Source: Bacteroidota bacterium
GTDB lineage: Bacteria; Bacteroidota; Ignavibacteria; Palsa-1295
Assembly: GCA_021324735.1 (NCBI GenBank)
Contig: JAJPIO010000004.1
Span: 1-64,000, forward strand
Length of the DNA: 64,000 nt
Direction: 5' to 3'
Each line of letters starts with the position of its first letter. Position 1 is the first letter of the stretch. The notes under the pieces were generated by a model that worked only from the letters and a program-made list of their open reading frames with translations, searched no databases and was not told the DNA's origin. Made by a program: the position numbers and the translations under genes. Below are positions 1-64,000 of the stretch, in pieces.

Positions 1-560
1 GATCTATTTCACTCCCTTCTTAAGGGTTCTTTTCGCCTTTCCTTCACAGTACTTGTTCACTATCGGTCACTAGAGAGTATTTAGCCTTACGAGATGGTTC
101 TCGCAACTTCCGACAGACTTCCACTTATTCCGTCGTACTCAGGGTACCTCCAGGAGTCAATAACATTTCGCATACGGGACGATCGCCCTCTATGGTGTCT
201 CGTTCCAGAGACTTCTGCTATGCTATTGATTGGTAACTCCTATACGGAGGCCCTATAACCCCAAAAAGCTAGGCTCTTTGGTTTGGGCTGTTCCCGTTTC
301 GCTCGCCACTACTCAGGGAATCACGATTGTTTTATTTTCCTCCGCCTACTTAGATGTTTCAGTTCAGCGGGTTCGCTCGGTCGTCGCTATGTATTCACGA
401 CGCCGTACACAGGCATTACCCTGTGTGGGTTGTCCCATTCGGAGATCCGGGGATCACAGGCAGCTTCCGCCTACTCCCGGCTTATCGCAGGTAACCACGT
501 CCTTCTTCGCCTTCTAGTGCCAAGGCATCCACCATGCGCCCTTGGTAACTTCATCATAAA
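1..560 (-). rRNA. rrl: 23S ribosomal RNA, 5' portion (runs off left edge)
   Basis: Read on the minus strand, the stretch starting near 560 matches the conserved 5' end of bacterial 23S rRNA: the segment GGGCGCATGGTGGATGCC lies at about 522-539, followed by the familiar domain I sequence (GGAGTAGGCGGAAGCTGCC near 465-483, and the ATCTCCGAATGGGACAACCC region near 428-447). The gene continues past base 1, so only domain I and the start of domain II are present. The exact 5' end is not defined by sequence alone and is placed within about 10 bases. No 16S gene precedes it within the window. Confidence 0.96.
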
Positions 561-575
561 CCTATGATACAGTGC

Positions 576-792
576 TGCACGACTCACGTCGTGCACTTTC
601 AGCAGGCTGCCGCGATTCACATCGCGACCTACTACTTAAGATGCATCACTACAGTGTTTGATGATCGTGTGGTGCACGCTTTAGCTTGCGCCAAAACCCG
701 CCACATCACGAACGTGAACGGATGGCTCCGTTCACACTGATACGCTTCACAGCGCATCAGACCAACTGCATGATTCAAAACGCTTCACAGCG
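576..792 (-). repeat. Array of stem-loops with GUGA tetraloops in the 23S leader
   Basis: Four stem-loops read as minus-strand RNA are each capped by GUGA, a GNRA-type tetraloop: stems 576-583/588-595, 611-616/621-626, 743-746/751-754 and 781-784/789-792. The last two share a 14-base direct repeat, ACGCTTCACAGCGC on the plus strand, at 742-755 and 780-793, inside longer imperfect stems. Two further hairpins, with different loops, lie between them (about 671-692, and a perfect 9-bp stem at 714-722/727-735). The array sits 15-235 bases before the mature 5' end, where processing helices of pre-rRNA are expected. Confidence 0.6.
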
Positions 793-971
793 CTTGAACC
801 TTAGCTCGATACTTGTGTGTAAATCTCTTGGTCATTGCTGACTTAGAGACCTACCCATTTTTTCGCATTTTGATCTTCTTGTGCGTCCTCCGTCGAGCCG
901 TTGGGCCGAAGCTTACAGGACTCTTCATCGAACGTCACCACTCAGTTGTCATTGAACTTTTTGACTTGTGG

Positions 972-991
972 GTCAGGCATTCCTGCCTGAC
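972..991. repeat. Perfect 8-bp stem-loop
   Basis: GTCAGGCA (972-979), loop TTCC, TGCCTGAC (984-991). Read on the minus strand the loop is GGAA, another GNRA loop. No T-run follows on either strand, so it is not an obvious intrinsic terminator. Confidence 0.6.
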
Positions 992-1210
992 GAACCAGCC
1001 TTGCAGAACAATTCGGAGTCGAACCGACATCTCGCCCGTGCGAGACGCACCGCGCTTTTGCTCTTAATAGTTTGGAAACTACCCTCGGATTCGGGCGGCC
1101 TATAACCTAAGCCCTATCTTCCGAAGTTCCAAAACGAACCGTTTTTCTTTGATTTTTCTTTTGGGCACCGCATCCTTCGGGAGGACCGTTTTCTCGGCTA
1201 TTGTGCTCGT

Positions 1211-1257
1211 TTAATATTCATTTTTGGTTCATGAATATTAAGGGTTCCTAAGAACCC
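1211..1257. repeat. Two abutting inverted repeats
   Basis: An 11-bp perfect inverted repeat, TTAATATTCAT (1211-1221) and ATGAATATTAA (1231-1241), is directly followed by GGGTTC (1242-1247), CTAA and GAACCC (1252-1257). They lie between the start of the 23S leader and the 3' end of the gene at 1612. They could be an operator or a transcript-end structure; no poly-T tract follows. Confidence 0.5.
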
Positions 1258-1611
1258 GATTGCCCAGTGAGAGCCCCTCGGACAAACCTTGGTGCCAGCT
1301 AATTACTAAACTTTAGTACGCCGGCGGCGGGGATCAGTTTCGAGTTTTCAAATGAGTTAGTGCTAACCACGTAACTCAGCGTTTTTCAATTGCGGGGCGT
1401 ATAACCGAGAGAGGGCGACCGGCGTTCCAAGAATTCACAGCATTTGTTCGAATTCCCTGTTGCTGGAAGAATTAAAAATCAGCGCAACGGCATTTATTAT
1501 TTTATCAAAAAAATGGAGAGTTGAAGAGCAAGCTATATGATCGAACGATGGGAAGGCATCTCTATTTTAATTTCTAAAATTCTCTAGTGAGAAAGCCGGC
1601 TTCGCCTGATT

Positions 1612-2712
1612 CTAAAATTCTAATGTGAAAGGAAGTGAAGTTACCAAATTAACACTTATGCCATTTTCAAATGAACCATCGGGATTATCTTCAGTCTTTT
1701 GGCCACTATATTCAATCATTAGTCCAACTGTAGGAGTAAATAATGTTTCTGTACTTAACATCGAAATACCAATTCCGGCATTTAAAAACTTCTGACTTTG
1801 CGAATCAGACCACCAATTTTCACGGAAGTAAAATAGCAATCCAACAGGAATAGTCTCGAAAGGTTGAAATAAACCGCCTAATCCTACGTTGGTCGCAGGA
1901 AATGCTTCATAAGATCCCTCCCATACCGTATTATCCGATTTGGTTTGATGAGTTCGAGTTTGTGTGGGATCTTTTGATTCACGAATAGTTGTCAATGTCT
2001 TCTTCTCTAAATCATCAATATTGTTGGTTCGATGATAGGTGACAATTAGACTCAGAAGCAAATTTATGTCCGGAATATACGCAGTTACGTAGGGCTGGAT
2101 GGAACCCGACTTAAATTCTTCTTTTGTAACCTGTTCCGAAAAAGTCTGACTAAAATCGAGTAAACGATAGAGCGAGTTCTCATATTCTAAAGCAATTCCC
2201 GCTTTCAGATTGACTTCATCACGGTAGTCAAGCAATTGTTCTATTTTTTTGTCGATCTCTTTATATTTCGCTTCATATCTGGCTTTGATTTTCTTTTTTT
2301 TATCAGCATCAATTTCACTCTGTTCCTCACGTGCTTGACGCTCCTGCAAAACCACTTTTTTCTTTGTCAATTCATCAGCTTTAAATTGAACGTTACGGTT
2401 ATCGTGCGTAAAATTATACGAGAGACCTAGATGGATTTTTGTACCAGGAGTTAACTCGCCCGTAGCAACAATTCCAGAAACTCCATTCGATGCTTTCCCG
2501 GTCAGCCCGAAATCCAGCGCCGCTCTTGGAAAATTAATTGAATAGCCCGCCCCTAAACTTGCGTCAGATACATTTCCTCTGACCACTCCGTCTAAAAATC
2601 CAATTAAAAAATTACCTCCTTTCGAATCCTCTGCAATAACCTGAGCATTTGCATTGACAAATATCAATGCTGTTAAGCTTACTGTCACGTAAAAACACCT
2701 TGCTACTCTCAT
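1612..2712 (-). CDS. Putative outer-membrane beta-barrel protein with internal coiled coil
   Basis: A 366-residue protein. Residues 1-24 form a signal peptide ending in the ANA-Q type junction. The mature chain has alternating, aromatic-rich strands and ends in F (SLPFTLEF), as outer-membrane barrels usually do. A highly charged stretch at about residues 110-165 (rich in K and E) is likely a coiled coil inserted between strands. It is the last gene of a minus-strand unit that begins with the tyrosinase-like gene at 4698, 20 bases after the preceding gene. I recognise no named family; a role as a surface or channel component of the cluster is only inferred from position. Confidence 0.72.
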   Translation of the reverse strand: MRVARCFYVTVSLTALIFVNANAQVIAEDSKGGNFLIGFLDGVVRGNVSDASLGAGYSINFPRAALDFGLTGKASNGVSGIVATGELTPGTKIHLGLSYNFTHDNRNVQFKADELTKKKVVLQERQAREEQSEIDADKKKKIKARYEAKYKEIDKKIEQLLDYRDEVNLKAGIALEYENSLYRLLDFSQTFSEQVTKEEFKSGSIQPYVTAYIPDINLLLSLIVTYHRTNNIDDLEKKTLTTIRESKDPTQTRTHQTKSDNTVWEGSYEAFPATNVGLGGLFQPFETIPVGLLFYFRENWWSDSQSQKFLNAGIGISMLSTETLFTPTVGLMIEYSGQKTEDNPDGSFENGISVNLVTSLPFTLEF

Positions 2713-2732
2713 ATCTTTAAAATAATCGAATT

Positions 2733-3056
2733 TCAGGGATAAGGTATTCCTTTGGTCGGGGCACCGCTTGGAATCGGAATTGACACTGAATCAGCAACGA
2801 TCGCCTTATTAGTACCTGCACTGAACTGTCCCTCATATTTTTGATCCTGACCATCGACAGTCACCACTAATGAGCAATTAGTAGTGGGAGTACCCGTAGC
2901 CGAAAATTGGAGATTCAAATACCCATTTTTTATGCTGTAATTGTTGTCAGTATAAACTAAAGAGCCACCAGCTGGCTGCATCAGCTTTTGGTTAGAATCA
3001 AGGTAAAGCGACGAATCAATAGGAACGGGTTTAAAACTAATCTTAACTTTTGCCAT
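2733..3056 (-). CDS. Small beta-rich hypothetical protein
   Basis: A 107-residue protein without signal peptide or membrane segment. Its composition (many S, T, G, V, short alternating strands, an internal LVVTVDGQDQKYEGQF stretch) suggests a compact beta-sandwich. It lies 18 bases after the 3075-3455 gene and 20 bases before the barrel gene, so it is probably co-transcribed with the tyrosinase-like operon. No family recognised and no function can be proposed from sequence alone. Confidence 0.62.
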   Translation of the reverse strand: MAKVKISFKPVPIDSSLYLDSNQKLMQPAGGSLVYTDNNYSIKNGYLNLQFSATGTPTTNCSLVVTVDGQDQKYEGQFSAGTNKAIVADSVSIPIPSGAPTKGIPYP

Positions 3057-3074
3057 AATCTATGCAGTACACTT

Positions 3075-3455
3075 TTATGAGTTTGACCATCTTGCGGTAT
3101 TCACATCTTGGTCAACAATAATATTTCCTGACTCGCACGCTGCAGTCAAACCATCTGACCAGCCCATGGAAATCTTGACATTCGTAATCCAGCGATCGTT
3201 ACCAACAGGTTGAATTTGAAGTTCGGATTTACCGTCTGAAAACTCAACGTTAGTTGAATTGGCATTTATAATATTTAGATCGTATGGGCCGTAAGTACCA
3301 GGATCTGGGAATGGTTGTCCGGGTGCGACATTCTCATTCTGAGCTATGATTGAACCATCTTTCTTTTTAACATAGATTCTAACCCGGGTATCAAAGTCTT
3401 TATTGTCGCCTTGCGGCAATACGAAGGTCACGGCTGATTTATTTAGTTGTGCCAC
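3075..3455 (-). CDS. Small beta-rich hypothetical protein, GTG start
   Basis: A longer open frame reaches to 3497, but it would overlap the previous gene. I prefer the GTG at 3455-3453, 5 bases after the upstream stop, with TAGGA just before it as a ribosome-binding site. That gives 126 residues beginning MAQLNKSAVTFVLPQ. The protein lacks signal peptide and membrane segments and looks like a beta domain (TRVRIYVKKKDGS; NVKISMGWSDG). It is the third gene of the operon that starts at 4698. Function unknown; co-occurrence with a copper enzyme and a small membrane protein is the only clue. Confidence 0.65.
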   Translation of the reverse strand: MAQLNKSAVTFVLPQGDNKDFDTRVRIYVKKKDGSIIAQNENVAPGQPFPDPGTYGPYDLNIINANSTNVEFSDGKSELQIQPVGNDRWITNVKISMGWSDGLTAACESGNIIVDQDVNTARWSNS

Positions 3456-3460
3456 GATTC

Positions 3461-3835
3461 CTATTTTGTTTTTGCATCCTTGATCGCTTTTAACCATTCA
3501 ACTATTGGATTCCAAAGTCGAGAACCACCAGCCACAAGCAGACCATAAAAGCAGACAGTCGCAACCCCATGTGTCCCCAGTCCATGCAACCCAGGCAACC
3601 CCGGCAACACGCCTCCACCCCAAGCGAGCCACGCTGTTAGAATCGAACAGATAATAGAGAGAAGGCTCACGAAGCCTTCGCGCCGCTGGTCTTTATCTTT
3701 TTCCTCCTCTGTTTTAGGCGGATTAAGTTGAGCAGAAAGCACAGGAAACAATTTTTTGATCGACTCAACGAGTCGTTCGCTTGCAGCCGCTAAGGCTGCC
3801 AGAATTGGGGCGTAATGTTGTAAAAAGTCATTCAT
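3461..3835 (-). CDS. Small membrane protein with two predicted helices (holin-like topology)
   Basis: A 124-residue protein. An amphipathic N-terminal region (residues 1-35) is followed by a charged linker (TEEEKDKDQRREG), then two hydrophobic helices at about 55-72 and 88-106 separated by a short Gly/Pro/Leu turn. The C-terminus is basic. The start at 3835 has GGAG eight bases upstream, overlapping the stop of the tyrosinase-like gene, which suggests translational coupling. The size and two-helix hairpin are holin-like, but there is no endolysin or other phage gene nearby, so this is topology only, not an assignment. Confidence 0.65.
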   Translation of the reverse strand: MNDFLQHYAPILAALAAASERLVESIKKLFPVLSAQLNPPKTEEEKDKDQRREGFVSLLSIICSILTAWLAWGGGVLPGLPGLHGLGTHGVATVCFYGLLVAGGSRLWNPIVEWLKAIKDAKTK

Positions 3836-3840
3836 CGAGA

Positions 3841-4698
3841 TTACTCCTTTTGGCTCGCAGCCATTAAAGTCTGTCCAAGGTGCTGGAGTACATTATTTCG
3901 ATCGCGAGAAGATAATCGAGACGATAATTCTTCTATTATCGAATCCCTAAATGTATCATTAGAGCGGCTCGACAGGGCGGTCAGTGAGTCCAATAAATTT
4001 CCCCCGGCAGCAAGATGAAATGGATCGCCAGGTCCAGAGGGAATAGGAACGACATGCCCTCCCGGAGTCAGTCCTATTCCCGGTGCATCATTGATACCAC
4101 CGAATAGTATCTGAATAATAGCAGTCGTAGTCGTTGAAACAAGGCGGCGCTGAAGGGCTTCCCAACTGACCCTGACATTATCAATCCACTTGTGCCATCG
4201 CCAGAAAATCGGATCAATGGGAGAATCGAATGTTGCCATATCGCCGCCAATCGTATTATGAACGACCCCATGCCACCCCGAGTCGATTGAACCACCGAGT
4301 TCATCGAGTGAGCGGAATTGGATGAGCTTGGTGTATCCATAAACTGGATCGAGATCTATTCCCCCAGCTATTGTTGCCCAACTTGGCGTTTTACAGGCGG
4401 GTGCAACAGCATAAGGGTTATCTGTATGTCGTGCCGAATGTAAGACGTGGTCATGCGACAGCGCTGCAGGTATTTGAGTTGTGGGATCCCATCCACTTAC
4501 CGGAAGGAGCCCTTTCGATTTTCGAAAGACATCGAACTTATCAATGTACTGTTGATGAAATGTAAGAAATCTTTCCCCATAATTACCCGTGCGATTTTGA
4601 TTTTGAGGATCCATGTGCCAATCCATATGTTCGGCCATTCTCGGTGAATGATCGGGATCGCCTCCAAAATATTCCCAGCCAAGGTCGTCTTCAAACAT
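3841..4698 (-). CDS. Tyrosinase/hemocyanin-type copper protein
   Basis: A 285-residue protein with the central tyrosinase domain. A CuA-like site is suggested by H24, H28 and H48 (in LTFHQQYIDKF); a CuB-like site by the HGVVHN pair and DPIFWRWHKWID, the equivalent of the family's DPxFxxHHxxID signature. Such type-3 copper proteins oxidise phenols to o-quinones; here the substrate is unknown. There is no signal peptide. The C-terminal 80 residues are a separate Ser/Gly-rich and helical tail. It is the first gene of a tightly packed six-gene minus-strand operon and lies 140 bases after a LuxR-type regulator. The second CuB position reads WH rather than HH, so full activity is not certain. Confidence 0.85.
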   Translation of the reverse strand: MFEDDLGWEYFGGDPDHSPRMAEHMDWHMDPQNQNRTGNYGERFLTFHQQYIDKFDVFRKSKGLLPVSGWDPTTQIPAALSHDHVLHSARHTDNPYAVAPACKTPSWATIAGGIDLDPVYGYTKLIQFRSLDELGGSIDSGWHGVVHNTIGGDMATFDSPIDPIFWRWHKWIDNVRVSWEALQRRLVSTTTTAIIQILFGGINDAPGIGLTPGGHVVPIPSGPGDPFHLAAGGNLLDSLTALSSRSNDTFRDSIIEELSSRLSSRDRNNVLQHLGQTLMAASQKE

Positions 4699-4838
4699 AC
4701 TTACATCCTCGCAAACTCAAATTTGCATAGCCTACTCTTCCACGGATTTTCGGCACATTCCGGCTCAATCAAAACAAGGCGACTGAACAAGCGCGAAATT
4801 AAGCGCCCTCGACCTATACTCACCCTCTCAAAACCCCA

Positions 4839-5288
4839 TCATTTTTGACTCGATACAATATTAGTCAAATGTGAATCCAATCGACTGCAGCATCCCGTCT
4901 TCTTTCGAATCTTTACTCGGTAGTTCTCGACCGCCTTCTCGCTAATGCAAAGTATCTCTCCTATTCTCCAACTTGGCAGCATTGCTTTCACCAACGCGGC
5001 AACACGCAACTCCATCGGTGTCAGTTGTGGGTAGCGTTGAGCGATCTCGTCGAGATAACGCGCGTAAAGTCCGCCGCTGGCGAGTTCTGCCTGCTCCCAG
5101 GCAAGATGGCGCTTTTTGCGTTTACGGTGTTTGGGTTGCGATGAAGAATAGGGAATAAAAGATGAAGCAATCTCATCCACTTTGTTTCCACCATCATTTT
5201 TCTTCTGAAGAGCTTCTTCGAACGTTCGGTTTGTCACAGGCATCCTCAATTCATTGGTCACAAAATCGAGCAATAGCTCGCACGTCAC
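4839..5288 (-). CDS. Orphan LuxR-type helix-turn-helix regulator
   Basis: A 149-residue protein with a GerE/LuxR DNA-binding domain at about residues 86-140: LTPMELRVAALVKAM, then WRIGEILCISEKAVENYR, the recognition helix region. No receiver, PAS or autoinducer domain precedes it; the N-terminal half is short and basic (KHRKRKKRH). The open frame starts with GTG at 5288; an ATG 15 codons further in is an alternative. It faces the tyrosinase-like operon in the same direction and is an obvious candidate regulator. It closely resembles the gene at 11000-11407, including the shared WEQAE-ASGG block before the HTH. Confidence 0.85.
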   Translation of the reverse strand: MTCELLLDFVTNELRMPVTNRTFEEALQKKNDGGNKVDEIASSFIPYSSSQPKHRKRKKRHLAWEQAELASGGLYARYLDEIAQRYPQLTPMELRVAALVKAMLPSWRIGEILCISEKAVENYRVKIRKKTGCCSRLDSHLTNIVSSQK

Positions 5289-5546
5289 TAATCAGGTAGC
5301 CGGCGTTGCTTTTGCACAAACACACGGCGTTAGGTCGTTGCCTTTCGGTAACGAGTCATTTATTTAGCAACCAATGATCCTGTCGCTGGGAGAAGCAGAT
5401 GGATTCTCTCTCGAGAAATCTCGTGGGCACTGAGCAGTCGAGAGCGATAGTGAGACTGGAGCTCACTCAATCACTTGAGGCAAATATAATCAAAAATTTC
5501 TCGCTACAAATAATGGGCGTTACGAATTAGAGTATATAATCGAAAA

Positions 5547-8500
5547 TTATTGCTCTATTGCCAATTTTTCCGTCCCAACGGGCTGCAACCAGCCTTCCGG
5601 CGACATATAGCTTACGCGCGCGATATATATTCCTGAATTCAATGTTGCAACAGAAGCATGTACGTGTGCCGTCGTGGCAGACGATCCTCTTTCTAATGCC
5701 GGATCTAATCGCAGAACATGCTCGCCCAGCATATCATATACATCAACATAGATATTCGATACACGCGACGGCAAATTCGATAAACGAATATCGATCGCAT
5801 CCTTTGCAGGATTCGGATAAATACCATCGAACCGGATCTTCTGTCCTGCTAAATATCCTTGCAGTAATTGTTCTCCGCAACGGTAAAGATAGGTAAAGAT
5901 TGCGCCTGAATCGCTGGTAGCAGCAACACAATCTGGCTCCAGCGTAGTCTTATTGCCGATCTGGACATTGGATATAATGATCGGCGTTTCGCCGGATGCA
6001 GTAAGATAAGTCGTAAACGTGAGAGTGCCAACAGTGTCCGTGGCAGGCAACGGTGCAATAGTAAAATGCTCGATACCGATATTATTTTGGAGCGAGCCTG
6101 AATCGCGGTTCAAGTTAGCACCGGTTGAATGATCGAACGTTAAAAGATCATTATTATGAGTGACATCGAAGTGAACTGCGGATACGTCTTTACGATCGCC
6201 AGTGAGAACAAGTGTAAATGTCACCACCTGTCCGGCAGATGCGCTGTCACTCGATAACAACTGTAGAGAAATATTGGCCGGATAAATGATGGAGGCAGTC
6301 ATTGGTATTGCGATAGTGCTTCCGGTATCTGCATCGCTGTGTACCGTAAGAACGCCGCTGACCGAAGCGGGCTTTCCTGTGGTATCCGGAGACAGGTGGA
6401 TCGTTAGTGGAATTGAATCGGATGGCAATACAATAAATGGAGTCGCTTGCCCCGATGAGAATGACGTGCTCGAAAACTTTACGCTATCGATTCGCAAGGT
6501 ATCGCATCCATCATTTTTTAGCCAGATCGTCGTGTCCCGAGTTTCGCAGGTATACAATGCGCCAAAATTTCGCAGAGCGAGAACATCGCGATCGGCGATA
6601 TATCGCGTACCTGGCCCTACCGGACTTGAGAAGCTGACGCTCTCTTTTAAGGAGTCGCCGGAGATAATAGTTAGATCGAGCGAGCCCGCAAACGAGCCAG
6701 TATCAGACGCAGTAAAGGATATTGGAATTGCAAGCGTGCTATCCGCAGCAATAATAATGGGCAGCGGCTGATTCGGCATCGAATAGCCAGCACCTGATAG
6801 TGATAGCTGTATGATCGTATCTGGCGAACAACCTTTATTTACAAAAGAGACGATCGTATCACCAGATCGAGAGCACTTTGTCAAGTGAGGAAGATCGATT
6901 GCTGTATCTTTGGCAAACAAGGCTGCTTGCGGAAGTGCAAGCATTTTCACTAAAATGCTTTTTGAGAAATATCCAAAGTTGGTATCCTCGCCCCATGCGT
7001 GAGGAAAGTAAAAGTAATCGTCCAGGATCGAATCGACTCCAACAAAATGTCCGATGATTCGAACACTGTCGGAAAGAGAGCCAACGGTGTCATGCGGATC
7101 GAATACAAAGAATAGGGAATCGCTTGGACCCCATCTAACAGTATCCGGCAAACTAACCCCAACACTTAACCGGGAAGATAACGAAGAAGGGATGATAACA
7201 GAATCGACTACCAACGTTTGGCAAGAATCGATCTTGAAAATAGCTGCATCGCGAGCGGTTTGACAATTGCTTGCTAAAACTGGTGGCGAACTAATATCGG
7301 CGAACGGTATCGTGGTCACATGTACCGTGCGAGTCTCAGACCAATCGGAACAGTGCCAATGGTTCTCGAATCGAAGCACAACATTGCTCGAGGCATGATG
7401 AGGACGATATGCTAACCAAACGGTATCATCATGTCCTTTGCGCAAAACTTTGAGCGATGTATCGAGAAGCACGAAATCGCCAAGACTATCATCCGCAATA
7501 CTTACTTGAGTGCTAAGGCCATCCACATCGCTTAAAAGCGCTGCCGGAATAAGCATTGTCTGGCAACGTGAAGCCAATTCGAGTGGAACGTTGAAGGTAT
7601 CCTGCTGCATCAGCGGCATACCGTTCGAGTCGGTCATGTTTGCACCGCCATGGAGAAAATCGTCTCCTCCAGTGCTGGTCATCCACGGCTCGGATAGGTA
7701 GCTACCACCACTTACAAAGGTCCATGGAATAACGACGTGCTCGCCCATTGGTCCGAAAACACAAAAGGGCCAATGCGGACCGCCATTGACCGTAATGAGC
7801 GATTTCCATGTCAGGCCATCGTCGGTGGAGCGGAAAAAACCAGCCTCGCTCGTAATATAGGGAGTAGTGCTTGCTCCCGCAAGATATTCTCCCCCAGTGC
7901 CCGAACCGGTGATCACCGTCTGCCAGGATGCCCCATAATCTGTTGAACGAAATGCAGTACCCCAAGAGCTCGGACAGACATAAACATGCTGGCATGGGTC
8001 TGCGAAAGCACCGATGCTGGCAGGATCTGTCGCGGTGGTAATAGTACGCCAGTTCGCTCCGCCATCTGTAGATACAAAGATGCTACCATTACCAAAAGCG
8101 ACGCAATGGTTTGTATCGAGGCGTGCGAATGTCTTCATGGGCTCCATCAGGCCCCGGATGTTGCCGGATGCATCCGCGAATACATCGTTGCTATTGATCT
8201 GACCTAAGCCAGAGAACAACCACGTCTTTCCGGAATCTGCCGATACAATCACATCAGCGTTCGTGGCTCCGTAAAGCTTGCCTTGAATTAGTCGGATGTT
8301 GCGAATAATGGTGACGCCGTTCGGGACGTTCGCTGACTGCCAGTATCCCCATTTATTCGCTATATAATAAATGTGAACAATGCCGTTAAGATTTGTGGCG
8401 GTGATACCGTGCACCGGATCGAAAAAGAAAAAGGCAGTGTATTGCGCTGGATAAACTCCATGGTATCGATCACCTAAACCACCAACTTCCAGCCATTCAG

Positions 8501-8597
8501 GCCATGCGATATCCCCTTGCGCCCGAAGGGACGACGCCCCCAGAAGTACATAAAAAGAGAGAATAATCGCAGGAAATGAGACTCTCGGTAAGGACAT
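5547..8597 (-). CDS. T9SS-exported beta-propeller (BNR/sortilin-like) protein
   Basis: I choose the ATG at 8597, giving about 1016 residues, because it places a clean signal peptide (FPAIILSFYVLLGASSLRAQ) at the N-terminus; upstream in-frame ATGs would add 21 residues. Roughly the first 330 residues carry BNR/Asp-box-like repeats (STDGGANW, STDYGASW, STDDGLTW) of a sialidase/sortilin-type propeller. Several Ig-like beta domains follow, then a C-terminal T9SS type A sorting domain (YPNPAKDAIDIRLSN, VYDMLGEHV, GIYIARVS). It should cross the outer membrane by T9SS and be surface-anchored or released. It stands alone between the two LuxR-headed clusters. Ligand unknown. Confidence 0.85.
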   Translation of the reverse strand: MSLPRVSFPAIILSFYVLLGASSLRAQGDIAWPEWLEVGGLGDRYHGVYPAQYTAFFFFDPVHGITATNLNGIVHIYYIANKWGYWQSANVPNGVTIIRNIRLIQGKLYGATNADVIVSADSGKTWLFSGLGQINSNDVFADASGNIRGLMEPMKTFARLDTNHCVAFGNGSIFVSTDGGANWRTITTATDPASIGAFADPCQHVYVCPSSWGTAFRSTDYGASWQTVITGSGTGGEYLAGASTTPYITSEAGFFRSTDDGLTWKSLITVNGGPHWPFCVFGPMGEHVVIPWTFVSGGSYLSEPWMTSTGGDDFLHGGANMTDSNGMPLMQQDTFNVPLELASRCQTMLIPAALLSDVDGLSTQVSIADDSLGDFVLLDTSLKVLRKGHDDTVWLAYRPHHASSNVVLRFENHWHCSDWSETRTVHVTTIPFADISSPPVLASNCQTARDAAIFKIDSCQTLVVDSVIIPSSLSSRLSVGVSLPDTVRWGPSDSLFFVFDPHDTVGSLSDSVRIIGHFVGVDSILDDYFYFPHAWGEDTNFGYFSKSILVKMLALPQAALFAKDTAIDLPHLTKCSRSGDTIVSFVNKGCSPDTIIQLSLSGAGYSMPNQPLPIIIAADSTLAIPISFTASDTGSFAGSLDLTIISGDSLKESVSFSSPVGPGTRYIADRDVLALRNFGALYTCETRDTTIWLKNDGCDTLRIDSVKFSSTSFSSGQATPFIVLPSDSIPLTIHLSPDTTGKPASVSGVLTVHSDADTGSTIAIPMTASIIYPANISLQLLSSDSASAGQVVTFTLVLTGDRKDVSAVHFDVTHNNDLLTFDHSTGANLNRDSGSLQNNIGIEHFTIAPLPATDTVGTLTFTTYLTASGETPIIISNVQIGNKTTLEPDCVAATSDSGAIFTYLYRCGEQLLQGYLAGQKIRFDGIYPNPAKDAIDIRLSNLPSRVSNIYVDVYDMLGEHVLRLDPALERGSSATTAHVHASVATLNSGIYIARVSYMSPEGWLQPVGTEKLAIEQ

Positions 8598-8686
8598 AAA
8601 AATATCTGCCTCTCCCATTATAGAAGAGGCGCACCGAGTATAAGACAAATTAAACAGCAAAAGGTAACAGCCCGCTATAAAACAAA

Positions 8687-8710
8687 ACGGGACGGTTTAC
8701 ACCGCCCCGT
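8687..8710 (-). terminator. Intrinsic terminator after the 8734-9648 gene
   Basis: ACGGGACGGT (8687-8696), loop TTAC, ACCGCCCCGT (8701-8710) form a 10-bp stem with one wobble. Read on the minus strand it is followed by TTTGTTTTAT, so it would end transcription of the protease/beta-protein unit before the propeller gene. Confidence 0.75.
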
Positions 8711-8733
8711 CCTATGCAACCCAAGAAAACGGA

Positions 8734-9648
8734 TCACTTCTCCTGTTTTACATTTTCCAGAATCGATTTTTGAATGGATTCTGCGGCTAATCCGACCTGT
8801 TTCGCAGCGAGTTCTGCGATCTGTTTCCTTAGCTTAGGACTCGATGCCTTGGCATTGACTGCCATCGCAACGCCCGAGGCCAATTGCTCGATAAACGGAT
8901 TCCACGGATGTGGGCCACCATCTACCATTGTCCCATAATCGACCCATTGCCAGATCGAGTAATTGCCGAGGTTGCCAATACCAGGCGGTGGCGTTGCAGA
9001 GACCGGAACCGCATAAAGTGCCAGATAATACGCCGAGCTGCCAGTGCCAACGGTCAGATCGTCTCCGCTTGTGGATTCCGTACCCGATAACGATTGCCAT
9101 TCGTTAAAGTCCATTGTATTAATGTGGTCGAACGCGAATAGGTGTTCGCCGGTAACACCCTGTGTCGCTACACATCCATCGTAATTGATGGATGCGGAAA
9201 GCGACAGATTATCGACACCGTTCACTTTCACGGTCACAAAATCATCGTCGATGAACTGGCCGCTGGTGACATCGAGCGCATCCACATACAGACCAGGCCC
9301 GCCCGGACCACTTACCCCCGGCTCGAGATAAATGCTGATAACATTCACATCACCGGTCCCCACTGTTACCGCGGGCACGGCATGACCATGCTGAAGATCG
9401 TTGGAAGTATAGAACACCGGTCCGTTCGTACCACCGCCGATCGACATAAACGCGAAGTTCGCCGTATGCTGATTGTTTCCGGAGTCAAGCCACGATGCCG
9501 TTGCTGCAAGTGGCGGCAACGTGATCGAATCGCCACTCGAAACACTACTTTGCTGAGGATTATAAATATCGACATAACCACCGTTATGATGACGACGGCG
9601 TCCTGAAGCCCAGGAGAGGCTCGCTTCTCTGATCGTTAGGGTTGGCAT
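8734..9648 (-). CDS. Hypothetical beta-rich protein, no signal peptide
   Basis: A 304-residue protein that begins MPTLTIREASLSW with no export signal. The body is Gly/Ser/Thr rich with predicted beta strands and several YxALYAV-like segments; the last 50 residues switch to an Ala/Lys-rich amphipathic helix (LRKQIAELAAKQVGLAAES). It starts 46 bases after the protease gene and is followed by a terminator, so the two are likely co-transcribed behind the LuxR-type regulator at 11407. No family recognised. The combination of a beta domain and a helical tail could suit a multimeric particle or carrier, but this is speculation. Confidence 0.7.
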   Translation of the reverse strand: MPTLTIREASLSWASGRRRHHNGGYVDIYNPQQSSVSSGDSITLPPLAATASWLDSGNNQHTANFAFMSIGGGTNGPVFYTSNDLQHGHAVPAVTVGTGDVNVISIYLEPGVSGPGGPGLYVDALDVTSGQFIDDDFVTVKVNGVDNLSLSASINYDGCVATQGVTGEHLFAFDHINTMDFNEWQSLSGTESTSGDDLTVGTGSSAYYLALYAVPVSATPPPGIGNLGNYSIWQWVDYGTMVDGGPHPWNPFIEQLASGVAMAVNAKASSPKLRKQIAELAAKQVGLAAESIQKSILENVKQEK

Positions 9649-9694
9649 AAATTCTCTTTCCTAAAAATTTGTGAGATAAAAACATACGGCTTGC

Positions 9695-10882
9695 TTAGAC
9701 CGGCCAGTTACTCTTGGCCCACTTGATAAGATCGACCATCGCACTGCCACCGGCCCCGACGTTCGTGTCTTCCGTCACCCACCAAAGGAAATACTCTTTC
9801 GTACCACCACTGACGGTACCGACGACAGAGGGCCACGGCTCACCATTCCAGAATCCGAAAACGGGTCCACCCGAATCACCGGGTGTCGAATCTGCCTCAT
9901 ACTCGATCTCGTCGGCGCTTCCACTGCCATCATCATCGAGCATAGGAAACCACATTTGGCGTGATGGCCGATTGGCATTTGCGATCGCACCAGGATATCC
10001 TGCAAGCGTCCAGTAATCGCCGCCCTCCCAGGAGCTATCGTATGTCTTCGCACCGTAGTATCCATAGGATTGTCCGAGCGGCGTATAAAGCCGAAGTACA
10101 GCCATGTCCCATGCACTGACAGGATCGTTGTATCCTTGTGCATCAGAGACCCATGAGCTTACTCCGGGCCCAAGCGTAGAGGCACCATCATAAAAGGCAG
10201 GTACGAACTTCATTGCCCAATTACTGGAACCCCACGGGACCATATGCCCGGCCGTCAGCACAACTCGACCACCTATGAGAACACCAGAGCCAGTGAATTG
10301 TGGGTTCGGTTTGGAGAAATCACTCCACGTAAATACTTTACCAATACATATCCATGGATAACCGGATGGATAAAACACCTGACGATCGTCTGGCCCAAAA
10401 ACTCCATAATACGGCTCGATCAACTTACCATTGGGCCGCATGATGTACGGCTTTGGGTTCATCGTTGTTTTTGCATGCGGAGTGTAATCGATCCATGCCG
10501 GACGATGACCGCTAAGATCAACTTTCGGATCGAGCGATTTGCGGACATGCTCGACCGAAACTCGTTTTGCTTCGCGACCTGGAAGTCCGACGTTACCACC
10601 AGCTGCCAGATCAAATTCAAAGCACTCAGGATTTTCTTTCGACCGGATAATTTCTGGCGTTGAACGGCTGCCCGTATAAATTCTGATCTTTCGCGATTGT
10701 GCCGCTTCAACAAGGTGCTTTGGCATATCGCGCTCTGCACGCAGATTATCGAGCGAAAGGAATTCGTCCGCGATCATTGGCGGATTTGCATTTCCTTTTG
10801 ATTGCCTGGAGATCAGTTTCTTACTATCGCCGGGACCAGCCGCAACTCGATCGATTTTCAGGGCTTTTGTTTGTGTTGGCAT
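9695..10882 (-). CDS. Trypsin-like (S1 family) serine protease
   Basis: A 395-residue protein. The catalytic triad is clear: H213 in VVLTAGHMV, D259 in AWDMAVLRL, and S337 in TPGDSGGPVFG. This is the glutamyl-endopeptidase/V8-like arrangement with a long N-terminal extension (about 180 residues) that may act as a pro-region. There is no recognisable Sec signal peptide (the start is MPTQTKALKID), which is unusual for this family. It lies 117 bases downstream of a LuxR-type regulator and 46 bases upstream of the beta-rich gene. Substrate unknown. Confidence 0.88.
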   Translation of the reverse strand: MPTQTKALKIDRVAAGPGDSKKLISRQSKGNANPPMIADEFLSLDNLRAERDMPKHLVEAAQSRKIRIYTGSRSTPEIIRSKENPECFEFDLAAGGNVGLPGREAKRVSVEHVRKSLDPKVDLSGHRPAWIDYTPHAKTTMNPKPYIMRPNGKLIEPYYGVFGPDDRQVFYPSGYPWICIGKVFTWSDFSKPNPQFTGSGVLIGGRVVLTAGHMVPWGSSNWAMKFVPAFYDGASTLGPGVSSWVSDAQGYNDPVSAWDMAVLRLYTPLGQSYGYYGAKTYDSSWEGGDYWTLAGYPGAIANANRPSRQMWFPMLDDDGSGSADEIEYEADSTPGDSGGPVFGFWNGEPWPSVVGTVSGGTKEYFLWWVTEDTNVGAGGSAMVDLIKWAKSNWPV

Positions 10883-10999
10883 ATACTAAACTAAAAAAGA
10901 TGATTGAAAAATGAGGCGCAAAAATATTCTAAGAATTACGACGTACAACCCCCAGAAAACACCTAATTTGAGGCAGCAATAATTTATTAACGCCTCGGA

Positions 11000-11407
11000 T
11001 CACAACAAGTCAGGGAGTAACTCGCTATATGGGGCAAGACCAATTTTCATCCGCACGCTGCGCCGGTGATTCTCCACGGTCTTTTCCGTAATTCCTAATA
11101 TCTCTGCAATACGCCAATTAGGGAATAATGCACGTACCAGAACACAAACTCGTAATTCCTGGGGAGAAAGCGTAGGATAACGATGCGAAATTTCGATCAG
11201 ATTTCGCTCGAATACTCCTCCACTCGCTTGTTCCGCTTGTTCCCACAATTTATGGGGTTTCGCACGGGACCGTCGCCGCTTCAGTTTTGGCGGTGGCAAA
11301 CTATCGGGGCAATAACCAACGGCCTGGACTTCCACACATCCTCCGTCTATAAAAGACCAACAGATCCAAACGATAAGATCTGCTATTTTCGATGAGCTTT
11401 CGCTCAT
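11000..11407 (-). CDS. Orphan LuxR-type helix-turn-helix regulator
   Basis: About 135 residues from the ATG at 11407, which has AGG eight bases upstream; a GTG at 11416 is also possible. The C-terminal half is a LuxR/GerE HTH: LSPQELRVCVLVRAL, then WRIAEILGITEKTVENHR. The N-terminal part has a short hydrophobic segment (IADLIVWICWSFI) and a basic linker, but no sensor domain. It is a clear relative of the regulator at 4839-5288, sharing the WEQAE-ASGG block. It precedes the protease gene on the same strand and probably controls it. Confidence 0.85.
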   Translation of the reverse strand: MSESSSKIADLIVWICWSFIDGGCVEVQAVGYCPDSLPPPKLKRRRSRAKPHKLWEQAEQASGGVFERNLIEISHRYPTLSPQELRVCVLVRALFPNWRIAEILGITEKTVENHRRSVRMKIGLAPYSELLPDLL

Positions 11408-11670
11408 GGCAAACACCTATGGGACAAATATACTAAAGCATATCTGCGTTGTATTTAAAACTGGTATTTAAAAAACTTTATCTGACAATTGAATGGCGTA
11501 ATATTAATTGGAATCCCATGAGTTGCGAATAATCGCCAACGGTTTCGCAACTCAGCCGATGGTCCCATTGGTACAACCCGTGATACTTACATCTGCGTTA
11601 TTATTCTACACGATATATAATATCGCGTATTTCAAACACTATTAACAATATTATAAGAGGAGAGCTCATA

Positions 11671-12408
11671 ATGAGACGCATCATATATCTTATAATCTTT
11701 ATGGCAGCGCTCTTACTGGCTACAACGCCAGGGACGAGCATGGCCAAACGACACGTACGACACCGTGCCCGAGCTACACGAGTAATAACTCGTACTCGAA
11801 CGGTCTATACTGCACCGCGAAGTCATGGTGTTGGTGCCAATGGTAATGTTGGCGTTGGTTTAGGACCAATTCACGTTGGCGTTGGTGCTGGAGCGGGAGT
11901 TAATACTCACGTTCGACCAGCCCCGAACATGGATATTCCTATGCTAAACGGTCCAAGCGATTCATTGGCCCATCCATCGAAGCCGATCGGTGAGGCTATA
12001 AGCCCATCGGCTGCTACAATGTCTACACATATCACGAGCGCGCTCACCACGAGCGCGCCCGTGGTCTTTTATACCACTTCTTCTTCGACTATTACACCCC
12101 CGCGACCAGTTTTTGTATCGGAAGATACGAATGCCAATGTATACTACTACACGTACGTACCACCTAAAACAGTAACGGTTGGCGGGTTCTCGACAGCAGT
12201 TACGGGCAACCCAATGTATTATAGCCTATTCAAGCATCGCAATGGACAGCCGATGCCAATGCATAATCACAAAGGCGAAGATGTAACGGCAGGATTTGGA
12301 GTCAGTCCGCGTGCTTCGGATATTCCGGAAAGCATTCTTGCTCCGGCTTACAGTGCCGCGCCAATTTCAGCAGAAGAACCTATTGTCGTAGTAACTCAGA
12401 CCCGATGA
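11671..12408 (+). CDS. Secreted hypothetical protein with basic/Gly-rich N-terminal half
   Basis: A 245-residue protein with an N-terminal signal peptide (IIYLIIFMAALLLATTPGTSMA). The mature protein begins with a strongly basic patch (KRHVRHRARATRVITRTRTV), then a Gly/Val-rich repeat-like run (GANGNVGVGLGPIHVGVG), then a Ser/Thr/Pro-rich region. GAGGAG lies about 7 bases before the ATG. A short inverted repeat CGATAT-ATA-ATATCG sits at about 11610-11624 in the upstream region. The 3' end overlaps the convergent SDR gene by 13 bases. No family recognised; the composition suggests an envelope-associated, largely unstructured protein. Confidence 0.7.
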   Translation: MRRIIYLIIFMAALLLATTPGTSMAKRHVRHRARATRVITRTRTVYTAPRSHGVGANGNVGVGLGPIHVGVGAGAGVNTHVRPAPNMDIPMLNGPSDSLAHPSKPIGEAISPSAATMSTHITSALTTSAPVVFYTTSSSTITPPRPVFVSEDTNANVYYYTYVPPKTVTVGGFSTAVTGNPMYYSLFKHRNGQPMPMHNHKGEDVTAGFGVSPRASDIPESILAPAYSAAPISAEEPIVVVTQTR

Positions 12409-13169
12409 ACGACGGCGGCAGAAGCCTGATTCGTCGGAAAGATTATTACTTCTGCGATCTGCACATGCGGAGGACGACTGGTACACCAAATAATGGTATC
12501 GGCAATATCCTCCGCTGTCAGCGCATCTAATCCACGATAGACCGATTTCGCCCGTTCTTTATCGCCATGAAATCGCACTTCAGAAAATTCCGTCTCGACA
12601 AGTCCTGGATCTATAGCGGTTACACGCAACGGCGTATCTACAACATCCAATCGCAGTCCTTGAGTAATGGCGTTGACCGCAAACTTTGAAGCATTATAAA
12701 CATTGCCCTTTTGATACGCTTCGTGACCAGCAATTGAGCCGATGTTTACGATATGACCATGACCGCGTTTTATCATTCCAGGTACAATGTGGCGTGTCAC
12801 GTATAACAGACCTTTTACATTCGTATCGATCATCTCGTCCCAATCATCGAGCGAGCCATCCTGCAGTTTGTCAAGGCCGCGAGAAAGTCCGGCATTATTG
12901 ATAAGAATGTCGATCTGTTTCCACTCATCCGGAAGAGCATCGAGCGCTGTCGCGACTTCTTTCCGATCTCTTACATCGAGTTGAAATATATGAACGCGGG
13001 TCGACTTCTCCAGTTCGGATTTCAACTCGTTAAGCCGTTCGATTCGGCGAGCACACAGAAGAAGCTTTGCCCCTTCCTTTGCAAAAGCCACGGCAGTTGC
13101 ACGGCCGATACCGCTCGAAGCACCAGTTACGAATACTACTTTATCTTTGAGATCAGTGAGATGTGCCAT
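12396..13169 (-). CDS. Short-chain dehydrogenase/reductase (YdfG-like)
   Basis: A 257-residue classical SDR. The cofactor motif TGASSGIG is at residues 15-22, NNAG near 92, and the catalytic YxxxK in YNASKFAVNAI. The R in CARR after the second beta strand favours NADP(H). The nearest characterised relatives are NADP-dependent 3-hydroxy acid (serine/allo-threonine) dehydrogenases of the YdfG type, but SDR substrates cannot be read from sequence. It may be co-transcribed with the upstream cupin gene, although about 50 bases separate them. Confidence 0.9.
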   Translation of the reverse strand: MAHLTDLKDKVVFVTGASSGIGRATAVAFAKEGAKLLLCARRIERLNELKSELEKSTRVHIFQLDVRDRKEVATALDALPDEWKQIDILINNAGLSRGLDKLQDGSLDDWDEMIDTNVKGLLYVTRHIVPGMIKRGHGHIVNIGSIAGHEAYQKGNVYNASKFAVNAITQGLRLDVVDTPLRVTAIDPGLVETEFSEVRFHGDKERAKSVYRGLDALTAEDIADTIIWCTSRPPHVQIAEVIIFPTNQASAAVVHRV

Positions 13170-13221
13170 CCAAAAATGTTTAGAGACGCCTAAACATTCT
13201 TTCGGACGTTCTTATCCCGCA

Positions 13222-14364
13222 TTAACTTTTAACCGCTTCCTTCTTTTCCTGCCAGCTCATCCAATAATCCTTCCACTCGACAGATTCCGCTGCGGGAGCG
13301 ATCCTGAGCGGATAGCGTGCATCCAGCATCATCGCATACTCATTTGTGCGCGTGATCTTGTCGTTATTCTTCAGCGCTTTGGGGTGCGGACCGTGGTGAA
13401 TTCCTTGAGGGTGCAAGGTCATCATTGCGGCCTCGATGTTATCGCGCGAAAAGAAATCGCCGTCATGATAGAAGAGCACTTCATCGTAATCGGTATTACG
13501 ATGATAGAATGGCACGCGAAGCGTGTCCGGGTCTTCCTCGAGCGGGCGAGGCAGGAACGAACATATCACAAAATTTTGCGCAAGGAATGTGGTGTGCGCA
13601 CTCGGTGGAAGATGAACGCGCGGAGACATCACAGGGCGGATGTCGCGCATGTTGATCTTATAGACCGTCAGGTCCCCTTTCCATCCAACAACATCGATCG
13701 GATTGAAGGGATAGAAAATGGAAGTATACTCTCCGAGCCGCTTTATACGCAGTTCGTATTCTTTCCCGTTCTTATCCGGCTTTGATTCGTATGGAATGAA
13801 ATCGGGGATCGTTACAGCGGACATATCATACAGCGCGTGCATGCCGATAAGCCCCTTCTGCTCTGGCGTTGGAGGCATGATCTCGGAATGCGCTTCAACG
13901 ACGACGATGAAATTATCCTTGACCTCAGGCACAAAACGATACGTCGTTGCACGTGGAATTGAAATATAATCTCCCGGCTCATAACCGATCACCCCGAAGT
14001 CGGTTTCGATCGTTCCGTGGCCGCGGTGGATAAAGAATAGCTCGTCGCCATCTGCGTTGCGACTATAATACGGCGCAGCCTCTGCACGGCGGCTGATGGA
14101 GAGGATCAGATCATCATTATAGAGGATCGGCTCGGGTGTACCACGCGAGTCGCGCATATCCGATGGCTCGACCTTATTAAGATAAAAAGCATGCGGTCGC
14201 AACTTACCTTCGATGCGCGTCCAGCCGGTCGGCGGATGAACATGATACAAGTGGGATACCCGTCCGTAAAATCCTTCGCGGCCATGCTCTTCTTCATACG
14301 TACCTTCGGGAAGTCCGACATGTGCCTGACGGGTTGCTTTACCTTTGACGATCGGCCAATTCAT
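13222..14364 (-). CDS. Homogentisate 1,2-dioxygenase-like cupin protein
   Basis: A 380-residue bicupin of the homogentisate 1,2-dioxygenase family. The metal site is suggested by the His and Glu of PFYHRNTDYDEVLF and the His of GIHHGPHPKAL. Homogentisate dioxygenase opens the aromatic ring in tyrosine and phenylalanine breakdown, using Fe(II) and O2. The chain is shorter than the typical 430-440 residues and the His-to-Glu spacing differs slightly from the human enzyme, so it may be a divergent homologue with another substrate. No other tyrosine-catabolic genes (fumarylacetoacetase, maleylacetoacetate isomerase, HPPD) are nearby. It is divergent from the msrC-like gene across a 79-base gap with a palindrome. 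Confidence 0.8.
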   Translation of the reverse strand: MNWPIVKGKATRQAHVGLPEGTYEEEHGREGFYGRVSHLYHVHPPTGWTRIEGKLRPHAFYLNKVEPSDMRDSRGTPEPILYNDDLILSISRRAEAAPYYSRNADGDELFFIHRGHGTIETDFGVIGYEPGDYISIPRATTYRFVPEVKDNFIVVVEAHSEIMPPTPEQKGLIGMHALYDMSAVTIPDFIPYESKPDKNGKEYELRIKRLGEYTSIFYPFNPIDVVGWKGDLTVYKINMRDIRPVMSPRVHLPPSAHTTFLAQNFVICSFLPRPLEEDPDTLRVPFYHRNTDYDEVLFYHDGDFFSRDNIEAAMMTLHPQGIHHGPHPKALKNNDKITRTNEYAMMLDARYPLRIAPAAESVEWKDYWMSWQEKKEAVKS

Positions 14365-14413
14365 AGGTTTGGAATTAGGGATATAACTCTAAAATGCGAC
14401 TTTCTTTCTAAAC

Positions 14414-14432
14414 CGTAGCCGTTACGGCTACG
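14414..14432. promoter_or_regulatory. Perfect 19-bp palindrome in divergent promoter region
   Basis: CGTAGCCGTTACGGCTACG: two 9-base arms around a single T. It lies between the divergently transcribed dioxygenase-like gene (start 14364) and the free-methionine sulfoxide reductase gene (start 14444), only 11 bases before the latter. It could be a repressor operator or an RNA hairpin in the leader. Confidence 0.5.
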
Positions 14433-14443
14433 TTCAAACGCTC

Positions 14444-14923
14444 ATGCTTCTTGCCGACGAAATTCGATCCCTGGCAGATCCTACTGAACCGCTGATAACG
14501 GCGCTTTCAAATACGGCTGCGCTTCTATATCAGTCGCTGGAGAATATTAATTGGTGCGGGTTTTATCTATTCGATGGCAAAAAGTTAGTACTTGGCCCGT
14601 TTGGTGGTAAGCCTGCTTGTACCGTCATCCCAATGGGTAAAGGCGTCTGCGGAACGGCGGCCGCGGAGGGACAGATCATTCGCGTGCCCGACGTAAATGA
14701 ATTTCCCGGCCATATTGCCTGCGACCCGGCCTCGCAATCCGAGATCGTACTGCCGCTTATTCTCAATGATGGCCGGCTCCTTGGGGTACTCGATATCGAT
14801 GCTCCCATTAAAGCTCGCTTTAACGCAAGCGACGAAGCAATGCTAAAGACTGTGCGGGATACGCTAATGACAACGATAGATGCGATCGTAAAACGTGTAG
14901 GAAGGGTTGACCTTCTGGCGTAA
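14444..14923 (+). CDS. msrC: Free methionine-(R)-sulfoxide reductase (GAF domain)
   Basis: A 159-residue single GAF-domain protein with the fRMsr signature. The three cysteines used in catalysis and resolution are present at C59 (GKPACT), C69 (GVCGTAA) and C93 (GHIACD), matching the spacing of Cys84/94/118 in E. coli MsrC. The enzyme reduces the R form of free methionine sulfoxide, protecting the cytosol from oxidation. The flanking signatures NWCGFYLF and SEIVLPL are typical. Its stop is one base from the convergent OmpA-like gene. Expression may be controlled by the palindrome at 14414-14432. Confidence 0.93.
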   Translation: MLLADEIRSLADPTEPLITALSNTAALLYQSLENINWCGFYLFDGKKLVLGPFGGKPACTVIPMGKGVCGTAAAEGQIIRVPDVNEFPGHIACDPASQSEIVLPLILNDGRLLGVLDIDAPIKARFNASDEAMLKTVRDTLMTTIDAIVKRVGRVDLLA

Positions 14924-14924
14924 C

Positions 14925-16949
14925 CTACTTTTGGCCCGTCAGCACGGATTCGAGCGGTGTCTCAACTTCTACCCGAACCGTCCGGCAGTAATAGCGGCCT
15001 TCAGGGAGATGGTTATCGTATAAAAGATTCGAGGGGCCAATTCCTTTTGTGCTGGTGATGGCAACATTCGGTTTCTCTTGCAGGATCAGATCGCGAACAT
15101 TGAACGCACGGTCCTCCGATAACTTTTGATTGTGTTTGAGCTCACCTAAGTTATCGGTCGATCCTGTTATGCTTGCTGTTGAGGAAGGATAGAATGACTT
15201 GCCAACGAACTTCGTGATCATTCTCCGATTCTGCATGCTTATTGCTGCCTGGTCGAAATCGAATACAATAAGAGAAAGCCGGCTAAGTTCGTAGGGATTG
15301 ATGGATTTCGATGCCGGCAATGGAATGCTCTTCAGAGAATGCGTGCCGTTCGTCGACCACGCTTCTAACTGCATCGTGATCGAGTCGTTAGGTCGTAAGG
15401 ATTTTGCAAGCGATTCGACTTGTCCATCGCTCGGCTTCCAATCGATCGTTGGCGGCGGATTTCCTTGTCCGGAAGTTTCGAATATTCGATCGCCATGATT
15501 CAGAACAGTAACATGCCACTCGCGAACGCCTATTGAACTCGACGCATTAAGACGCAGAGGTAATTCTTTCGGAGTAGCGGTTTCTTCTCTGAACCGTTCA
15601 TGCACCAACGGACGCAACAATTGATCGTCATTCGACGATAACTCTACACGACGATTCTCCTCAAAGCCCTCTGTAAATTCTGTACTCGATGGGTTCTCGG
15701 GAACGTCACTCGTCGTGATCAGCAGTCTCTCTTTGGGGATTCCCCAAATACTCCGAAGATAATTACTTACACTCTCTGCACGCCGCTTGGCTAACTCACG
15801 ACTCGCCTCCAGCGTAGGTTCCTCGTGCCCATCGGTCGTGCCGTTGATCGTGAGTGTTGTGGTTTCGCTTGCACGTAAGCGGCTGCCTATCACATTCAAT
15901 ATCTGATAATACGATTCGAGCGAGCGATGCGGAAGTTCACTCTCACGAAATTTGATCGCTTCTTCCGGAGTGATCTCCGCAAACCGATCCGGCACGGCGG
16001 CACTTGCACTGTCAAAAAAGATATATGGCAGCAGCGGGAAGGTCTCCGTCACTGTTGTTTCGATAATATGGAACGGTGCGCTCGCGAGCGATACGGCATC
16101 GAGTTTCGGTGCAAGCAGGTTGGGATCTTCGTGAGCCAGCACCGGCGCTTGCGGTTTAGGGGCAGGCGGCCCTTCGAAATTCGCAGGTTTGTTCCAGCGT
16201 ATCGCCAGACCGGCACTGATCGAAGCGACCTTCCATCGGAAGCCGCTCACCACCGAATTGAGCGGATAGTAATAGGATATCTCCGGCGAAGCGGTAAGCA
16301 TCGGTCCCAACGGCAACTCATAACCGATCGTGCTTGTAAGGCCGTAGAGAGTCCCAACGCCATCGATCGCTCCTTCTGCATCGACCAGTGTCGTACTATT
16401 TGTTTGCGGATACACCACGCCCTGAGGCGAAAGGATCGTCTCTGTTTGCTTATAGGTGGTCGAATGGCCGAGCGATAAGCCTGCGGTAAAATTAGCCGTT
16501 ATATATCCTGCAAACTGAGATAATGGCTTTAACCGAAGGCCTGCACTAAGGTCAATGTATTTAAGGCTTGCTGTGTACGTGTTGAGGCGCGTTAGCTGAA
16601 CGTATTGATTGGAATTGGGGTCCAAAATGGGAAGACCGCCCGTCACACTTTCACCAAATGCACCACCACGCTCCGTAAAGCCGGCTCCGAATGTCAAATT
16701 CAACCGCCGAAATGAATTGAATGGCACTTCTCCGAATAGCTCCGCATGGTAACCGCTTCCGGTGCCGTTCGAGAAATTACCGCACTCCGGACAACCAGTA
16801 ACAACTTGCGCATCCGACCGATGATAATTACGCTGATAGCTCGAGCGGAGTCCGGCATGGAATGGCGATGCAAGTGTAGCGGCATCCGGCTGTGCGAATG
16901 CAGAAGCCGCACAAAACAGTATACCTATAACGACGATCGCTTTTAACAT
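14925..16949 (-). CDS. Outer-membrane barrel protein with two OmpA-like domains
   Basis: A 674-residue protein. A signal peptide (AIVVIGILFCAASAFA) leads into an N-terminal barrel of about 230 residues with aromatic-rich strands. It then has two OmpA/MotB-like regions: about residues 340-450 (LTINGTTDGHEE, AKRRAESVSNYL, ENRRVELS) and about 560-665 (IVFDFDQAAIS, ITGSTDNLGE, SEDRAFNVRDLI). Such domains bind peptidoglycan diaminopimelate and tie the outer membrane to the wall. It starts one base after the stop of the giant LamG protein gene (TAAGATG), so the two are translated together. This suggests it serves as an envelope anchor for the surface proteins of this operon. Confidence 0.85.
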   Translation of the reverse strand: MLKAIVVIGILFCAASAFAQPDAATLASPFHAGLRSSYQRNYHRSDAQVVTGCPECGNFSNGTGSGYHAELFGEVPFNSFRRLNLTFGAGFTERGGAFGESVTGGLPILDPNSNQYVQLTRLNTYTASLKYIDLSAGLRLKPLSQFAGYITANFTAGLSLGHSTTYKQTETILSPQGVVYPQTNSTTLVDAEGAIDGVGTLYGLTSTIGYELPLGPMLTASPEISYYYPLNSVVSGFRWKVASISAGLAIRWNKPANFEGPPAPKPQAPVLAHEDPNLLAPKLDAVSLASAPFHIIETTVTETFPLLPYIFFDSASAAVPDRFAEITPEEAIKFRESELPHRSLESYYQILNVIGSRLRASETTTLTINGTTDGHEEPTLEASRELAKRRAESVSNYLRSIWGIPKERLLITTSDVPENPSSTEFTEGFEENRRVELSSNDDQLLRPLVHERFREETATPKELPLRLNASSSIGVREWHVTVLNHGDRIFETSGQGNPPPTIDWKPSDGQVESLAKSLRPNDSITMQLEAWSTNGTHSLKSIPLPASKSINPYELSRLSLIVFDFDQAAISMQNRRMITKFVGKSFYPSSTASITGSTDNLGELKHNQKLSEDRAFNVRDLILQEKPNVAITSTKGIGPSNLLYDNHLPEGRYYCRTVRVEVETPLESVLTGQK

Positions 16950-16950
16950 C

Positions 16951-19900
16951 TTATTTAATTACGACAAAGCGTTCTGTCGCTCGGTAATCGCCAGCGTGAA
17001 ATTGAATATAGTAGACTCCGTCTGCCAGTTTGCGCGAATCGAATTGAACGTGATAGCGGCCACCCTTCATCGGGAGAGTACCGTCCATGAGTTTTATCAC
17101 CGTTGCACCGGCACTGTTGACGATCGTTAATTCCGGGTTTGTATCTTCCACGAAGGAGAGATCGACAGCGATTATTCCTGACGTGGGATTAGGATTCGGC
17201 GGCGACATAGAATTCGCTCCGCCCGTAAATATCAGCCTTGAAATATTGCATCGTGGCCCGACACTGACGATCGACGTATCGCCTACCGGCCTGGGCTTAA
17301 TAAACATGATGGAATCGCTCGTGAAGACCCCAGGGGTGAGCGTCATCGTGGATACAATACTATCCGGGACAGCAACTAAGAATTTTACTCGAGCAAATTC
17401 ACCGCTATCAACATTTTGACACCCGAGGAATGCGAGCGTAAGGGTCCCGGTGTTATCCGTATCAATGGCTGTCGCGTAGGCCGATGAAACGCTCAGGAAT
17501 TCAAGCGCACGAGGATTATAAGATAGCGAAAAACGGACGTCCAGAGGTGTAAGCGGGATCGATCGGTCGATCGCGATCGGCACTTCGATCGTATCCATAA
17601 TGCGGCCACCAATGCTGTCTGTCGCGGCAATATCGGGAGATAGCATCATCTTAAATGGGAAAGGCGGTGCATACCCAAAGCTATGAAGATGACCGGTGTC
17701 CTCGATCGGACAGGGCTGGTTAGAGAGTGAAGAAATAGTGGTATCCCATGTACCCTCACCTAATGGGCAGAATGTCACCGTAAGTTGTAACGAATCGCCG
17801 GGTTGCAGCATAGCGGGCAACGGCTTTGTAGAAGCCGTGACACGGTGCCACTTTGGCAAACCAGAGAGTGAATCGAAACGAATCGGAAGAACGCCAGGAT
17901 TTCGAACCGTCACGATCTCATCTTTGCACGTCTTGACATGGACCGTATCATATTCTGTAAGTTTAGAGACTGAGATCATTGGCTGATCGATCACGACGAC
18001 ACCATGATCGATCCCAGCAATGATCTTAAAAAAGACCAGCGAGTCGCTATCGAAATTAAAGCCATCTAGTGTGATCGGGAATGATGTTGGTCCGCCCGTC
18101 ACCTTAAAACGTAACGTAGTGATCGACCCCGACTTAATATTGAGCCCATTTCTCAAAACGATATCGACTCCATCTGTCGTATCCGTACCAGTAATGTTGG
18201 ATGAATATGGCGACGATGCATCTATAAATTTAAGCATAGACGTATCGAAGCCCAGATGGAAATACACATCCATGTATTTCTGTGGAATATCCCTGGTCGA
18301 TATGATCGGCAAAACGAGTGTATCGCATGTTGTCAGCCGGATGGTGTCACGCCCGATCTTCGACGTATCGAAGGCCATTTGCAGCCCAAAAGCCGGCGCG
18401 AATCCCGATCCCATGACGAGTACGCTCGTATCGGTACTATTGCAGGGGAATGTCGTATGGATCAACATACGAGCGGTATAAAGCTTTGGAGCGCGAGGAA
18501 AGAAGTTGACCTTTATTGAAAATTTCTGACCGCGTTTTATGATCCATGGCAACGGCGCTCCTGTCGAAGCAACGGCGGAAAACACTTGCTGGTCCGGTTG
18601 GAAAGAAACATTATCGATCACGATCGAATCGCCATCCGGATTGATCGTTACATCGGGCACGGTGATCGTTACCGCCTGCGGTTGAGCTGAAGTATCTACT
18701 CGCGTTGCAGGAAACTGCACGAGCGAGACATTCGGCTGAAAATTCATTTCCCGCCGACCAGATAGTAGCGTCGTAAAGGTCGCATTCCATCCTGGGGTGT
18801 GAGCTATTATATGGATGGTGTCATTCTTAACTTGATTTGCTTTCGTTGCCGGTATGTTGGGGCAAAATGAGACAACCAACGTATCGAATGTCTGAGGAGC
18901 AAGAATTACAGGAAGCGTTTGCGTCCCCGTAGACTTCCGGATCCAATGGAATGTCGATGGCGCGAGCCGCGTCACGCCCGGCCCGTTGATCCAGATCGAG
19001 TCGAGCGTGATGGGTACAAGATTGCTATAGTTCGCAAGCGGAATCTCTCGTGTTGCACAATCGCAAGGCCGCACGAGCCCATAATTCATAAAACTGATCG
19101 GCACATCCAGCTTTACCAGGCGACCGGTACCGGTAAGTGCGCCCGAATAAACATTTACACACGGGGAATCGACCTGCACCGAGAAATTCGCGTTATAATC
19201 CGAGTCGCCTGTTGGCTTAAACTCTACTTGCAGCCACAACGAATCTCGTGGTCCAAGCACCGTTGGTAGCGGTGGATTCGAACTCACCAGGCGATAACCA
19301 TACGGCAGCGTTACACTCGTAAGCTTCTCATTCACATTGCTGGCGTTCTGAATGAGTATCGAATCCTGTCGCTGCCAGCCAACTTCGACCACTCCATAGG
19401 TTGTGAGCGGCGTTACATACAAGCGTGGCGCCAGGCTCGTTGCCCGCAATAAAATGTGATAGACCTCGCCATCGGCTAACGTAATATCGATGTAAGCCTC
19501 ATCCGCCCGGTCGACATTTACATCGTTCGGCGTATACGTGATCTGAAACGTATAGGTCTGCTGATCTGCAAAAGGCCCTACCGCGATCGGATTCGAGAGA
19601 GAAAACTTGCCCGTCGGATCAGTGAGCGTGCAACCTGTTATCGACTGCATTGAACCAGAAATGTTCTTCATGGTGATCGTACCATTTCCCGAGCGGCAGC
19701 CAACGATATTGGGAAGGTCAAGATACGGAGGATCGAACGAAAACGCATTGAACACTCCGGTACCTACGACCGGAATACACTTGGTCTCGTAACATCCTTC
19801 GTCGAAAATGCAAAGGGTGTCGTAGTACGTTTGTGGTTGGCGCGGTCGGAATTGCAGCGTGATCGGCTTCGTCTGACCGGGACTGATATTATAACTCTTT

Positions 19901-21915
19901 CCTGCTACAATAGTATAAACATCGCCTACCCTTAAATAGGAATCAATATTTCGTGGATCAACTCCACTATCGATGATCTGCGTCGATTGTTGCGCGGTCT
20001 TCCCGATCGTTACATTTCCGAACGAGATCTGTGGAGTCAGAAAATCGACATCGACCGAATAGCCGCTACCGGAAAGATCGACCGTCTTGACGATCTCACA
20101 ACCATGATATGTAGCAACGACTCTTAATATACCTGTATATCGTCCAGGTTTATCGGGCTTGAATCGCGCATACGTTGGTGAAAATGCAACTTTAGGCGGC
20201 AACTTCATGGGCAATTGAAATCCGGCACCAAAGAAGTTAGCCGGACTATACAAGATCGAATCGACAAAGACCGTGTCATTCCCGAGCGAGCGATATTCAA
20301 AACTTACAGTACCACTTATGAAGCCCGGGCACACTTCACCAAACTTCATAGAGTCCAGCCGAGTCTTACCGTCTGTTTGAAGTAGCCCCAGAACATCCTG
20401 CACTCGTCCTGATAAGGGAATAACGCCACTGCCCGGGCATAGCTCATCGCTAAATATTCGAAGCGTATCGAGCAATGTTTTCGAAGAGTCCAACATGTCC
20501 ATTCGGACAGTGATCGTCACACACGATCCGGGAGTAAGTGATTTTGGCAATGTAAGCCCCGGAGAAGACCAGGCAAAATGATTGCTATCCAATTGAACGT
20601 TGGTTAACTGAACGGTCCGAGGTCCGGGATTGCAGATGGTGATCGACTTTTCGGAGAATGTCGTCGTTTGGCATCCGACGTAGAGTGTATCCAGTTGGAG
20701 CCGGTCGGCGGAGTAATTAAGTTCTGTTACACGCTTGAGCGAGATAGGAATATTCAGCACCGCTCCGCAGCTATTTACATTGGCGATCGAAATACCTGCG
20801 GAGAGCAAGCCAATAAGATCGGTGTGAAATTGCACGGTAAATGACGACGGTACATTTTGAGCGAGTACGAGCGTGTTGGTCGATAAATGGAAGAGCGCTC
20901 GATCGGGACCATATAAGCTAAGGCTTACCCGATCGCCACACAGTGAGGTGTCCGTCAGTGTAAACGTAAGCGTGGTATCCTGTGTGCACGTTAACGTTGC
21001 TGATACAACAGGAGGCTGCGAGGTGTACGTAACAGGGATGGTTCGAGCACTCGAATCACAGGCTGCCCCACTGCGTAATAATCCCAACCGATCGTTACCG
21101 GTTGCATCACATAGCAATTGTGCTGACGGCAATTCGTTACATCGATAGTAGAGATCGAGTCCCGGCTCATTGCCCTGGAGCGAGATAAGGCGCTGACACG
21201 CTATTTCCTGGGCACTTAGCGCCCGGTGCCATAACCGGATCTCGTCGATCTGTCCCTTGAACGTACGATGCACCACCGTATCATCATACAAGGCGTTACA
21301 GCTTGCGATCTGTAGCGGCAGAACCTTGTTCTCCGGTTTGTGCAGATGATCGATAGGATAGAGCGGATTTGTTGCACTCGCCACAAGCCTTCCATCCAGA
21401 TAGATCTTCGCCATCGTGGATTTTCCATCCCATACGGCGGCTATATGCCTCCACCCATTGCTATACAGATCGGGGACGGTCGCGATCGCGATCGTATTAT
21501 CGCTATCGCCCTTATACGAATTATCCTTACTTAAAGCAAAGACGATCTTATTATCCTGGATATAGAGGACCCATTCATCGTTATTGTCCTTGTTCGGCCC
21601 CCACAGGCCCGCGATATATTGGGTCTTACCCGGCTGAAGTTGGGGTGCGATCCAAGCCTCGAAGGTTATCGCTGTATCAATGACCGCCCGCAATGCCGAA
21701 TCAACATCCACATCGACGTATTGCGCGCCTTTACCGCTTGTGACCGAGATCGTTAGTGCATTGCCCACACATTCTTTATCGCCATCGCACTTAGCAGGCC
21801 ATTGAGCATGGGCCGAGTTCAAAAATAAATTAAGCCCAACAAGGAGCACGACAAGCACGAGACACACTCGGCTTGACAATCTCAACGTATTCGGCGACGA
21901 CAAAAAAACAGACAC
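16951..21915 (-). CDS. Giant LamG/Ig-like surface protein with T9SS sorting domain
   Basis: A 1654-residue protein with an N-terminal signal (LVVLLVGLNLFLNSAHAQ). About residues 45-260 form a LamG/concanavalin A-like jelly-roll (FEAWIAPQLQ, WRHIAAVWDG, KIYLDGRLVAS, IDEIRLWHRAL). The rest is a long chain of Ig-like, choice-of-anchor-D type modules marked by recurring TVRF/TLQF and CP-type motifs, with cohesin-like stretches near 1235-1330 and 1440-1530. The end (NPNPTSGIIAVDLSF, LADGVYYIQFHAG) is a T9SS type A sorting domain. Start is GTG in TAGTG, sharing one base with the DUF1501 stop. Probably a secreted or surface-attached adhesin or glycan-binding protein; ligand unknown. Confidence 0.88.
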   Translation of the reverse strand: MSVFLSSPNTLRLSSRVCLVLVVLLVGLNLFLNSAHAQWPAKCDGDKECVGNALTISVTSGKGAQYVDVDVDSALRAVIDTAITFEAWIAPQLQPGKTQYIAGLWGPNKDNNDEWVLYIQDNKIVFALSKDNSYKGDSDNTIAIATVPDLYSNGWRHIAAVWDGKSTMAKIYLDGRLVASATNPLYPIDHLHKPENKVLPLQIASCNALYDDTVVHRTFKGQIDEIRLWHRALSAQEIACQRLISLQGNEPGLDLYYRCNELPSAQLLCDATGNDRLGLLRSGAACDSSARTIPVTYTSQPPVVSATLTCTQDTTLTFTLTDTSLCGDRVSLSLYGPDRALFHLSTNTLVLAQNVPSSFTVQFHTDLIGLLSAGISIANVNSCGAVLNIPISLKRVTELNYSADRLQLDTLYVGCQTTTFSEKSITICNPGPRTVQLTNVQLDSNHFAWSSPGLTLPKSLTPGSCVTITVRMDMLDSSKTLLDTLRIFSDELCPGSGVIPLSGRVQDVLGLLQTDGKTRLDSMKFGEVCPGFISGTVSFEYRSLGNDTVFVDSILYSPANFFGAGFQLPMKLPPKVAFSPTYARFKPDKPGRYTGILRVVATYHGCEIVKTVDLSGSGYSVDVDFLTPQISFGNVTIGKTAQQSTQIIDSGVDPRNIDSYLRVGDVYTIVAGKSYNISPGQTKPITLQFRPRQPQTYYDTLCIFDEGCYETKCIPVVGTGVFNAFSFDPPYLDLPNIVGCRSGNGTITMKNISGSMQSITGCTLTDPTGKFSLSNPIAVGPFADQQTYTFQITYTPNDVNVDRADEAYIDITLADGEVYHILLRATSLAPRLYVTPLTTYGVVEVGWQRQDSILIQNASNVNEKLTSVTLPYGYRLVSSNPPLPTVLGPRDSLWLQVEFKPTGDSDYNANFSVQVDSPCVNVYSGALTGTGRLVKLDVPISFMNYGLVRPCDCATREIPLANYSNLVPITLDSIWINGPGVTRLAPSTFHWIRKSTGTQTLPVILAPQTFDTLVVSFCPNIPATKANQVKNDTIHIIAHTPGWNATFTTLLSGRREMNFQPNVSLVQFPATRVDTSAQPQAVTITVPDVTINPDGDSIVIDNVSFQPDQQVFSAVASTGAPLPWIIKRGQKFSIKVNFFPRAPKLYTARMLIHTTFPCNSTDTSVLVMGSGFAPAFGLQMAFDTSKIGRDTIRLTTCDTLVLPIISTRDIPQKYMDVYFHLGFDTSMLKFIDASSPYSSNITGTDTTDGVDIVLRNGLNIKSGSITTLRFKVTGGPTSFPITLDGFNFDSDSLVFFKIIAGIDHGVVVIDQPMISVSKLTEYDTVHVKTCKDEIVTVRNPGVLPIRFDSLSGLPKWHRVTASTKPLPAMLQPGDSLQLTVTFCPLGEGTWDTTISSLSNQPCPIEDTGHLHSFGYAPPFPFKMMLSPDIAATDSIGGRIMDTIEVPIAIDRSIPLTPLDVRFSLSYNPRALEFLSVSSAYATAIDTDNTGTLTLAFLGCQNVDSGEFARVKFLVAVPDSIVSTMTLTPGVFTSDSIMFIKPRPVGDTSIVSVGPRCNISRLIFTGGANSMSPPNPNPTSGIIAVDLSFVEDTNPELTIVNSAGATVIKLMDGTLPMKGGRYHVQFDSRKLADGVYYIQFHAGDYRATERFVVIK

Positions 21916-23519
21916 TACCTGATGATCTCCAACACTTGTGTAACCATTTCTCCACCTGACCGAAGTGAAAGGATATAAGCACCCGACGGTAACTCTGGAG
22001 AAAAGGGAATATCGTGACTACCGGCCGCAAGCGAACGGCCTAGTATCATTTGCACCCGCTTCCCATCCACGGAGGCGATCTCAAGTTCGGTGTATGCATC
22101 CTGGGAAAGCATAAACGCGATCCTCGATCGCGACGACACTGGATTGGGATATATCGAAAGCGAAAGATCGATCGGAGAAGCAGACGAGACTCCCGCCGGT
22201 GCTTTGAAGAGACCCGCTAACGGATTGATGCCTGCGTTCTGGTCCTGCAGCACTGTTTGTGCATCGGTCGGAGTTATTCCAAACCAGTCGGTCAAAATGG
22301 CTGCATAGACTTGCCGGAAGTCGATACTGGGAACGAGGTCGCCATTAGAATCGAGATGATCGAGATCGAATGGATCGCCGAACACTCCGCTATTGACCTG
22401 GCTTCCAAAAAGGAATTGCACGGACGCAGCGCCATGATCGGTACCCCAACTTCCATTGTCGTGAGGCCGACGACCGAACTCGCTGATCGTTAGTCCTACT
22501 ACCCGATCGGAAATTTTAGGTGTTGTTTGATCCAGCATGGTCATATCATACTGGAATTGTGCAATGGCATTCGAAAGCGTTGCGAGCAAATTCGTATGCG
22601 CACCACTCGAGTGTGTAGGATCGCCTCCACTCACTTGATTCACATGAGTGTCGAAGCCGCCGAGATTCACCATGTATACCCGCGTGTCCAATCCGCCGGC
22701 AATAAGCGCAGCCACGGAGGCCATCTGCTGAGAGAATCCATCGCCAGCGTAATTCCCTTTCAACATTGCTTTGCCGGTCGTGTAAGCATCTTTTACACGC
22801 TGAGCATAGACATTCGAACGATTTGCGATATCCTGAACGAACGCATATTCAATGGCGTAGCGGGTGCCGTTAGCGTTATCATCTAATGTGTCATTAGCGG
22901 CGCTAAGGCCTCCTGCCTGCAAATTTGGATTATCGACCTCGATCCCCATACGACCTTTCTCACTCGTCAACGCGAGTGAGAATCCGCCGAAGTTGATCGC
23001 TAATGGATCGGTCGGCAATTGATTAGGGAAATTTGGATAGCGCTGTTCGAGAAATCTTCCGAGCCAGCCCGTACTTAGCGTATCGTTCGCGTTACTATCG
23101 TTAATACCGGAGAGCCAAATGTCGGTCGAGCGGAAATGCGATAGATTCGGATTAGGATATCCGATCCCTCGAAGAACGGCAAGCGTGCCAGCTTCGAACA
23201 TTCCGGCGAACCCACGTTTATCGCCATACTGCAAACCGGGATTAAAATAAACACCGCCAAAATTGTAGAGTGTATTCTTCTGGATTCCAATATTCGGTCG
23301 CAACGTATAATATGTATCGTTATCAGCTGGGACGACCGTATTCAACCCATCATTGCCACCAAAGAGCTGTACCAATATCAGTATTTTATCATTCGCCACC
23401 GTATCGAGCTGGGCAAGCAGCTTCAGCGGTGACGATGGGCGCGCATAGACCGTATCGAGCAGCACCGGAGCGATCGCTGCAGAAGCAAGGGTCGACTGAA
23501 GAAATGTGCGACGTTTCAT
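21915..23519 (-). CDS. DUF1501 family protein with Tat-like signal and T9SS tail
   Basis: Start chosen at the ATG at 23519, giving MKRRTFLQSTLASAA, a twin-arginine-like signal; the open frame begins five codons earlier with TTG. About 534 residues. The central part is DUF1501 (LVQLFGGNDGLNTVVP, GYPNPNLSHFRSTDIW, EFGRRPHDNGSWGTDHGA), a family with a sulfatase/alkaline-phosphatase-like fold whose activity is not established. The last 90 residues are a T9SS sorting domain (LSIYPNPVSSRSRIAF, GAYILSLRSGG). Pairs of DUF1800 and DUF1501 genes are widespread in Bacteroidota and Planctomycetota. It lies 62 bases after the DUF1800 gene and shares a base with the giant LamG gene. Confidence 0.9.
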   Translation of the reverse strand: MKRRTFLQSTLASAAIAPVLLDTVYARPSSPLKLLAQLDTVANDKILILVQLFGGNDGLNTVVPADNDTYYTLRPNIGIQKNTLYNFGGVYFNPGLQYGDKRGFAGMFEAGTLAVLRGIGYPNPNLSHFRSTDIWLSGINDSNANDTLSTGWLGRFLEQRYPNFPNQLPTDPLAINFGGFSLALTSEKGRMGIEVDNPNLQAGGLSAANDTLDDNANGTRYAIEYAFVQDIANRSNVYAQRVKDAYTTGKAMLKGNYAGDGFSQQMASVAALIAGGLDTRVYMVNLGGFDTHVNQVSGGDPTHSSGAHTNLLATLSNAIAQFQYDMTMLDQTTPKISDRVVGLTISEFGRRPHDNGSWGTDHGAASVQFLFGSQVNSGVFGDPFDLDHLDSNGDLVPSIDFRQVYAAILTDWFGITPTDAQTVLQDQNAGINPLAGLFKAPAGVSSASPIDLSLSIYPNPVSSRSRIAFMLSQDAYTELEIASVDGKRVQMILGRSLAAGSHDIPFSPELPSGAYILSLRSGGEMVTQVLEIIR

Positions 23520-23581
23520 AAAAGTAACGAGCAAAGAATTACGAATAATGGCTCATGTGCCCTTTACTCGTAACTTCTGCT

Positions 23582-25165
23582 TCAACATAATTCAAAATCT
23601 GGCAAGGAGACGATATAGCTTAAAAGGTCCCGGACGTTACGAGCGGCAGTGGATTGGCTGCTATTCCATATCGTCGGCCACTCATAGATGGGCGCACCAG
23701 CCGTCAATTTGGATGCAAACGTCGATTGTCGTTCTGTGGAAAGCGGGCGCGGAAGAAGAAGCTGTCCTATCGCTATAACAAGCGAACTGGCGTCCGTGTA
23801 ATTCGGGAATTGCTGAACGAATGCGATCGTCGAGGTATCGGTCATCGATTGGATCGCTGCCTCCGCTTCCGTCCCCCGTACGGGATACGTGTTCGTTGTG
23901 ATCCAATCGTGGTAACCTGGCCAACCGGAGACGTTCGGCGGTTGGAAGAACTCCTGATCGACCGCTGTCATCTTTGCATCGATCTGCGGATTCGGAGCCA
24001 GTTGCCGCGCCATACCAATGACATACTCGGCTGGCGTTTTGATCTGGCATCCGATATTGGTATTGTCGAAGAAGTGCGCGCTCTTCAAAAGAGCACTGAC
24101 CACCGGCTTGATCTCCCAATTGCTTTGAATGAAGAGATTAGCCATTGCGCTAACAACCGACTCATCTATCGAACCAGCATCGCTATACACAAAGAATCGG
24201 TAAAGCTTACGCGAAATAAAATTCGCGATGGCTGTTCCTGTCTTTTCAAAGAGTACGTCGATCAGCCGGTCGATCTCATTTTTTCGTACGAGGAATTCCG
24301 TATTCGTACTCGCATCGATCGATGGGAAATCGACGGTCAAATATGTTTTGCTTTGCGTGTCATGAGAAGCAGGATCGAAGTACGTGGCAAATATCCCGTT
24401 CGGCGCAGGGTCATCGGTATATTGCCCAACACGCCAACCCGTCAGGATACGAGCGGCGGCCTGAACGTCGGCTTCGGTATAGCCGCCGCCAAGCCCGCAC
24501 GTGTAGAGCTCCATAAGCTCCCTGCCGTAATTCTCGTTCGGTTTACCGACCGTATTCTGGTTACCACCGAGATAGACCAGCATCGCTCCATCGAGCGTTA
24601 CACCTTTGACCAGGTCCTGAAAGTTACCTAACGCATTCGATCGGAAGAGAGCATTCTGGCGATACAGCAGCGGCGCGATGACATACTGCGTCGCCCCCAG
24701 ATCGAACTGCGTAGTAAAATGACCACTCCAGAAGAGCGTCATCTTTTCCTGGATCGATGTCGATGCATTCAGGTGAAGGTTTGCCCACCACGCTCTTAGT
24801 TGTGCTGCATCACCGGCCCACTGCCCTTCGATCTGGTATTGTACAGGCAATGCTAGCGGGTACGGATTCTCCGTCGCATCATTGGCTGCCGCCGGTGCTG
24901 TTGGCGTCGAAGTGGTATTAAGAAGCAGATCGACCGCTTTACCAGGGTCGCCCAGTTTAACCAGCGTTTGGATATCCGCCCACGTGGGTCCCATCATCGT
25001 GCGACGCAGCAAGTGTCCGGCGTGGATTTCATCCCATGGATGATTTGCGTCAGGCACGAACGGATCGAGGCCGCTCGAAAGTGTTCGCGCCGGAGCAACG
25101 GCTGGACCGGACGCTGTGGGTGTAAACTGTCGTAAAAAATTACGGCGACTCAGAAGTGCTGACAT
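23582..25165 (-). CDS. DUF1800 family protein
   Basis: A 527-residue DUF1800 protein. The diagnostic segments are HLLRRTMMGPTWADI near the N-terminus, KMTLFWSGHFTT, NYGRELMELYTCGLGGGYTEADVQ, and FFQPPNVSGWPGYHDW near the C-terminus. The N-terminus SRRNFLRQF is twin-arginine-like but lacks a strong hydrophobic core. The family is of unknown biochemical function and travels with DUF1501. Here it is the first gene of a coupled operon (DUF1800, DUF1501, giant LamG protein, OmpA-like protein). A role in building or anchoring surface polymers is a reasonable but unproven reading of that arrangement. Confidence 0.9.
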   Translation of the reverse strand: MSALLSRRNFLRQFTPTASGPAVAPARTLSSGLDPFVPDANHPWDEIHAGHLLRRTMMGPTWADIQTLVKLGDPGKAVDLLLNTTSTPTAPAAANDATENPYPLALPVQYQIEGQWAGDAAQLRAWWANLHLNASTSIQEKMTLFWSGHFTTQFDLGATQYVIAPLLYRQNALFRSNALGNFQDLVKGVTLDGAMLVYLGGNQNTVGKPNENYGRELMELYTCGLGGGYTEADVQAAARILTGWRVGQYTDDPAPNGIFATYFDPASHDTQSKTYLTVDFPSIDASTNTEFLVRKNEIDRLIDVLFEKTGTAIANFISRKLYRFFVYSDAGSIDESVVSAMANLFIQSNWEIKPVVSALLKSAHFFDNTNIGCQIKTPAEYVIGMARQLAPNPQIDAKMTAVDQEFFQPPNVSGWPGYHDWITTNTYPVRGTEAEAAIQSMTDTSTIAFVQQFPNYTDASSLVIAIGQLLLPRPLSTERQSTFASKLTAGAPIYEWPTIWNSSQSTAARNVRDLLSYIVSLPDFELC

Positions 25166-25357
25166 AGTGCGACACTAAAGGTAGGACAGGCAATACTAAA
25201 ACGCTTCGCGTTGAAACAGGTACAAGCGGGCGTCCCGCATTGTAAGCGAAGATGCTGCTTGATAAATTCCGGCGCGTTACCTTGTCCGGATCAATAACAC
25301 GGAATACTCGAGAGAGTCACGCTATGACGGAAATGGCGTGCTCCTGGATGGAAGGTT

Positions 25358-25546
25358 TTAGTAGGTCTCCGCGTGACCCGTGGCGCTTTCTGGATCGAGT
25401 TCGCCCAAGTATACTTCGAGCATTCGTTCGAGAAGGCGGACTTCGTTGAGTTCGAGCGCAACGTAGATCGGATCGCGTTCATGCGTCCGTTCCGCATCGC
25501 GGAGCTTCTGACTCAGTGCCATCAGGCGGTCGAGTGTTGCGATCAT
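25358..25546 (-). CDS. Small helical hypothetical protein (62 aa)
   Basis: Starts at 25546 with GAGGAG four bases upstream of the ATG, a much better ribosome-binding site than most genes here. The product is a short, soluble, largely helical acidic/basic heptad-like chain (LMALSQKLRDAERTHE, LNEVRLLERMLEVYLGEL). No family recognised. It lies between the DUF1800 gene and the DnaA-box region and could be an independent small gene. The protein-like composition and good start support it, but the short length leaves doubt. Confidence 0.5.
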   Translation of the reverse strand: MIATLDRLMALSQKLRDAERTHERDPIYVALELNEVRLLERMLEVYLGELDPESATGHAETY

Positions 25547-25795
25547 GCTCTCCTCACGAGCCGGGAAAGGAGATCAGCCCTTTCCGTAGGCGATTAATGA
25601 TTTGGCCAAAACGGTAAGTCCTTAAAAGAGTGATTTCGCTTCGGCGAGTCTCTTCGAACGGGCTTACCTCCGGTCTGTAAAAGCTGTTCACAAGATATGC
25701 ACAACCTTTACACGAACTCCGGTGGACAAATATGCAACATTTTTAGCAAAAAGTCAAGGGGTAAGAGAGAAAAAAATGCTCAAATCGCAATATTT

Positions 25796-25804
25796 TTATC
25801 CACA
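25796..25804 (+). promoter_or_regulatory. DnaA box (perfect consensus)
   Basis: TTATCCACA, the strict E. coli-type DnaA-box consensus, at the right end of an AT-rich tract. Confidence 0.55.
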
Positions 25805-25824
25805 ACCTCTTTTAAAGCTCCGGG

Positions 25825-25833
25825 TTATCCACA
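25825..25833 (+). promoter_or_regulatory. DnaA box (perfect consensus)
   Basis: A second TTATCCACA in the same orientation, 29 bases after the first. Two perfect boxes in 40 bases of intergenic DNA are unlikely by chance. Confidence 0.55.
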
Positions 25834-25996
25834 TTCCCACACTCTTCAGCACTTTAAAGAATGTTTATGGGCGGGTGCCACATGTCTGTCCTCCCTGCTT
25901 CCACTGCCGCTATGTTCTCCTCCCTTTACATGTTCTGTAACTTCATAAACCACCACGTGTTGAGTAATCGACAATGAGACCTTATTTGAGTACTTT

Positions 25997-26821
25997 ATGA
26001 GGTGGAGACTGAAGGAACATGAATATACGATCCTGCTCGTAATATTGGCTCTTCTTTTTTTTGCCTGTGCGCCGCGTCCTTCCATCTACTTACCTAATTC
26101 ACCTACGACCCCATTACTTGCTCGAAAAGGTGAAATTAAGATCTCAGTAGCGACTAATTCAGCATTCAATCATAGTGGCGAGACGGATAATTTTGCTTCT
26201 ATCGAAGCTGCATATGCTTTGACTGAAAAAATTGGCCTTATTGCGAACGCCTCTTATAGTCCCACAAATAATGATTCTAATAACGTAGGACTTATTTACG
26301 GTGAAATGGGCGCTGGATATTTCACGAAGTTTCAAAGGTATGGTAGATTCGAAGTGTATGCGGGTCTGGGCCTAGGAAATACTCAGGCAAGGCATTATGA
26401 CCGTGAATATTTTAATGGGTTTTATTTCATGTCTTTTGCACCATCTTACTATAGGTCCACCGAATACACGGAGAGATCTGCTCATTATTTTATTCCGTTT
26501 ATTCAGGCAAGTGTTGGCGCCGAAGGGGATGTAGCGGCCTTTGCATTTACGGTCAGAGTTTCTGCATTGAATATGAGCCGCCTACACATTGATAGCTTGT
26601 TACAGACGAACGACACACTTCATCACTTGTCAACCTTGTTCGATACCTCTTATACACTTCAACGAACTGACGTTTTTCTGGAGCCAGGATTTACGTTTCG
26701 CATTGGCCATCAGCACATCAAGTTCGATTCCAGGCTGTGGTGGTCAGTACCGATCGTAAAAGATCCGCCGTTCCTCTGGGGAGCAACGAATGTTTCGATA
26801 GGTCTTACATTCGATTTCTAA
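25997..26821 (+). CDS. Lipoprotein with predicted outer-membrane beta-barrel fold
   Basis: A 274-residue protein. After a hydrophobic segment comes a lipobox-like LLFFAC with the acceptor Cys at position 24, so the mature N-terminus is probably lipidated. The rest shows alternating barrel-like strands (GEMGAGYFTKF, FEVYAGLGLGNTQ, ATNVSIGLTFDF) and ends in F. The start at 25997 lacks a clear ribosome-binding site. It resembles small outer-membrane proteins used as assembly or housekeeping components; no named family recognised. Confidence 0.75.
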   Translation: MRWRLKEHEYTILLVILALLFFACAPRPSIYLPNSPTTPLLARKGEIKISVATNSAFNHSGETDNFASIEAAYALTEKIGLIANASYSPTNNDSNNVGLIYGEMGAGYFTKFQRYGRFEVYAGLGLGNTQARHYDREYFNGFYFMSFAPSYYRSTEYTERSAHYFIPFIQASVGAEGDVAAFAFTVRVSALNMSRLHIDSLLQTNDTLHHLSTLFDTSYTLQRTDVFLEPGFTFRIGHQHIKFDSRLWWSVPIVKDPPFLWGATNVSIGLTFDF

Positions 26822-26910
26822 AATATTGGAATTTCGCCGATACAACTGAGGTTGCCATTATTCTGCGACCGTGTACCCTGTTGTCATCCATCGCTTCGAA
26901 TAAATAGAGA

Positions 26911-28251
26911 ATGATTTTACGACGAGTGACGAAGCTCCTTCCGTCAGTTGCCATTAGTGTACTGTTCTTTTTTTGCGCACGCGATACATTTGCACAGGCA
27001 GTTCTTTTTCAGGACGTCCGTGTATTCGATGGACTAAATGTACTTCCGTCTACCAGCGTACTGGTGGAAGGAGAGCGTATCACGAAGATCGGGCATGGTA
27101 TCACTCCTCCGCCGGGTGCGGAAATAATCGACGGTACCGGCAAAACGCTGCTGCCTGGTCTTATTGATGCACACGCGCATGTATTTGGAGTTGCGTTGGA
27201 AGATGCGATCGAAGCAGGGGTAACGACGGTCCTCGATATGTTTACCGATCCGAACATGGCTGCGGCCGTACGGAAGCAACAAGAGGACGGTAAAATGCTC
27301 GATCGAGCGGATCTGTATTCAGCCGGAATACTTGTGACTGCTCCCGGCGGTCATGGCACGGAATACGGCTTCCCTATTCCTACCTTAAGCGATCCGGATT
27401 CTGCACAATCATTTGTCGACGCGCGCTTAACGGAAGGCTCCGATTATATTAAGATCGTTTATGATAATGGCCATATCTGGGGGTTAAATCTGCCCACTCT
27501 CAATAAGGCTGAACTGAAAGCGGTCATCGATGCAGCACACAAGCGCGATCGCCTCGCGGTCATCCACATTGGATCGCTCGAGGAAGCTCGTGATGCGATC
27601 GAAGCAGGTGCAGATGGGCTCATGCACGCTCCCGCTGATATCGCCGGCGATGCAGCGTTTGCGAAATTCGTGCGCGAACATCATGCGTTCGTGTGCCCGA
27701 CGCTTTCTGTTATTCTAAGCGCGACCGGTGGCAGCAATGCCTCGATGATAAGCGATACCAATATTTCTGCTTATGCTTCTCCGTTTGCAATAAAGAATTT
27801 CCAACGTTCCTTTCCAACTCATCCCGGAGAAACTGCAAACTTCGCTGCAGCGCAAGCCACGACCAAAGCACTGCAACTCGCCCATGTTCCGATCCTGGCT
27901 GGCACCGATGCGCCAAACCCTGGTACAGCGTTCGGCGTCGGACTGCATCGTGAACTGGAGTTGCTGGTCGGCGCCGGCTTAACACCTCCTCACGCACTTG
28001 CCGCTGCTACCGGCAATGCCGCCGATGCCTTCCATCTTCACGATCGAGGACATATTTGTGCCGGTTGTCGAGCGGATCTCTTGTTGGTCTCGGGCGATCC
28101 CACCACCGATATTAAGGCAACGAGGAATATACTAGCGGTCTGGAAGCGAGGCCATAAGCTCGACCGTACGGCTTATTTGGCAAAGATCGCTCAGGAGCAC
28201 GAAAACACACTGAAGGCTTCCGCGCCTGCTCCCACACAACCGAAAGAGTAA
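26911..28251 (+). CDS. Exported amidohydrolase (imidazolonepropionase-like)
   Basis: A 446-residue metal-dependent hydrolase of the amidohydrolase superfamily. Landmarks are the N-terminal signal peptide (VAISVLFFFCARDTFAQ), GLIDAHAHV (first metal-binding HxH), the metal-binding HIGSLEEARDAI and GLMHAP region, and PILAGTDAPNPG with the catalytic Asp. The C-terminal GNAADAF and RADLLLVSGDP segments are typical of the imidazolonepropionase-like subgroup, which mostly acts on peptide-like or lactam substrates. The periplasmic location suggests a scavenging role. Substrate not predictable. Confidence 0.88.
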   Translation: MILRRVTKLLPSVAISVLFFFCARDTFAQAVLFQDVRVFDGLNVLPSTSVLVEGERITKIGHGITPPPGAEIIDGTGKTLLPGLIDAHAHVFGVALEDAIEAGVTTVLDMFTDPNMAAAVRKQQEDGKMLDRADLYSAGILVTAPGGHGTEYGFPIPTLSDPDSAQSFVDARLTEGSDYIKIVYDNGHIWGLNLPTLNKAELKAVIDAAHKRDRLAVIHIGSLEEARDAIEAGADGLMHAPADIAGDAAFAKFVREHHAFVCPTLSVILSATGGSNASMISDTNISAYASPFAIKNFQRSFPTHPGETANFAAAQATTKALQLAHVPILAGTDAPNPGTAFGVGLHRELELLVGAGLTPPHALAAATGNAADAFHLHDRGHICAGCRADLLLVSGDPTTDIKATRNILAVWKRGHKLDRTAYLAKIAQEHENTLKASAPAPTQPKE

Positions 28252-28315
28252 ATTACATTTAAGGACCGTATTTCTTTAGTCCTTGCATGGTCTTTGCAAA
28301 TGGACTTAAAGAAAT

Positions 28316-29992
28316 ATGTCGTTTTCTCTAAATCCACAGTATCTAAAACGCTATCGGGACATCGCCTTACTGCTTTGGAAGTATGGGCGAAGCGATATTG
28401 TTAAGCAATCGGGCCTCGGAGAGACCTTAAGCGCTCAAGAGCAGACAGCATCGGACACCTCACTTCCGGATGAGCTTGCCAACGATCTCGAAAAAATGGG
28501 GCCGTTGTATATTAAGCTTGGCCAACTTTTATCTTCCCGTCCCGATGTCTTACCACTTCCTTATATACAAGCTCTTACTCGTCTTCAGGACCGATTATCC
28601 CCTTTTAGCTTTGCGGAAGTGGAGAAGATCGTTGAAGAAGAGCTACAAGTCCGGATTTCAAAAGCATTCGAGTTTTTCGATAGTACCCCCATAGCCAGCG
28701 CGTCGTTAGGACAGGTGCACCGCGCTCGCTTGCGGGATGGACGAGAAGTAGCTGTAAAAGTACAACGGCCCGGTATTGAACAGGAGGTTGCAGAACAGCT
28801 TGCAGCATTTGAATCGATCGCAGAATTCCTGGACGACCACACAGAATTTGGTCGGCAGTATCGCTTTAAAGATATTCTCGATGAATTCCGGCGCACAATT
28901 AGTCGCGAGTTAGATTACCGGCAAGAAGCCAACAATCTGATCGTTATCGGTTCGAATCTCGCATCGTTCAACCGCATTATTGTGCCTCATCCCGTTCCGG
29001 ACTATTCGACCAAGCGAGTGTTGACCATGGATTATATCCGTGGCCGCAAGATCACCTCGATCGGTCCGCTTGCACAACTCGAGATGCATGGGAGCGACCT
29101 TGCAGAACAATTATTTCAAGCGTATCTCAAACAAATTCTGGTCGATGGAATCTTCCATGCCGATCCTCATCCCGGTAATGTCTTCATCACCAACGACTAT
29201 TCCGTCGCTCTCATCGACCTCGGAATGGTGGGGCATCTTTCTTCCTCGCTTCAGGAGGATCTGTTAAAGCTCCTACTTGCTGTCAGCGAAGGTCGTGGCG
29301 ACCAGGCGGCCGACATTGGCCTCAAGATCGGCGAACGTATTCCTGATTCGCTCAAACCATTCGATGAAGTAGAGTATCGTCATAAAGTCGCACGCGTTAT
29401 AACCGAACATCTTAGCTCCACTCTCGATCAAATTCGTAGTGGCCTTGCGATCATTGACCTAAGTCAGATTGCGGCGCAAAATGGAATTCGACTCCCAGTC
29501 GAATTTACGTTGCTCGGTAAGACATTACTTAGCCTGGAGGAAATTGGACGTATACTCGATCCAAAGTTCGATCCGCATGCGTCGATACAGCGCAATGCTT
29601 CAAAATTGCTTCGCGCTCGCATCAGAACGGCGTTTAGTCCTTCCACTCTTTTTGGTGCGGCGATCGAGTTAAAGGAATTCGCTGAAGCATTACCGCGCCG
29701 TGTCAACAGGATCCTCGATGCCGTGGCAAAGAATGAATTTAGCGTTCACGTGGATGCCATCGAGGAACAAACGCTTATCGATGGATTTCAAAAGATAGCG
29801 AACCGTGTAACAACTGGCTTGATACTCGCGGCTCTTATTGTAGGTGCTGCAATGCTGATGCGGGTTGACACTGACTTCAAACTGTTCGGTTATCCCGGGT
29901 TGGCCATGCTGTGCTTTATTGCGGCCGCCTTAGGTGGCCTATGGCTTATTGTGGAGATCGCAACCCACGACCGAAAAATTAAGAATCGTTAA
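28316..29992 (+). CDS. ABC1/ADCK/UbiB family protein kinase-like protein
   Basis: A 558-residue UbiB-type protein. It has the family's KxGQ motif (LYIKLGQLLSSRPD), the Ala-rich nucleotide loop (ASASLGQVHRARL), the invariant Lys in AVKVQRPG, and the DPHPGN metal-binding loop (FHADPHPGNVF). The C-terminal 60 residues hold two membrane helices. Members support quinone biosynthesis or lipid distribution as atypical ATPases; here the quinone link is an inference. Six bases separate it from the next gene, suggesting co-transcription. Confidence 0.92.
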   Translation: MSFSLNPQYLKRYRDIALLLWKYGRSDIVKQSGLGETLSAQEQTASDTSLPDELANDLEKMGPLYIKLGQLLSSRPDVLPLPYIQALTRLQDRLSPFSFAEVEKIVEEELQVRISKAFEFFDSTPIASASLGQVHRARLRDGREVAVKVQRPGIEQEVAEQLAAFESIAEFLDDHTEFGRQYRFKDILDEFRRTISRELDYRQEANNLIVIGSNLASFNRIIVPHPVPDYSTKRVLTMDYIRGRKITSIGPLAQLEMHGSDLAEQLFQAYLKQILVDGIFHADPHPGNVFITNDYSVALIDLGMVGHLSSSLQEDLLKLLLAVSEGRGDQAADIGLKIGERIPDSLKPFDEVEYRHKVARVITEHLSSTLDQIRSGLAIIDLSQIAAQNGIRLPVEFTLLGKTLLSLEEIGRILDPKFDPHASIQRNASKLLRARIRTAFSPSTLFGAAIELKEFAEALPRRVNRILDAVAKNEFSVHVDAIEEQTLIDGFQKIANRVTTGLILAALIVGAAMLMRVDTDFKLFGYPGLAMLCFIAAALGGLWLIVEIATHDRKIKNR

Positions 29993-29997
29993 AGTAT

Positions 29998-30378
29998 ATG
30001 GCTGAAATAAAATGGGAAAAATCACTCACGAAAAAGGATCTCGAAGCAGCGAAAGAATTTCTAACGTTATTATTCGAGCCGAAGGAAGTTCAAAAAGCAG
30101 TGGCAAAACTGAAAAAGCACAAAGACGATGTGATCGAATTTAAGGCAAAAGACGTCCTGCGTGCTTCTGATACGCAACTGTTGCCGGAAACGAATAAGGA
30201 TGTGCGAAGCGAATTTGTGAAGATGGTTAAAGGCAAACCATTAGTGCCGGTATCGCTCGTCCGCTTGGACCGACAGCTATTTATTGCGGACGGCTATCAC
30301 CGCACCTGTGCTGCCTATTATTTAGATAAAGACAGCCAGGTGCACTGCGTATTGATCGGTATCGGCGATACCACGTGA
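29998..30378 (+). CDS. Small protein with ParB/sulfiredoxin-like signature
   Basis: A 126-residue soluble protein starting five bases after the UbiB-family gene. The N-terminal half is helical and charged (KKDLEAAKEFLTLLF, VAKLKKHKDDVIEF). The C-terminal half has PLVPVSLVRLDRQLF followed by IADGYHRTCAAYYL, which resembles the box II region of ParB/Srx nucleotide-binding folds (target list, then a GxHR motif). The fold is therefore suggested, not the function. Its consistent position behind ubiB-like genes elsewhere would be worth checking. Confidence 0.72.
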   Translation: MAEIKWEKSLTKKDLEAAKEFLTLLFEPKEVQKAVAKLKKHKDDVIEFKAKDVLRASDTQLLPETNKDVRSEFVKMVKGKPLVPVSLVRLDRQLFIADGYHRTCAAYYLDKDSQVHCVLIGIGDTT

Positions 30379-30411
30379 ATTATCCTTATGTAAGTGCCCT
30401 GCTCGATCCGA

Positions 30412-30576
30412 TCAATGACTGTGATGATCGTCCACGTGCCCACGTATACCACCATATACCGGGGCGGCGATCGTCGCATCCTGGTGCTTACGTCTCCTGA
30501 CACTGGCGACAATGCTCGTGACGATCATAAGTACGATCGCTATTACAAGAGCAAGACTAACAACGTCTTCTAACAT
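30412..30576 (-). CDS. 54-residue single-pass membrane protein
   Basis: An ATG at 30576 opens a 54-codon frame ending in TGA at 30412. The peptide begins MLEDVV, continues as one long hydrophobic helix (SLALVIAIVLMIVTSIVASV), then RRRK as a positive-inside stop, and ends with a His/Asp-rich tail (GHVDDHHSH). This is the classic layout of a small membrane regulator, possibly metal-responsive because of the tail. There is no clear Shine-Dalgarno sequence. It lies convergent to the ParB-like gene, 33 bases beyond its stop. Confidence 0.5.
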   Translation of the reverse strand: MLEDVVSLALVIAIVLMIVTSIVASVRRRKHQDATIAAPVYGGIRGHVDDHHSH

Positions 30577-30737
30577 AGTACAATAATCTATTAAATCGCA
30601 ACTACTATAAGGCTGACCAAGGCGACGGACATCCCTCTGATCACAGCCCTCTTGGCAATAACTCTTGAAAAGGTCAAAAGTTACACGGACATCAATAAAT
30701 GGCCGAAAATAAGCTCATTTGGCTATATTCGAAAATA

Positions 30738-31328
30738 TTAGAAGATCCAATAGACGCTGAGAAGGCCGGTCCACCAACCGTCATTCTTCCCATCATGGAC
30801 GGGGTTTATATCATCGGTCATTGAAAAAGATGGACCGAAATTCAGGTCAATACCGATCTTCTCGAAGAGTTGATGTGAAAGGCCTGCACCACAGGTAAAG
30901 AACGGAGCAGCGTCCGAAAGTCGAGCTTCCCCAGAAGCCGCTCGCGGCACTTCAAGCACATTATAGATCACGATTCCACCGCCAAGATAAATATAGGGAA
31001 ACCACTCGGGAGTAGTGAGAGGACTAAACCTGAAGCGAAGATCAGGTACGATCAATTGAGTTTTGTAATCGAACGCATTACCAGTATTATCACTGCGAAG
31101 CACGGAATAACCAATTCCAAACTCCGGGCTCACGCCTGGCACAACGCTATTGAACGCTACTGCTTCGATACGTTCCAGCGGGACAAGCGGACGAGATCGA
31201 TCCTCATTGACACCAAATGCCACACCACCTCCTGCTCCTGCGATCCAGATCTGTTCTGTTTGACCGATAGCAACCTGAGACGACAGAGCGAGACCTAACA
31301 AAACCAGACAAGTATATTTGCAACTCAT
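30738..31328 (-). CDS. Small outer-membrane beta-barrel protein
   Basis: I choose the ATG at 31328, giving about 196 residues with a signal peptide (SCKYTCLVLLGLALSSQVAIG); the open frame starts ten codons earlier with TTG. The mature part has alternating barrel strands (GAGGGVAFGV, DLRFRFSPLT, WFPYIYLGGGIVI, FTCGAGLSHQLFEKIGIDLNFG) and ends in YWIF. It resembles OmpW/OmpA-type small barrels. It is downstream of the porin-like gene but separated by a terminator-like hairpin. Confidence 0.75.
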   Translation of the reverse strand: MSCKYTCLVLLGLALSSQVAIGQTEQIWIAGAGGGVAFGVNEDRSRPLVPLERIEAVAFNSVVPGVSPEFGIGYSVLRSDNTGNAFDYKTQLIVPDLRFRFSPLTTPEWFPYIYLGGGIVIYNVLEVPRAASGEARLSDAAPFFTCGAGLSHQLFEKIGIDLNFGPSFSMTDDINPVHDGKNDGWWTGLLSVYWIF

Positions 31329-31359
31329 TCCTACAAATATACACAACTCTATAAACAAT

Positions 31360-31394
31360 CATCGCGCCCAGCCCCTGTGGAGCTGAGCGCGATG
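31360..31394 (-). terminator. Terminator-like hairpin after the porin-like gene
   Basis: CATCGCGCCCAGC (31360-31372) pairs with GCTGAGCGCGATG (31382-31394), a 13-bp stem with one wobble. Read on the minus strand it is followed by ATTGTTTAT, a weak T-rich tail. Confidence 0.6.
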
Positions 31395-31417
31395 TAGGAG
31401 TCGCTTGCGAATAGTCG

Positions 31418-32752
31418 TTAGAAGCCGAGAGCCGCTTCCACGACGACACCATTGAACTTACCATCCTGGCGGATATCGCCGGCCGGGAAGTTCTGGTAGG
31501 TCTGTTGAACGTATTCCGCCTTCATCATCACATTCGGTGTGAGGAACCAGCCAGCCGATGCAGCGATACGATTGACCGTGACATCGAGTGGGCTCTTGAC
31601 AAGCGCACTTACTGGAAGCGTTGCGGTCACCGTGTTATACCGGCCGCCGATCCAGAAGTTTTCGTGTGAGCCGAAGCGATAGATCACGTCGGCAGCTTCC
31701 TGCGTTGCTTTGCGATTGCTCGACTCGTTGATCATACGGCCGGCGGCATTCTCGTAGGTACCGAACACTTCAAGACCACCGATCTTGACGAAGGGGTTGA
31801 TCATAAACGTCGTCACTGCTTCGCTAAACGATGGGTTGAAACGGCCAGAGAAGGCATTGCCCGTCGTCGTGGCCTGTTGGTTCTCCATCACGAGGAAGTA
31901 ATGCGAACCGGTACGGTCTCCGCCGAAGAGCGTGCTGCTCGAGGTGCTGTTCTCTTCATAGAACGAACCGGTAAGTCGTACGCGGAGATCATCCGTAAGC
32001 TGCTTATCGAATCCCAGTTTTCCATGATAGGCCGGATTGTAAGCATTCGGGCTCTTGGTAACGCTGTCGATCTTGTTCGATGCAACAACGGTTGGATTTA
32101 GCATACCATCCGTAGCGCCGAGCATCGCGAAGAACCCGCTCGGATCGTGGTAATAGACTTCACCGCCGATCTCTGTCGCAAATTCATCCATGATATAATT
32201 CTCGACGAACGGATTGTACATCTCGTTACCGCCATCGACACGGCGGAAGTGCTGATCGCCATAATCTACTTCGAGATCACCGACTTTGATCGTGACATAC
32301 TTCATAATGTCGTTGAGGGCATCGATACCAAGGAATGGCACTTTGTCCATTTGAAGATATCCGTTCTTTACCCATGCTTCATTATGGTGCTTCGAAGAGA
32401 GATAGACGGTTACATTCGCACGTACGCCATTATCTAATTGAGCGTCCAGGTACATGTTCGCCATTGCGAGGTTGAAGCCGCCTGTAAGCGGGTCCAATAG
32501 GTACGAGGTCGAATCTGATTTAAGTACGCGTGTTGCTGTATTCTGATCGCTTAAGGACTGATAGTCCTGGGCGAAGGCTCCGCCGATCTGGAGGTGGAAT
32601 CCATGGTACGCGGTCGTATCTTGTTTGCTCGTCTCGAAAACATTAAGTCCGCGTTGGTCGTAAGGCCGCCAATACTGTAAAGCGGCAGACTGTGCTTGTG
32701 CTATAGTGGTCGCGATGCACAGTAGAATGAGGGCTCTGAGTACGTTTTTCAT
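31418..32752 (-). CDS. Porin-like outer-membrane protein
   Basis: A 444-residue protein with a clear signal peptide (LRALILLCIATTIAQAQ). The mature chain is a continuous series of amphipathic strands (FHLQIGGAFAQDY, VRANVTVYLSSKHH, DLRVRLTGSFYEEN, MMKAEYVQQTYQNF) and ends in EAALGF, giving a terminal Phe. It resembles the large group of Bacteroidota porins that lack a specific family name. Solute specificity is unknown. It is the second gene upstream of a small barrel gene and shares the neighbourhood with the YceI gene. Confidence 0.82.
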   Translation of the reverse strand: MKNVLRALILLCIATTIAQAQSAALQYWRPYDQRGLNVFETSKQDTTAYHGFHLQIGGAFAQDYQSLSDQNTATRVLKSDSTSYLLDPLTGGFNLAMANMYLDAQLDNGVRANVTVYLSSKHHNEAWVKNGYLQMDKVPFLGIDALNDIMKYVTIKVGDLEVDYGDQHFRRVDGGNEMYNPFVENYIMDEFATEIGGEVYYHDPSGFFAMLGATDGMLNPTVVASNKIDSVTKSPNAYNPAYHGKLGFDKQLTDDLRVRLTGSFYEENSTSSSTLFGGDRTGSHYFLVMENQQATTTGNAFSGRFNPSFSEAVTTFMINPFVKIGGLEVFGTYENAAGRMINESSNRKATQEAADVIYRFGSHENFWIGGRYNTVTATLPVSALVKSPLDVTVNRIAASAGWFLTPNVMMKAEYVQQTYQNFPAGDIRQDGKFNGVVVEAALGF

Positions 32753-32823
32753 ATGCGTAGCGAAAGTTGGTTGATTTTGAACTCCTAAAGTATCGTGCTC
32801 GAATGTGCTATTGGTACTGCTCG

Positions 32824-33492
32824 TTATTTTACGAATAGCAAGGAATAGCTGAGCGTAAGGTCATTGCCTGTTTTCATTGCGCCGAACATGAAGGATGGGC
32901 GGTCAATGTTAAAGTCTGACATTTTAAGTGCGTAGGTACCCTGGCAGGTGACAGTCCCGTTATCGTTGACCTGTGTCTTGACTTCGAGCGTGATCGGGCG
33001 GGTTACGCCAGCGATCGTGAGGTTGCCGTTCGCGCGGATCGTATAGTTGTTGCCGCCCTTTGGCTCGACAGCAGCAGCCGTCATAATAAAGCGAATGTCC
33101 TTATACTTATCGGCCTTGAGTGCATCGTAAGCATTGTCATTCATGCCATCCTTGTCACCTTTGAGGTTATGGACCGGCAGAACGAATGTAAGGGCACCGA
33201 CCGATGTCAGTTGGCCTTTATCACTCAAGGTAAATTGGGCGCTTCCGGAAAGCTGATGCGCGCTCATTTCCCAATTATGGAGCGTCGACGTTCCAAATAA
33301 ATTGAGCGAGCCAGTCAGCTTCATTGCGACCTGTCCATTCAGCAGAAGCTTATAATCAGGCGTTACCGCATTACTGGCAAGGCGATCGGTTTGACTGTAA
33401 ACATTTGGGTAATTTGTAGCTGTGGTAAAAGCTACTGCAGAAGCCGCTATAACCAGTGCGGCGATCATTGTTCGTGGGCTGAGGTGTCTCAT
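32824..33492 (-). CDS. YceI-family periplasmic protein
   Basis: A 222-residue protein with a signal peptide (IAALVIAASAVAFTTATN). The body matches YceI: LTGSLNLFGTSTLHNWEMSA, LPVHNLKGDKDGMNDNAYDALKADKY, and the NLTIAGVTRPITLEV core with its lipocalin-like strands. YceI proteins bind polyisoprenoids or similar lipids in a beta-barrel cavity. The HNW and YDALKADKY patterns are strong family markers. It is alone on its strand between the porin-like gene and a promoter-containing gap. Confidence 0.9.
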   Translation of the reverse strand: MRHLSPRTMIAALVIAASAVAFTTATNYPNVYSQTDRLASNAVTPDYKLLLNGQVAMKLTGSLNLFGTSTLHNWEMSAHQLSGSAQFTLSDKGQLTSVGALTFVLPVHNLKGDKDGMNDNAYDALKADKYKDIRFIMTAAAVEPKGGNNYTIRANGNLTIAGVTRPITLEVKTQVNDNGTVTCQGTYALKMSDFNIDRPSFMFGAMKTGNDLTLSYSLLFVK

Positions 33493-33747
33493 ATTCTACT
33501 CCTATTCGTCCGATGCTAGCATAATTGCTGTCATCGTCTATCGAATATCGCCACTTCTGGCCCAACCGCGAAATCAGTTCAAAAACGAGGTTTCGACCCT
33601 CTCCGTAAGGTAATTTAACGTAAGGATTTTTTACGGACAGGGAATTTACCTGCTTTTCTAAGTCAAAAACGAACAATTGTTAGTTAATGAAAAGTAAAAA
33701 ATCATGAAATTCATTTTTGTTGACCGTTAAGTATTAGGATAAAAAAA

Positions 33748-33767
33748 GACCCTTCTATCGAAGGGTC
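33748..33767 (-). terminator. Intrinsic terminator after korB1
   Basis: GACCCTTC (33748-33755), loop TATC, GAAGGGTC (33760-33767): a perfect 8-bp stem. On the minus strand it is followed by TTTTTTTATCC, a strong U-tract, ending the korA1-korB1 transcript. It also has T residues on the plus side and so may act on both strands. Confidence 0.9.
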
Positions 33768-33791
33768 TTTTTGATTCAGGTAAGATTTGGT

Positions 33792-34847
33792 TTATCGGAA
33801 TTCGGCCATCAGACTATCCAGCGCTTTACTTCCCGGGCATAGCGTCTCATACGGGATCTGCGTCAGGGGCTCATCCGTAGTGCCAAGGATTTCGTGCATA
33901 TCGCTCGAGGACTCATCGATAAACAGGATTCCAGTCGGGACTTTTCCCTCCTTCTGATGCTCTTCAAGATATGAGAAGACTTTAGCCCGGTCGCGAGGAT
34001 CGTAGCCCTCCGGTGTACGGGTGAATTTAATCACACTGCCGTCATGCATCGTAACGGAGGTATGGCCGTTCACCTTAATGCTGGCGATCAGCTCGTCCAT
34101 CGGGAAGATGACATTCGTATCCGTTACATGGTACTCATGCTTGCGGGTGTAGAGATAGCTTTTCGTCGAACCTTCGTGATCGTTGAACGTAACACACGGA
34201 GAGATCACGTCGATAAGCGCTAGGCCCTTATGTTTAATACCCGCTTCAATAATGGGGACCAATTGTTCTTTCTCACCAGAGAAACTTCGGGCGACGAACG
34301 TTGCACCAAGGCTTAAAGCGAACATTACTGGATCGATCGGCGAGACACGATTGACATCGCCCTTCTTGCTCTTCGTGCCAATATCCGCCGAGGCCGAGAA
34401 CTGTCCCTTCGTGAGACCATACACACCATTGTTCTCGATGATATAGAGCATATTGAGGTTGCGCCGAATGGCGTGTGCCATTTGCCCAATGCCGATCGAG
34501 AGCGAGTCGCCATCACCGGAAACTCCGATCGCAATAAGTTTGCGATTGGCAGCAGCGGCACCTGTTGCGATCGCAGGCATGCGGCCGTGCGCAGAGTTAA
34601 ACCCGTGGGCACCGCTAACAAAATAGGTAGGCGTCTTGGAAGAGCAGCCGATCCCAGAAAACTTGCCGATCATATGCGGATCGAGCGAGAGCTTCCACGC
34701 CGCCTTAATAATGGCAGCCGTAACGGAGTCATGTCCGCACCCCGCACAGAGTGTAGACATTGCACCCTCATACGCGCGCAGGTTCAAACCGAGCGAGTTC
34801 TTTTCGAGGCTCGGGTGAGTTACAATTGGTTTGGCGATCGATGGCAC
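33792..34847 (-). CDS. korB: 2-oxoacid:ferredoxin oxidoreductase beta subunit (first copy)
   Basis: A 351-residue TPP-binding subunit. LCAGCGHD supplies two cysteines of the [4Fe-4S] cluster and SGIGCSS a third; the ISPCVTFND loop carries the fourth. The TPP/Mg motif is SGDGDSLSIGIGQMAHAIRRNLNM with NNGVYGLTKGQ. It would form a heterodimer with the subunit at 34894-36726 and interconvert a 2-oxoacid plus CoA with acyl-CoA, CO2 and reduced ferredoxin. The most likely substrate is 2-oxoglutarate. It starts 46 bases after the alpha gene and ends just before a terminator. Confidence 0.93.
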   Translation of the reverse strand: MPSIAKPIVTHPSLEKNSLGLNLRAYEGAMSTLCAGCGHDSVTAAIIKAAWKLSLDPHMIGKFSGIGCSSKTPTYFVSGAHGFNSAHGRMPAIATGAAAANRKLIAIGVSGDGDSLSIGIGQMAHAIRRNLNMLYIIENNGVYGLTKGQFSASADIGTKSKKGDVNRVSPIDPVMFALSLGATFVARSFSGEKEQLVPIIEAGIKHKGLALIDVISPCVTFNDHEGSTKSYLYTRKHEYHVTDTNVIFPMDELIASIKVNGHTSVTMHDGSVIKFTRTPEGYDPRDRAKVFSYLEEHQKEGKVPTGILFIDESSSDMHEILGTTDEPLTQIPYETLCPGSKALDSLMAEFR

Positions 34848-34893
34848 AGAGGTCGAAAATTATGAGTGATTTATTCTGCTGTAATTGCGGCGA

Positions 34894-36726
34894 TCATTCC
34901 CCGGTAATGACTCCCGCCTTCATGTCGGGGTGCACCTGACGAGCGAGTTTATGCTGAATACCTTCCACGACGGATTTTGCAGAGAGCGGAAATCCGCCAT
35001 AGATGAGTATCGACTGCAGTTTTCCTTTCAGCGCGCGAGTTTCGAGCGTCAGCAACGATTTAAGCTGGGCATCGCGATTTTGCTCGAGGATATAACAGAA
35101 GTCCTGCTCGTCAATAAAGCGTTCAACTTCGGAAGCGAATGGGAAACTGCGAATGCGCATATAGTTGACCAGTACGCCATCCGACTCCAAAATATCGATG
35201 GCTTCCCGGCATGCTAAGTCGCAGCCACCCAGTGTGATGATCCCAATCGTTGCTCCTTCTTTTCGCTCGATGATCGGAGCGGGCACATACTTCGCGGCGG
35301 CCTTGTGCTTATTCGTAAGCCGGTCCATCACCTCCTGGTATTCCGCCGGAGACTCCGTATAACCACCGAGCCGATTATGACCCGAGCCGCGGGTGAAATA
35401 GCTGCCTTTTGCATTCACGCCAGGCAGCGTTCGAGCGGCAACGAAATTCTCATCTTCCGGTGAGTACCGATAATAGGTCTTGATCTCATCCAACTCTGCG
35501 CTGGTAAGAACGCGTCCCCTATTGGGCCGATAGTTATCGTCCCATTCGAGACGGTCGACGACCCAGTCGTTCATGCCGATGTCGAGATCGGAAAGCATGA
35601 AGACAGGAGTTTGAAATTGCTCCGCCAGGTCAAACGATTTGGCCGCAAAATGGAAACATTCGTTCGGGTTTGAAGGGAAGAGCAAAATATGCTTCGTATC
35701 CCCGTGCGACGCATACGCACATTCCAGGATATCCGATTGCTGCGTGCGCGTCGGCATACCCGTCGAAGGTCCGGTGCGCTGAATATCAAAGATAACGGCG
35801 GGAATTTCCGCGTAGTATGCCAAACCGATCAGCTCGTTCATCAGTGAAATGCCAGGGCCGGCAGTCGATGTAAACGATCGGGCCCCCGCCCAGGATGCGC
35901 CAATCACCATACCGATCGCCGCCAGCTCATCCTCGGCCTGCAAAAAGGCGAAGTTGTTCTTCTTGGTGACGGGATCCACGCGGTACTTATCAGAGAACGC
36001 CTTAAAGGAATCCATCACCGATGTAGCCGGCGTAATAGGATACCAAGCTGCCACTGTTGCACCCGCCCAAATAGCTCCAAGTGCCGTGGCGGTATTACCA
36101 TCGATCAAGATCTTATTGCCGTTCGCATCCATGCCCTCACAATGGAATGGAAGCGGACACGCAAGGTGCTGCTTTGCGTAATCGTAGCCCTGATGAAGTG
36201 CCTTGCGATTGACATCGAGCAATGCTTGCTTTTTGCCATACGCCTCTTTGATCAACTCCTCGATGATCTCCATATCGAGATTGAGCAAGGCCGCCAGAGA
36301 TCCGGTATACATGATGTTCTTAAGCAGTATACGCGTTTTCGGCTCGGGGACGGATTCCGTCAACATCTTTGCGAGTGGTACGCCAAGAAATGTTACATCG
36401 TCGCGGTGCAATTCGGAGGGTAATGGCCATGTCGAATCATATAGCACATACCCGCCGGAGCGAACTTCCGTAATGTCACGAGCGTAGGTCGAGCCGTTCA
36501 TCGCGACCATAAGGTCGTAGTCCAATGCTCGTGCACCATATCCCTGCTTACTCACCCGGATCTCATACCAGGTAGGAAGACCTTGAATGTTGGATGGAAA
36601 GAGATTTTTGCCCGCAACGGGGATGCCCATGCGAAACATCGACTGCATAAGCAGCCCATTAGCGCTTGCAGAGCCCGTCCCATTGACGTTCGCAAGCTTC
36701 AGAGCGAAATCGTTAATACCTGTCAT
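34894..36726 (-). CDS. korA: 2-oxoacid:ferredoxin oxidoreductase alpha subunit with fused gamma domain (first copy)
   Basis: A 610-residue subunit. Residues 1-190 are the gamma domain (GTGSASANGLLMQSMFRMG, and the YDLMVAMNG segment), fused to the alpha pyrimidine-binding domain that begins near GNTATALGAIWAG. The YPITPATSVMD, GPGISLMNELIGLAYYAE and QRTGPSTGMPTRTQQSD motifs are typical. With KorB1 it gives a two-subunit KOR. No ferredoxin subunit is fused, so it uses a free ferredoxin. It lies 212 bases after the terminator of the second KOR operon and is probably transcribed from its own promoter there. Confidence 0.93.
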   Translation of the reverse strand: MTGINDFALKLANVNGTGSASANGLLMQSMFRMGIPVAGKNLFPSNIQGLPTWYEIRVSKQGYGARALDYDLMVAMNGSTYARDITEVRSGGYVLYDSTWPLPSELHRDDVTFLGVPLAKMLTESVPEPKTRILLKNIMYTGSLAALLNLDMEIIEELIKEAYGKKQALLDVNRKALHQGYDYAKQHLACPLPFHCEGMDANGNKILIDGNTATALGAIWAGATVAAWYPITPATSVMDSFKAFSDKYRVDPVTKKNNFAFLQAEDELAAIGMVIGASWAGARSFTSTAGPGISLMNELIGLAYYAEIPAVIFDIQRTGPSTGMPTRTQQSDILECAYASHGDTKHILLFPSNPNECFHFAAKSFDLAEQFQTPVFMLSDLDIGMNDWVVDRLEWDDNYRPNRGRVLTSAELDEIKTYYRYSPEDENFVAARTLPGVNAKGSYFTRGSGHNRLGGYTESPAEYQEVMDRLTNKHKAAAKYVPAPIIERKEGATIGIITLGGCDLACREAIDILESDGVLVNYMRIRSFPFASEVERFIDEQDFCYILEQNRDAQLKSLLTLETRALKGKLQSILIYGGFPLSAKSVVEGIQHKLARQVHPDMKAGVITGE

Positions 36727-36883
36727 TGACTGTTGCGATGCTAAGATGGCGACGAGTGTGATAGCGGATACACTCCGAGGAGCCAGGCGTAGCGAGGGCC
36801 ATCTAACAAAACGAGAGGAAAGTTCGCTCCGATGGACCTACAATCCTTTGTTTGGGGCAAATAAGGGAATACTTATATAATAA

Positions 36884-36914
36884 AAGAGCAATGGCGTTTA
36901 CCGCCATTGCTCTT
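36884..36914 (-). terminator. Intrinsic terminator after the ferredoxin-tailed 734-residue gene
   Basis: AAGAGCAATGGCG (36884-36896), loop TTTAC, CGCCATTGCTCTT (36902-36914): a perfect 13-bp stem followed on the minus strand by TTATTATATAAG. It separates the large nfn-kor2 operon from the korA1-korB1 unit. Confidence 0.9.
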
Positions 36915-36938
36915 GAAAATCAATTCTGTGTACCTCAA

Positions 36939-39143
36939 TTAATTGAACGGCGCAGCCCTTGTAATAAGCTCTTCCAGCCCTGGCTCCTTAGGATTGCGAG
37001 GCTTGCCGGGATGGATAATTGAAACCTGGCAAACTTCTGCCGCTTCTACTAACTGACGGTATGTACCAGCATTTGCATCCGCTATATACGCCTGCTTGTC
37101 AGCATTGTAAGCGAACATCTTGTTATTCAACTGCGTACACTCGTTACAGGTAGCGCAGCGATCGGTTTCAATATACGGATCGTCGCCATGATGCTCCGCC
37201 TGGGCGGCCGGTTGGGACTCCGTTGTTAATTCGGGCGCTGGCGCCTCAGCCGGCTGCGAAACGATCTCTTTGGCTGCTGCTTCTGCAAGTTGTTGTTTTA
37301 TCTGCTCGACCAGTCGCTCTGCATGGGAGTTATGTATACCACCTAACTCTTGCAGATTGCGCCACAGTGCGAGAGATCTCCGGGTCTCGGAGAGGATCTG
37401 TCTGCTTACAATTGCGCGATGCAGTGTTCCCGCACCATCTGCAACCGTTATGCTCGGTACCGTCCCGGTCCATTGCGTCCCACCTTGGAGCACTTCAGGC
37501 ACGGTACGAATAATATTCATTGGATCAGCCGCTGGCAGAATTGCATACTGCTCCTTAAAGCGATTGTCCGTCAAGAGAAAATCGGCTAACGTAAAGGTCA
37601 GCTCTTCGGAGATCATCTCATGATGTTCATTCTCATATTCGAACGTCCGCACCGGCCAGGCTTCTTCTGCTTGTGGATTATCATCCAATCGACACCGACT
37701 CGCCCAATCCAATCCTGCCGTTGGATCGTAGAGGATTGTCGGAAACGCTCGGGATTCTGTCGCCGCTGCTGCAACAAGATATGTTGGAATGGAGCCGGTC
37801 TGACCGCCTGTGCCCGAGTACACACTGATGAATGCCGGAGCATTATTCGCAAGACCACGTACCACATCCTGTCGAAGCCGGAATAACTGCGAAGCACTCG
37901 CTTGAAGCACAAAAACATCTCCCAGCCGCATCGCTGTGTCGAGTACGTGTCGAGAACGCGATGCCAAAGCAATGTGACGTTCAATGCCAAGCGACACCTG
38001 ACCTATCGCTGAGGGCTCAAAGAGGTCATCCGTTTGTAAGACAATCTTAAGCGGCAGACCAGATGACAGCGCATCCACGATCTGCAGCGTCTCGTCCGCA
38101 TCAAGTTCGGACGTGTACTTACACAGCAGATAGTCCGGTAATTGGCTAAGCTGATTCGGTTCAAGAGTGTCGGAGCTGTAATCCCCAAAGATGGCGTCGT
38201 GCGTGGGAATGCCATTTTCACCTTCCCCTTCACGGTAAACTCCTTTTACTTCGAGTTCAGCGATCGCTAAAGCATTGATAAGCTCTTGCGCTTCCTGCTT
38301 GCGTTCTTTCATTGCCTGCAACGCTGCGGAGCATCGGAAGAAAACGAACTGATACGGTTCGATATCCGGACGAATCGGAAAGAACCGTTGTCCTTTCAGT
38401 ACTTCGATCAGATGTTGAACGCGATTGCGGCGATCGTCCGAAATACGAATACCCGGCTTGGCCCTTACCAGCACGCGCGACATCGTTTCGAAATCGAAAC
38501 TATCGGCGAAGGAGGTACCGATGGAAGCTTTTAATCGTTCGGGCGCGCGACCGACTTCTGAATGTGCAAGCTCGGCATCCAGAATACTTTGCAGTTTTAG
38601 GAGCAACCGTTCACACTTAGCACGAAACGCATTCGACTTTGCACGCTGAACCTGGCCCCACACGTGTTGGGCAAGTCGCGACATTAACGAAAAATCTAAG
38701 TCGGCTAATTCGCCACTGACATTAAATAAGGGCCACAGCCGTTTTGCTGAGTCTTTAACGAGTTCATCGCTCACTGCCAAACGACCGATAGCAGCTTGCC
38801 ATAGCACGGAAAAATCGCCATGACGTCCCGGAAGCCCGTTGTTTGTTAGCGACGTTCGTAATTCGCGCTCCAATTCATAAGCATGCCGCGCAATGCGCGT
38901 ACGATCAGGATCGTCACGTAGTATTTCAATGGCGTCATCAACCAACCCGCTGAGCGAAAGTACCGCGCGCTCTGTCCCTCCTATTGTATTGAGAACGAGC
39001 GGGAAGTCATACCGAAGCGATCTCATGTCTCGATAGCGAGCAAAGAGAGCCGGAATGCAATCCTGCCCCACTGGTCGAACGACGGAGCCGTTCACATGAC
39101 CACTCAGATGAAAACTAAGCAGTTCTTGATCTTTCACTTCCAT
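36939..39143 (-). CDS. Large unknown protein with C-terminal [4Fe-4S] ferredoxin domain
   Basis: A 734-residue soluble protein. The last 80 residues are a single-cluster ferredoxin: C663, C666 and C669 (CATCNEC) and a distant C705 (VCQ), with the QAYIADANAGTYRQLV spacing of such domains. The middle, about residues 400-530, resembles the C-terminal TPP-domain region of pyruvate:ferredoxin oxidoreductases (PAFISVYSGTGG, ESRAFPTILYDP, DDNPQAEEAWP), but I do not see the catalytic TPP signature. The N-terminal 400 residues are helical and unrecognised. The gene starts 12 bases after KorB2 and ends the nfnA-nfnB-korA2-korB2 operon, so it is likely an electron-transfer partner of that enzyme. Confidence 0.85.
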   Translation of the reverse strand: MEVKDQELLSFHLSGHVNGSVVRPVGQDCIPALFARYRDMRSLRYDFPLVLNTIGGTERAVLSLSGLVDDAIEILRDDPDRTRIARHAYELERELRTSLTNNGLPGRHGDFSVLWQAAIGRLAVSDELVKDSAKRLWPLFNVSGELADLDFSLMSRLAQHVWGQVQRAKSNAFRAKCERLLLKLQSILDAELAHSEVGRAPERLKASIGTSFADSFDFETMSRVLVRAKPGIRISDDRRNRVQHLIEVLKGQRFFPIRPDIEPYQFVFFRCSAALQAMKERKQEAQELINALAIAELEVKGVYREGEGENGIPTHDAIFGDYSSDTLEPNQLSQLPDYLLCKYTSELDADETLQIVDALSSGLPLKIVLQTDDLFEPSAIGQVSLGIERHIALASRSRHVLDTAMRLGDVFVLQASASQLFRLRQDVVRGLANNAPAFISVYSGTGGQTGSIPTYLVAAAATESRAFPTILYDPTAGLDWASRCRLDDNPQAEEAWPVRTFEYENEHHEMISEELTFTLADFLLTDNRFKEQYAILPAADPMNIIRTVPEVLQGGTQWTGTVPSITVADGAGTLHRAIVSRQILSETRRSLALWRNLQELGGIHNSHAERLVEQIKQQLAEAAAKEIVSQPAEAPAPELTTESQPAAQAEHHGDDPYIETDRCATCNECTQLNNKMFAYNADKQAYIADANAGTYRQLVEAAEVCQVSIIHPGKPRNPKEPGLEELITRAAPFN

Positions 39144-39155
39144 AATTATCCCGCG

Positions 39156-40175
39156 TTATACATGCTGAGGTGTGTGACCATCCGGCCATATGGTGAACTT
39201 ATCGAATTCGCGTTCGAGACCGGTACGAATGAGCGAAGCGGTGCGCAACCGTGAATCGGCACGCGTTTCCTCATAACGTGGCACTTCGTCATTGCGGTAC
39301 AGTATTCCAACCGGGATAGGATCGCTGCCGGACGCAACTTCACGAGCACGATTCAGATCAGATGGATCGTGCTCGATGACGTTCATATATCGTTTCGATA
39401 ATTCGGAATCGATCTGAAGGCCATCCTCATGTTGCAATAGTACTACTCGTTGAGGATCGTGCAGATAATCATCCAGGTGCGTGGGCAACCACTCGGGGCA
39501 TCGCTGAATGATCCGGATAAAGGAAAAGCCGTCGTGATGATACGCAGCCTGAAGTGTCTGATACAGCAGCTTCGGGATCCAATCGACCACCTGTGCTACG
39601 AAGGAGACGTTTGCAACACCGAGCGTAACAGTGAGTGGATTCAACGCATCGAGATACGATCCCTTCGGCGTGGTATTCGTCTTTAGTCCGATCGGTGACG
39701 TCGGTGAGGCTTGCTTCTTCGTAAGACCGTAGATGTTGTTATCATGCAGCATCGCGATCATATTCATATTGTATCGGATCGCATGGATCCAATGTGCCGC
39801 ACCGATACTGCAACAATCGCCATCCCCCATATTAACGAACACTTTCAGGTCGGGCCGTGCCAGCCGGATACCTTCTGCGATGGGAAGTGCCCGACCATGA
39901 AGGCTGTGCACTCCATAGGTGTTCATATAGTGCGGCAATCGGCTCGAACATCCGATACCGGACACAAAGACCGTTTTTTCCGGCGCGAGCGCTTCATCGC
40001 GACATAAGCGCTGCACGGCGGTAAGGATCGCATTATCGCCACAGCCAGTGCACCAGCGCGGTACACCCTTCTGATAATCTTCCAGCTCGTATTGCTGCTC
40101 GTAGATCTGAAGCAGGCAATCATTCGCACTTGGAATATCTACTCCGTTCGCTATCATATCCGTCGTATTCTTCAT
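39156..40175 (-). CDS. korB: 2-oxoacid:ferredoxin oxidoreductase beta subunit (second copy)
   Basis: Start chosen at the ATG at 40175 (339 residues): its ATGA overlaps the KorA2 stop and GGAGG lies seven bases upstream; the open frame runs 20 codons further but into korA2. RWCTGCGDN and SGIGCSSR give three cluster cysteines and IQRCPEW the fourth. The TPP/Mg motif is NMGDGDCCSIGAAHWIHAIRYNMN with DNNIYGLTKKQ. Its C-terminal loop differs clearly from KorB1, so the two complexes probably use different 2-oxoacids (2-oxoglutarate versus pyruvate or a branched acid); which is which cannot be told here. Confidence 0.93.
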   Translation of the reverse strand: MKNTTDMIANGVDIPSANDCLLQIYEQQYELEDYQKGVPRWCTGCGDNAILTAVQRLCRDEALAPEKTVFVSGIGCSSRLPHYMNTYGVHSLHGRALPIAEGIRLARPDLKVFVNMGDGDCCSIGAAHWIHAIRYNMNMIAMLHDNNIYGLTKKQASPTSPIGLKTNTTPKGSYLDALNPLTVTLGVANVSFVAQVVDWIPKLLYQTLQAAYHHDGFSFIRIIQRCPEWLPTHLDDYLHDPQRVVLLQHEDGLQIDSELSKRYMNVIEHDPSDLNRAREVASGSDPIPVGILYRNDEVPRYEETRADSRLRTASLIRTGLEREFDKFTIWPDGHTPQHV

Positions 40176-42085
40176 GAGAGTGCCTCCAATGCTACGCGTC
40201 GTACTGTATTTGGCTTCAGTGGCATACCACGGCATTCGCTAAAGCAATCGACATCGACCAAATAGCGAGACCGAAGCAATGTTGCAAGCGCAGAGTATCT
40301 GCGGTTCGTCTCATCGATGATCTCATCCTGAAGCGAATCACTCCAATTATTTTCGATCGTTATGACCTTCTTAAATCCGTGAAGTATCTCCTTGATACCC
40401 GGCGCCATCGGCTGAAGGAAGGTCAGGTGCATGGAAGATACTTTCTTTCCTTCTTTACGCATTTCTTCCACCGCCTCTTCGATCGCCCCCTTTGTACTGC
40501 CCCAGCCTACAATGAGCAGATCGCCGGTGCGATCGCCAAAGACGGGTGGCGGTTTCAGCGTCTTCTGCAGCGTTGCTAATTTCAGGCTTCGAGCGCGAAT
40601 AGCGCGCTGATTGATCTCGGGATCGTAGGCTACATGACTATTCTCATCATGCGCAAGGCCGGTAAGCGTATGCTGGCCACCAAGCTGACCGGGAATAAAA
40701 CGTCGTGCAAGGCCCGTCTTCGGATCCCAGTCGTAGGGCTTCGCTCCTGTTGGCACAGCGCTTTGATCTATCGGTGGCGCAAGCCATGCTTCATCGAACT
40801 CCGGACGTTTGAATGGCTGCTGGGAGTTTGCGAGGTTGGCATCCGAGAGAATGACTACCACCATATTAAACATCTCCGCGATCTTTCGAGCCGTAATTAC
40901 CGAATAGAAGCAATCCTCGATAGTCCCTGGCGCTATTACTACTTTAGGAGCGTCGCCGTGACTGCCGAAGATCGTCGTCATGAGATCGCCTTGCTCTGTC
41001 TTCGTTGGCTGACCTGTACTAGGACCGCCACGCTGTACATTAACTACGACGAGTGGAATTTCACCCATTACCGCAAGACCGATCGCTTCCTGCTTGAGCG
41101 AATAGCCGGGTCCGGAGGTGATCGTTACCGTGCACTTACCGGCATAGGATGCACCGATGGCGAAACAACATGCCGCTATCTCATCTTCAGCCTGGTGGAC
41201 CACTCCTCCGACCTCTTCGAATGCATCGCTGAGGTAATGAGAGGCAGACGTTGCGGGAGTGATCGGATACATCGCGCAGATCTCCATACCGGAGGCGAGA
41301 ACACCCAAAGCAAGAGCCGTATTGCCGTTCACAACGATTTGCGGCACCGTTGTCTTTTCAGACGGTACTTCGTACTTGAAATCGAGATTCTCTTCGGCCC
41401 ATGCGTAACCGGCCTCGAGCAACGCGATGTTAGACTCGATCACTCTCGCCGATTTTTTACCGAACGTCATAACGACCTGTTCGCGGGCAACTTGTAAGTC
41501 GAGGCTGTAAAGCGCGCACAGCAAGCCAAGCGCGAACATGTTCTTGCCCTTCCGCGGATCGCTCACGATCTTCCGGCATTCCATGTCCATCGGAATCTCG
41601 TGGACTTTGTATCCCGCTGCTCTTAGCTGCTCAACCGCTTCGATGTATGATTGAGAAACACGGCGGTCGTCGCGCCACATCGATTCGAGTAGGATCGTGC
41701 AACCCGGTTTCAACTCGTTCGAACGGACTCTTCCGAGCAACACTTGTTCGTTGAACGCCACCACGAGATCGGTCTCATTACCACCGTTCGTTACACGTTT
41801 TGAGCCGATGCGAATCTTGTTACCGCTTGCACCAGCTACGCTGCGGGCGGGCGGGCGGATCTCGGCCGGAATGATCTCGACCGTCCAAACTCCCAATCCC
41901 ATTCGCGCGACGATAGCACCAAACGATTGACCGCACTTCTGCGCGCCTTCGCCCGAATCGCTGATGATCTCGACGATGTGCTCGTTCAGTTTGGTCACCT
42001 TGCTTTTGGGATGCGCTTTTTGAGCAGCCGCATGACCGTTCGTTCGTTCTGTTTTTGCAATTACAACTTCTTCCATTTCCATCAT
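40172..42085 (-). CDS. korA: 2-oxoacid:ferredoxin oxidoreductase alpha subunit with fused gamma domain (second copy)
   Basis: A 637-residue subunit. The N-terminal gamma domain (GEGAQKCGQSFGAIVARMG; LVVAFNEQVLLGRV) is fused to the alpha domain (GNTALALGVLASG, YPITPATSASHYL, GPGYSLKQEAIGLAVMGE, QRGGPSTGQPTKTEQGD). About 25 extra N-terminal residues, Lys/Ala-rich, precede the gamma domain. The start at 42085 overlaps the NfnB stop as ATGA, so translation is coupled. It shares only family-level similarity with KorA1 and keeps the same domain order. Confidence 0.93.
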   Translation of the reverse strand: MMEMEEVVIAKTERTNGHAAAQKAHPKSKVTKLNEHIVEIISDSGEGAQKCGQSFGAIVARMGLGVWTVEIIPAEIRPPARSVAGASGNKIRIGSKRVTNGGNETDLVVAFNEQVLLGRVRSNELKPGCTILLESMWRDDRRVSQSYIEAVEQLRAAGYKVHEIPMDMECRKIVSDPRKGKNMFALGLLCALYSLDLQVAREQVVMTFGKKSARVIESNIALLEAGYAWAEENLDFKYEVPSEKTTVPQIVVNGNTALALGVLASGMEICAMYPITPATSASHYLSDAFEEVGGVVHQAEDEIAACCFAIGASYAGKCTVTITSGPGYSLKQEAIGLAVMGEIPLVVVNVQRGGPSTGQPTKTEQGDLMTTIFGSHGDAPKVVIAPGTIEDCFYSVITARKIAEMFNMVVVILSDANLANSQQPFKRPEFDEAWLAPPIDQSAVPTGAKPYDWDPKTGLARRFIPGQLGGQHTLTGLAHDENSHVAYDPEINQRAIRARSLKLATLQKTLKPPPVFGDRTGDLLIVGWGSTKGAIEEAVEEMRKEGKKVSSMHLTFLQPMAPGIKEILHGFKKVITIENNWSDSLQDEIIDETNRRYSALATLLRSRYLVDVDCFSECRGMPLKPNTVRRVALEALS

Positions 42086-43590
42086 GCCGCGACCCTCACT
42101 CTCATAAAGTTATGCTCCCGAGCGTCAATGCCAAAGATCGAATGGTCTCGCCGGAGCGGACCAATATCGCGAATACCGAGAAACGCTTTCATACCTTGTG
42201 CAGCCTTTCGACCTGCTCCCATCGCCATGATCACCGTCGCCGCACCGGTCACGATGTCACCGCCGGCAAAAACTCCTGCGATGGACGTCATGAGGGTCTT
42301 ATCGGTCGCGATATAGCCCCACTTATTCAGCTTGAGCTTTGATGTTTGCCCGATGATGGGATTAGCATTGGTGCCTATGGCATAAACAACTTCATCCGTC
42401 TCGATCTCGAACTCGCTACCTGGAATTGTCACTGGCCGACGGCGCCCCGAATCATCCGGTTCGCCGAGTTCCATTCGTATGCAGCGAATTGCTCGGACAT
42501 TGCCTTCGCCATCATCTAAGATCTCGATCGGATTCGTCAGCCAATTAAACTCAATCCCTTCCTGCTCGGCGTGATGCACCTCTTCCGCGCGCGCCGGGCA
42601 TTCTACTTTCGATCGGCGGTAGACACAGGTCACCTTTTCTGCGCCCAAGCGCATACTTACTCGAAGGGCATCCATCGCGGTGTTACCAGCACCTACGACG
42701 ACGACATGCTTACCCAGTGGCAGTGGAGTATCAACGTTCGGAAATTCGCGGGCACGCATCAGGTTACAGCGCGTGAGAAGTTCATTCGCGGAAAGAACGC
42801 CGTTAAGGGAATCGCCGGGGATATTAAGCATTGTTGGATATCCGGCGCCAGTACCGATAAAGACCGCGTCGAATCCCATTTCTTCGATCATCTGCTCGAT
42901 CGTAAAGAGCCGCCCGACGAGCACATTGCACTCGAACCTGACTCCCAGTTCTTTCAGCTTATCGATCTCGGCATCGACCACGGTATTTGGTAAACGGAAT
43001 TCCGGAATACCATAGCGAAGTACTCCACCGGCTTCGTGGAATGCTTCGAAGACCGTGACATCGCATCCCGCCTTTGCCATATCGGCCGCGCACGCCATAC
43101 CCGATGGGCCGGAGCCCACAATACCGATCCTATACCGCCCACCATTACTACTGCGTGACGGTTGGATATATGGCTTATTGATCCAATTATTTTGGATGGC
43201 AAGATCACCGATAAATCGTTCGAGGCGGCCGATAGCCACCGATTCCAGCGTTTCACCTACGGTGCAGACGCCTTCACACTGGTTCTCCTGCGGACATACG
43301 CGGCCACAAACGGCCGGGAGCAGATTCGTCCCGGTGATGACCTCGTATGCACCGCGATAATCGCGCTCGCCGATCTTTTGAATAAAATTTGGAATGTCTA
43401 TCGAGACGGGACAACCTTCGATGCATTTGGGGTCGGGGCAGAACAAGCATCGCTCGGATTCGCGGATCGCTTCTGCTTCCGTATATCCACAGTTAACTTC
43501 TTCAAAGTTATGGGCCCTCGTAAAAGCGTCGAGTTCTGCAACAGGCGTCCGCTCTTGGTGTATCGTACGTACCGTGCGCTTTTTTGCCAT
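42082..43590 (-). CDS. nfnB: NfnB-type NADPH:ferredoxin oxidoreductase large subunit (GltD-like)
   Basis: Start chosen at the ATG at 43590 (502 residues), giving MAKKRTVRTIHQER; 16 further upstream codons are open. Cysteine-rich N-terminal part with ERCLFCPDPKCIEGCP and VCPQENQCEGVC, each cluster-binding, then GltD-type FAD site GIVGSGPSGMACAADMAKAG and NADPH site VVVVGAGNTAMDALRVSMRLGA. With NfnA it forms the electron-bifurcating transhydrogenase that couples ferredoxin, NADH and NADP. The strong coupling to korA2 suggests that ferredoxin reduced by KOR feeds NADPH formation, or the reverse. Confidence 0.9.
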   Translation of the reverse strand: MAKKRTVRTIHQERTPVAELDAFTRAHNFEEVNCGYTEAEAIRESERCLFCPDPKCIEGCPVSIDIPNFIQKIGERDYRGAYEVITGTNLLPAVCGRVCPQENQCEGVCTVGETLESVAIGRLERFIGDLAIQNNWINKPYIQPSRSSNGGRYRIGIVGSGPSGMACAADMAKAGCDVTVFEAFHEAGGVLRYGIPEFRLPNTVVDAEIDKLKELGVRFECNVLVGRLFTIEQMIEEMGFDAVFIGTGAGYPTMLNIPGDSLNGVLSANELLTRCNLMRAREFPNVDTPLPLGKHVVVVGAGNTAMDALRVSMRLGAEKVTCVYRRSKVECPARAEEVHHAEQEGIEFNWLTNPIEILDDGEGNVRAIRCIRMELGEPDDSGRRRPVTIPGSEFEIETDEVVYAIGTNANPIIGQTSKLKLNKWGYIATDKTLMTSIAGVFAGGDIVTGAATVIMAMGAGRKAAQGMKAFLGIRDIGPLRRDHSIFGIDAREHNFMRVRVAA

Positions 43591-43626
43591 CGGCTTACTG
43601 CAAGATTCGAAATAAAAAAGTCCTGT

Positions 43627-43648
43627 ATGCCATCCCAATGGATGGCAT
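43627..43648 (-). repeat. Hairpin between nfnA and nfnB
   Basis: ATGCCATCC (43627-43635), loop CAAT, GGATGGCAT (43640-43648): a perfect 9-bp stem in the 82-base gap. On the minus strand a T-run follows eight bases later (ACAGGACTTTTTT), so it may be a partial terminator or an mRNA processing/stability element that sets the NfnA to NfnB ratio. Confidence 0.5.
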
Positions 43649-43672
43649 TCGCATTACCGTTGACGAATAGGA

Positions 43673-44596
43673 TTACGCACTGACCGTAGCGTATTCGCTA
43701 CCGACAGCAGCCGTGCTCATGCGACAAGACTCTGACCAGCGTTCCCGGGCGACTCGTTCTTCTTCTTTATAGCGACGCAGGCGGATCATAAGATCATCGA
43801 AATCGACCTCGTGCCCGTCGAAATCGGGGCCGTCGACACAGGCAAACTTGACCTTCTCGCCGACTTTAACACGACAGCCACCGCACATACCGGTGCCATC
43901 TACCATGATCGGGTTAAGACTGACCATCGTCTTAATACCGTAGGGCTTGGTCGCTTGAGCGCTTGCCTTCATCATGACGGGAGGACCGATAGCAATGACT
44001 TCCTCGGTGTCCGGATGACTCTCTAAGGCCTGACGAATACCATCCGTTACAAAGCCCCGGATACCGGCAGATCCATCATCGGTGCAAATAATAAGTTCGT
44101 CGGTGATCGCTCGAAATTTATCTTCCCAAAAGATAAGGTCCTTGGTGCGGTAGCCAAGTATGCCAATTACATAAGCTCCAGCCTCTTTGAGTGCCCGAGC
44201 TTGCGGATACACCGGCGCCACCCCAAGACCACCACCCACGCAAATGACCTTTTTCGCACTCGAAACGTGACTCGGAATACCCATCGGACCCGCCAGACCA
44301 TAGAGATGAGTACCGACCTGACACATTTCCTTCATTTCCAGCGTCGATTTGCCAACGGCCTGGATAACGAGCGTGATCGTGCCTTTTTCACGCTTAAAAT
44401 CAGCGATAGTAAGCGGGATCCGCTCTCCATCGCTGTGCGACATTACAATAACGAATTGTCCTGGCTGTGCAGCACGGGCCATCTGCGGATGATGGACCTC
44501 GAGCATATATGTGACATCAGAATAGTCCTCTCGGCGGAGGATTTCAAATGGTCTATTGCCAGTGAGGACCGGGGCGGAGTTATCTGAAGTAATCAC
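43673..44596 (-). CDS. nfnA: NfnA-type ferredoxin-NADP+ reductase small subunit
   Basis: A 307-residue FAD/NAD(H)-binding protein of the ferredoxin reductase/dihydroorotate dehydrogenase electron transfer family. It has a Rossmann-type NAD site (KKVICVGGGLGVAPVYPQARAL) and a C-terminal [2Fe-2S] site, GMCGGCRVKV and ACVDGPDF. These fit NfnA, which oxidises NADH or reduces NAD while NfnB handles NADPH. First gene of the operon nfnA-nfnB-korA2-korB2-unknown. About 400 bases upstream separate it from divergent ppsA. Confidence 0.9.
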   Translation of the reverse strand: MITSDNSAPVLTGNRPFEILRREDYSDVTYMLEVHHPQMARAAQPGQFVIVMSHSDGERIPLTIADFKREKGTITLVIQAVGKSTLEMKEMCQVGTHLYGLAGPMGIPSHVSSAKKVICVGGGLGVAPVYPQARALKEAGAYVIGILGYRTKDLIFWEDKFRAITDELIICTDDGSAGIRGFVTDGIRQALESHPDTEEVIAIGPPVMMKASAQATKPYGIKTMVSLNPIMVDGTGMCGGCRVKVGEKVKFACVDGPDFDGHEVDFDDLMIRLRRYKEEERVARERWSESCRMSTAAVGSEYATVSA

Positions 44597-44647
44597 TTCG
44601 TCGTAATTCCGTAAAAATCATACCGAAAGGGTTTAATCGTAAATAAT

Positions 44648-44662
44648 TTGACCTACGGTCAA
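44648..44662. promoter_or_regulatory. Palindrome TTGACC-TAC-GGTCAA
   Basis: Perfect 6-bp arms with a three-base centre, 51 bases upstream of nfnA. The same arms with a two-base centre recur at 58604-58617, so a shared regulator is possible. Confidence 0.4.
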
Positions 44663-44678
44663 GACTTGGTAAAGTAAT

Positions 44679-44694
44679 CTTACCGAGAGGTAAG
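44679..44694. promoter_or_regulatory. Palindrome CTTACC-GAGA-GGTAAG
   Basis: Perfect 6-bp arms 16 bases after the previous palindrome. The half sites (ACC...GGT) match those of 44648-44662, hinting at a two-site operator for nfnA or ppsA. Confidence 0.4.
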
Positions 44695-44991
44695 AATTCT
44701 TTATTCATGGCCAAATTAAGTCCGATTTACATATTTAACAGCTCGGGATGTTCGCACTTACAGCATTTTTTGGCCAAAGCTCATCCCTTTGTGTGGCATA
44801 CAGTGTGCTTTTCTACCTTTTGAGGCGGCGACCACTTTTTGATCACCTTACTTCCTGTGTTTGAGCCGAGGCGCAGGCTTTATCAGTAAGGTCCCAATTA
44901 ACCCCAAGAAGGACTGAAGGCATTTTGTCTTCGGAAGGCGATCGTTGCCTCAATATTCAGTCGTCATCCACTTTATAGCAAGCCTAATTCC

Positions 44992-47502
44992 ATGGAAGCC
45001 GTCGCTCATTCACGTCATAATTCAAAGCCTGCCGTTCAAAACAAATTTGTGCTTCCATTCAAAGAGGTAACCCTCGAAGACGTTGAACGAGTAGGTGGAA
45101 AGAATGCTGCATTGGGAGACATGATCCATTTTTTATCCCCGTATGGGATTGCTATCCCCCAGGGGTTCGCGATCACCACGGACGCTTTCTTCTCATTCCT
45201 CGAAGCGAACGGCTTGCAAAGTAAGATCGGTAATATTTTACAGGCACTTGACAGAGAGACGTATTCAAACTTACACGAGATTGGAGTGGAAATACGCACT
45301 GCTATCTTAAGCTGCACCATACCGAGTGAAATCCGGCGAGAAATTGAGGAAGCATATCAATGGCTTTCTGAGTACGGCGATCAACCGAGCGTTGCGATCC
45401 GGAGCAGTGCAACCGCCGAAGACACCGAGACCGCAAGTTTCGCAGGACAGCACGAAAGCTACTTAAATGTGACCGGTATCGACGACATTATTGCAGCGTG
45501 CATTCGGTGTTTCGCCTCTTTGTATACCGATCGCGCCATTGAATATCGCGAGCACAACAAGATCGATCATATATCTGTGGGGTTTTCGGTTGGCGTTCAA
45601 CAAATGGTCCGGGCCGACAAAGGAGCATCCGGGGTTGCCTTTACGATCGATCCCGACACCGGCTTTGATCGTGCAATGCTGATCACCGGAACATGGGGTT
45701 TAGGTGAAAGCATCGTTCAAGGCATCGTTGTACCGGATGAGTTTATTCTTTTTAAGCCTGCTCTGGAATTGGGTAACCAAGCAGTTATTTCAAAAAAGCT
45801 TGGCTCGAAAGAACAAATGTTGGTCTATTGCGAAGACGGTCACAGTGATGAATCAACCATAAATATTCCCACGCCTCCAGCACTTCGCGATCGATTCGTT
45901 CTTTCAGCAGAAGAGCTTGAAGAGTTAGGTTCGTGGCTTCTCTCGATCGAGCGACATTATGGTCGGCCAATGGACATTGAATGGGCCAAAGATGGAGTCA
46001 CCAATAAAATGTGGATCGTCCAGGCACGACCCGAAACCGTACGATCCCAGGAAACACACCTTTCGATCAGCGAATATAAGTTGGAAGAGCGCGGCGAGCT
46101 GTTAGCTAAAGGCATCAGCGTTGGGAATAAGATCATCAGTGGCCATGCCCGACTTCTCAACTCTCCTGAAGAACAGGCGTCTCTCAAAAAAGGGGATATT
46201 CTCGTCACCGATATTACCAGCCCGGATTGGGATCCTCTTTTAAAGCGCGCCGGTGCGATCGTTACCAATAAAGGAGGCCGGACCAGCCACGCCGCCATTG
46301 TTGCACGCGAATTCGGAACACCGGCCGTTGTGGGTGCTGTAAATGCAACCGCCAGAATTAAAGATGACGAAATGGTAACCGTCGTGTGCACATCCGATGG
46401 CAGCGGCGAAATATATCGCGGTGAACTGAAATTTTCGAGGCAGGATCGAGAGATCGGCAAGATCACGATGCCACAAACAAAACCGATGCTCATTCTGGGC
46501 GATCCTGACCAGGCCTTTCGGCTCTCGTTCTATCCCAATCAGGGTGTTGGGCTTCTTCGGCTCGAATTTATTATTACGAACGCCATTCAAATACATCCGA
46601 TGGCGCTGGTCAATTATCCATATTTAAACGACGAAAGTGCACGCCGTCAGATCGAAGAACTGACACGAGGTTATGCCGATAAAAAAGATTATTTCGTCGA
46701 AAAGCTTTCCGAAGGCGTTGCTCGAATTGCTGCAGCCTTTTATCCGAAGGATGTCATCGTCCGCATGAGCGATTTTAAGACGAACGAATATGCGGGGCTC
46801 ATCGGCGGTGCAGAGTTCGAACCGGACGAAGAGAATCCGATGCTCGGTTTCCGCGGTGCGTCGCGCTATTACGATCCACGCTATCGGCCCGGCTTCGAGC
46901 TGGAATGCAAAGCAATGAAGCGCGTGCGCGACGAAATGGGTCTGACCAACGTAAAGCTCATGATCCCCTTCTGCCGCACCGTTGCGGAAGGCCGCAAGGT
47001 CATTGAGGTAATGGAAACACAAGGGCTTCGCCGATCGCCCAATAAAGACAATGGGCTGGAAATTTACGTTATGGCGGAATTGCCAAGTAATATTATTCTC
47101 GCAAAGCAATTCGCCGAAGTATTTGACGGCTTCTCCATCGGCTCTAATGATCTGACACAACTCACGCTTGGCATCGACCGAGACTCAGCCACCGTCAGCA
47201 GCCACTTCGATGAACGCAATGAAGCGCCGATGACAATGATCTCGATGATGATCGAAAGTGCACGGGCAGCGGGTAGAAAAATCGGGCTATGCGGCCAGGC
47301 ACCGAGCGATCACCCGGACTTTGCAGAATTCCTCGTGAACAAAGGGATCGACTCTATCTCGTTCAATCCCGATGCACTCTTGCAGGGGATCGAAAATATT
47401 TCCAAAGCTGAACGCAAGCATCAGGCAACGAATAGTTTGGTTAACGGCTCGCTTCGAGCGCAACGGAATGGCTCGGCAAGAGTACGTACCAATGCTTCTT
47501 AA
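44992..47502 (+). CDS. ppsA: Phosphoenolpyruvate synthase
   Basis: An 836-residue enzyme of the PEP-utilising family, making PEP, AMP and phosphate from pyruvate and ATP. Domains in order: N-terminal ATP-grasp-like pyruvate phosphate dikinase domain (VERVGGKNAALGDM, RSSATAEDTETASFAGQHESYLNV), the swivelling phosphohistidine domain with the catalytic His in GGRTSHAAIVAREFGTPAVVG, and the C-terminal PEP/pyruvate barrel (SIGSNDLTQLTLGIDRDS, GLCGQAPSDHP). Full length for the family. Divergent from nfnA, next to two KORs; in gluconeogenic or CO2-fixing flow it takes pyruvate to PEP. Confidence 0.95.
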   Translation: MEAVAHSRHNSKPAVQNKFVLPFKEVTLEDVERVGGKNAALGDMIHFLSPYGIAIPQGFAITTDAFFSFLEANGLQSKIGNILQALDRETYSNLHEIGVEIRTAILSCTIPSEIRREIEEAYQWLSEYGDQPSVAIRSSATAEDTETASFAGQHESYLNVTGIDDIIAACIRCFASLYTDRAIEYREHNKIDHISVGFSVGVQQMVRADKGASGVAFTIDPDTGFDRAMLITGTWGLGESIVQGIVVPDEFILFKPALELGNQAVISKKLGSKEQMLVYCEDGHSDESTINIPTPPALRDRFVLSAEELEELGSWLLSIERHYGRPMDIEWAKDGVTNKMWIVQARPETVRSQETHLSISEYKLEERGELLAKGISVGNKIISGHARLLNSPEEQASLKKGDILVTDITSPDWDPLLKRAGAIVTNKGGRTSHAAIVAREFGTPAVVGAVNATARIKDDEMVTVVCTSDGSGEIYRGELKFSRQDREIGKITMPQTKPMLILGDPDQAFRLSFYPNQGVGLLRLEFIITNAIQIHPMALVNYPYLNDESARRQIEELTRGYADKKDYFVEKLSEGVARIAAAFYPKDVIVRMSDFKTNEYAGLIGGAEFEPDEENPMLGFRGASRYYDPRYRPGFELECKAMKRVRDEMGLTNVKLMIPFCRTVAEGRKVIEVMETQGLRRSPNKDNGLEIYVMAELPSNIILAKQFAEVFDGFSIGSNDLTQLTLGIDRDSATVSSHFDERNEAPMTMISMMIESARAAGRKIGLCGQAPSDHPDFAEFLVNKGIDSISFNPDALLQGIENISKAERKHQATNSLVNGSLRAQRNGSARVRTNAS

Positions 47503-47521
47503 TACAGACCTATGGTAATGC

Positions 47522-48184
47522 TCATTCGTGAGCCAGAGAATTGATATCGCTCACTTCAAGGATCGGTTTCGGGTATCCGCGTAACGCGACACGAAGCATT
47601 GCCTGCGCAACTTCACCGAGTGTGGATACGCGATTGGGGACGACCAACCGGAGAAACGGATACATCCAGGTAATGTATTTATAGTATTTCTGAGTGTGCC
47701 TCATACCCTGCATCGGATGGATATAACCAGGACGAAAAGCGTAAACCCGCTTGAATGGTAATTTCATCAGGTCGTTCTCGGTCTTTCCCTTTACGCGCGC
47801 CCACATGTATTTCCCGTGCTCGGTGCTATCGGTCGACATTCCAGAGATGTAACAGAACGTCATATTGGGATTGCGATCGGCAAGCGTCCGCGCGAAGTTC
47901 ATTGTGAGATCGTAGGTGAGATGGCGATATTCTGCTTCCTTCTTACCGACCGAGGTAACTCCGAGGCAAAATAAGCAGGCGTCGTATCCTGCCAGTTGCG
48001 ATTCTATTGGTGTAAGATCGAAGAAATCGTTGTGGACAATCTCTTTCAGTTTGAGATGTGTGACACCACTCGGCTTCCGATTTACTATAAGAACGCACTC
48101 CACGTTTGGATCGCGCAGCGCTTCGTGGAGCACTCCTTCGCCCACCATGCCGGTCGCACCTGTAATAATAAGATTAAGCTTCAC
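47522..48184 (-). CDS. NAD(P)-binding epimerase-like protein
   Basis: A 220-residue short Rossmann protein of the atypical/extended SDR type. LIITGATGMVGEGVLHEALRD is the dinucleotide motif, CLFCLGVTSVGKK and FCYISGMSTDSTEHGKYMWARVKGKTE hold the Ser and YxxxK-like catalytic region. Close in style to HTATIP2/epimerase-like oxidoreductases of unknown substrate. The stop is 19 bases from the convergent ppsA end. It starts 41 bases after the DUF2283 protein gene and could be co-transcribed. Confidence 0.85.
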   Translation of the reverse strand: MKLNLIITGATGMVGEGVLHEALRDPNVECVLIVNRKPSGVTHLKLKEIVHNDFFDLTPIESQLAGYDACLFCLGVTSVGKKEAEYRHLTYDLTMNFARTLADRNPNMTFCYISGMSTDSTEHGKYMWARVKGKTENDLMKLPFKRVYAFRPGYIHPMQGMRHTQKYYKYITWMYPFLRLVVPNRVSTLGEVAQAMLRVALRGYPKPILEVSDINSLAHE

Positions 48185-48225
48185 TCAATCAATTACAAGT
48201 AACTACAGCTATCGGATTGCCTGAA

Positions 48226-48462
48226 CTACCTTTTAGCTCTTTTGCTGGCATGAAGGATCGTAAGACCAATAAGATCTTCCCCGGCATAGCGAAGAATAAT
48301 ATCCTCGTCAGTAAGTTCGCTATCCGTTGCGAGGCCAGGCTTTTTAAAGTTAATGTATAGAACGTCCGCCCCCTCGTCATAGGACGTCCAAAAGTACTGG
48401 GACGGGGCATGAAGCGCTGCCGGCAAAATGCCTAGGTAGTCCGCTAAATTTATTCCGGCCAT
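48226..48462 (-). CDS. DUF2283 family protein (possible antitoxin)
   Basis: A 78-residue protein containing the DUF2283 core: SYDEGADVLYINF, then LTDEDIILRYAGEDLIGLTIL and the ASKR ending. Such small proteins are usually found next to a small toxin-like ORF and are considered putative antitoxins, though few have been tested. Its start lies inside the end of the upstream gene (13-base overlap), a layout typical of toxin-antitoxin pairs. The order toxin-first is common for this family. Confidence 0.82.
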   Translation of the reverse strand: MAGINLADYLGILPAALHAPSQYFWTSYDEGADVLYINFKKPGLATDSELTDEDIILRYAGEDLIGLTILHASKRAKR

Positions 48463-48755
48463 ATTTGACGTCTCCGATCTAATGATTTTCTGCGACGAGT
48501 TAAGAAAGCGGTAATAATAAAGCCATCCGATTCAAATTCTTTATAAATGACAACCATATCTTTCCCCGCTTCTATTTCTTTGACGGCAAATATCTCGCCT
48601 TCGTTCCCCTCCATAATGCGGTCTGGTGCCTCTATTGTATCAAGAACTTCTAAGCGGCGGCCGGCCAGTTCAGAATGCTCTTCTGTGATATGAGACCACC
48701 GTTCGTCCGTTAGGCGAATTGTCTTACCACTCTTGGAGGTAATAAATTCTAGCAT
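48450..48755 (-). CDS. Small toxin-like protein paired with DUF2283
   Basis: Start taken at the ATG at 48755 (about 101 residues, MLEFITSKSGKTIRL); a longer open frame overlaps the preceding oxidoreductase and is not needed. The ATG shares one base with that gene's stop (TAATG). The sequence (RWSHITEEHSELAG, LDTIEAPDRIMEG, VVIYKEFESDGFIITAFLTRR) resembles small RelE/BrnT-like or polyvalent-nuclease folds, many of which end in a basic cluster such as RRRKSLDRRR. Immediately followed by the DUF2283 gene with overlap. Toxicity is inferred from pairing and composition, not shown. Confidence 0.65.
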   Translation of the reverse strand: MLEFITSKSGKTIRLTDERWSHITEEHSELAGRRLEVLDTIEAPDRIMEGNEGEIFAVKEIEAGKDMVVIYKEFESDGFIITAFLTRRRKSLDRRRQIWPE

Positions 48756-50539
48756 TAAGCCAACGCCAATTCCCTCACATCGATCGCTTTGGGCACCAGC
48801 ACCTCGAACTTCTGCATGTCCCATGCGAAGGTCGGGCAGCGCTCGGCACAGAGGCCGCAGTGAACGCAAATATCTTCATCCTTTACCATAATGCGACCGG
48901 TCTGCTTCAGCGGCTCCGAAGTAAATAGCGGCTCGCTCAAATTTACCGCTGGAGCCGAAAGCCGCGAACGAAGCTCTTTCTCATCGTCCGAATCGCGAGT
49001 GATGGTAAGGCACTGCACAGGGCAGATATCGATGCACGCATCGCACTCGATACACTTGGGAGCCGCGAAATAGGTCTCGACATCGCAGTTCAGGCAGCGC
49101 TGCACTTCATGCGCTGTTTGTTCGGCTGTAAAGCCAAGTTCTACTTCGACCGTCAGGTTCTTGAAGCGCTCGACCAGATCGACATGCTTCATTTTTTGGC
49201 GCTGGGCCGGATCGTAGTTATTGTGGTAACTCCATTCCGAGAGGCCCATCTTCTGGCTTATGAGATTCATGCCGTGCTTGGGTCGCTCGGTAACCGGAAC
49301 GCCGCTCGCATAATTGTGAATGGAGATGGCAGCCTGATGTCCATGCTCTACCGCCCAGATAATATTCTTCGGACCAAATGCAGCATCACCGCCAAAGAAG
49401 ATGCCCGGCTGAGTCGACATGAAGGTCGTTTCGTCAACCTTTGGCATATCCCACTTGCCGAACTCGATCCCGAGATCGCGTTCGATCCACGGGAAAGCAT
49501 TATCCTGACCGATGGCGAGGATCACATCATCGCAAGGAATGATGACCGAATCCACCGTACGCGATTCCGTTGCGCCCTCATTCCATTCGACGCGCTCGAA
49601 TTCCATTCCGACGAGTTTGCCGTCCTCGATCACGAAGCGCTTCGGCGCGTGATTAACGACTATCTCGATCCCCTCTTCTTCGGCGTCCTCCAACTCCCAC
49701 GGTGAAGCCTTGAAATACTGGCGCGGACGGCGGGCCATGACCTTAATATCGGTACCACCAAGCCGGCGTGATGAACGGCAGCAATCCATGGCCGTATTAC
49801 CAACGCCGATGATCAGCACGCGCTCGCCGATCTTATCGATGTGTCCGAATGCGATCGACTGCAGCCAGTCAATGCCGATGTGAATATTCTTTGCGGCTTC
49901 TTCACGACCGGGAATTTTCAGATCTTTACCACGTGGCGCACCCGAGCCAACGAATATTGCATCGTATCCTTCATCGTGAAGAGCACGCAGGCTCTTGATC
50001 GGTGAATTATACTTTACCTCAACGCCCATATTGACGATGTTGCCGATCTCTTCATCGAGCACTTCGGCTGGAAGACGAAATGACGGGATGTTCGAGCGCA
50101 TGAGGCCGCCCGGTTTATCCATCGCTTCGTAGATCGTCACGCTGTACCCGAGCGGCATCAGGTCGTTCGCAACAGTAAGCGATGCCGGACCCGCGCCGAT
50201 ACAAGCGATGCGCTTGCCATTTTTCTGCGGCGGGATCGCTGGAAGACGATCGCTAATATCATCTTTATGATCGGCAGCAACGCGCTTTAAGCGGCAGATC
50301 GCAACCGGTTTGCCATCGACGCGTTCGCGGCGGCAAGCAGGCTCACACGGTCGGTCGCAGGTGCGGCCGAGTACACCGGGAAACACATTCGACTCCCGGT
50401 TAAGCATGTATGCATCAGAAAAGCGGCCCTGGGCGATGAGGCGAATGTATTCCGGCACGTTCGTATGTGCCGGACAGGCCCATTGGCAATCTACTACCCG
50501 GTGAAAATAATTGGGGTCTTGTTGATTAGTCGGCTTCAC
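48755..50539 (-). CDS. GltD-like FAD/NAD(P) oxidoreductase with extra ferredoxin domains
   Basis: A 594-residue flavoprotein. N-terminal cysteines (VVDCQWACPAH; CDRPCEPACRR) belong to the GltD-type Fe-S region; then FAD site IACIGAGPASLTVANDLMPLG and NAD(P) site VLIIGVGNTAMDCCRSSRRLGG. The C-terminal 120 residues hold two [4Fe-4S] motifs, CIECDACIDICP and CVHCGLCAERCP. It looks like an electron-input module that takes electrons from NAD(P)H to ferredoxin-type clusters. In related organisms similar proteins associate with KOR complexes, and two KORs lie 9 kb away. Its stop overlaps the toxin-like gene start. Confidence 0.88.
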   Translation of the reverse strand: MKPTNQQDPNYFHRVVDCQWACPAHTNVPEYIRLIAQGRFSDAYMLNRESNVFPGVLGRTCDRPCEPACRRERVDGKPVAICRLKRVAADHKDDISDRLPAIPPQKNGKRIACIGAGPASLTVANDLMPLGYSVTIYEAMDKPGGLMRSNIPSFRLPAEVLDEEIGNIVNMGVEVKYNSPIKSLRALHDEGYDAIFVGSGAPRGKDLKIPGREEAAKNIHIGIDWLQSIAFGHIDKIGERVLIIGVGNTAMDCCRSSRRLGGTDIKVMARRPRQYFKASPWELEDAEEEGIEIVVNHAPKRFVIEDGKLVGMEFERVEWNEGATESRTVDSVIIPCDDVILAIGQDNAFPWIERDLGIEFGKWDMPKVDETTFMSTQPGIFFGGDAAFGPKNIIWAVEHGHQAAISIHNYASGVPVTERPKHGMNLISQKMGLSEWSYHNNYDPAQRQKMKHVDLVERFKNLTVEVELGFTAEQTAHEVQRCLNCDVETYFAAPKCIECDACIDICPVQCLTITRDSDDEKELRSRLSAPAVNLSEPLFTSEPLKQTGRIMVKDEDICVHCGLCAERCPTFAWDMQKFEVLVPKAIDVRELALA

Positions 50540-50677
50540 AGAAAATCCTTATGGCTGGCCAGAAATGGCGACGAGCGCGTCAAAAACAAGGGTGAACGGG
50601 ATGTCGTTCGCCAGAGGGGGTTGTAACAATTTAGCGTGACCGAGGTTGTTTCTCCCCAGTTCTAACCTTCGATAGCC

Positions 50678-51481
50678 ATGAAATATTTGATTGCGGTTTG
50701 TATAATTTCTTCAGCAATTAGAGTAAATGCACAGATTCGACTAGAACACTCATATAAGGGCACCTTTGAATTTGGCCTAGTTGAGGTGGATTCCGCTGAG
50801 TGGAAATTCGTTAACTTTGACGATAGCTCTTCCATTACGATCTACAACATTGACCATTCATTGGATCGAACAATCCCAATCCCCGTTACTCCTTATTCAC
50901 ACATTGCAATTATTGCCAGACGTCTTTTTGATTTAGATACGGAATATGAATATGCTCTATTTACAAACCGGACCATCAAGATACTGAAAGCCAATGGTGA
51001 ATTGCTTTATGCCTGCGACACCTGTTATTTCGGCACATCAAGTTATGCCAACAACAGTCTATTTGAAGGTGTCTCACCACCCGCAGTCAAAGCCACAAGC
51101 TCTGGCACTAAATTATTAATTCACCATGGAAGTAATATCGAAGTTTATTCCCTCCCCGGCAGAATTCCGGGCGGTCAGGCAAAGCTTGGCATCCTCAACG
51201 ACCCTTCCGTGGCTCAAACCTCTGGCTTCCTACCCACTTTGGCTTACCCGAATCCTTCGTCAGGAAGAGTCAGGATTGAATACGAATTACCACCCGGTGT
51301 TTCTAACGGCGAAATTCTTTTGCTGACGGAGGATGGTAAAGAAGTGAGGCGCTACAAAGTTACCAATGCCTTCAGTGACCTTCTCATCGATGCAACAGAA
51401 TTGCCTCCCGGCGCTTACTTTTATAAACTATTGACTTATCGAGGTGAGAGCTCGGCAAAACAGATCAGCATTATGCGCTGA
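50678..51481 (+). CDS. T9SS-sorted secreted protein
   Basis: A 267-residue protein. Signal peptide MKYLIAVCIISSAIRVNA, then an N-terminal domain of about 150 residues with beta-strand pattern (EYEYALFTNRTIKIL, YACDTCYFGTSSY) that I do not recognise, and a C-terminal T9SS type A domain (LAYPNPSSGRVRIEYEL, EILLLTEDGKEVRRY, GAYFYKLLTYRG, ISIMR). Exported through T9SS and attached to the surface or released. Convergent with the next gene, only one base apart. Confidence 0.82.
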   Translation: MKYLIAVCIISSAIRVNAQIRLEHSYKGTFEFGLVEVDSAEWKFVNFDDSSSITIYNIDHSLDRTIPIPVTPYSHIAIIARRLFDLDTEYEYALFTNRTIKILKANGELLYACDTCYFGTSSYANNSLFEGVSPPAVKATSSGTKLLIHHGSNIEVYSLPGRIPGGQAKLGILNDPSVAQTSGFLPTLAYPNPSSGRVRIEYELPPGVSNGEILLLTEDGKEVRRYKVTNAFSDLLIDATELPPGAYFYKLLTYRGESSAKQISIMR

Positions 51482-51482
51482 G

Positions 51483-52706
51483 CTAATGGTTGACCACGAG
51501 CTTCGCCTTCTGGAGCTCATTTCCATTCTTAACTTCGAGCCAATAGACCCCGGAAGGGATATCGGAGAGGTTTACTTTGAACGGTGATCCGGACCATTCG
51601 AATCGCTTTCGAATAAGTGCTCCAGATTCTGAGGTAATGCTTATCTCTATTGGGCTTGGAAGATCTGAATTATCAATAATAACTAAGGTGGTTGCCGGAT
51701 TGGGATAGAGAGACAACTTCGATGTTTGCAATCCGTCGACTTTCGACGGTGGAAGCATTTCGGCAAGCGGACGATGCCAAATCCCGTTCTGCGGTGTGCC
51801 GGCAACAAGCTCGGTCCCGCTAATTACAAGCGAGTGAACCGCGAGACCAGGTAGTCCCTCGCTGACACTGCTCCAACTTGTGCCATGGTTCGTAGATAGG
51901 AAAATGCCTCTATCGGTTGCAGCAAAAATATTTTTGCTCGCTAGAACGATGGACCATACATTCGCTTTAGGAAGCGCACTGGCAGCACTCCAGCTCGATC
52001 CATAATCAGACGAAAGAAACACTCCCCCGCTTTCATTGCCAGCAATTAGAGTCGGCATCGACCCACTGGTATCCGCGACCAGAACATTCACCTCTTTCGC
52101 TTTTAAGCCGTTGTTGGATGGCGTCCAATTAACACCGTTAATGTTTGCATGGAACACACCGTTTTGATACGTCCCGGCAAATAGCTCCGTACCAGCGGCT
52201 GTAAAGCTATAGATATATCCGTTCGTTAAGCCATCGTTCGTAGCTTCCCACGATGCGCCGCCATCGTTCGAGCGGTAAACCCCTCCGCCGTATGTGCCCG
52301 CGAATACATATGGACCTGCAGCAGCGACCGTGGAAATCCCGTTATACTGAATCACTGGAATTCCATTGTTGACAGCTTGCCATGTTGCACCAGTGTCACT
52401 GGAGGCATACATGCCATTGCTCGTGCCGGCAAACAGCATTGCACTTACTCCAGAATTCAGAACTGCCATGGATCTGATCGCGACGCCGGGAAGGCCAGAG
52501 CCAAACGCTGCCCAGCTTTCGCCGTTATCCGTTGAAAGGAACAGGCCGTCGCGCTGAGTGCCTGCAAAAAGCCTCGATCCACATTCGCCGAAGCATTTTA
52601 CATCAGTGGTAATGGTAGAATTACCAGCGACCCACTGACCCCATACATTTGACACGCCACCGAGAAGCACGAGGGCAACAACAGACAGACTCTTCATAAG
52701 CATCAT
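51483..52706 (-). CDS. T9SS-sorted beta-propeller (BNR/Asp-box) protein
   Basis: Start uncertain; an ATG cluster at 52706-52697 gives about 400 residues with signal peptide MKSLSVVALVLLGGVSNVWGQ. Then roughly seven repeats with Asp-box-like ends (DNGESW, DTGATW, DGGASW, YGSSW, NHGTSW) form a sortilin/BNR propeller. The end is a T9SS sorting domain (LSLYPNPATTLVIIDNSD, GVYWLEVKNGNE, LVVNH). It is related in design to the propeller of 5547-8597. Ligand unknown; the signal and tail say it is exported. Confidence 0.82.
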   Translation of the reverse strand: MMLMKSLSVVALVLLGGVSNVWGQWVAGNSTITTDVKCFGECGSRLFAGTQRDGLFLSTDNGESWAAFGSGLPGVAIRSMAVLNSGVSAMLFAGTSNGMYASSDTGATWQAVNNGIPVIQYNGISTVAAAGPYVFAGTYGGGVYRSNDGGASWEATNDGLTNGYIYSFTAAGTELFAGTYQNGVFHANINGVNWTPSNNGLKAKEVNVLVADTSGSMPTLIAGNESGGVFLSSDYGSSWSAASALPKANVWSIVLASKNIFAATDRGIFLSTNHGTSWSSVSEGLPGLAVHSLVISGTELVAGTPQNGIWHRPLAEMLPPSKVDGLQTSKLSLYPNPATTLVIIDNSDLPSPIEISITSESGALIRKRFEWSGSPFKVNLSDIPSGVYWLEVKNGNELQKAKLVVNH

Positions 52707-53081
52707 GGCACGACCGTTTAATCTTGTTAGGACCCTGACCGTAACCGTGCTTTGCGGAGAAATATCCAACTGGAACAAGCGGCGCCATACCCTAAAGGTT
52801 ACATCGTGTAGTTATATGCACTTATCGCGCAGTTGGAACTCCGCGATAGGTGCCCATCGGTTATTGCTTCAAGATGTCGTTCGACCGCGTGTTGAATTAT
52901 TGCACGTATCGAACGTAACATAACAGCTCCGTTCATGAAATGAAAACGTAAAAAACAAAATCACAGCTACATTAACGCATACCAAAAGTAAGGCACTTGG
53001 CTGTTCGCATCCTTCTTTTGGGACAAGCTACGTTTTTCGATTGTTCTCCCCCGTTAAATGGCCAAAATTGGCCAAAATTCG
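52707..53081. other. Divergent intergenic region with a long inverted repeat
   Basis: About 375 bases without a gene between the propeller gene and parA. A hairpin of 36 bases occupies 52818-52853: GCACTTATCGCG with CGCGATAGGTGC (12 bp, one wobble) enclosing a smaller AGTT-GG-AACT stem. The rest shows only AT-rich promoter-like sequence (53000-53060). Confidence 0.55.
52818..52853. repeat. 36-base near-perfect inverted repeat
   Basis: Outer stem 52818-52829/52842-52853 and inner stem 52831-52834/52837-52840, with a single C/C mismatch between. No T-run on either side, so an operator or RNA element rather than a terminator. Confidence 0.45.
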
Positions 53082-53897
53082 ATGGGAAAAATAATCACGG
53101 TTGCAAATCAAAAGGGCGGCGTTGGCAAAACGACGACTGCCGTTAATCTCGCGGCGTCACTTGCTGTCGGCGAATATAAGACGCTGCTCGTCGATATCGA
53201 CGCGCAAGCGAATGCTACCAGCGGATTAGGGATCGACCCCAAGACGCTAACGAAAACGATCTATGAAGTTCTCGTCTCGGGCGAGAGTGCGGCGGACGCC
53301 ATCATTACGACCACGGTACCCAACCTCGATCTTATTCCTTCCCATATTAATCTCGTTGGGGCGGAGGTCGAACTGATCGAAGCAGCGGAACGCGAACGGA
53401 TCATGACGAAAGCCCTCGCACCGATTCGAGATACGTACGACATTATCATTATCGACTGCCCGCCATCGCTTAGCCTCCTGACGTTAAACGCGCTTACGGC
53501 ATCGGATAGCGTTCTTATTCCGGTGCAATGTGAGTATTATGCCCTCGAGGGTTTAGGCCAGTTGCTTAATACGATCAATCTTGTCAAGCGACACCTTAAC
53601 CCGAAGCTGGATATTGAAGGAGTGCTGCTGACCATGTACGATAGCCGATTGCGGTTATCCAATCAGGTGGTCGCGGAGGTGAAAAAGTATTTCGGCGAAA
53701 AGGTCTTTAATACTCTTATCGGGCGCAATGTGCGCCTTTCTGAAGCACCGAGTTTTGGTCAGCCGGTGGTGCTCTACGATGCGGCTTCCAGCGGCACCAA
53801 GAGCTATTTGGATCTGGCGGCTGAGGTGGTAAAACGGAATCCTGCCCTATTGGCAAAACAAGGCACCATTGGGGTCCAGAAAACCCCTGCCGAATAA
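53082..53897 (+). CDS. parA: Chromosome partitioning ATPase ParA (Soj-type)
   Basis: I take the ATG at 53082 (271 residues), since it starts directly at [22 protein letters not shown]; the upstream eight codons are a tandem 11-base repeat (TGGCCAAAATT twice) and an ATG at 53058 is possible. The deviant Walker [22 protein letters not shown], and [16 protein letters not shown] are diagnostic of chromosomal ParA. With ParB it segregates origin regions. Stop is 38 bases before parB. Confidence 0.95.
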
Positions 53898-53935
53898 AGG
53901 AGTTTATTCACGAGGCTGTGCGGTTCTTGTAGCGC

Positions 53936-54904
53936 ATGTCAAAATCAAAATCGGTACTGGGAAAAGGCCTCAGCGCACTCATTCCTGGCGCTTCAGAGGA
54001 AAAATATTCGGGTATTGAATTGGCGGAGATCACGCCGGGCGTTCCTTCCAGCGCCCGTCCGGAGCCGCTTATCCGCGGGATCGAGATCGCGAAGATCGCT
54101 CCTAACCCGCAGCAACCTCGTAAAGAATTCTCTAAGCAAGGCCTCGAAGAATTAACCGAGTCCATCAAAACGCACGGACTCATCCAGCCGATCACTGTCC
54201 GCCGCGTTGGTCCGGACCGCTTTGAGCTTATCAGCGGCGAACGCCGCATTCGTGCTTCTATCGAAGCCGGTTTGACGGAAATTCCGGCCTATATACTCGA
54301 TGTCGAGACCGACCGAAAAATGCTCGAGCTCGCTATTGTCGAGAACGTTCAGCGTATCGAGCTTAACCCGATCGAGGAGGCCGAAGCCTACCAACGGCTT
54401 ATTGAAGATTGCGGATTAACTCAAGAAGAAGTTGCAGAAAAGATATCGAAGGACCGCTCGACCGTTTCGAATTTCATTCGCCTCCTAAAATTACCGGAGC
54501 CGATCAAGGACTCCCTGCGAGCTGGCGAATTAGGCTTGGGTCACGCTAAAGCGATCCTTTCTATCACGGATGCCGCTCGTCAGACAGCTCTTTGGAATGA
54601 AGCTGTTCGAGAGCATTATTCGGTACGCCGATTAGAAGAGCTTGCCCGGGAAAGCACGAACGGCAAGGCGTCCTTACCGCATAGAACTGGCAAATCTTCT
54701 GGCCCATCCGTAAGTGCTGAAACAGAAGAGGTCGAAGCTTCGTCAGACATCAAAGCGATCGAGGCATCGTTTCAGCAGGTGCTCGGCACACAAGTCCGTA
54801 TTCGTTTAAAGCAGGATCGCACGGGCGAAATTGCAATTCAGTTTTATTCACTCGACGAATTCGAGCGAATTCAAGAATTACTCTCTACCATCAAGGAGAT
54901 ATAG
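53936..54904 (+). CDS. parB: Chromosome partitioning protein ParB (Spo0J-type)
   Basis: A 322-residue ParB. N-terminal CTPase/Srx domain with GLIQPITVRRVG, ELISGERRIRASIEAGLTEI, the KorB/HTH domain TQEEVAEKISKDRSTVSNFIRLLKLPE, and a C-terminal dimerisation region at about 270-322. The opening SKSKSVLGKGLSALIPG is the typical ParA-interaction peptide. It binds parS sites near the origin; I found no close match to the consensus parS in the window. Confidence 0.95.
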   Translation: MSKSKSVLGKGLSALIPGASEEKYSGIELAEITPGVPSSARPEPLIRGIEIAKIAPNPQQPRKEFSKQGLEELTESIKTHGLIQPITVRRVGPDRFELISGERRIRASIEAGLTEIPAYILDVETDRKMLELAIVENVQRIELNPIEEAEAYQRLIEDCGLTQEEVAEKISKDRSTVSNFIRLLKLPEPIKDSLRAGELGLGHAKAILSITDAARQTALWNEAVREHYSVRRLEELARESTNGKASLPHRTGKSSGPSVSAETEEVEASSDIKAIEASFQQVLGTQVRIRLKQDRTGEIAIQFYSLDEFERIQELLSTIKEI

Positions 54905-54913
54905 CGATATAGT

Positions 54914-55303
54914 ATGGAAAGCCTTCTCGAGACTATTCTTTCACCGGATGCACCACGGCCCATCGGGCCCTATTCACAAGCGGTCCGTTCACGCGATCTG
55001 CTCTTCTGCTCCGGCCAAATAGCACTGGACCCCACAACCGGTGAAATGGTGCAAAACACGATCGAAGAAGAGACGAAGCAAGTAATGCGGAATCTGCGCG
55101 CGGTGCTCGAAGCGGCGGGTGGCACGTTCGCAAATGTAGTAAAGACGACCATCTTCCTTACTAATATGGCCGACTTTGCAGCCGTTAATAAGATCTATGA
55201 AACGGGATTGGGAACGGCGCGACCGGCACGCAGCACCGTGCAAGTAGCTGCCCTCCCTAAAGGCGCACGGGTAGAGATCGAATGCATCGCTTCGTTGGTA
55301 TAA
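54914..55303 (+). CDS. ridA: RidA family enamine/imine deaminase
   Basis: A 129-residue RidA protein. GPYSQAVRSRDLLFCSGQI at the N-terminus, then the conserved TIFLTNMADFAAVN, GTARPARSTVQVAALPKGARVEIE with the catalytic Arg, giving the trimeric YjgF fold. It clears reactive 2-aminoacrylate and similar enamines from PLP enzymes. Nine bases after parB with AAGGAG ahead of its start, and the start of the next gene overlaps its end. Confidence 0.94.
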   Translation: MESLLETILSPDAPRPIGPYSQAVRSRDLLFCSGQIALDPTTGEMVQNTIEEETKQVMRNLRAVLEAAGGTFANVVKTTIFLTNMADFAAVNKIYETGLGTARPARSTVQVAALPKGARVEIECIASLV

Positions 55304-55821
55304 TTGTTCTCGTTCTCGCGATCGAAAGTTCGATCGCGAATGCCCAGGTCGTCGATACGGCGAAGGTCGTCTCCGATACGGGTGAATTTCACATGACAAA
55401 ATCGCCACTGGAAGCGGTATTACTTAGTGCCGTCGTACCCGGTGCCGGACAAGTGTATCTCGGCCAGGCCTGGAAATTACCGATCCTTTACGGTCTTGCC
55501 GGCGGTTTTTTGTATGGTGCCCTCATTCAAAACTCACGATATCACCAAATGCAGGATTCGATCAATTATCGAAATGGGTTGCATACAGCACTCGATTCTG
55601 CAATTGCTAATCAGTTTGTAAGTGTCCGAGAATTTTACCGCGACGACCGTGATAAGTGGTGGATCTATCTCGGCATTACGTATATTGCAAACCTGCTGGA
55701 TGCTTACATCGCCGCAAACCTTTACGATTTCGATGTCAGCAATCCCGGCGAAAGCCCGATACAATCGTATTATGATCCCATATCGAAACGGATCGAAGTA
55801 CATTACACGCTTCGCTTTTAG
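55282..55821 (+). CDS. DUF5683 membrane protein
   Basis: A 179-residue protein with a signal peptide (MHRFVGIIVLVLAIESSIANAQ). The DUF5683 core is LLSAVVPGAGQVYLGQAWKLPILYG followed by GGFLYGALIQNSRYHQMQDS and the KWWIYLGITYIANLLDAYIAANL region, with one to two membrane-embedded helices. It overlaps the ridA 3' end by 22 bases and precedes the NHL gene by one base, so the three are likely co-translated. Function unknown; common in Bacteroidota. Confidence 0.85.
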   Translation: MHRFVGIIVLVLAIESSIANAQVVDTAKVVSDTGEFHMTKSPLEAVLLSAVVPGAGQVYLGQAWKLPILYGLAGGFLYGALIQNSRYHQMQDSINYRNGLHTALDSAIANQFVSVREFYRDDRDKWWIYLGITYIANLLDAYIAANLYDFDVSNPGESPIQSYYDPISKRIEVHYTLRF

Positions 55822-55822
55822 G

Positions 55823-56767
55823 ATGTCTATTCGGCGAGGTGTTGCTCTTTTCTTAGCTGCCTTTCTCCTATGGCATAGCTTGCCTGCATTTGCACAAAAG
55901 GCTTTCATTGTCTGGGGATCGAACCCAACAGCCGCCGTAATTCGGGACTCCGTCCTTCATTCCTTTCGCGGCGCCTCGTCGATGGCGATCGACCGTTTCC
56001 AAAATTTCTACGTTACGGAATTAGACGATAACGGTCTTCTAAAACTCTCGGCCACGGGAGACAGCCTGCGCGCGGTTATTGGTACTGGGCTGGATCACTA
56101 TCAATTCAGTGGGCCAGAAAGCGTTGACGCACATCTTTCAAATGCGATCTTCGTTGCCGACCGATTTAACCATCGAATTGAGCAGTACACGAAAGAGCTT
56201 GTTTACGTCTCAACGCTCTATACCTTTGAAAGTCCAGACCCCGCGAAGCAATTCGGCTTTCCACGAGCGGTGGCAGCAGATGACGCAGGCAACATTTACG
56301 TAGCGGATGGCGAAAATAAACGAGTATTAAAATTCCGCTCCGATTTTTCATTCGAGCGTAGTATTGGAAGTTCTTCAGAATCGTCACGACCTGAAGCATT
56401 ATTAACAAATCCGGTGGCCTTAGGAGTAGATGCCAACCAGCATCTACTCATACTGGACCGTAGTGGCCGCTCGCTTGTCGAATTTGATATTCTTGGCAAT
56501 TTGATTCATCGTTCTGAATTTGATGGTGAGGGAAGCTCGATCTCATTCTCCAGTGACACGATTTTTGTGTTAATTCCCGATAGGCAGGAAGTGCGATTGT
56601 ACAAGGAGCCGGAATTAAGCTTTGTCGGAACGTGGGATATAAATCGATTAGATGTCGATAGATCATCACTCAAAGACTTTCATGTTCGAAACGGTATCCC
56701 TTACTTGCTTACCCGGGATGCTTTGTATCGCTGCGCCCTACAACATCTTGACTTGCGCTCGAAATAG
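55823..56767 (+). CDS. NHL-repeat beta-propeller protein, exported
   Basis: The ATG at 55823 directly follows the previous stop (one base apart) and gives 314 residues; a longer frame upstream would overlap the DUF5683 gene. A signal peptide (GVALFLAAFLLWHSLPAFAQ) leads into NHL-like repeats (ASSMAIDRFQNFYVTELDDN, FPRAVAADDAGNIYVADGENKRV, LLTNPVALGVDANQHLLILDRSGRSL) making a propeller in the periplasm or outer membrane. Its order ridA-DUF5683-NHL suggests a shared unit. Confidence 0.82.
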   Translation: MSIRRGVALFLAAFLLWHSLPAFAQKAFIVWGSNPTAAVIRDSVLHSFRGASSMAIDRFQNFYVTELDDNGLLKLSATGDSLRAVIGTGLDHYQFSGPESVDAHLSNAIFVADRFNHRIEQYTKELVYVSTLYTFESPDPAKQFGFPRAVAADDAGNIYVADGENKRVLKFRSDFSFERSIGSSSESSRPEALLTNPVALGVDANQHLLILDRSGRSLVEFDILGNLIHRSEFDGEGSSISFSSDTIFVLIPDRQEVRLYKEPELSFVGTWDINRLDVDRSSLKDFHVRNGIPYLLTRDALYRCALQHLDLRSK

Positions 56768-56771
56768 TTAA

Positions 56772-57458
56772 GTGAGGCAGATATCCTTTCCCATTCGTCG
56801 TCATGAGCTTTACGATCTTATCGAATCCGGTGAAGGACCGGATGTCGAGTTCAAGCGGCAATTTTCATCGCCAGAAAAGATCGCCCGAGAGATCATTGCG
56901 TTCGCGAATACAAAAGGCGGCTATCTTCTTTTTGGCGTTGATGATGACGGCACCGTAGTGGGCGTGCGAAGCGAAAAATCAGAACTCGAAGAGATAGAAC
57001 ATGCTGCACAATTTATGATCGAACCACCGGTCGAGATCATAACTGAGAATGTGCACGCCGGGCGAGGACTCGATATTGTACTCGTTCGTGTACCGGAAAG
57101 CAACAACAAGCCACATGTGCTTATAGAGTATGATAGCTCGGGCCGCCGAGCAAAAGAGCAACCGAAACTGGGCTTCGTTCGCTATGAGGATAAATCGGTT
57201 CAGGCGAGCCGTGAGGTGATGAATGTCATGCGCGGCGAGCGCCCGGAAGGCCCACCACTTCGCATTTCGATCGGATACAACGAGAAGGTATTATTTGAAT
57301 ACTTAAATCGTCATGGTAAGATCACCGTAGCGGAGTTTGCTGATCTCGTCAATATTAGCCGGCGTCGGGCCTCCAAAATTCTCGTTAATCTGGTACGGGC
57401 CGGGACGATCCTCCTTCATACTTTTGAGAAGACCGAGTTTTTTACGCTCGTTCAGTAG
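56772..57458 (+). CDS. AlbA_2/Schlafen-type regulator with winged helix
   Basis: A 228-residue protein starting with GTG at 56772, four bases after the previous stop. Residues about 5-130 form the AlbA_2 domain (GPDVEFKRQF, AREIIAFANTKGGYLLFGVDDDGTVVGV), an RNA/DNA-binding or hydrolase-like fold. The C-terminal part (FEYLNRHGKITVAEFADLVNISRRRASKILVNLVRAG) is a winged helix-turn-helix. Such two-domain proteins act as transcriptional regulators or ATP-linked sensors; target unknown. Its 3' end overlaps the convergent yihY-like gene by 17 bases. Confidence 0.85.
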   Translation: MRQISFPIRRHELYDLIESGEGPDVEFKRQFSSPEKIAREIIAFANTKGGYLLFGVDDDGTVVGVRSEKSELEEIEHAAQFMIEPPVEIITENVHAGRGLDIVLVRVPESNNKPHVLIEYDSSGRRAKEQPKLGFVRYEDKSVQASREVMNVMRGERPEGPPLRISIGYNEKVLFEYLNRHGKITVAEFADLVNISRRRASKILVNLVRAGTILLHTFEKTEFFTLVQ

Positions 57459-58485
57459 CCGGCTTTGTTTGCTTTGATTCCGTGCTCTTTCCGTCCACGG
57501 ACTTGCCATTTATAGACTTGCCATTTATAGACTTTCCATCCATAGATTTGCCATCCATAGAATCATTAGCTGGTACGTCCGTCGTACGTTCTTCCCCGAC
57601 GATGGGAGCTTCCGAATTACCTCGTTTCCGTGCCGCTTTTGCAATCTCTGAATTTACCTCTCCTCCTATAACGATCGCAAGCCCCAATAAATAGAGCCAG
57701 AACATAAGCAGCATGACGCCGCCAAGCGTGCCATAGGTTGCGCTACTATATGTATTACTGAATCGAACATACAACGAAAATGCGAAGGAAGCGATAAGGA
57801 AGATCACGACAGCCGTTGCCGACCCGGGGGTCGCCCAGTACCAGCGAGGATTCGCGACGTTGGGGCCATAGTAGTATACGAGTTCAAGCCCAAAGAACAT
57901 GATAGCAAGTCCGAAGACAATACCTGCCACTGCACCGACATATTCCATAGCGTGTATGGAGGTAAGGGATTCGAGCAATTTGCCAATTTGGTCGCTGGCA
58001 ACCAATAGACCGGCACCAACGATGGTAAGCAAGGAGAGAGCGATGGTTAGTCCGATAGCGATCAGTCTGCGTTTAATAAAACTGCGCTGCTCCTGTACCT
58101 CGTAAGCACGATTCAGCCCATCCATTGTGGAAACAACACCGCTGGAAGCAGACCACAAGGTGGCAACGATACCGAACGTTAAAAGCCCTTCCTTTGCCTC
58201 GTTGAGTACGTTAACCATTTCTGAACTGATCAGCTTGTAGGCCCCTTCCGGCATCGTCCGACCGAGATTGTTAAGCACGAGATCGAAAAGGTGCGGAGAA
58301 CCGAACGTCGCCAGCATACTGACGAGAAAGATCAGCATCGGAATAAGGGCGAACAGGAAATAATAGCCCAGAGCAGCAGCAGAGTCATATGCATTATCCG
58401 CATTCACTGCTTTCCAGGTACGTTTTCCGAGTTCTTTAAGGTTGAGTCCGCCTAATTTCCACGGCGACGTTTGAGGACGTGACAT
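57442..58485 (-). CDS. YihY/BrkB-family integral membrane protein with repeat tail
   Basis: A 347-residue protein. Six membrane helices spread over residues about 40-290 (LGYYFLFALIPMLIFLVSML, IALSLLTIVGAGLLV, AIMFFGLELVYYYGPN, TYGTLGGVMLLMFWLYLLGLAI) match YihY/BrkB. Older annotation as ribonuclease BN is considered wrong. The last 50 residues are hydrophilic: a 5-residue unit, MDGKS/INGKS/VDGKS, repeats five times. Residues in the membrane part may help transport; the role is not established. Confidence 0.88.
   Translation of the reverse strand: MSRPQTSPWKLGGLNLKELGKRTWKAVNADNAYDSAAALGYYFLFALIPMLIFLVSMLATFGSPHLFDLVLNNLGRTMPEGAYKLISSEMVNVLNEAKEGLLTFGIVATLWSASSGVVSTMDGLNRAYEVQEQRSFIKRRLIAIGLTIALSLLTIVGAGLLVASDQIGKLLESLTSIHAMEYVGAVAGIVFGLAIMFFGLELVYYYGPNVANPRWYWATPGSATAVVIFLIASFAFSLYVRFSNTYSSATYGTLGGVMLLMFWLYLLGLAIVIGGEVNSEIAKAARKRGNSEAPIVGEERTTDVPANDSMDGKSMDGKSINGKSINGKSVDGKSTESKQTKPATERA
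57500..57560. repeat. 15-bp tandem repeat (five units) in the yihY-like gene
   Basis: The unit ATAGACTTGCCATTT, with small changes, repeats from about 57500 to 57560 and codes a run of MDGKS, INGKS and VDGKS pentapeptides. In-frame minisatellites like this can change copy number without a frameshift. Confidence 0.75.
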
Positions 58486-58603
58486 AGAGTTTTCATCGGG
58501 TCAACTCGAATGCCAAATTAGAGACTGATGAGGGTTTGTGTAATTGTAACCACTGTTTAAGGGCAAAATAAAATCCGATTACGTTTGCCATCTCCCCGTA
58601 ACT

Positions 58604-58617
58604 TTGACCCCGGTCAA
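58604..58617. promoter_or_regulatory. Palindrome TTGACC-CC-GGTCAA
   Basis: Same 6-base arms as the site at 44648-44662, here in the gap between the divergent yihY-like gene and the small lipoprotein gene, 118 bases before the latter. Confidence 0.4.
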
Positions 58618-58721
58618 GGGTTCTTAGAATAGAAGGAGGCAGGGAAATTGTGGCGGCCTCATTTTACAAGGAGTCAGGAAAAGCTCAACAAAATCGTCAA
58701 TGCAACAACACTCTCGACATT

Positions 58722-59048
58722 ATGAAAACATATATTACACTTATCATTTTAGGACTTGCGGTCGCAGTGGGATGCGACATGACAGGTCCGCATAAAACAG
58801 GAACATCGCAAACCACGGCCATTAAGGCTGTATCTACCCGGGGACAGGTCGTCTATCGCGATAAAGATGGTGGATTCTATGGGATCCTAACGGATAACGG
58901 CGGTCAGTATGAACCGTCTAACCTCGCGGCTCAGTATAAGAGCGATGGCTTACACGTTGTTTTTACGGGCCAATTAGATACGATGCGTTTAGGATCGCAT
59001 CGTTGGGGCAACCCGGTCGAAATAGCAAGCATCGGACTGCAGAAATAA
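58722..59048 (+). CDS. Small lipoprotein, hypothetical
   Basis: Start taken at 58722 (108 residues); an upstream in-frame ATG at 58650 would place a long charged stretch before the signal. MKTYITLIILGLAVAVGC is a lipoprotein signal with the acceptor Cys at 18. The mature protein has a short domain (GQVVYRDKDGGFYGILTDNGGQYEP, LHVVFTGQLDTM) of beta-rich character. No family recognised. It follows the palindrome at 58604. Confidence 0.75.
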   Translation: MKTYITLIILGLAVAVGCDMTGPHKTGTSQTTAIKAVSTRGQVVYRDKDGGFYGILTDNGGQYEPSNLAAQYKSDGLHVVFTGQLDTMRLGSHRWGNPVEIASIGLQK

Positions 59049-59049
59049 A

Positions 59050-59080
59050 AAAAGGTAAGCCGCTCATCACGACTTACCTT
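59050..59080 (-). terminator. Intrinsic terminator of the CADD-like gene
   Basis: AAAGGTAAG (59050-59058) pairs with CTTACCTTT (59072-59080), loop 13 bases. On the minus strand it is followed by TTTTTTTATTTC, a good U-tract. It lies between the convergent lipoprotein and CADD-like genes. Confidence 0.8.
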
Positions 59081-59097
59081 TAAGTAAGCACAGCAGC

Positions 59098-59775
59098 TTA
59101 CATACATTCAACGGAGCACTCTCGTACAATACCATCGAGCATTCGATAGAATGCAATAGCTACCTGTTGTGCGGCAGCGATAGCGCGGTCTTCGTCCTCG
59201 CGCGAGTGGACAAGCTCACTCATGAGGTCGCGCTCGGCCTGTCGGTGCAACTCATCTGCTTTCTCATGTACACGGAAAAACGAAAGGCCACGTTCACTGG
59301 TGACATCATAGTGATTAGTCAGTCCCTCGATCTTCGTGCGTGATATCTCAGGAATTTGCGACTCATAGCCATACAAAGCAGCGACGCCCGCGAGGGTATC
59401 ACCTTCATTCGTGATCTTTCGTAGTGTATCGATCAGGTGTTGGGTCTCTTCGAATGCAACGGCATTCTTTACTTCATCCCGATTGCACTCTAACGCATCC
59501 GCAAATCGCAGCCATAATTCCGGATGGTTGACATCCCCATGTTCTTCCTCCATAAGGTTTAGAAGGATCTGCTTGCGATGGGCCGCATTTTCTGTTTTGG
59601 AATGTACAGCGCTCAGGAACATCGGGAAGCGCTTCTCGAACTGGTAATACTGCCCGGCATAAACCTGCAATGTTTCACGGTCCAAAGTACCAGCGCTCCA
59701 AGCCTGGTAAAACGGGTGTTTCAGCAGTGAATATTCGGCAACTGCGGCGTCAAGACGATCGAAGAATGTTTGCAT
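59098..59775 (-). CDS. CADD-like (TenA/PqqC fold) p-aminobenzoate synthase candidate
   Basis: A 225-residue, all-helical protein of the TenA/heme-oxygenase-like fold. It keeps the residues described for chlamydial CADD, at a constant offset of -4: metal ligands E77, H84, E138, H170, D174, H177, plus Y23 (the sacrificed Tyr27 in CADD) and K148 (Lys152, proposed amino donor). CADD makes p-aminobenzoate from its own tyrosine, replacing the PabA/B/C route for folate. The motifs are EEEHGDVNHPELW, YGYESQIPEIS, and FFRVHEKADELH. Alone on its strand with its own terminator. Function is inferred by conserved residues, not by experiment. Confidence 0.8.
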   Translation of the reverse strand: MQTFFDRLDAAVAEYSLLKHPFYQAWSAGTLDRETLQVYAGQYYQFEKRFPMFLSAVHSKTENAAHRKQILLNLMEEEHGDVNHPELWLRFADALECNRDEVKNAVAFEETQHLIDTLRKITNEGDTLAGVAALYGYESQIPEISRTKIEGLTNHYDVTSERGLSFFRVHEKADELHRQAERDLMSELVHSREDEDRAIAAAQQVAIAFYRMLDGIVRECSVECM

Positions 59776-59893
59776 ATCAATTACAAGAAAATTAGACGAT
59801 ATGCAAAGATACTAAGCGTTTAAGGAGCGCGCGTAACTTTCGATTTTTCGAGAACCATCATTCTCGGCTAGCCCTTATTATTCTCTCGCCATA

Positions 59894-60859
59894 ATGTCAA
59901 TTCTTCGACCAATCCTCTTTTTCGCGCTTGCTGCTTTTGCACTCTCACCATGGAGTTCACCGGCGCTTTCGCTCCTTCTTGGGCTCATCTTCGCGCTTAC
60001 GCTGGGAGCGCCCTACCCCAAACAGGTAAAGAGGGCATCCAAACTCACACTGCAGGCGGCTGTCGTTGGGCTTGGCTTCGGGCTCGCCTTACAAACCATG
60101 CTGCGGGTCGGCGCGAATGGCCTTCAGATAACGCTCATTACCATTCTTATTACCTATCTCATTGGCGCTTTACTCGGTCGCATTCTGAAGGTGCATCGAA
60201 AATCTTCGCTGCTCATTGCGACCGGAACGGCTATTTGTGGCGGCAGTGCTATCGCTGCGGTCGGCCCTGTCATACATGCCTCGGACGAGGAAATGTCGGT
60301 ATCGTTGGGGACGGTCTTTATCCTTAACTCGATCGCACTGTTTCTCTTCCCATGGATCGGCCATTTGCTTCAGTTACCTCAAATTGGATTCGGCGTCTGG
60401 GCGGCGCTTGGTATCCACGATACCTCCAGTGTCGTTGGGGCCGCAGCTAGCTACGGTCACGAGGCTTTGGGTATTGCAACCAGCATTAAACTCGCTCGAG
60501 CATTGTGGATCGTACCGCTTGCTCTCCTATTTGCATGGCTTGAAACGAGGCATGTAAGAAAACAAGCAGAATCCGACGCGCATCGCCCGAAGATTCAAAT
60601 TCCGTGGTTTATCGGACTTTTTGTATTGGCATCTGTTTTACGATCGTTAATACCAGCGGCCACCAATAGCTTTAACGTTATTGCCGATGTCTCGCGTAAT
60701 GTACTTTCACTTACGCTCTTTTTGATCGGTACCGGACTTTCCCGCTCGGCATTAAAAAGTGTTGGCGCCCGCCCATTTATCTTGGGTATAATACTGTGGG
60801 TAATTGCCGGCTCGATCGGTCTTTTGGTGTCCATGTATTCGGCAAGTGTTTTTAGCTAA
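59894..60859 (+). CDS. YeiH family putative sulfate/sulfonate exporter
   Basis: A 321-residue integral membrane protein, 9-10 helices. The conserved LIATGTAICGGSAIAAVGPVI and LGIHDTSSVVGAAASYGHEAL signatures place it in the YeiH/UPF0324 family. Helices run throughout, beginning at LFFALAAFALSPW. Members are called putative sulfate exporters, although transport has been shown for few. No dedicated partner nearby; divergent from the CADD-like gene. Confidence 0.9.
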   Translation: MSILRPILFFALAAFALSPWSSPALSLLLGLIFALTLGAPYPKQVKRASKLTLQAAVVGLGFGLALQTMLRVGANGLQITLITILITYLIGALLGRILKVHRKSSLLIATGTAICGGSAIAAVGPVIHASDEEMSVSLGTVFILNSIALFLFPWIGHLLQLPQIGFGVWAALGIHDTSSVVGAAASYGHEALGIATSIKLARALWIVPLALLFAWLETRHVRKQAESDAHRPKIQIPWFIGLFVLASVLRSLIPAATNSFNVIADVSRNVLSLTLFLIGTGLSRSALKSVGARPFILGIILWVIAGSIGLLVSMYSASVFS

Positions 60860-60940
60860 TGATAGATTAGCTCATCCATAATTATTCTTGTTGGAAAGAT
60901 TATTGAATGCTGGTCATTAAGTCAATCTTATAGAAACGCC

Positions 60941-61522
60941 ATGTTTGGAATCACTCCTGCACACCTACATTTACTCATCAATCACTTGCCGGTGGAGGGC
61001 AGCATTTTTTCTACCTTATTGCTGCTTTACGGAATGGCTCGAAAAAATGCGGAGCTAATTCGAACAGCCTTCATCGGATTAATCCTCGTTGGTATCTTCG
61101 CATTTGCGGCGGATACGACCGGGGACGGAGCGGCTCGCATCGTTCGTAAAATTCCGGGCACAGACCGGCATGACATCTCTACTCACGCCGAATCGGCTGA
61201 TTGGGCCAAAATGGTTGGTGGAGTTACAGCAATCGTAGCGCTTGCGGGACTTATTTTCGCGTGGCGCCGTAAGGATGAAGTACAGGTGGTTACTTCAGCA
61301 AATCCGGAATCGACGAACGAATATTATGTCCGGCGTCATAAAGCACCGCATACCGGGTTTGTAATAGCCTGCCTGATCCTTGCGCTGCTCGATGTTGCTG
61401 TGATCGCCCGCACCGCATACTTAGGCGGGAAAATACGTCATCCGGAGATCGAGGTCGGCTTCACGGTGCCACTCGACACAACGAGCGGTGTACAACCTGT
61501 TCCACAAAAAGATAGCGATTGA
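60941..61522 (+). CDS. Four-helix membrane protein (DUF2231-like)
   Basis: A 193-residue protein starting with MFGITPAHLHLLINHLPVEGS, the N-terminal His motif of the DUF2231-like family. Four membrane helices are evident (IFSTLLLLYGMA, TAFIGLILVGIFAFAA, MVGGVTAIVALAGLIFAW, GFVIACLILALLDVAVIA), with a His-containing loop (HDISTHAESADWAKM). Possibly heme- or metal-binding; function unknown. Convergent with rho, 54 bases apart. Confidence 0.75.
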   Translation: MFGITPAHLHLLINHLPVEGSIFSTLLLLYGMARKNAELIRTAFIGLILVGIFAFAADTTGDGAARIVRKIPGTDRHDISTHAESADWAKMVGGVTAIVALAGLIFAWRRKDEVQVVTSANPESTNEYYVRRHKAPHTGFVIACLILALLDVAVIARTAYLGGKIRHPEIEVGFTVPLDTTSGVQPVPQKDSD

Positions 61523-61576
61523 ACCTGTGCTTTCGGCCGGCCCAATCGCTAAGCAAATTCGATCTAAAACGATCTT

Positions 61577-62884
61577 TTAGCTCGACATCGAGCGTAAGAA
61601 CTCTTTATTGTTCTTCGTACCGCGCATACGATCGAGCAGGAATTCCATTGCATCGATCGGCTGCATTTCCGCGAGCAGTTTCCGAAGTATCCAGGCGCGA
61701 TTAAGATCTTCCGCGCTAAGCAGCAGCTCTTCGTGACGAGTACCCGACGCATTGACGTTGATAGCCGGGAAAATTCGGCGGTCTGAAAGTTTACGATCGA
61801 GCTGAACTTCCATATTACCCGTGCCTTTGAATTCTTCGAAGATAACTTCGTCCATTCGCGACCCCGTCTCGATAAGAGCCGTAGCGATAATGGTAAGCGA
61901 ACCACCCTCTTCAATATTACGCGCCGCGCCAAAGAACCGCTTTGGGCGATGCAGCGCCATCGCATCGACACCCCCCGAAAGGATCTTACCAGAGTGCGGT
62001 ACGACCGTATTGTGGGCACGCGCCAGACGTGTGATCGAATCTAATAGAATGATAACGTCCTGTTTAGCTTCGACAAGGCGCTTCGCCTTTTCGAGCGCCA
62101 TTTCTGCCACCTGTACGTGACGCTCGGGTGGCTCATCGAACGTGGAGGCAACGACTTCTGCCTTAACAGAGCGCTCCATATCCGTAACTTCTTCCGGTCG
62201 TTCATCGATGAGAAGCACGATAAGCTTCGCATCGGGATAATTACGCGCGATCGAGTTGGCGATCTTCTGCAAAATAACGGTCTTACCCGATTTCGGGGGT
62301 GACACGATCAGACCGCGCTGCCCAAGACCGATCGGGCAGGCGATGTCCATAATTCGCATGGTATACTCGCCCGGCGATGTTTCGAGAATGAGCTGCCGAT
62401 TCGGATACAGCGGCGTAAGATTATCGAAGAGCGGGCGGTCGCGGGCAAGCTCACTCGGAAGATAATTGATCTTATCGACCTTGAGCAGCGCGAAAAATCG
62501 CTCGCCATCTTTCGGCGGGCGAACCGTACCTTCGATCGTATCGCCAGTACGAAGATTAAACTTCTTTATTTGTGAAGGGGAGACATAAATATCATCGGGC
62601 GACGCCAGATAGTTATAATCGGCCGAACGAAGAAAGCCGTAGCCATCCGGAAGCATTTCGAGCGTGCCCATAGCAGGAGTGGAGGTCTCCTCCTCGCGAG
62701 CAGCCGCCGAGCCATTCGTAGAAACGACCTGACTCGAACGCTTGGTAGCGTCCGCTTCCAGAATGCGAAAGATGAGCTCTTGCTTTCGCATATCCGCATA
62801 CCCCTCGATGCCGAGGTTCTTTGCAAGATCGTTCAGTTCAACGATCTTCTTTGTTTTTAATTCAGTTGCGCTAAGTAGTGCCAT
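61577..62884 (-). CDS. rho: Transcription termination factor Rho
   Basis: Start taken at 62884 (435 residues, [18 protein letters not shown]); the frame opens five codons earlier. N-terminal Rho_N helix domain, cold-shock-like RNA-binding domain ([35 protein letters not shown]), and the ATPase: Walker [27 protein letters not shown], and [13 protein letters not shown] for the R/Q loops. A short linker rich in Ala/Glu/Ser separates the first two domains. Hexameric helicase that ends Rho-dependent transcripts. Minus strand, after a 566-base gene-free gap from folC. Confidence 0.97.
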
Positions 62885-62899
62885 TATCTGATGATTCAA

Positions 62900-63449
62900 G
62901 GGTTCTAAGCCGCATGTTAGGACACGCCAGCTTTAGTGGTGCTTTGTGCTGCCCCAATGGACAGCGTTGGTGAAAAACTATTGGAAAAAAACGATGGAAT
63001 AGCAGTGCTCTATTGTAAAGAGCTTTAATATCGACAAATCGCCTATAATGCGGCGGCAGTTATAACGACCAAAAACACTTCGTTGCAGTGGTGACAGATC
63101 AACGATCGGTCATCGTTCATTCGAGTATCGCAGAGGCAGTGGAGAACGGTCATCCACGTAGCGACTTCGAACGCTGCCAATGATCTTACAAGGATCAGTT
63201 ACTTAGGAGCAATTGTAGGATTCAAACGGCGAGCCGGTCTCCGTGACTACATCAATGGAAAATGAGCGGTGGTTGCACGGAGGATCGTCCTCACAGGACT
63301 GATCCGGGGACCGGAAGACTTGAAGGGCTCACGACCCGGTCAAGTGGCAGCCGGAGAGCCACAAAGGCAAAAATCCGAAACTGCTCCAAAACGCAAAAAA
63401 CTTAGGGAAAAGACCTGGTGGGTATGTTCCTTACAAAGGCCTTTTGCGC
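62900..63449. other. Gene-free stretch, with RNA-like hairpins
   Basis: Between the rho start and the folC stop. No convincing coding frame; the short open frames found do not look like proteins. The right half (63230-63365) is packed with base-paired elements, described separately. The left half includes a hairpin-like ACGAT-CGGTC-ATCGT near 63095-63109 and an AT-rich block at 62970-63040 that may hold the rho promoter. Confidence 0.6.
63234..63362. ncRNA. Candidate structured RNA
   Basis: Several complementary segments lie in order: CCGGTC (63234-63239) with GACCGG (63309-63314) as an outer helix; CTCCGTG (63239-63245) with CACGGAG (63276-63282); GAGGA-TCG-TCCTC (63280-63292); CTTGA (63319-63323) with TCAAG (63340-63344), containing GGG/CCC pairs; GTGGC (63344-63348) with GCCAC (63358-63362). 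The second and third helices share three bases and so exclude each other in part. I recognise no known RNA family (not RNase P, tmRNA or SRP). Strand unknown. Confidence 0.35.
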
Positions 63450-64000
63450 TCAGTGTGGGATAACCGAGCCCATTTGCTGAAAGTTCTGCAAAAACTCCCC
63501 GATTACGTAATGTGAACCAGTAATCAGAATAGTATCGCCTGGTTTTGCCAATTGCTGAGCTTTGGCAAATCCCTCCGCAGCATTTCCCCCGTCCAATGAC
63601 CTCAAACCCATTTCTTCCGCACGTTTATGTAATTCGGTGCTCAGCAAGGCACGCGACGTCTGCGCCTGGACTGCAATAAACTGGGATGCAAATTGAGAGA
63701 TACAACCCAGAATGGGAGCAATATCTTTATCCTTCATCAGGCCGACAACGACGATCGGTCGGTGTTCGAGCTTTAAGAAGTATTCTTTTAGTCGCTCGAA
63801 CGCCGGTTCATTATGAGCGACATCGATGAGCAATTTTACTTTTTGCTCTCGCAATTCCTCATTTGATAATTCTTCAAGACGAGCATGTAATCCTACCAAC
63901 GATGCCACCTTACTTACACCGGTCCGAATCGCGTTCAATGATGGCGGGTCTTGAAGTATACTCAACGTTGCGAGAACGGTCTTCAAATTTTCGCGCTGAT
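63450..64000 (-). CDS. folC: Folylpolyglutamate/dihydrofolate synthase, C-terminal part (runs off right edge)
   Basis: The frame is open up to the right edge, so only the last 183 or so codons are seen; an internal TTG at 63986 is not the true start, since the preceding codons read QREN as in the family's HQxEN element. The segment LLIDVAHNEPAFERLKEYF is the Mur-ligase-like DGAHN motif, and PIVVVGLMKDKDI, plus TILITGSHYVIGEF at the end, are typical of FolC. It attaches glutamate to folate. Together with the CADD-like gene 4 kb away it points at folate metabolism. Confidence 0.9.
   Translation of the reverse strand, partial: QRENLKTVLATLSILQDPPSLNAIRTGVSKVASLVGLHARLEELSNEELREQKVKLLIDVAHNEPAFERLKEYFLKLEHRPIVVVGLMKDKDIAPILGCISQFASQFIAVQAQTSRALLSTELHKRAEEMGLRSLDGGNAAEGFAKAQQLAKPGDTILITGSHYVIGEFLQNFQQMGSVIPH

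Follow-up and report, generated by a model that had tools for sequence, protein, structure and literature searches.

Gene X, the last gene of a five-gene operon in the 64,000-nucleotide stretch of Bacteroidota DNA analysed here (the window), encodes a protein of 734 residues that, as judged by profile alignment and a predicted structure, is a full-length collinear homologue of the C-terminal half (domain V, domain VI and tail ferredoxin) of giant single-chain pyruvate:ferredoxin oxidoreductases (PFORs), which are rare proteins of about 1,640-1,720 aa, and is catalytically dead. As judged from gene order, its obligate partner is KorAB, namely the clade of KorAB encoded beside it, and X is probably a hitherto undescribed subunit for electron transfer between KorAB and its redox partners. 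The PFOR fold, the ferredoxin, KorAB and Nfn are known parts; what appears to be new is a gutted PFOR half that serves KorAB as an obligate carrier of a tethered ferredoxin. Two-subunit 2-oxoacid oxidoreductases attract study because they can run decarboxylation in reverse during CO2 fixation, and X would be a dedicated wiring subunit between such an enzyme and the cellular electron carriers, made from a hollowed-out enzyme half and present across several phyla.

The operon of gene X

The gene order is nfnA-nfnB-korA2-korB2-X, with all five genes collinear on the minus strand, and the identities of the operon genes are based on Pfam or NCBIfam and PDB matches. The nfnA gene (43673-44596) encodes the small Nfn subunit with NAD-binding and [2Fe-2S] motifs (DHODB_Fe-S_bind; PDB 5jca_S, E 3e-98, with the cluster motif aligned), and nfnB (42082-43638) encodes the large subunit of NADH-dependent ferredoxin:NADP oxidoreductase (4ylf_B, E 9e-157; 5jca_L, E 1e-142). 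Both proteins align over their full length with the NfnI structures 5jca and 4ylf, and the FAD and Fe-S motifs are present, with the cysteine motifs aligned.

The korA2 gene (40172-42085) encodes the fused gamma-alpha subunit of an (alpha-beta)2 2-oxoacid oxidoreductase (TIGR03710 above cut-off; closest PDB entry 6n2n). Its partner korB2 (39156-40235) encodes the beta subunit (TPP_enzyme_C, E 6.5e-24; closest PDB entries 5b46 and 6n2n), which contains a TPP motif at residue 137 and one proximal [4Fe-4S] site formed by Cys62, Cys65, Cys96 and Cys246, all four of which are invariant among KorB2 homologues. The Pfam domains of the pair are POR, POR_N, PFOR_II and TPP_enzyme_C, arranged in the order III-I-II in alpha. 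Judged from these domains and motifs, KorA2-KorB2 is an enzyme of the (alpha-beta)2 type in which each protomer has TPP and a single cluster site, and it lacks a domain V of its own. StOFOR of Sulfolobus tokodaii (5b46/5b48) and 6n2n match KorA2 and KorB2 in both sequence and domain order; StOFOR, however, comprises alpha and beta subunits, is described as having a free ferredoxin as partner (PMC5020499), and has no X. Domain V is absent from enzymes of this build, and the pocket beside their sole cluster has been modelled with an external ferredoxin (PMC5020499).

X itself (36939..39143, minus strand) is an open reading frame with an ATG start, separated from the end of korB2 at 39156 by 12 bases. 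It is followed by a terminator hairpin (36914-36884, minus strand) with a 13-bp perfect stem, AAGAGCAATGGCG-GTAAA-CGCCATTGCTCTT, and a T-rich tail; the terminator scanner reports equally many terminator-like sites in shuffled sequences, and this hairpin has by far the longest stem among the sites listed. The original prediction of a 734-residue protein that ends the operon, 12 bases after korB2 and ahead of a terminator, agrees with the reading frame, the coordinates and the hairpin.

Relationship of X to giant PFORs

Family databases are blind to X apart from its ferredoxin tail: NCBIfam gives no match, Pfam gives Fer4_13 only, and a direct sequence search of the PDB returns nothing beyond the ferredoxin. 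An orphan or recent gene is ruled out by the full-length homologues in several phyla. The first clue to its origin came from residues 389-499, which weakly match the C-terminal parts of PFORs. A giant single-chain PFOR of 1637 aa is encoded in another Bacteroidota genome, G154 (L102:3436-8349), directly upstream of a putative Rnf operon that is followed by KorA, KorB and a 734-aa X. The giant contains domains I, II and III, the Fe-S motifs of domain V and a domain VI with TPP, and it ends in a Fer4_13 ferredoxin. Giants of the same build are encoded in at least six more genomes; the six compared here, of 1662-1724 aa, all come from X-carrying genomes. Global hhalign alignment of an X profile (65 sequences) with the C-terminal half of the giants gives a probability of 100 and an E-value of 1.8e-74 over 653 columns.

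X was also matched to the giant PFOR piecewise, with reversed profiles as controls (scores of at most 5%), and all pieces match the corresponding pieces of the giant in the same order. Residues 1-148 (38700..39143, minus strand) are a putative remnant of domain V, the intramolecular ferredoxin domain, without its CxxCxxC clusters; the match of residues 10-140 to the giant domain V is the weakest of the series (probability 71, E 4e-5), with no match from the reversed control. The helical segment at residues 149-265 (38349..38699, minus strand) lies within a stretch, residues 150-330, that matches the helical insertions of the giant (probability 95, E 3e-8). Residues 266-560 (37464..38348, minus strand) have a domain VI-like fold that lacks the TPP motif and the proximal-cluster cysteines, and residues 270-560 match the giant domain VI with a probability of 99.8 (E 3e-30). 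Residues 560-650 and the tail ferredoxin match with probabilities of 95 and 97, respectively. Thus, domain V, the insertions, domain VI, the linker and the tail ferredoxin align along the entire X, whereas domains I-III are missing from X, as are the TPP motif and the cysteines of domain V and of the proximal cluster, and X is a separate gene in the KorAB operon. The original prediction had described about 400 unknown helical residues, which the piecewise alignment instead assigns to an eroded domain V and the helical insertions; the segment that it had likened to a C-terminal PFOR domain without a TPP motif is confirmed in both respects.

An AlphaFold (AF2) model of X alone, as had been called for with the original prediction, was built with 64 homologues and has a pLDDT of 89 and a pTM of 0.78. 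All 18 of the 18 PDB matches that Foldseek returns for it at E<=0.001 are PFOR chains. The whole-chain TM-scores are low, at about 0.2, as one may expect of a multidomain fragment that has been remodelled.

The loss of catalytic motifs is evident at the TPP site, where the giants have GGDGATYDIGF...NTGAYSNTGGQ and X has KYTSELDADET...QTDDLFEPS. The motif GDG-x(20-32)-N is absent at the aligned place in all X members; a few members contain GDG strings, but these lie about 40 residues away from that place and are ruled out as real TPP motifs. The ligands of the two [4Fe-4S] clusters of domain V and of the proximal cluster are not found in X. Outside the tail, only Cys149, Cys271, Cys341 and Cys590 are conserved in more than 50% of the sequences, none within a cluster motif, and residues 1-148 have no cysteine column above that level.

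The tail (residues 656-734; 36942..37178, minus strand) is a predicted single [4Fe-4S] ferredoxin domain, with Pfam Fer4_13 at residues 659-711 (E 2e-5, above the gathering cut-off), as originally predicted. Its four cysteines, Cys663, Cys666, Cys669 and Cys705 (CxxCxxC and a remote Cys), are invariant in 67 homologues down to 24% overall identity; a lack of conservation of these residues, which would have spoken against the original prediction, is therefore not seen. Mean identity to the X of the window is 74% in the ferredoxin, 38-43% in the body and 19% in the linker that joins them. This linker (residues 611-654; 37182..37313, minus strand) is Ala/Pro-rich and predicted to be flexible, with a pLDDT below 50 at residues 634-648; across the family, linkers are 43-98 aa long with an A+P fraction of 0.40, versus 0.17 in the rest of X. 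In a single genome, a gammaproteobacterial X of 972 aa (L144:8152-11070) carries, within one reading frame, three tandem ferredoxins borne by long Ala-Pro linkers. At the DNA level, the three copies share 95%, 80% and 78% identity, values that speak against a simple assembly duplication.

Additionally, some X homologues of Acidobacteriota are 1285-1350 aa long and carry an N-terminal extension of about 500 residues (L180:2731-6771, L176, L177, L181 and L182); the one in L180 has no Pfam match beyond the ferredoxin.

Distribution and genomic company of X

A scan of 84,980 species genomes yielded 80 X loci that were kept, from Betaproteobacteria, Acidobacteriota, Alpha- and Gammaproteobacteria, Actinomycetota, Myxococcota and Bacteroidota. 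X-bearing cultured strains include Ramlibacter lithotrophicus RBP-1, Propionivibrio soli SG131, Photobacterium lipolyticum DSM 16190 and Actinotalea sp. M2MS4P-6, and the presence of the five-gene module in cultured strains makes it directly testable. Wherever the contig reaches, the genes upstream of X are korB (74/74), korA (67/67), nfnB (64/64) and nfnA (61/61). Within this reach, homologues of X in this set always follow korAB, and none occurs far from kor and nfn genes, an arrangement that would have contradicted the original prediction. No further neighbour family occurs in more than four of the 53 long loci, so the unit consists of exactly five genes. Median identities across loci are 70-74% for KorA2, KorB2, NfnA and NfnB and 41% for whole X. 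The genome of the window is of the Bacteroidota group, with Candidatus Kapaibacterium as its closest named relatives. In the X tree, a fully supported node places the Kapabacteria group next to Acidobacteriota (Blastocatellia), suggesting that the gene has been transferred between phyla.

The reverse survey, starting from KorB2, shows that all 29 of 29 KorB2-like genes at an identity of at least 49% are followed by X, with one contig holding only the first 195 residues of X. The samples are from Gammaproteobacteria (8), Acidobacteriota (13), the class of G339 within Alphaproteobacteria (5) and Bacteroidota (3), with seed genomes counted. X is not seen beside three more distant KorAB pairs (45-49% local identity). 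NfnAB is not seen beside KorAB-X in six Gammaproteobacteria and in most Acidobacteriota cases at 50-55%. In five of these six Gammaproteobacteria the genes before korA look alike, and in the one locus tested with Pfam (L146:1281-4801), the genes directly upstream of korA-korB-X encode FrdB-like, FrdA-like (FAD_binding_2) and NuoF-like proteins, which are a possible alternative electron module for KorAB-X. In KorAB-X loci without adjacent NfnAB, an RnfB-like and a PFOR-like gene are usually found after X. X thus stays with KorAB where Nfn is replaced by other redox genes, which indicates that X belongs to KorAB and that the acceptor module can change. The original prediction of a partner common to KOR and Nfn is thereby refined: KorAB is the obligate partner, and Nfn gives way in other lineages to FrdAB-like/NuoF-like or RnfB-like genes.

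One gene of the PFOR-like kind, which follows korB-X-rnfB (L179:1021-4581), encodes 1186 aa with weak matches to domains I and II, two Fe-S motifs and no TPP_enzyme_C or POR match, and is possibly another degenerate PFOR.

Replacement of a missing 2-oxoglutarate dehydrogenase is ruled out as the general reason for KorAB-X, since the E1 of that enzyme is encoded in 23 of 27 genomes checked, including the genome of the window.

Proposed role of X and alternative explanations

In all genomes examined, X is found together with one type of 2-oxoacid-oxidising enzyme, and on this ground it is probably an electron-carrying subunit. The original prediction of a new electron-transfer or scaffold subunit that ties KOR to NfnAB is supported by the synteny and the invariant cysteines; physical binding and electron transfer are inferred. 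We consider it fairly likely that X is a catalytically dead scaffold docked on KorAB, whose tethered ferredoxin carries electrons between the cluster of KorB and Nfn. According to this mechanism, the PFOR-like body would dock on KorAB, and the ferredoxin would enter the pocket beside the only cluster of KorB, pick up electrons singly and deliver them to the Fe-S clusters of NfnB. From the known chemistry of Nfn, NfnAB would add electrons from NADH to form NADPH, for a net reaction of 2-oxoacid + CoA + NADH + 2 NADP+ = acyl-CoA + CO2 + NAD+ + 2 NADPH, and the reverse direction would be an NADPH-driven reductive carboxylation. In lineages without linked Nfn, the gene order suggests that KorAB-X would serve another redox module. 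A more far-reaching proposal, which we advance tentatively and hold to be possible rather than probable, is that KorAB, X and NfnAB form one complex in which the swinging tethered ferredoxin couples the 2-oxoacid oxidoreductase directly to the bifurcating transhydrogenase, so that NADPH-driven reductive carboxylation, or the formation of NADPH, would need no free ferredoxin, also in organisms not known as strict anaerobes. KorAB could instead be served by free ferredoxins encoded elsewhere.

The homology to PFOR and the invariant cysteines would equally be expected if X were a rigid replacement for domain V, with its ferredoxin held at all times in the KorAB pocket to provide an immobile second cluster; the enzyme would then react with soluble ferredoxins or Nfn without any swinging. 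The absence of domain V from KorAB and the ferredoxin pocket of enzymes of that build (PMC5020499) also fit such an arrangement. The linker, however, is long, variable in length, poorly conserved and modelled with low confidence, and three tandem ferredoxins are hard to fit into one pocket, which makes a rigid X improbable. The loss of all catalytic motifs and the fast evolution of the body can also be read to mean that X is mainly a scaffold or assembly factor for KorAB (and Nfn), with a structural or sensing cluster and with electrons passing via free ferredoxin. We regard this as quite improbable, as no part of X is better conserved than the ferredoxin, and the tandem duplication of the latter suggests a carrier over a structural role.

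A second, divergent active subunit, with 2-oxoacid chemistry of its own or with a novel cofactor occupying the former TPP cleft, would account for the domain VI fold being kept at high model confidence and for the several invariant residues in the body across 67 homologues. Such activity is hardly credible, given that the TPP motif and the internal cluster ligands are absent in all members, that the body falls to about 40% identity and that X lacks the partner domains I and II.

The tethered carrier proposed for X suggests that a ferredoxin can act as a swinging arm. In the lipoyl swinging arm of pyruvate dehydrogenase E2, a small carrier domain, sometimes in tandem, is borne on Ala/Pro-rich linkers. 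X is alike in having a small carrier on such linkers, but it carries a [4Fe-4S] ferredoxin where E2 has a lipoyl domain, and there is no sequence relation between the two. Searches of the open literature revealed no account of X or of the five genes as a unit, and the text matched by keyword in an Nfn review and in a bifurcation survey contains no KorAB-X linkage. The passages of a paper on the rTCA cycle of a tubeworm symbiont that deal with kor genes describe korABCD and a korAB, and X is not found in them (PMC6315080). AadN of R. palustris is ruled out as an X system, as it is a fused Nfn (PMC9973337).

Three further regions of the window may be mentioned. An 836-aa protein (44992-47502), a look-alike of PEP synthase or pyruvate phosphate dikinase, is encoded divergently from nfnA and has no match in the other loci. 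In the genus of the window, a second pair, korA1 and korB1 (33792-36726), which is of a divergent KorAB type, comes after X on the same strand; elsewhere it is seldom near X. As the pair adjoins X only in this genus and lies near it in few other loci, X is ruled out as its partner. Close relatives of a GltD-like flavoprotein encoded at 48755-50539, with N- and C-terminal Fe-S domains, adjoin korA1B1 in two other loci (L026 and L048), which suggests that korA1B1 and the GltD-like gene encode an NADP-linked enzyme of the KorABC type. The 2-oxoglutarate:NADP+ oxidoreductase KorABC of Azoarcus evansii reportedly combines a KorAB pair with a pyridine-nucleotide module, its third subunit not being X-like, and its closer counterpart in the window may be korA1B1 together with the GltD-like gene.
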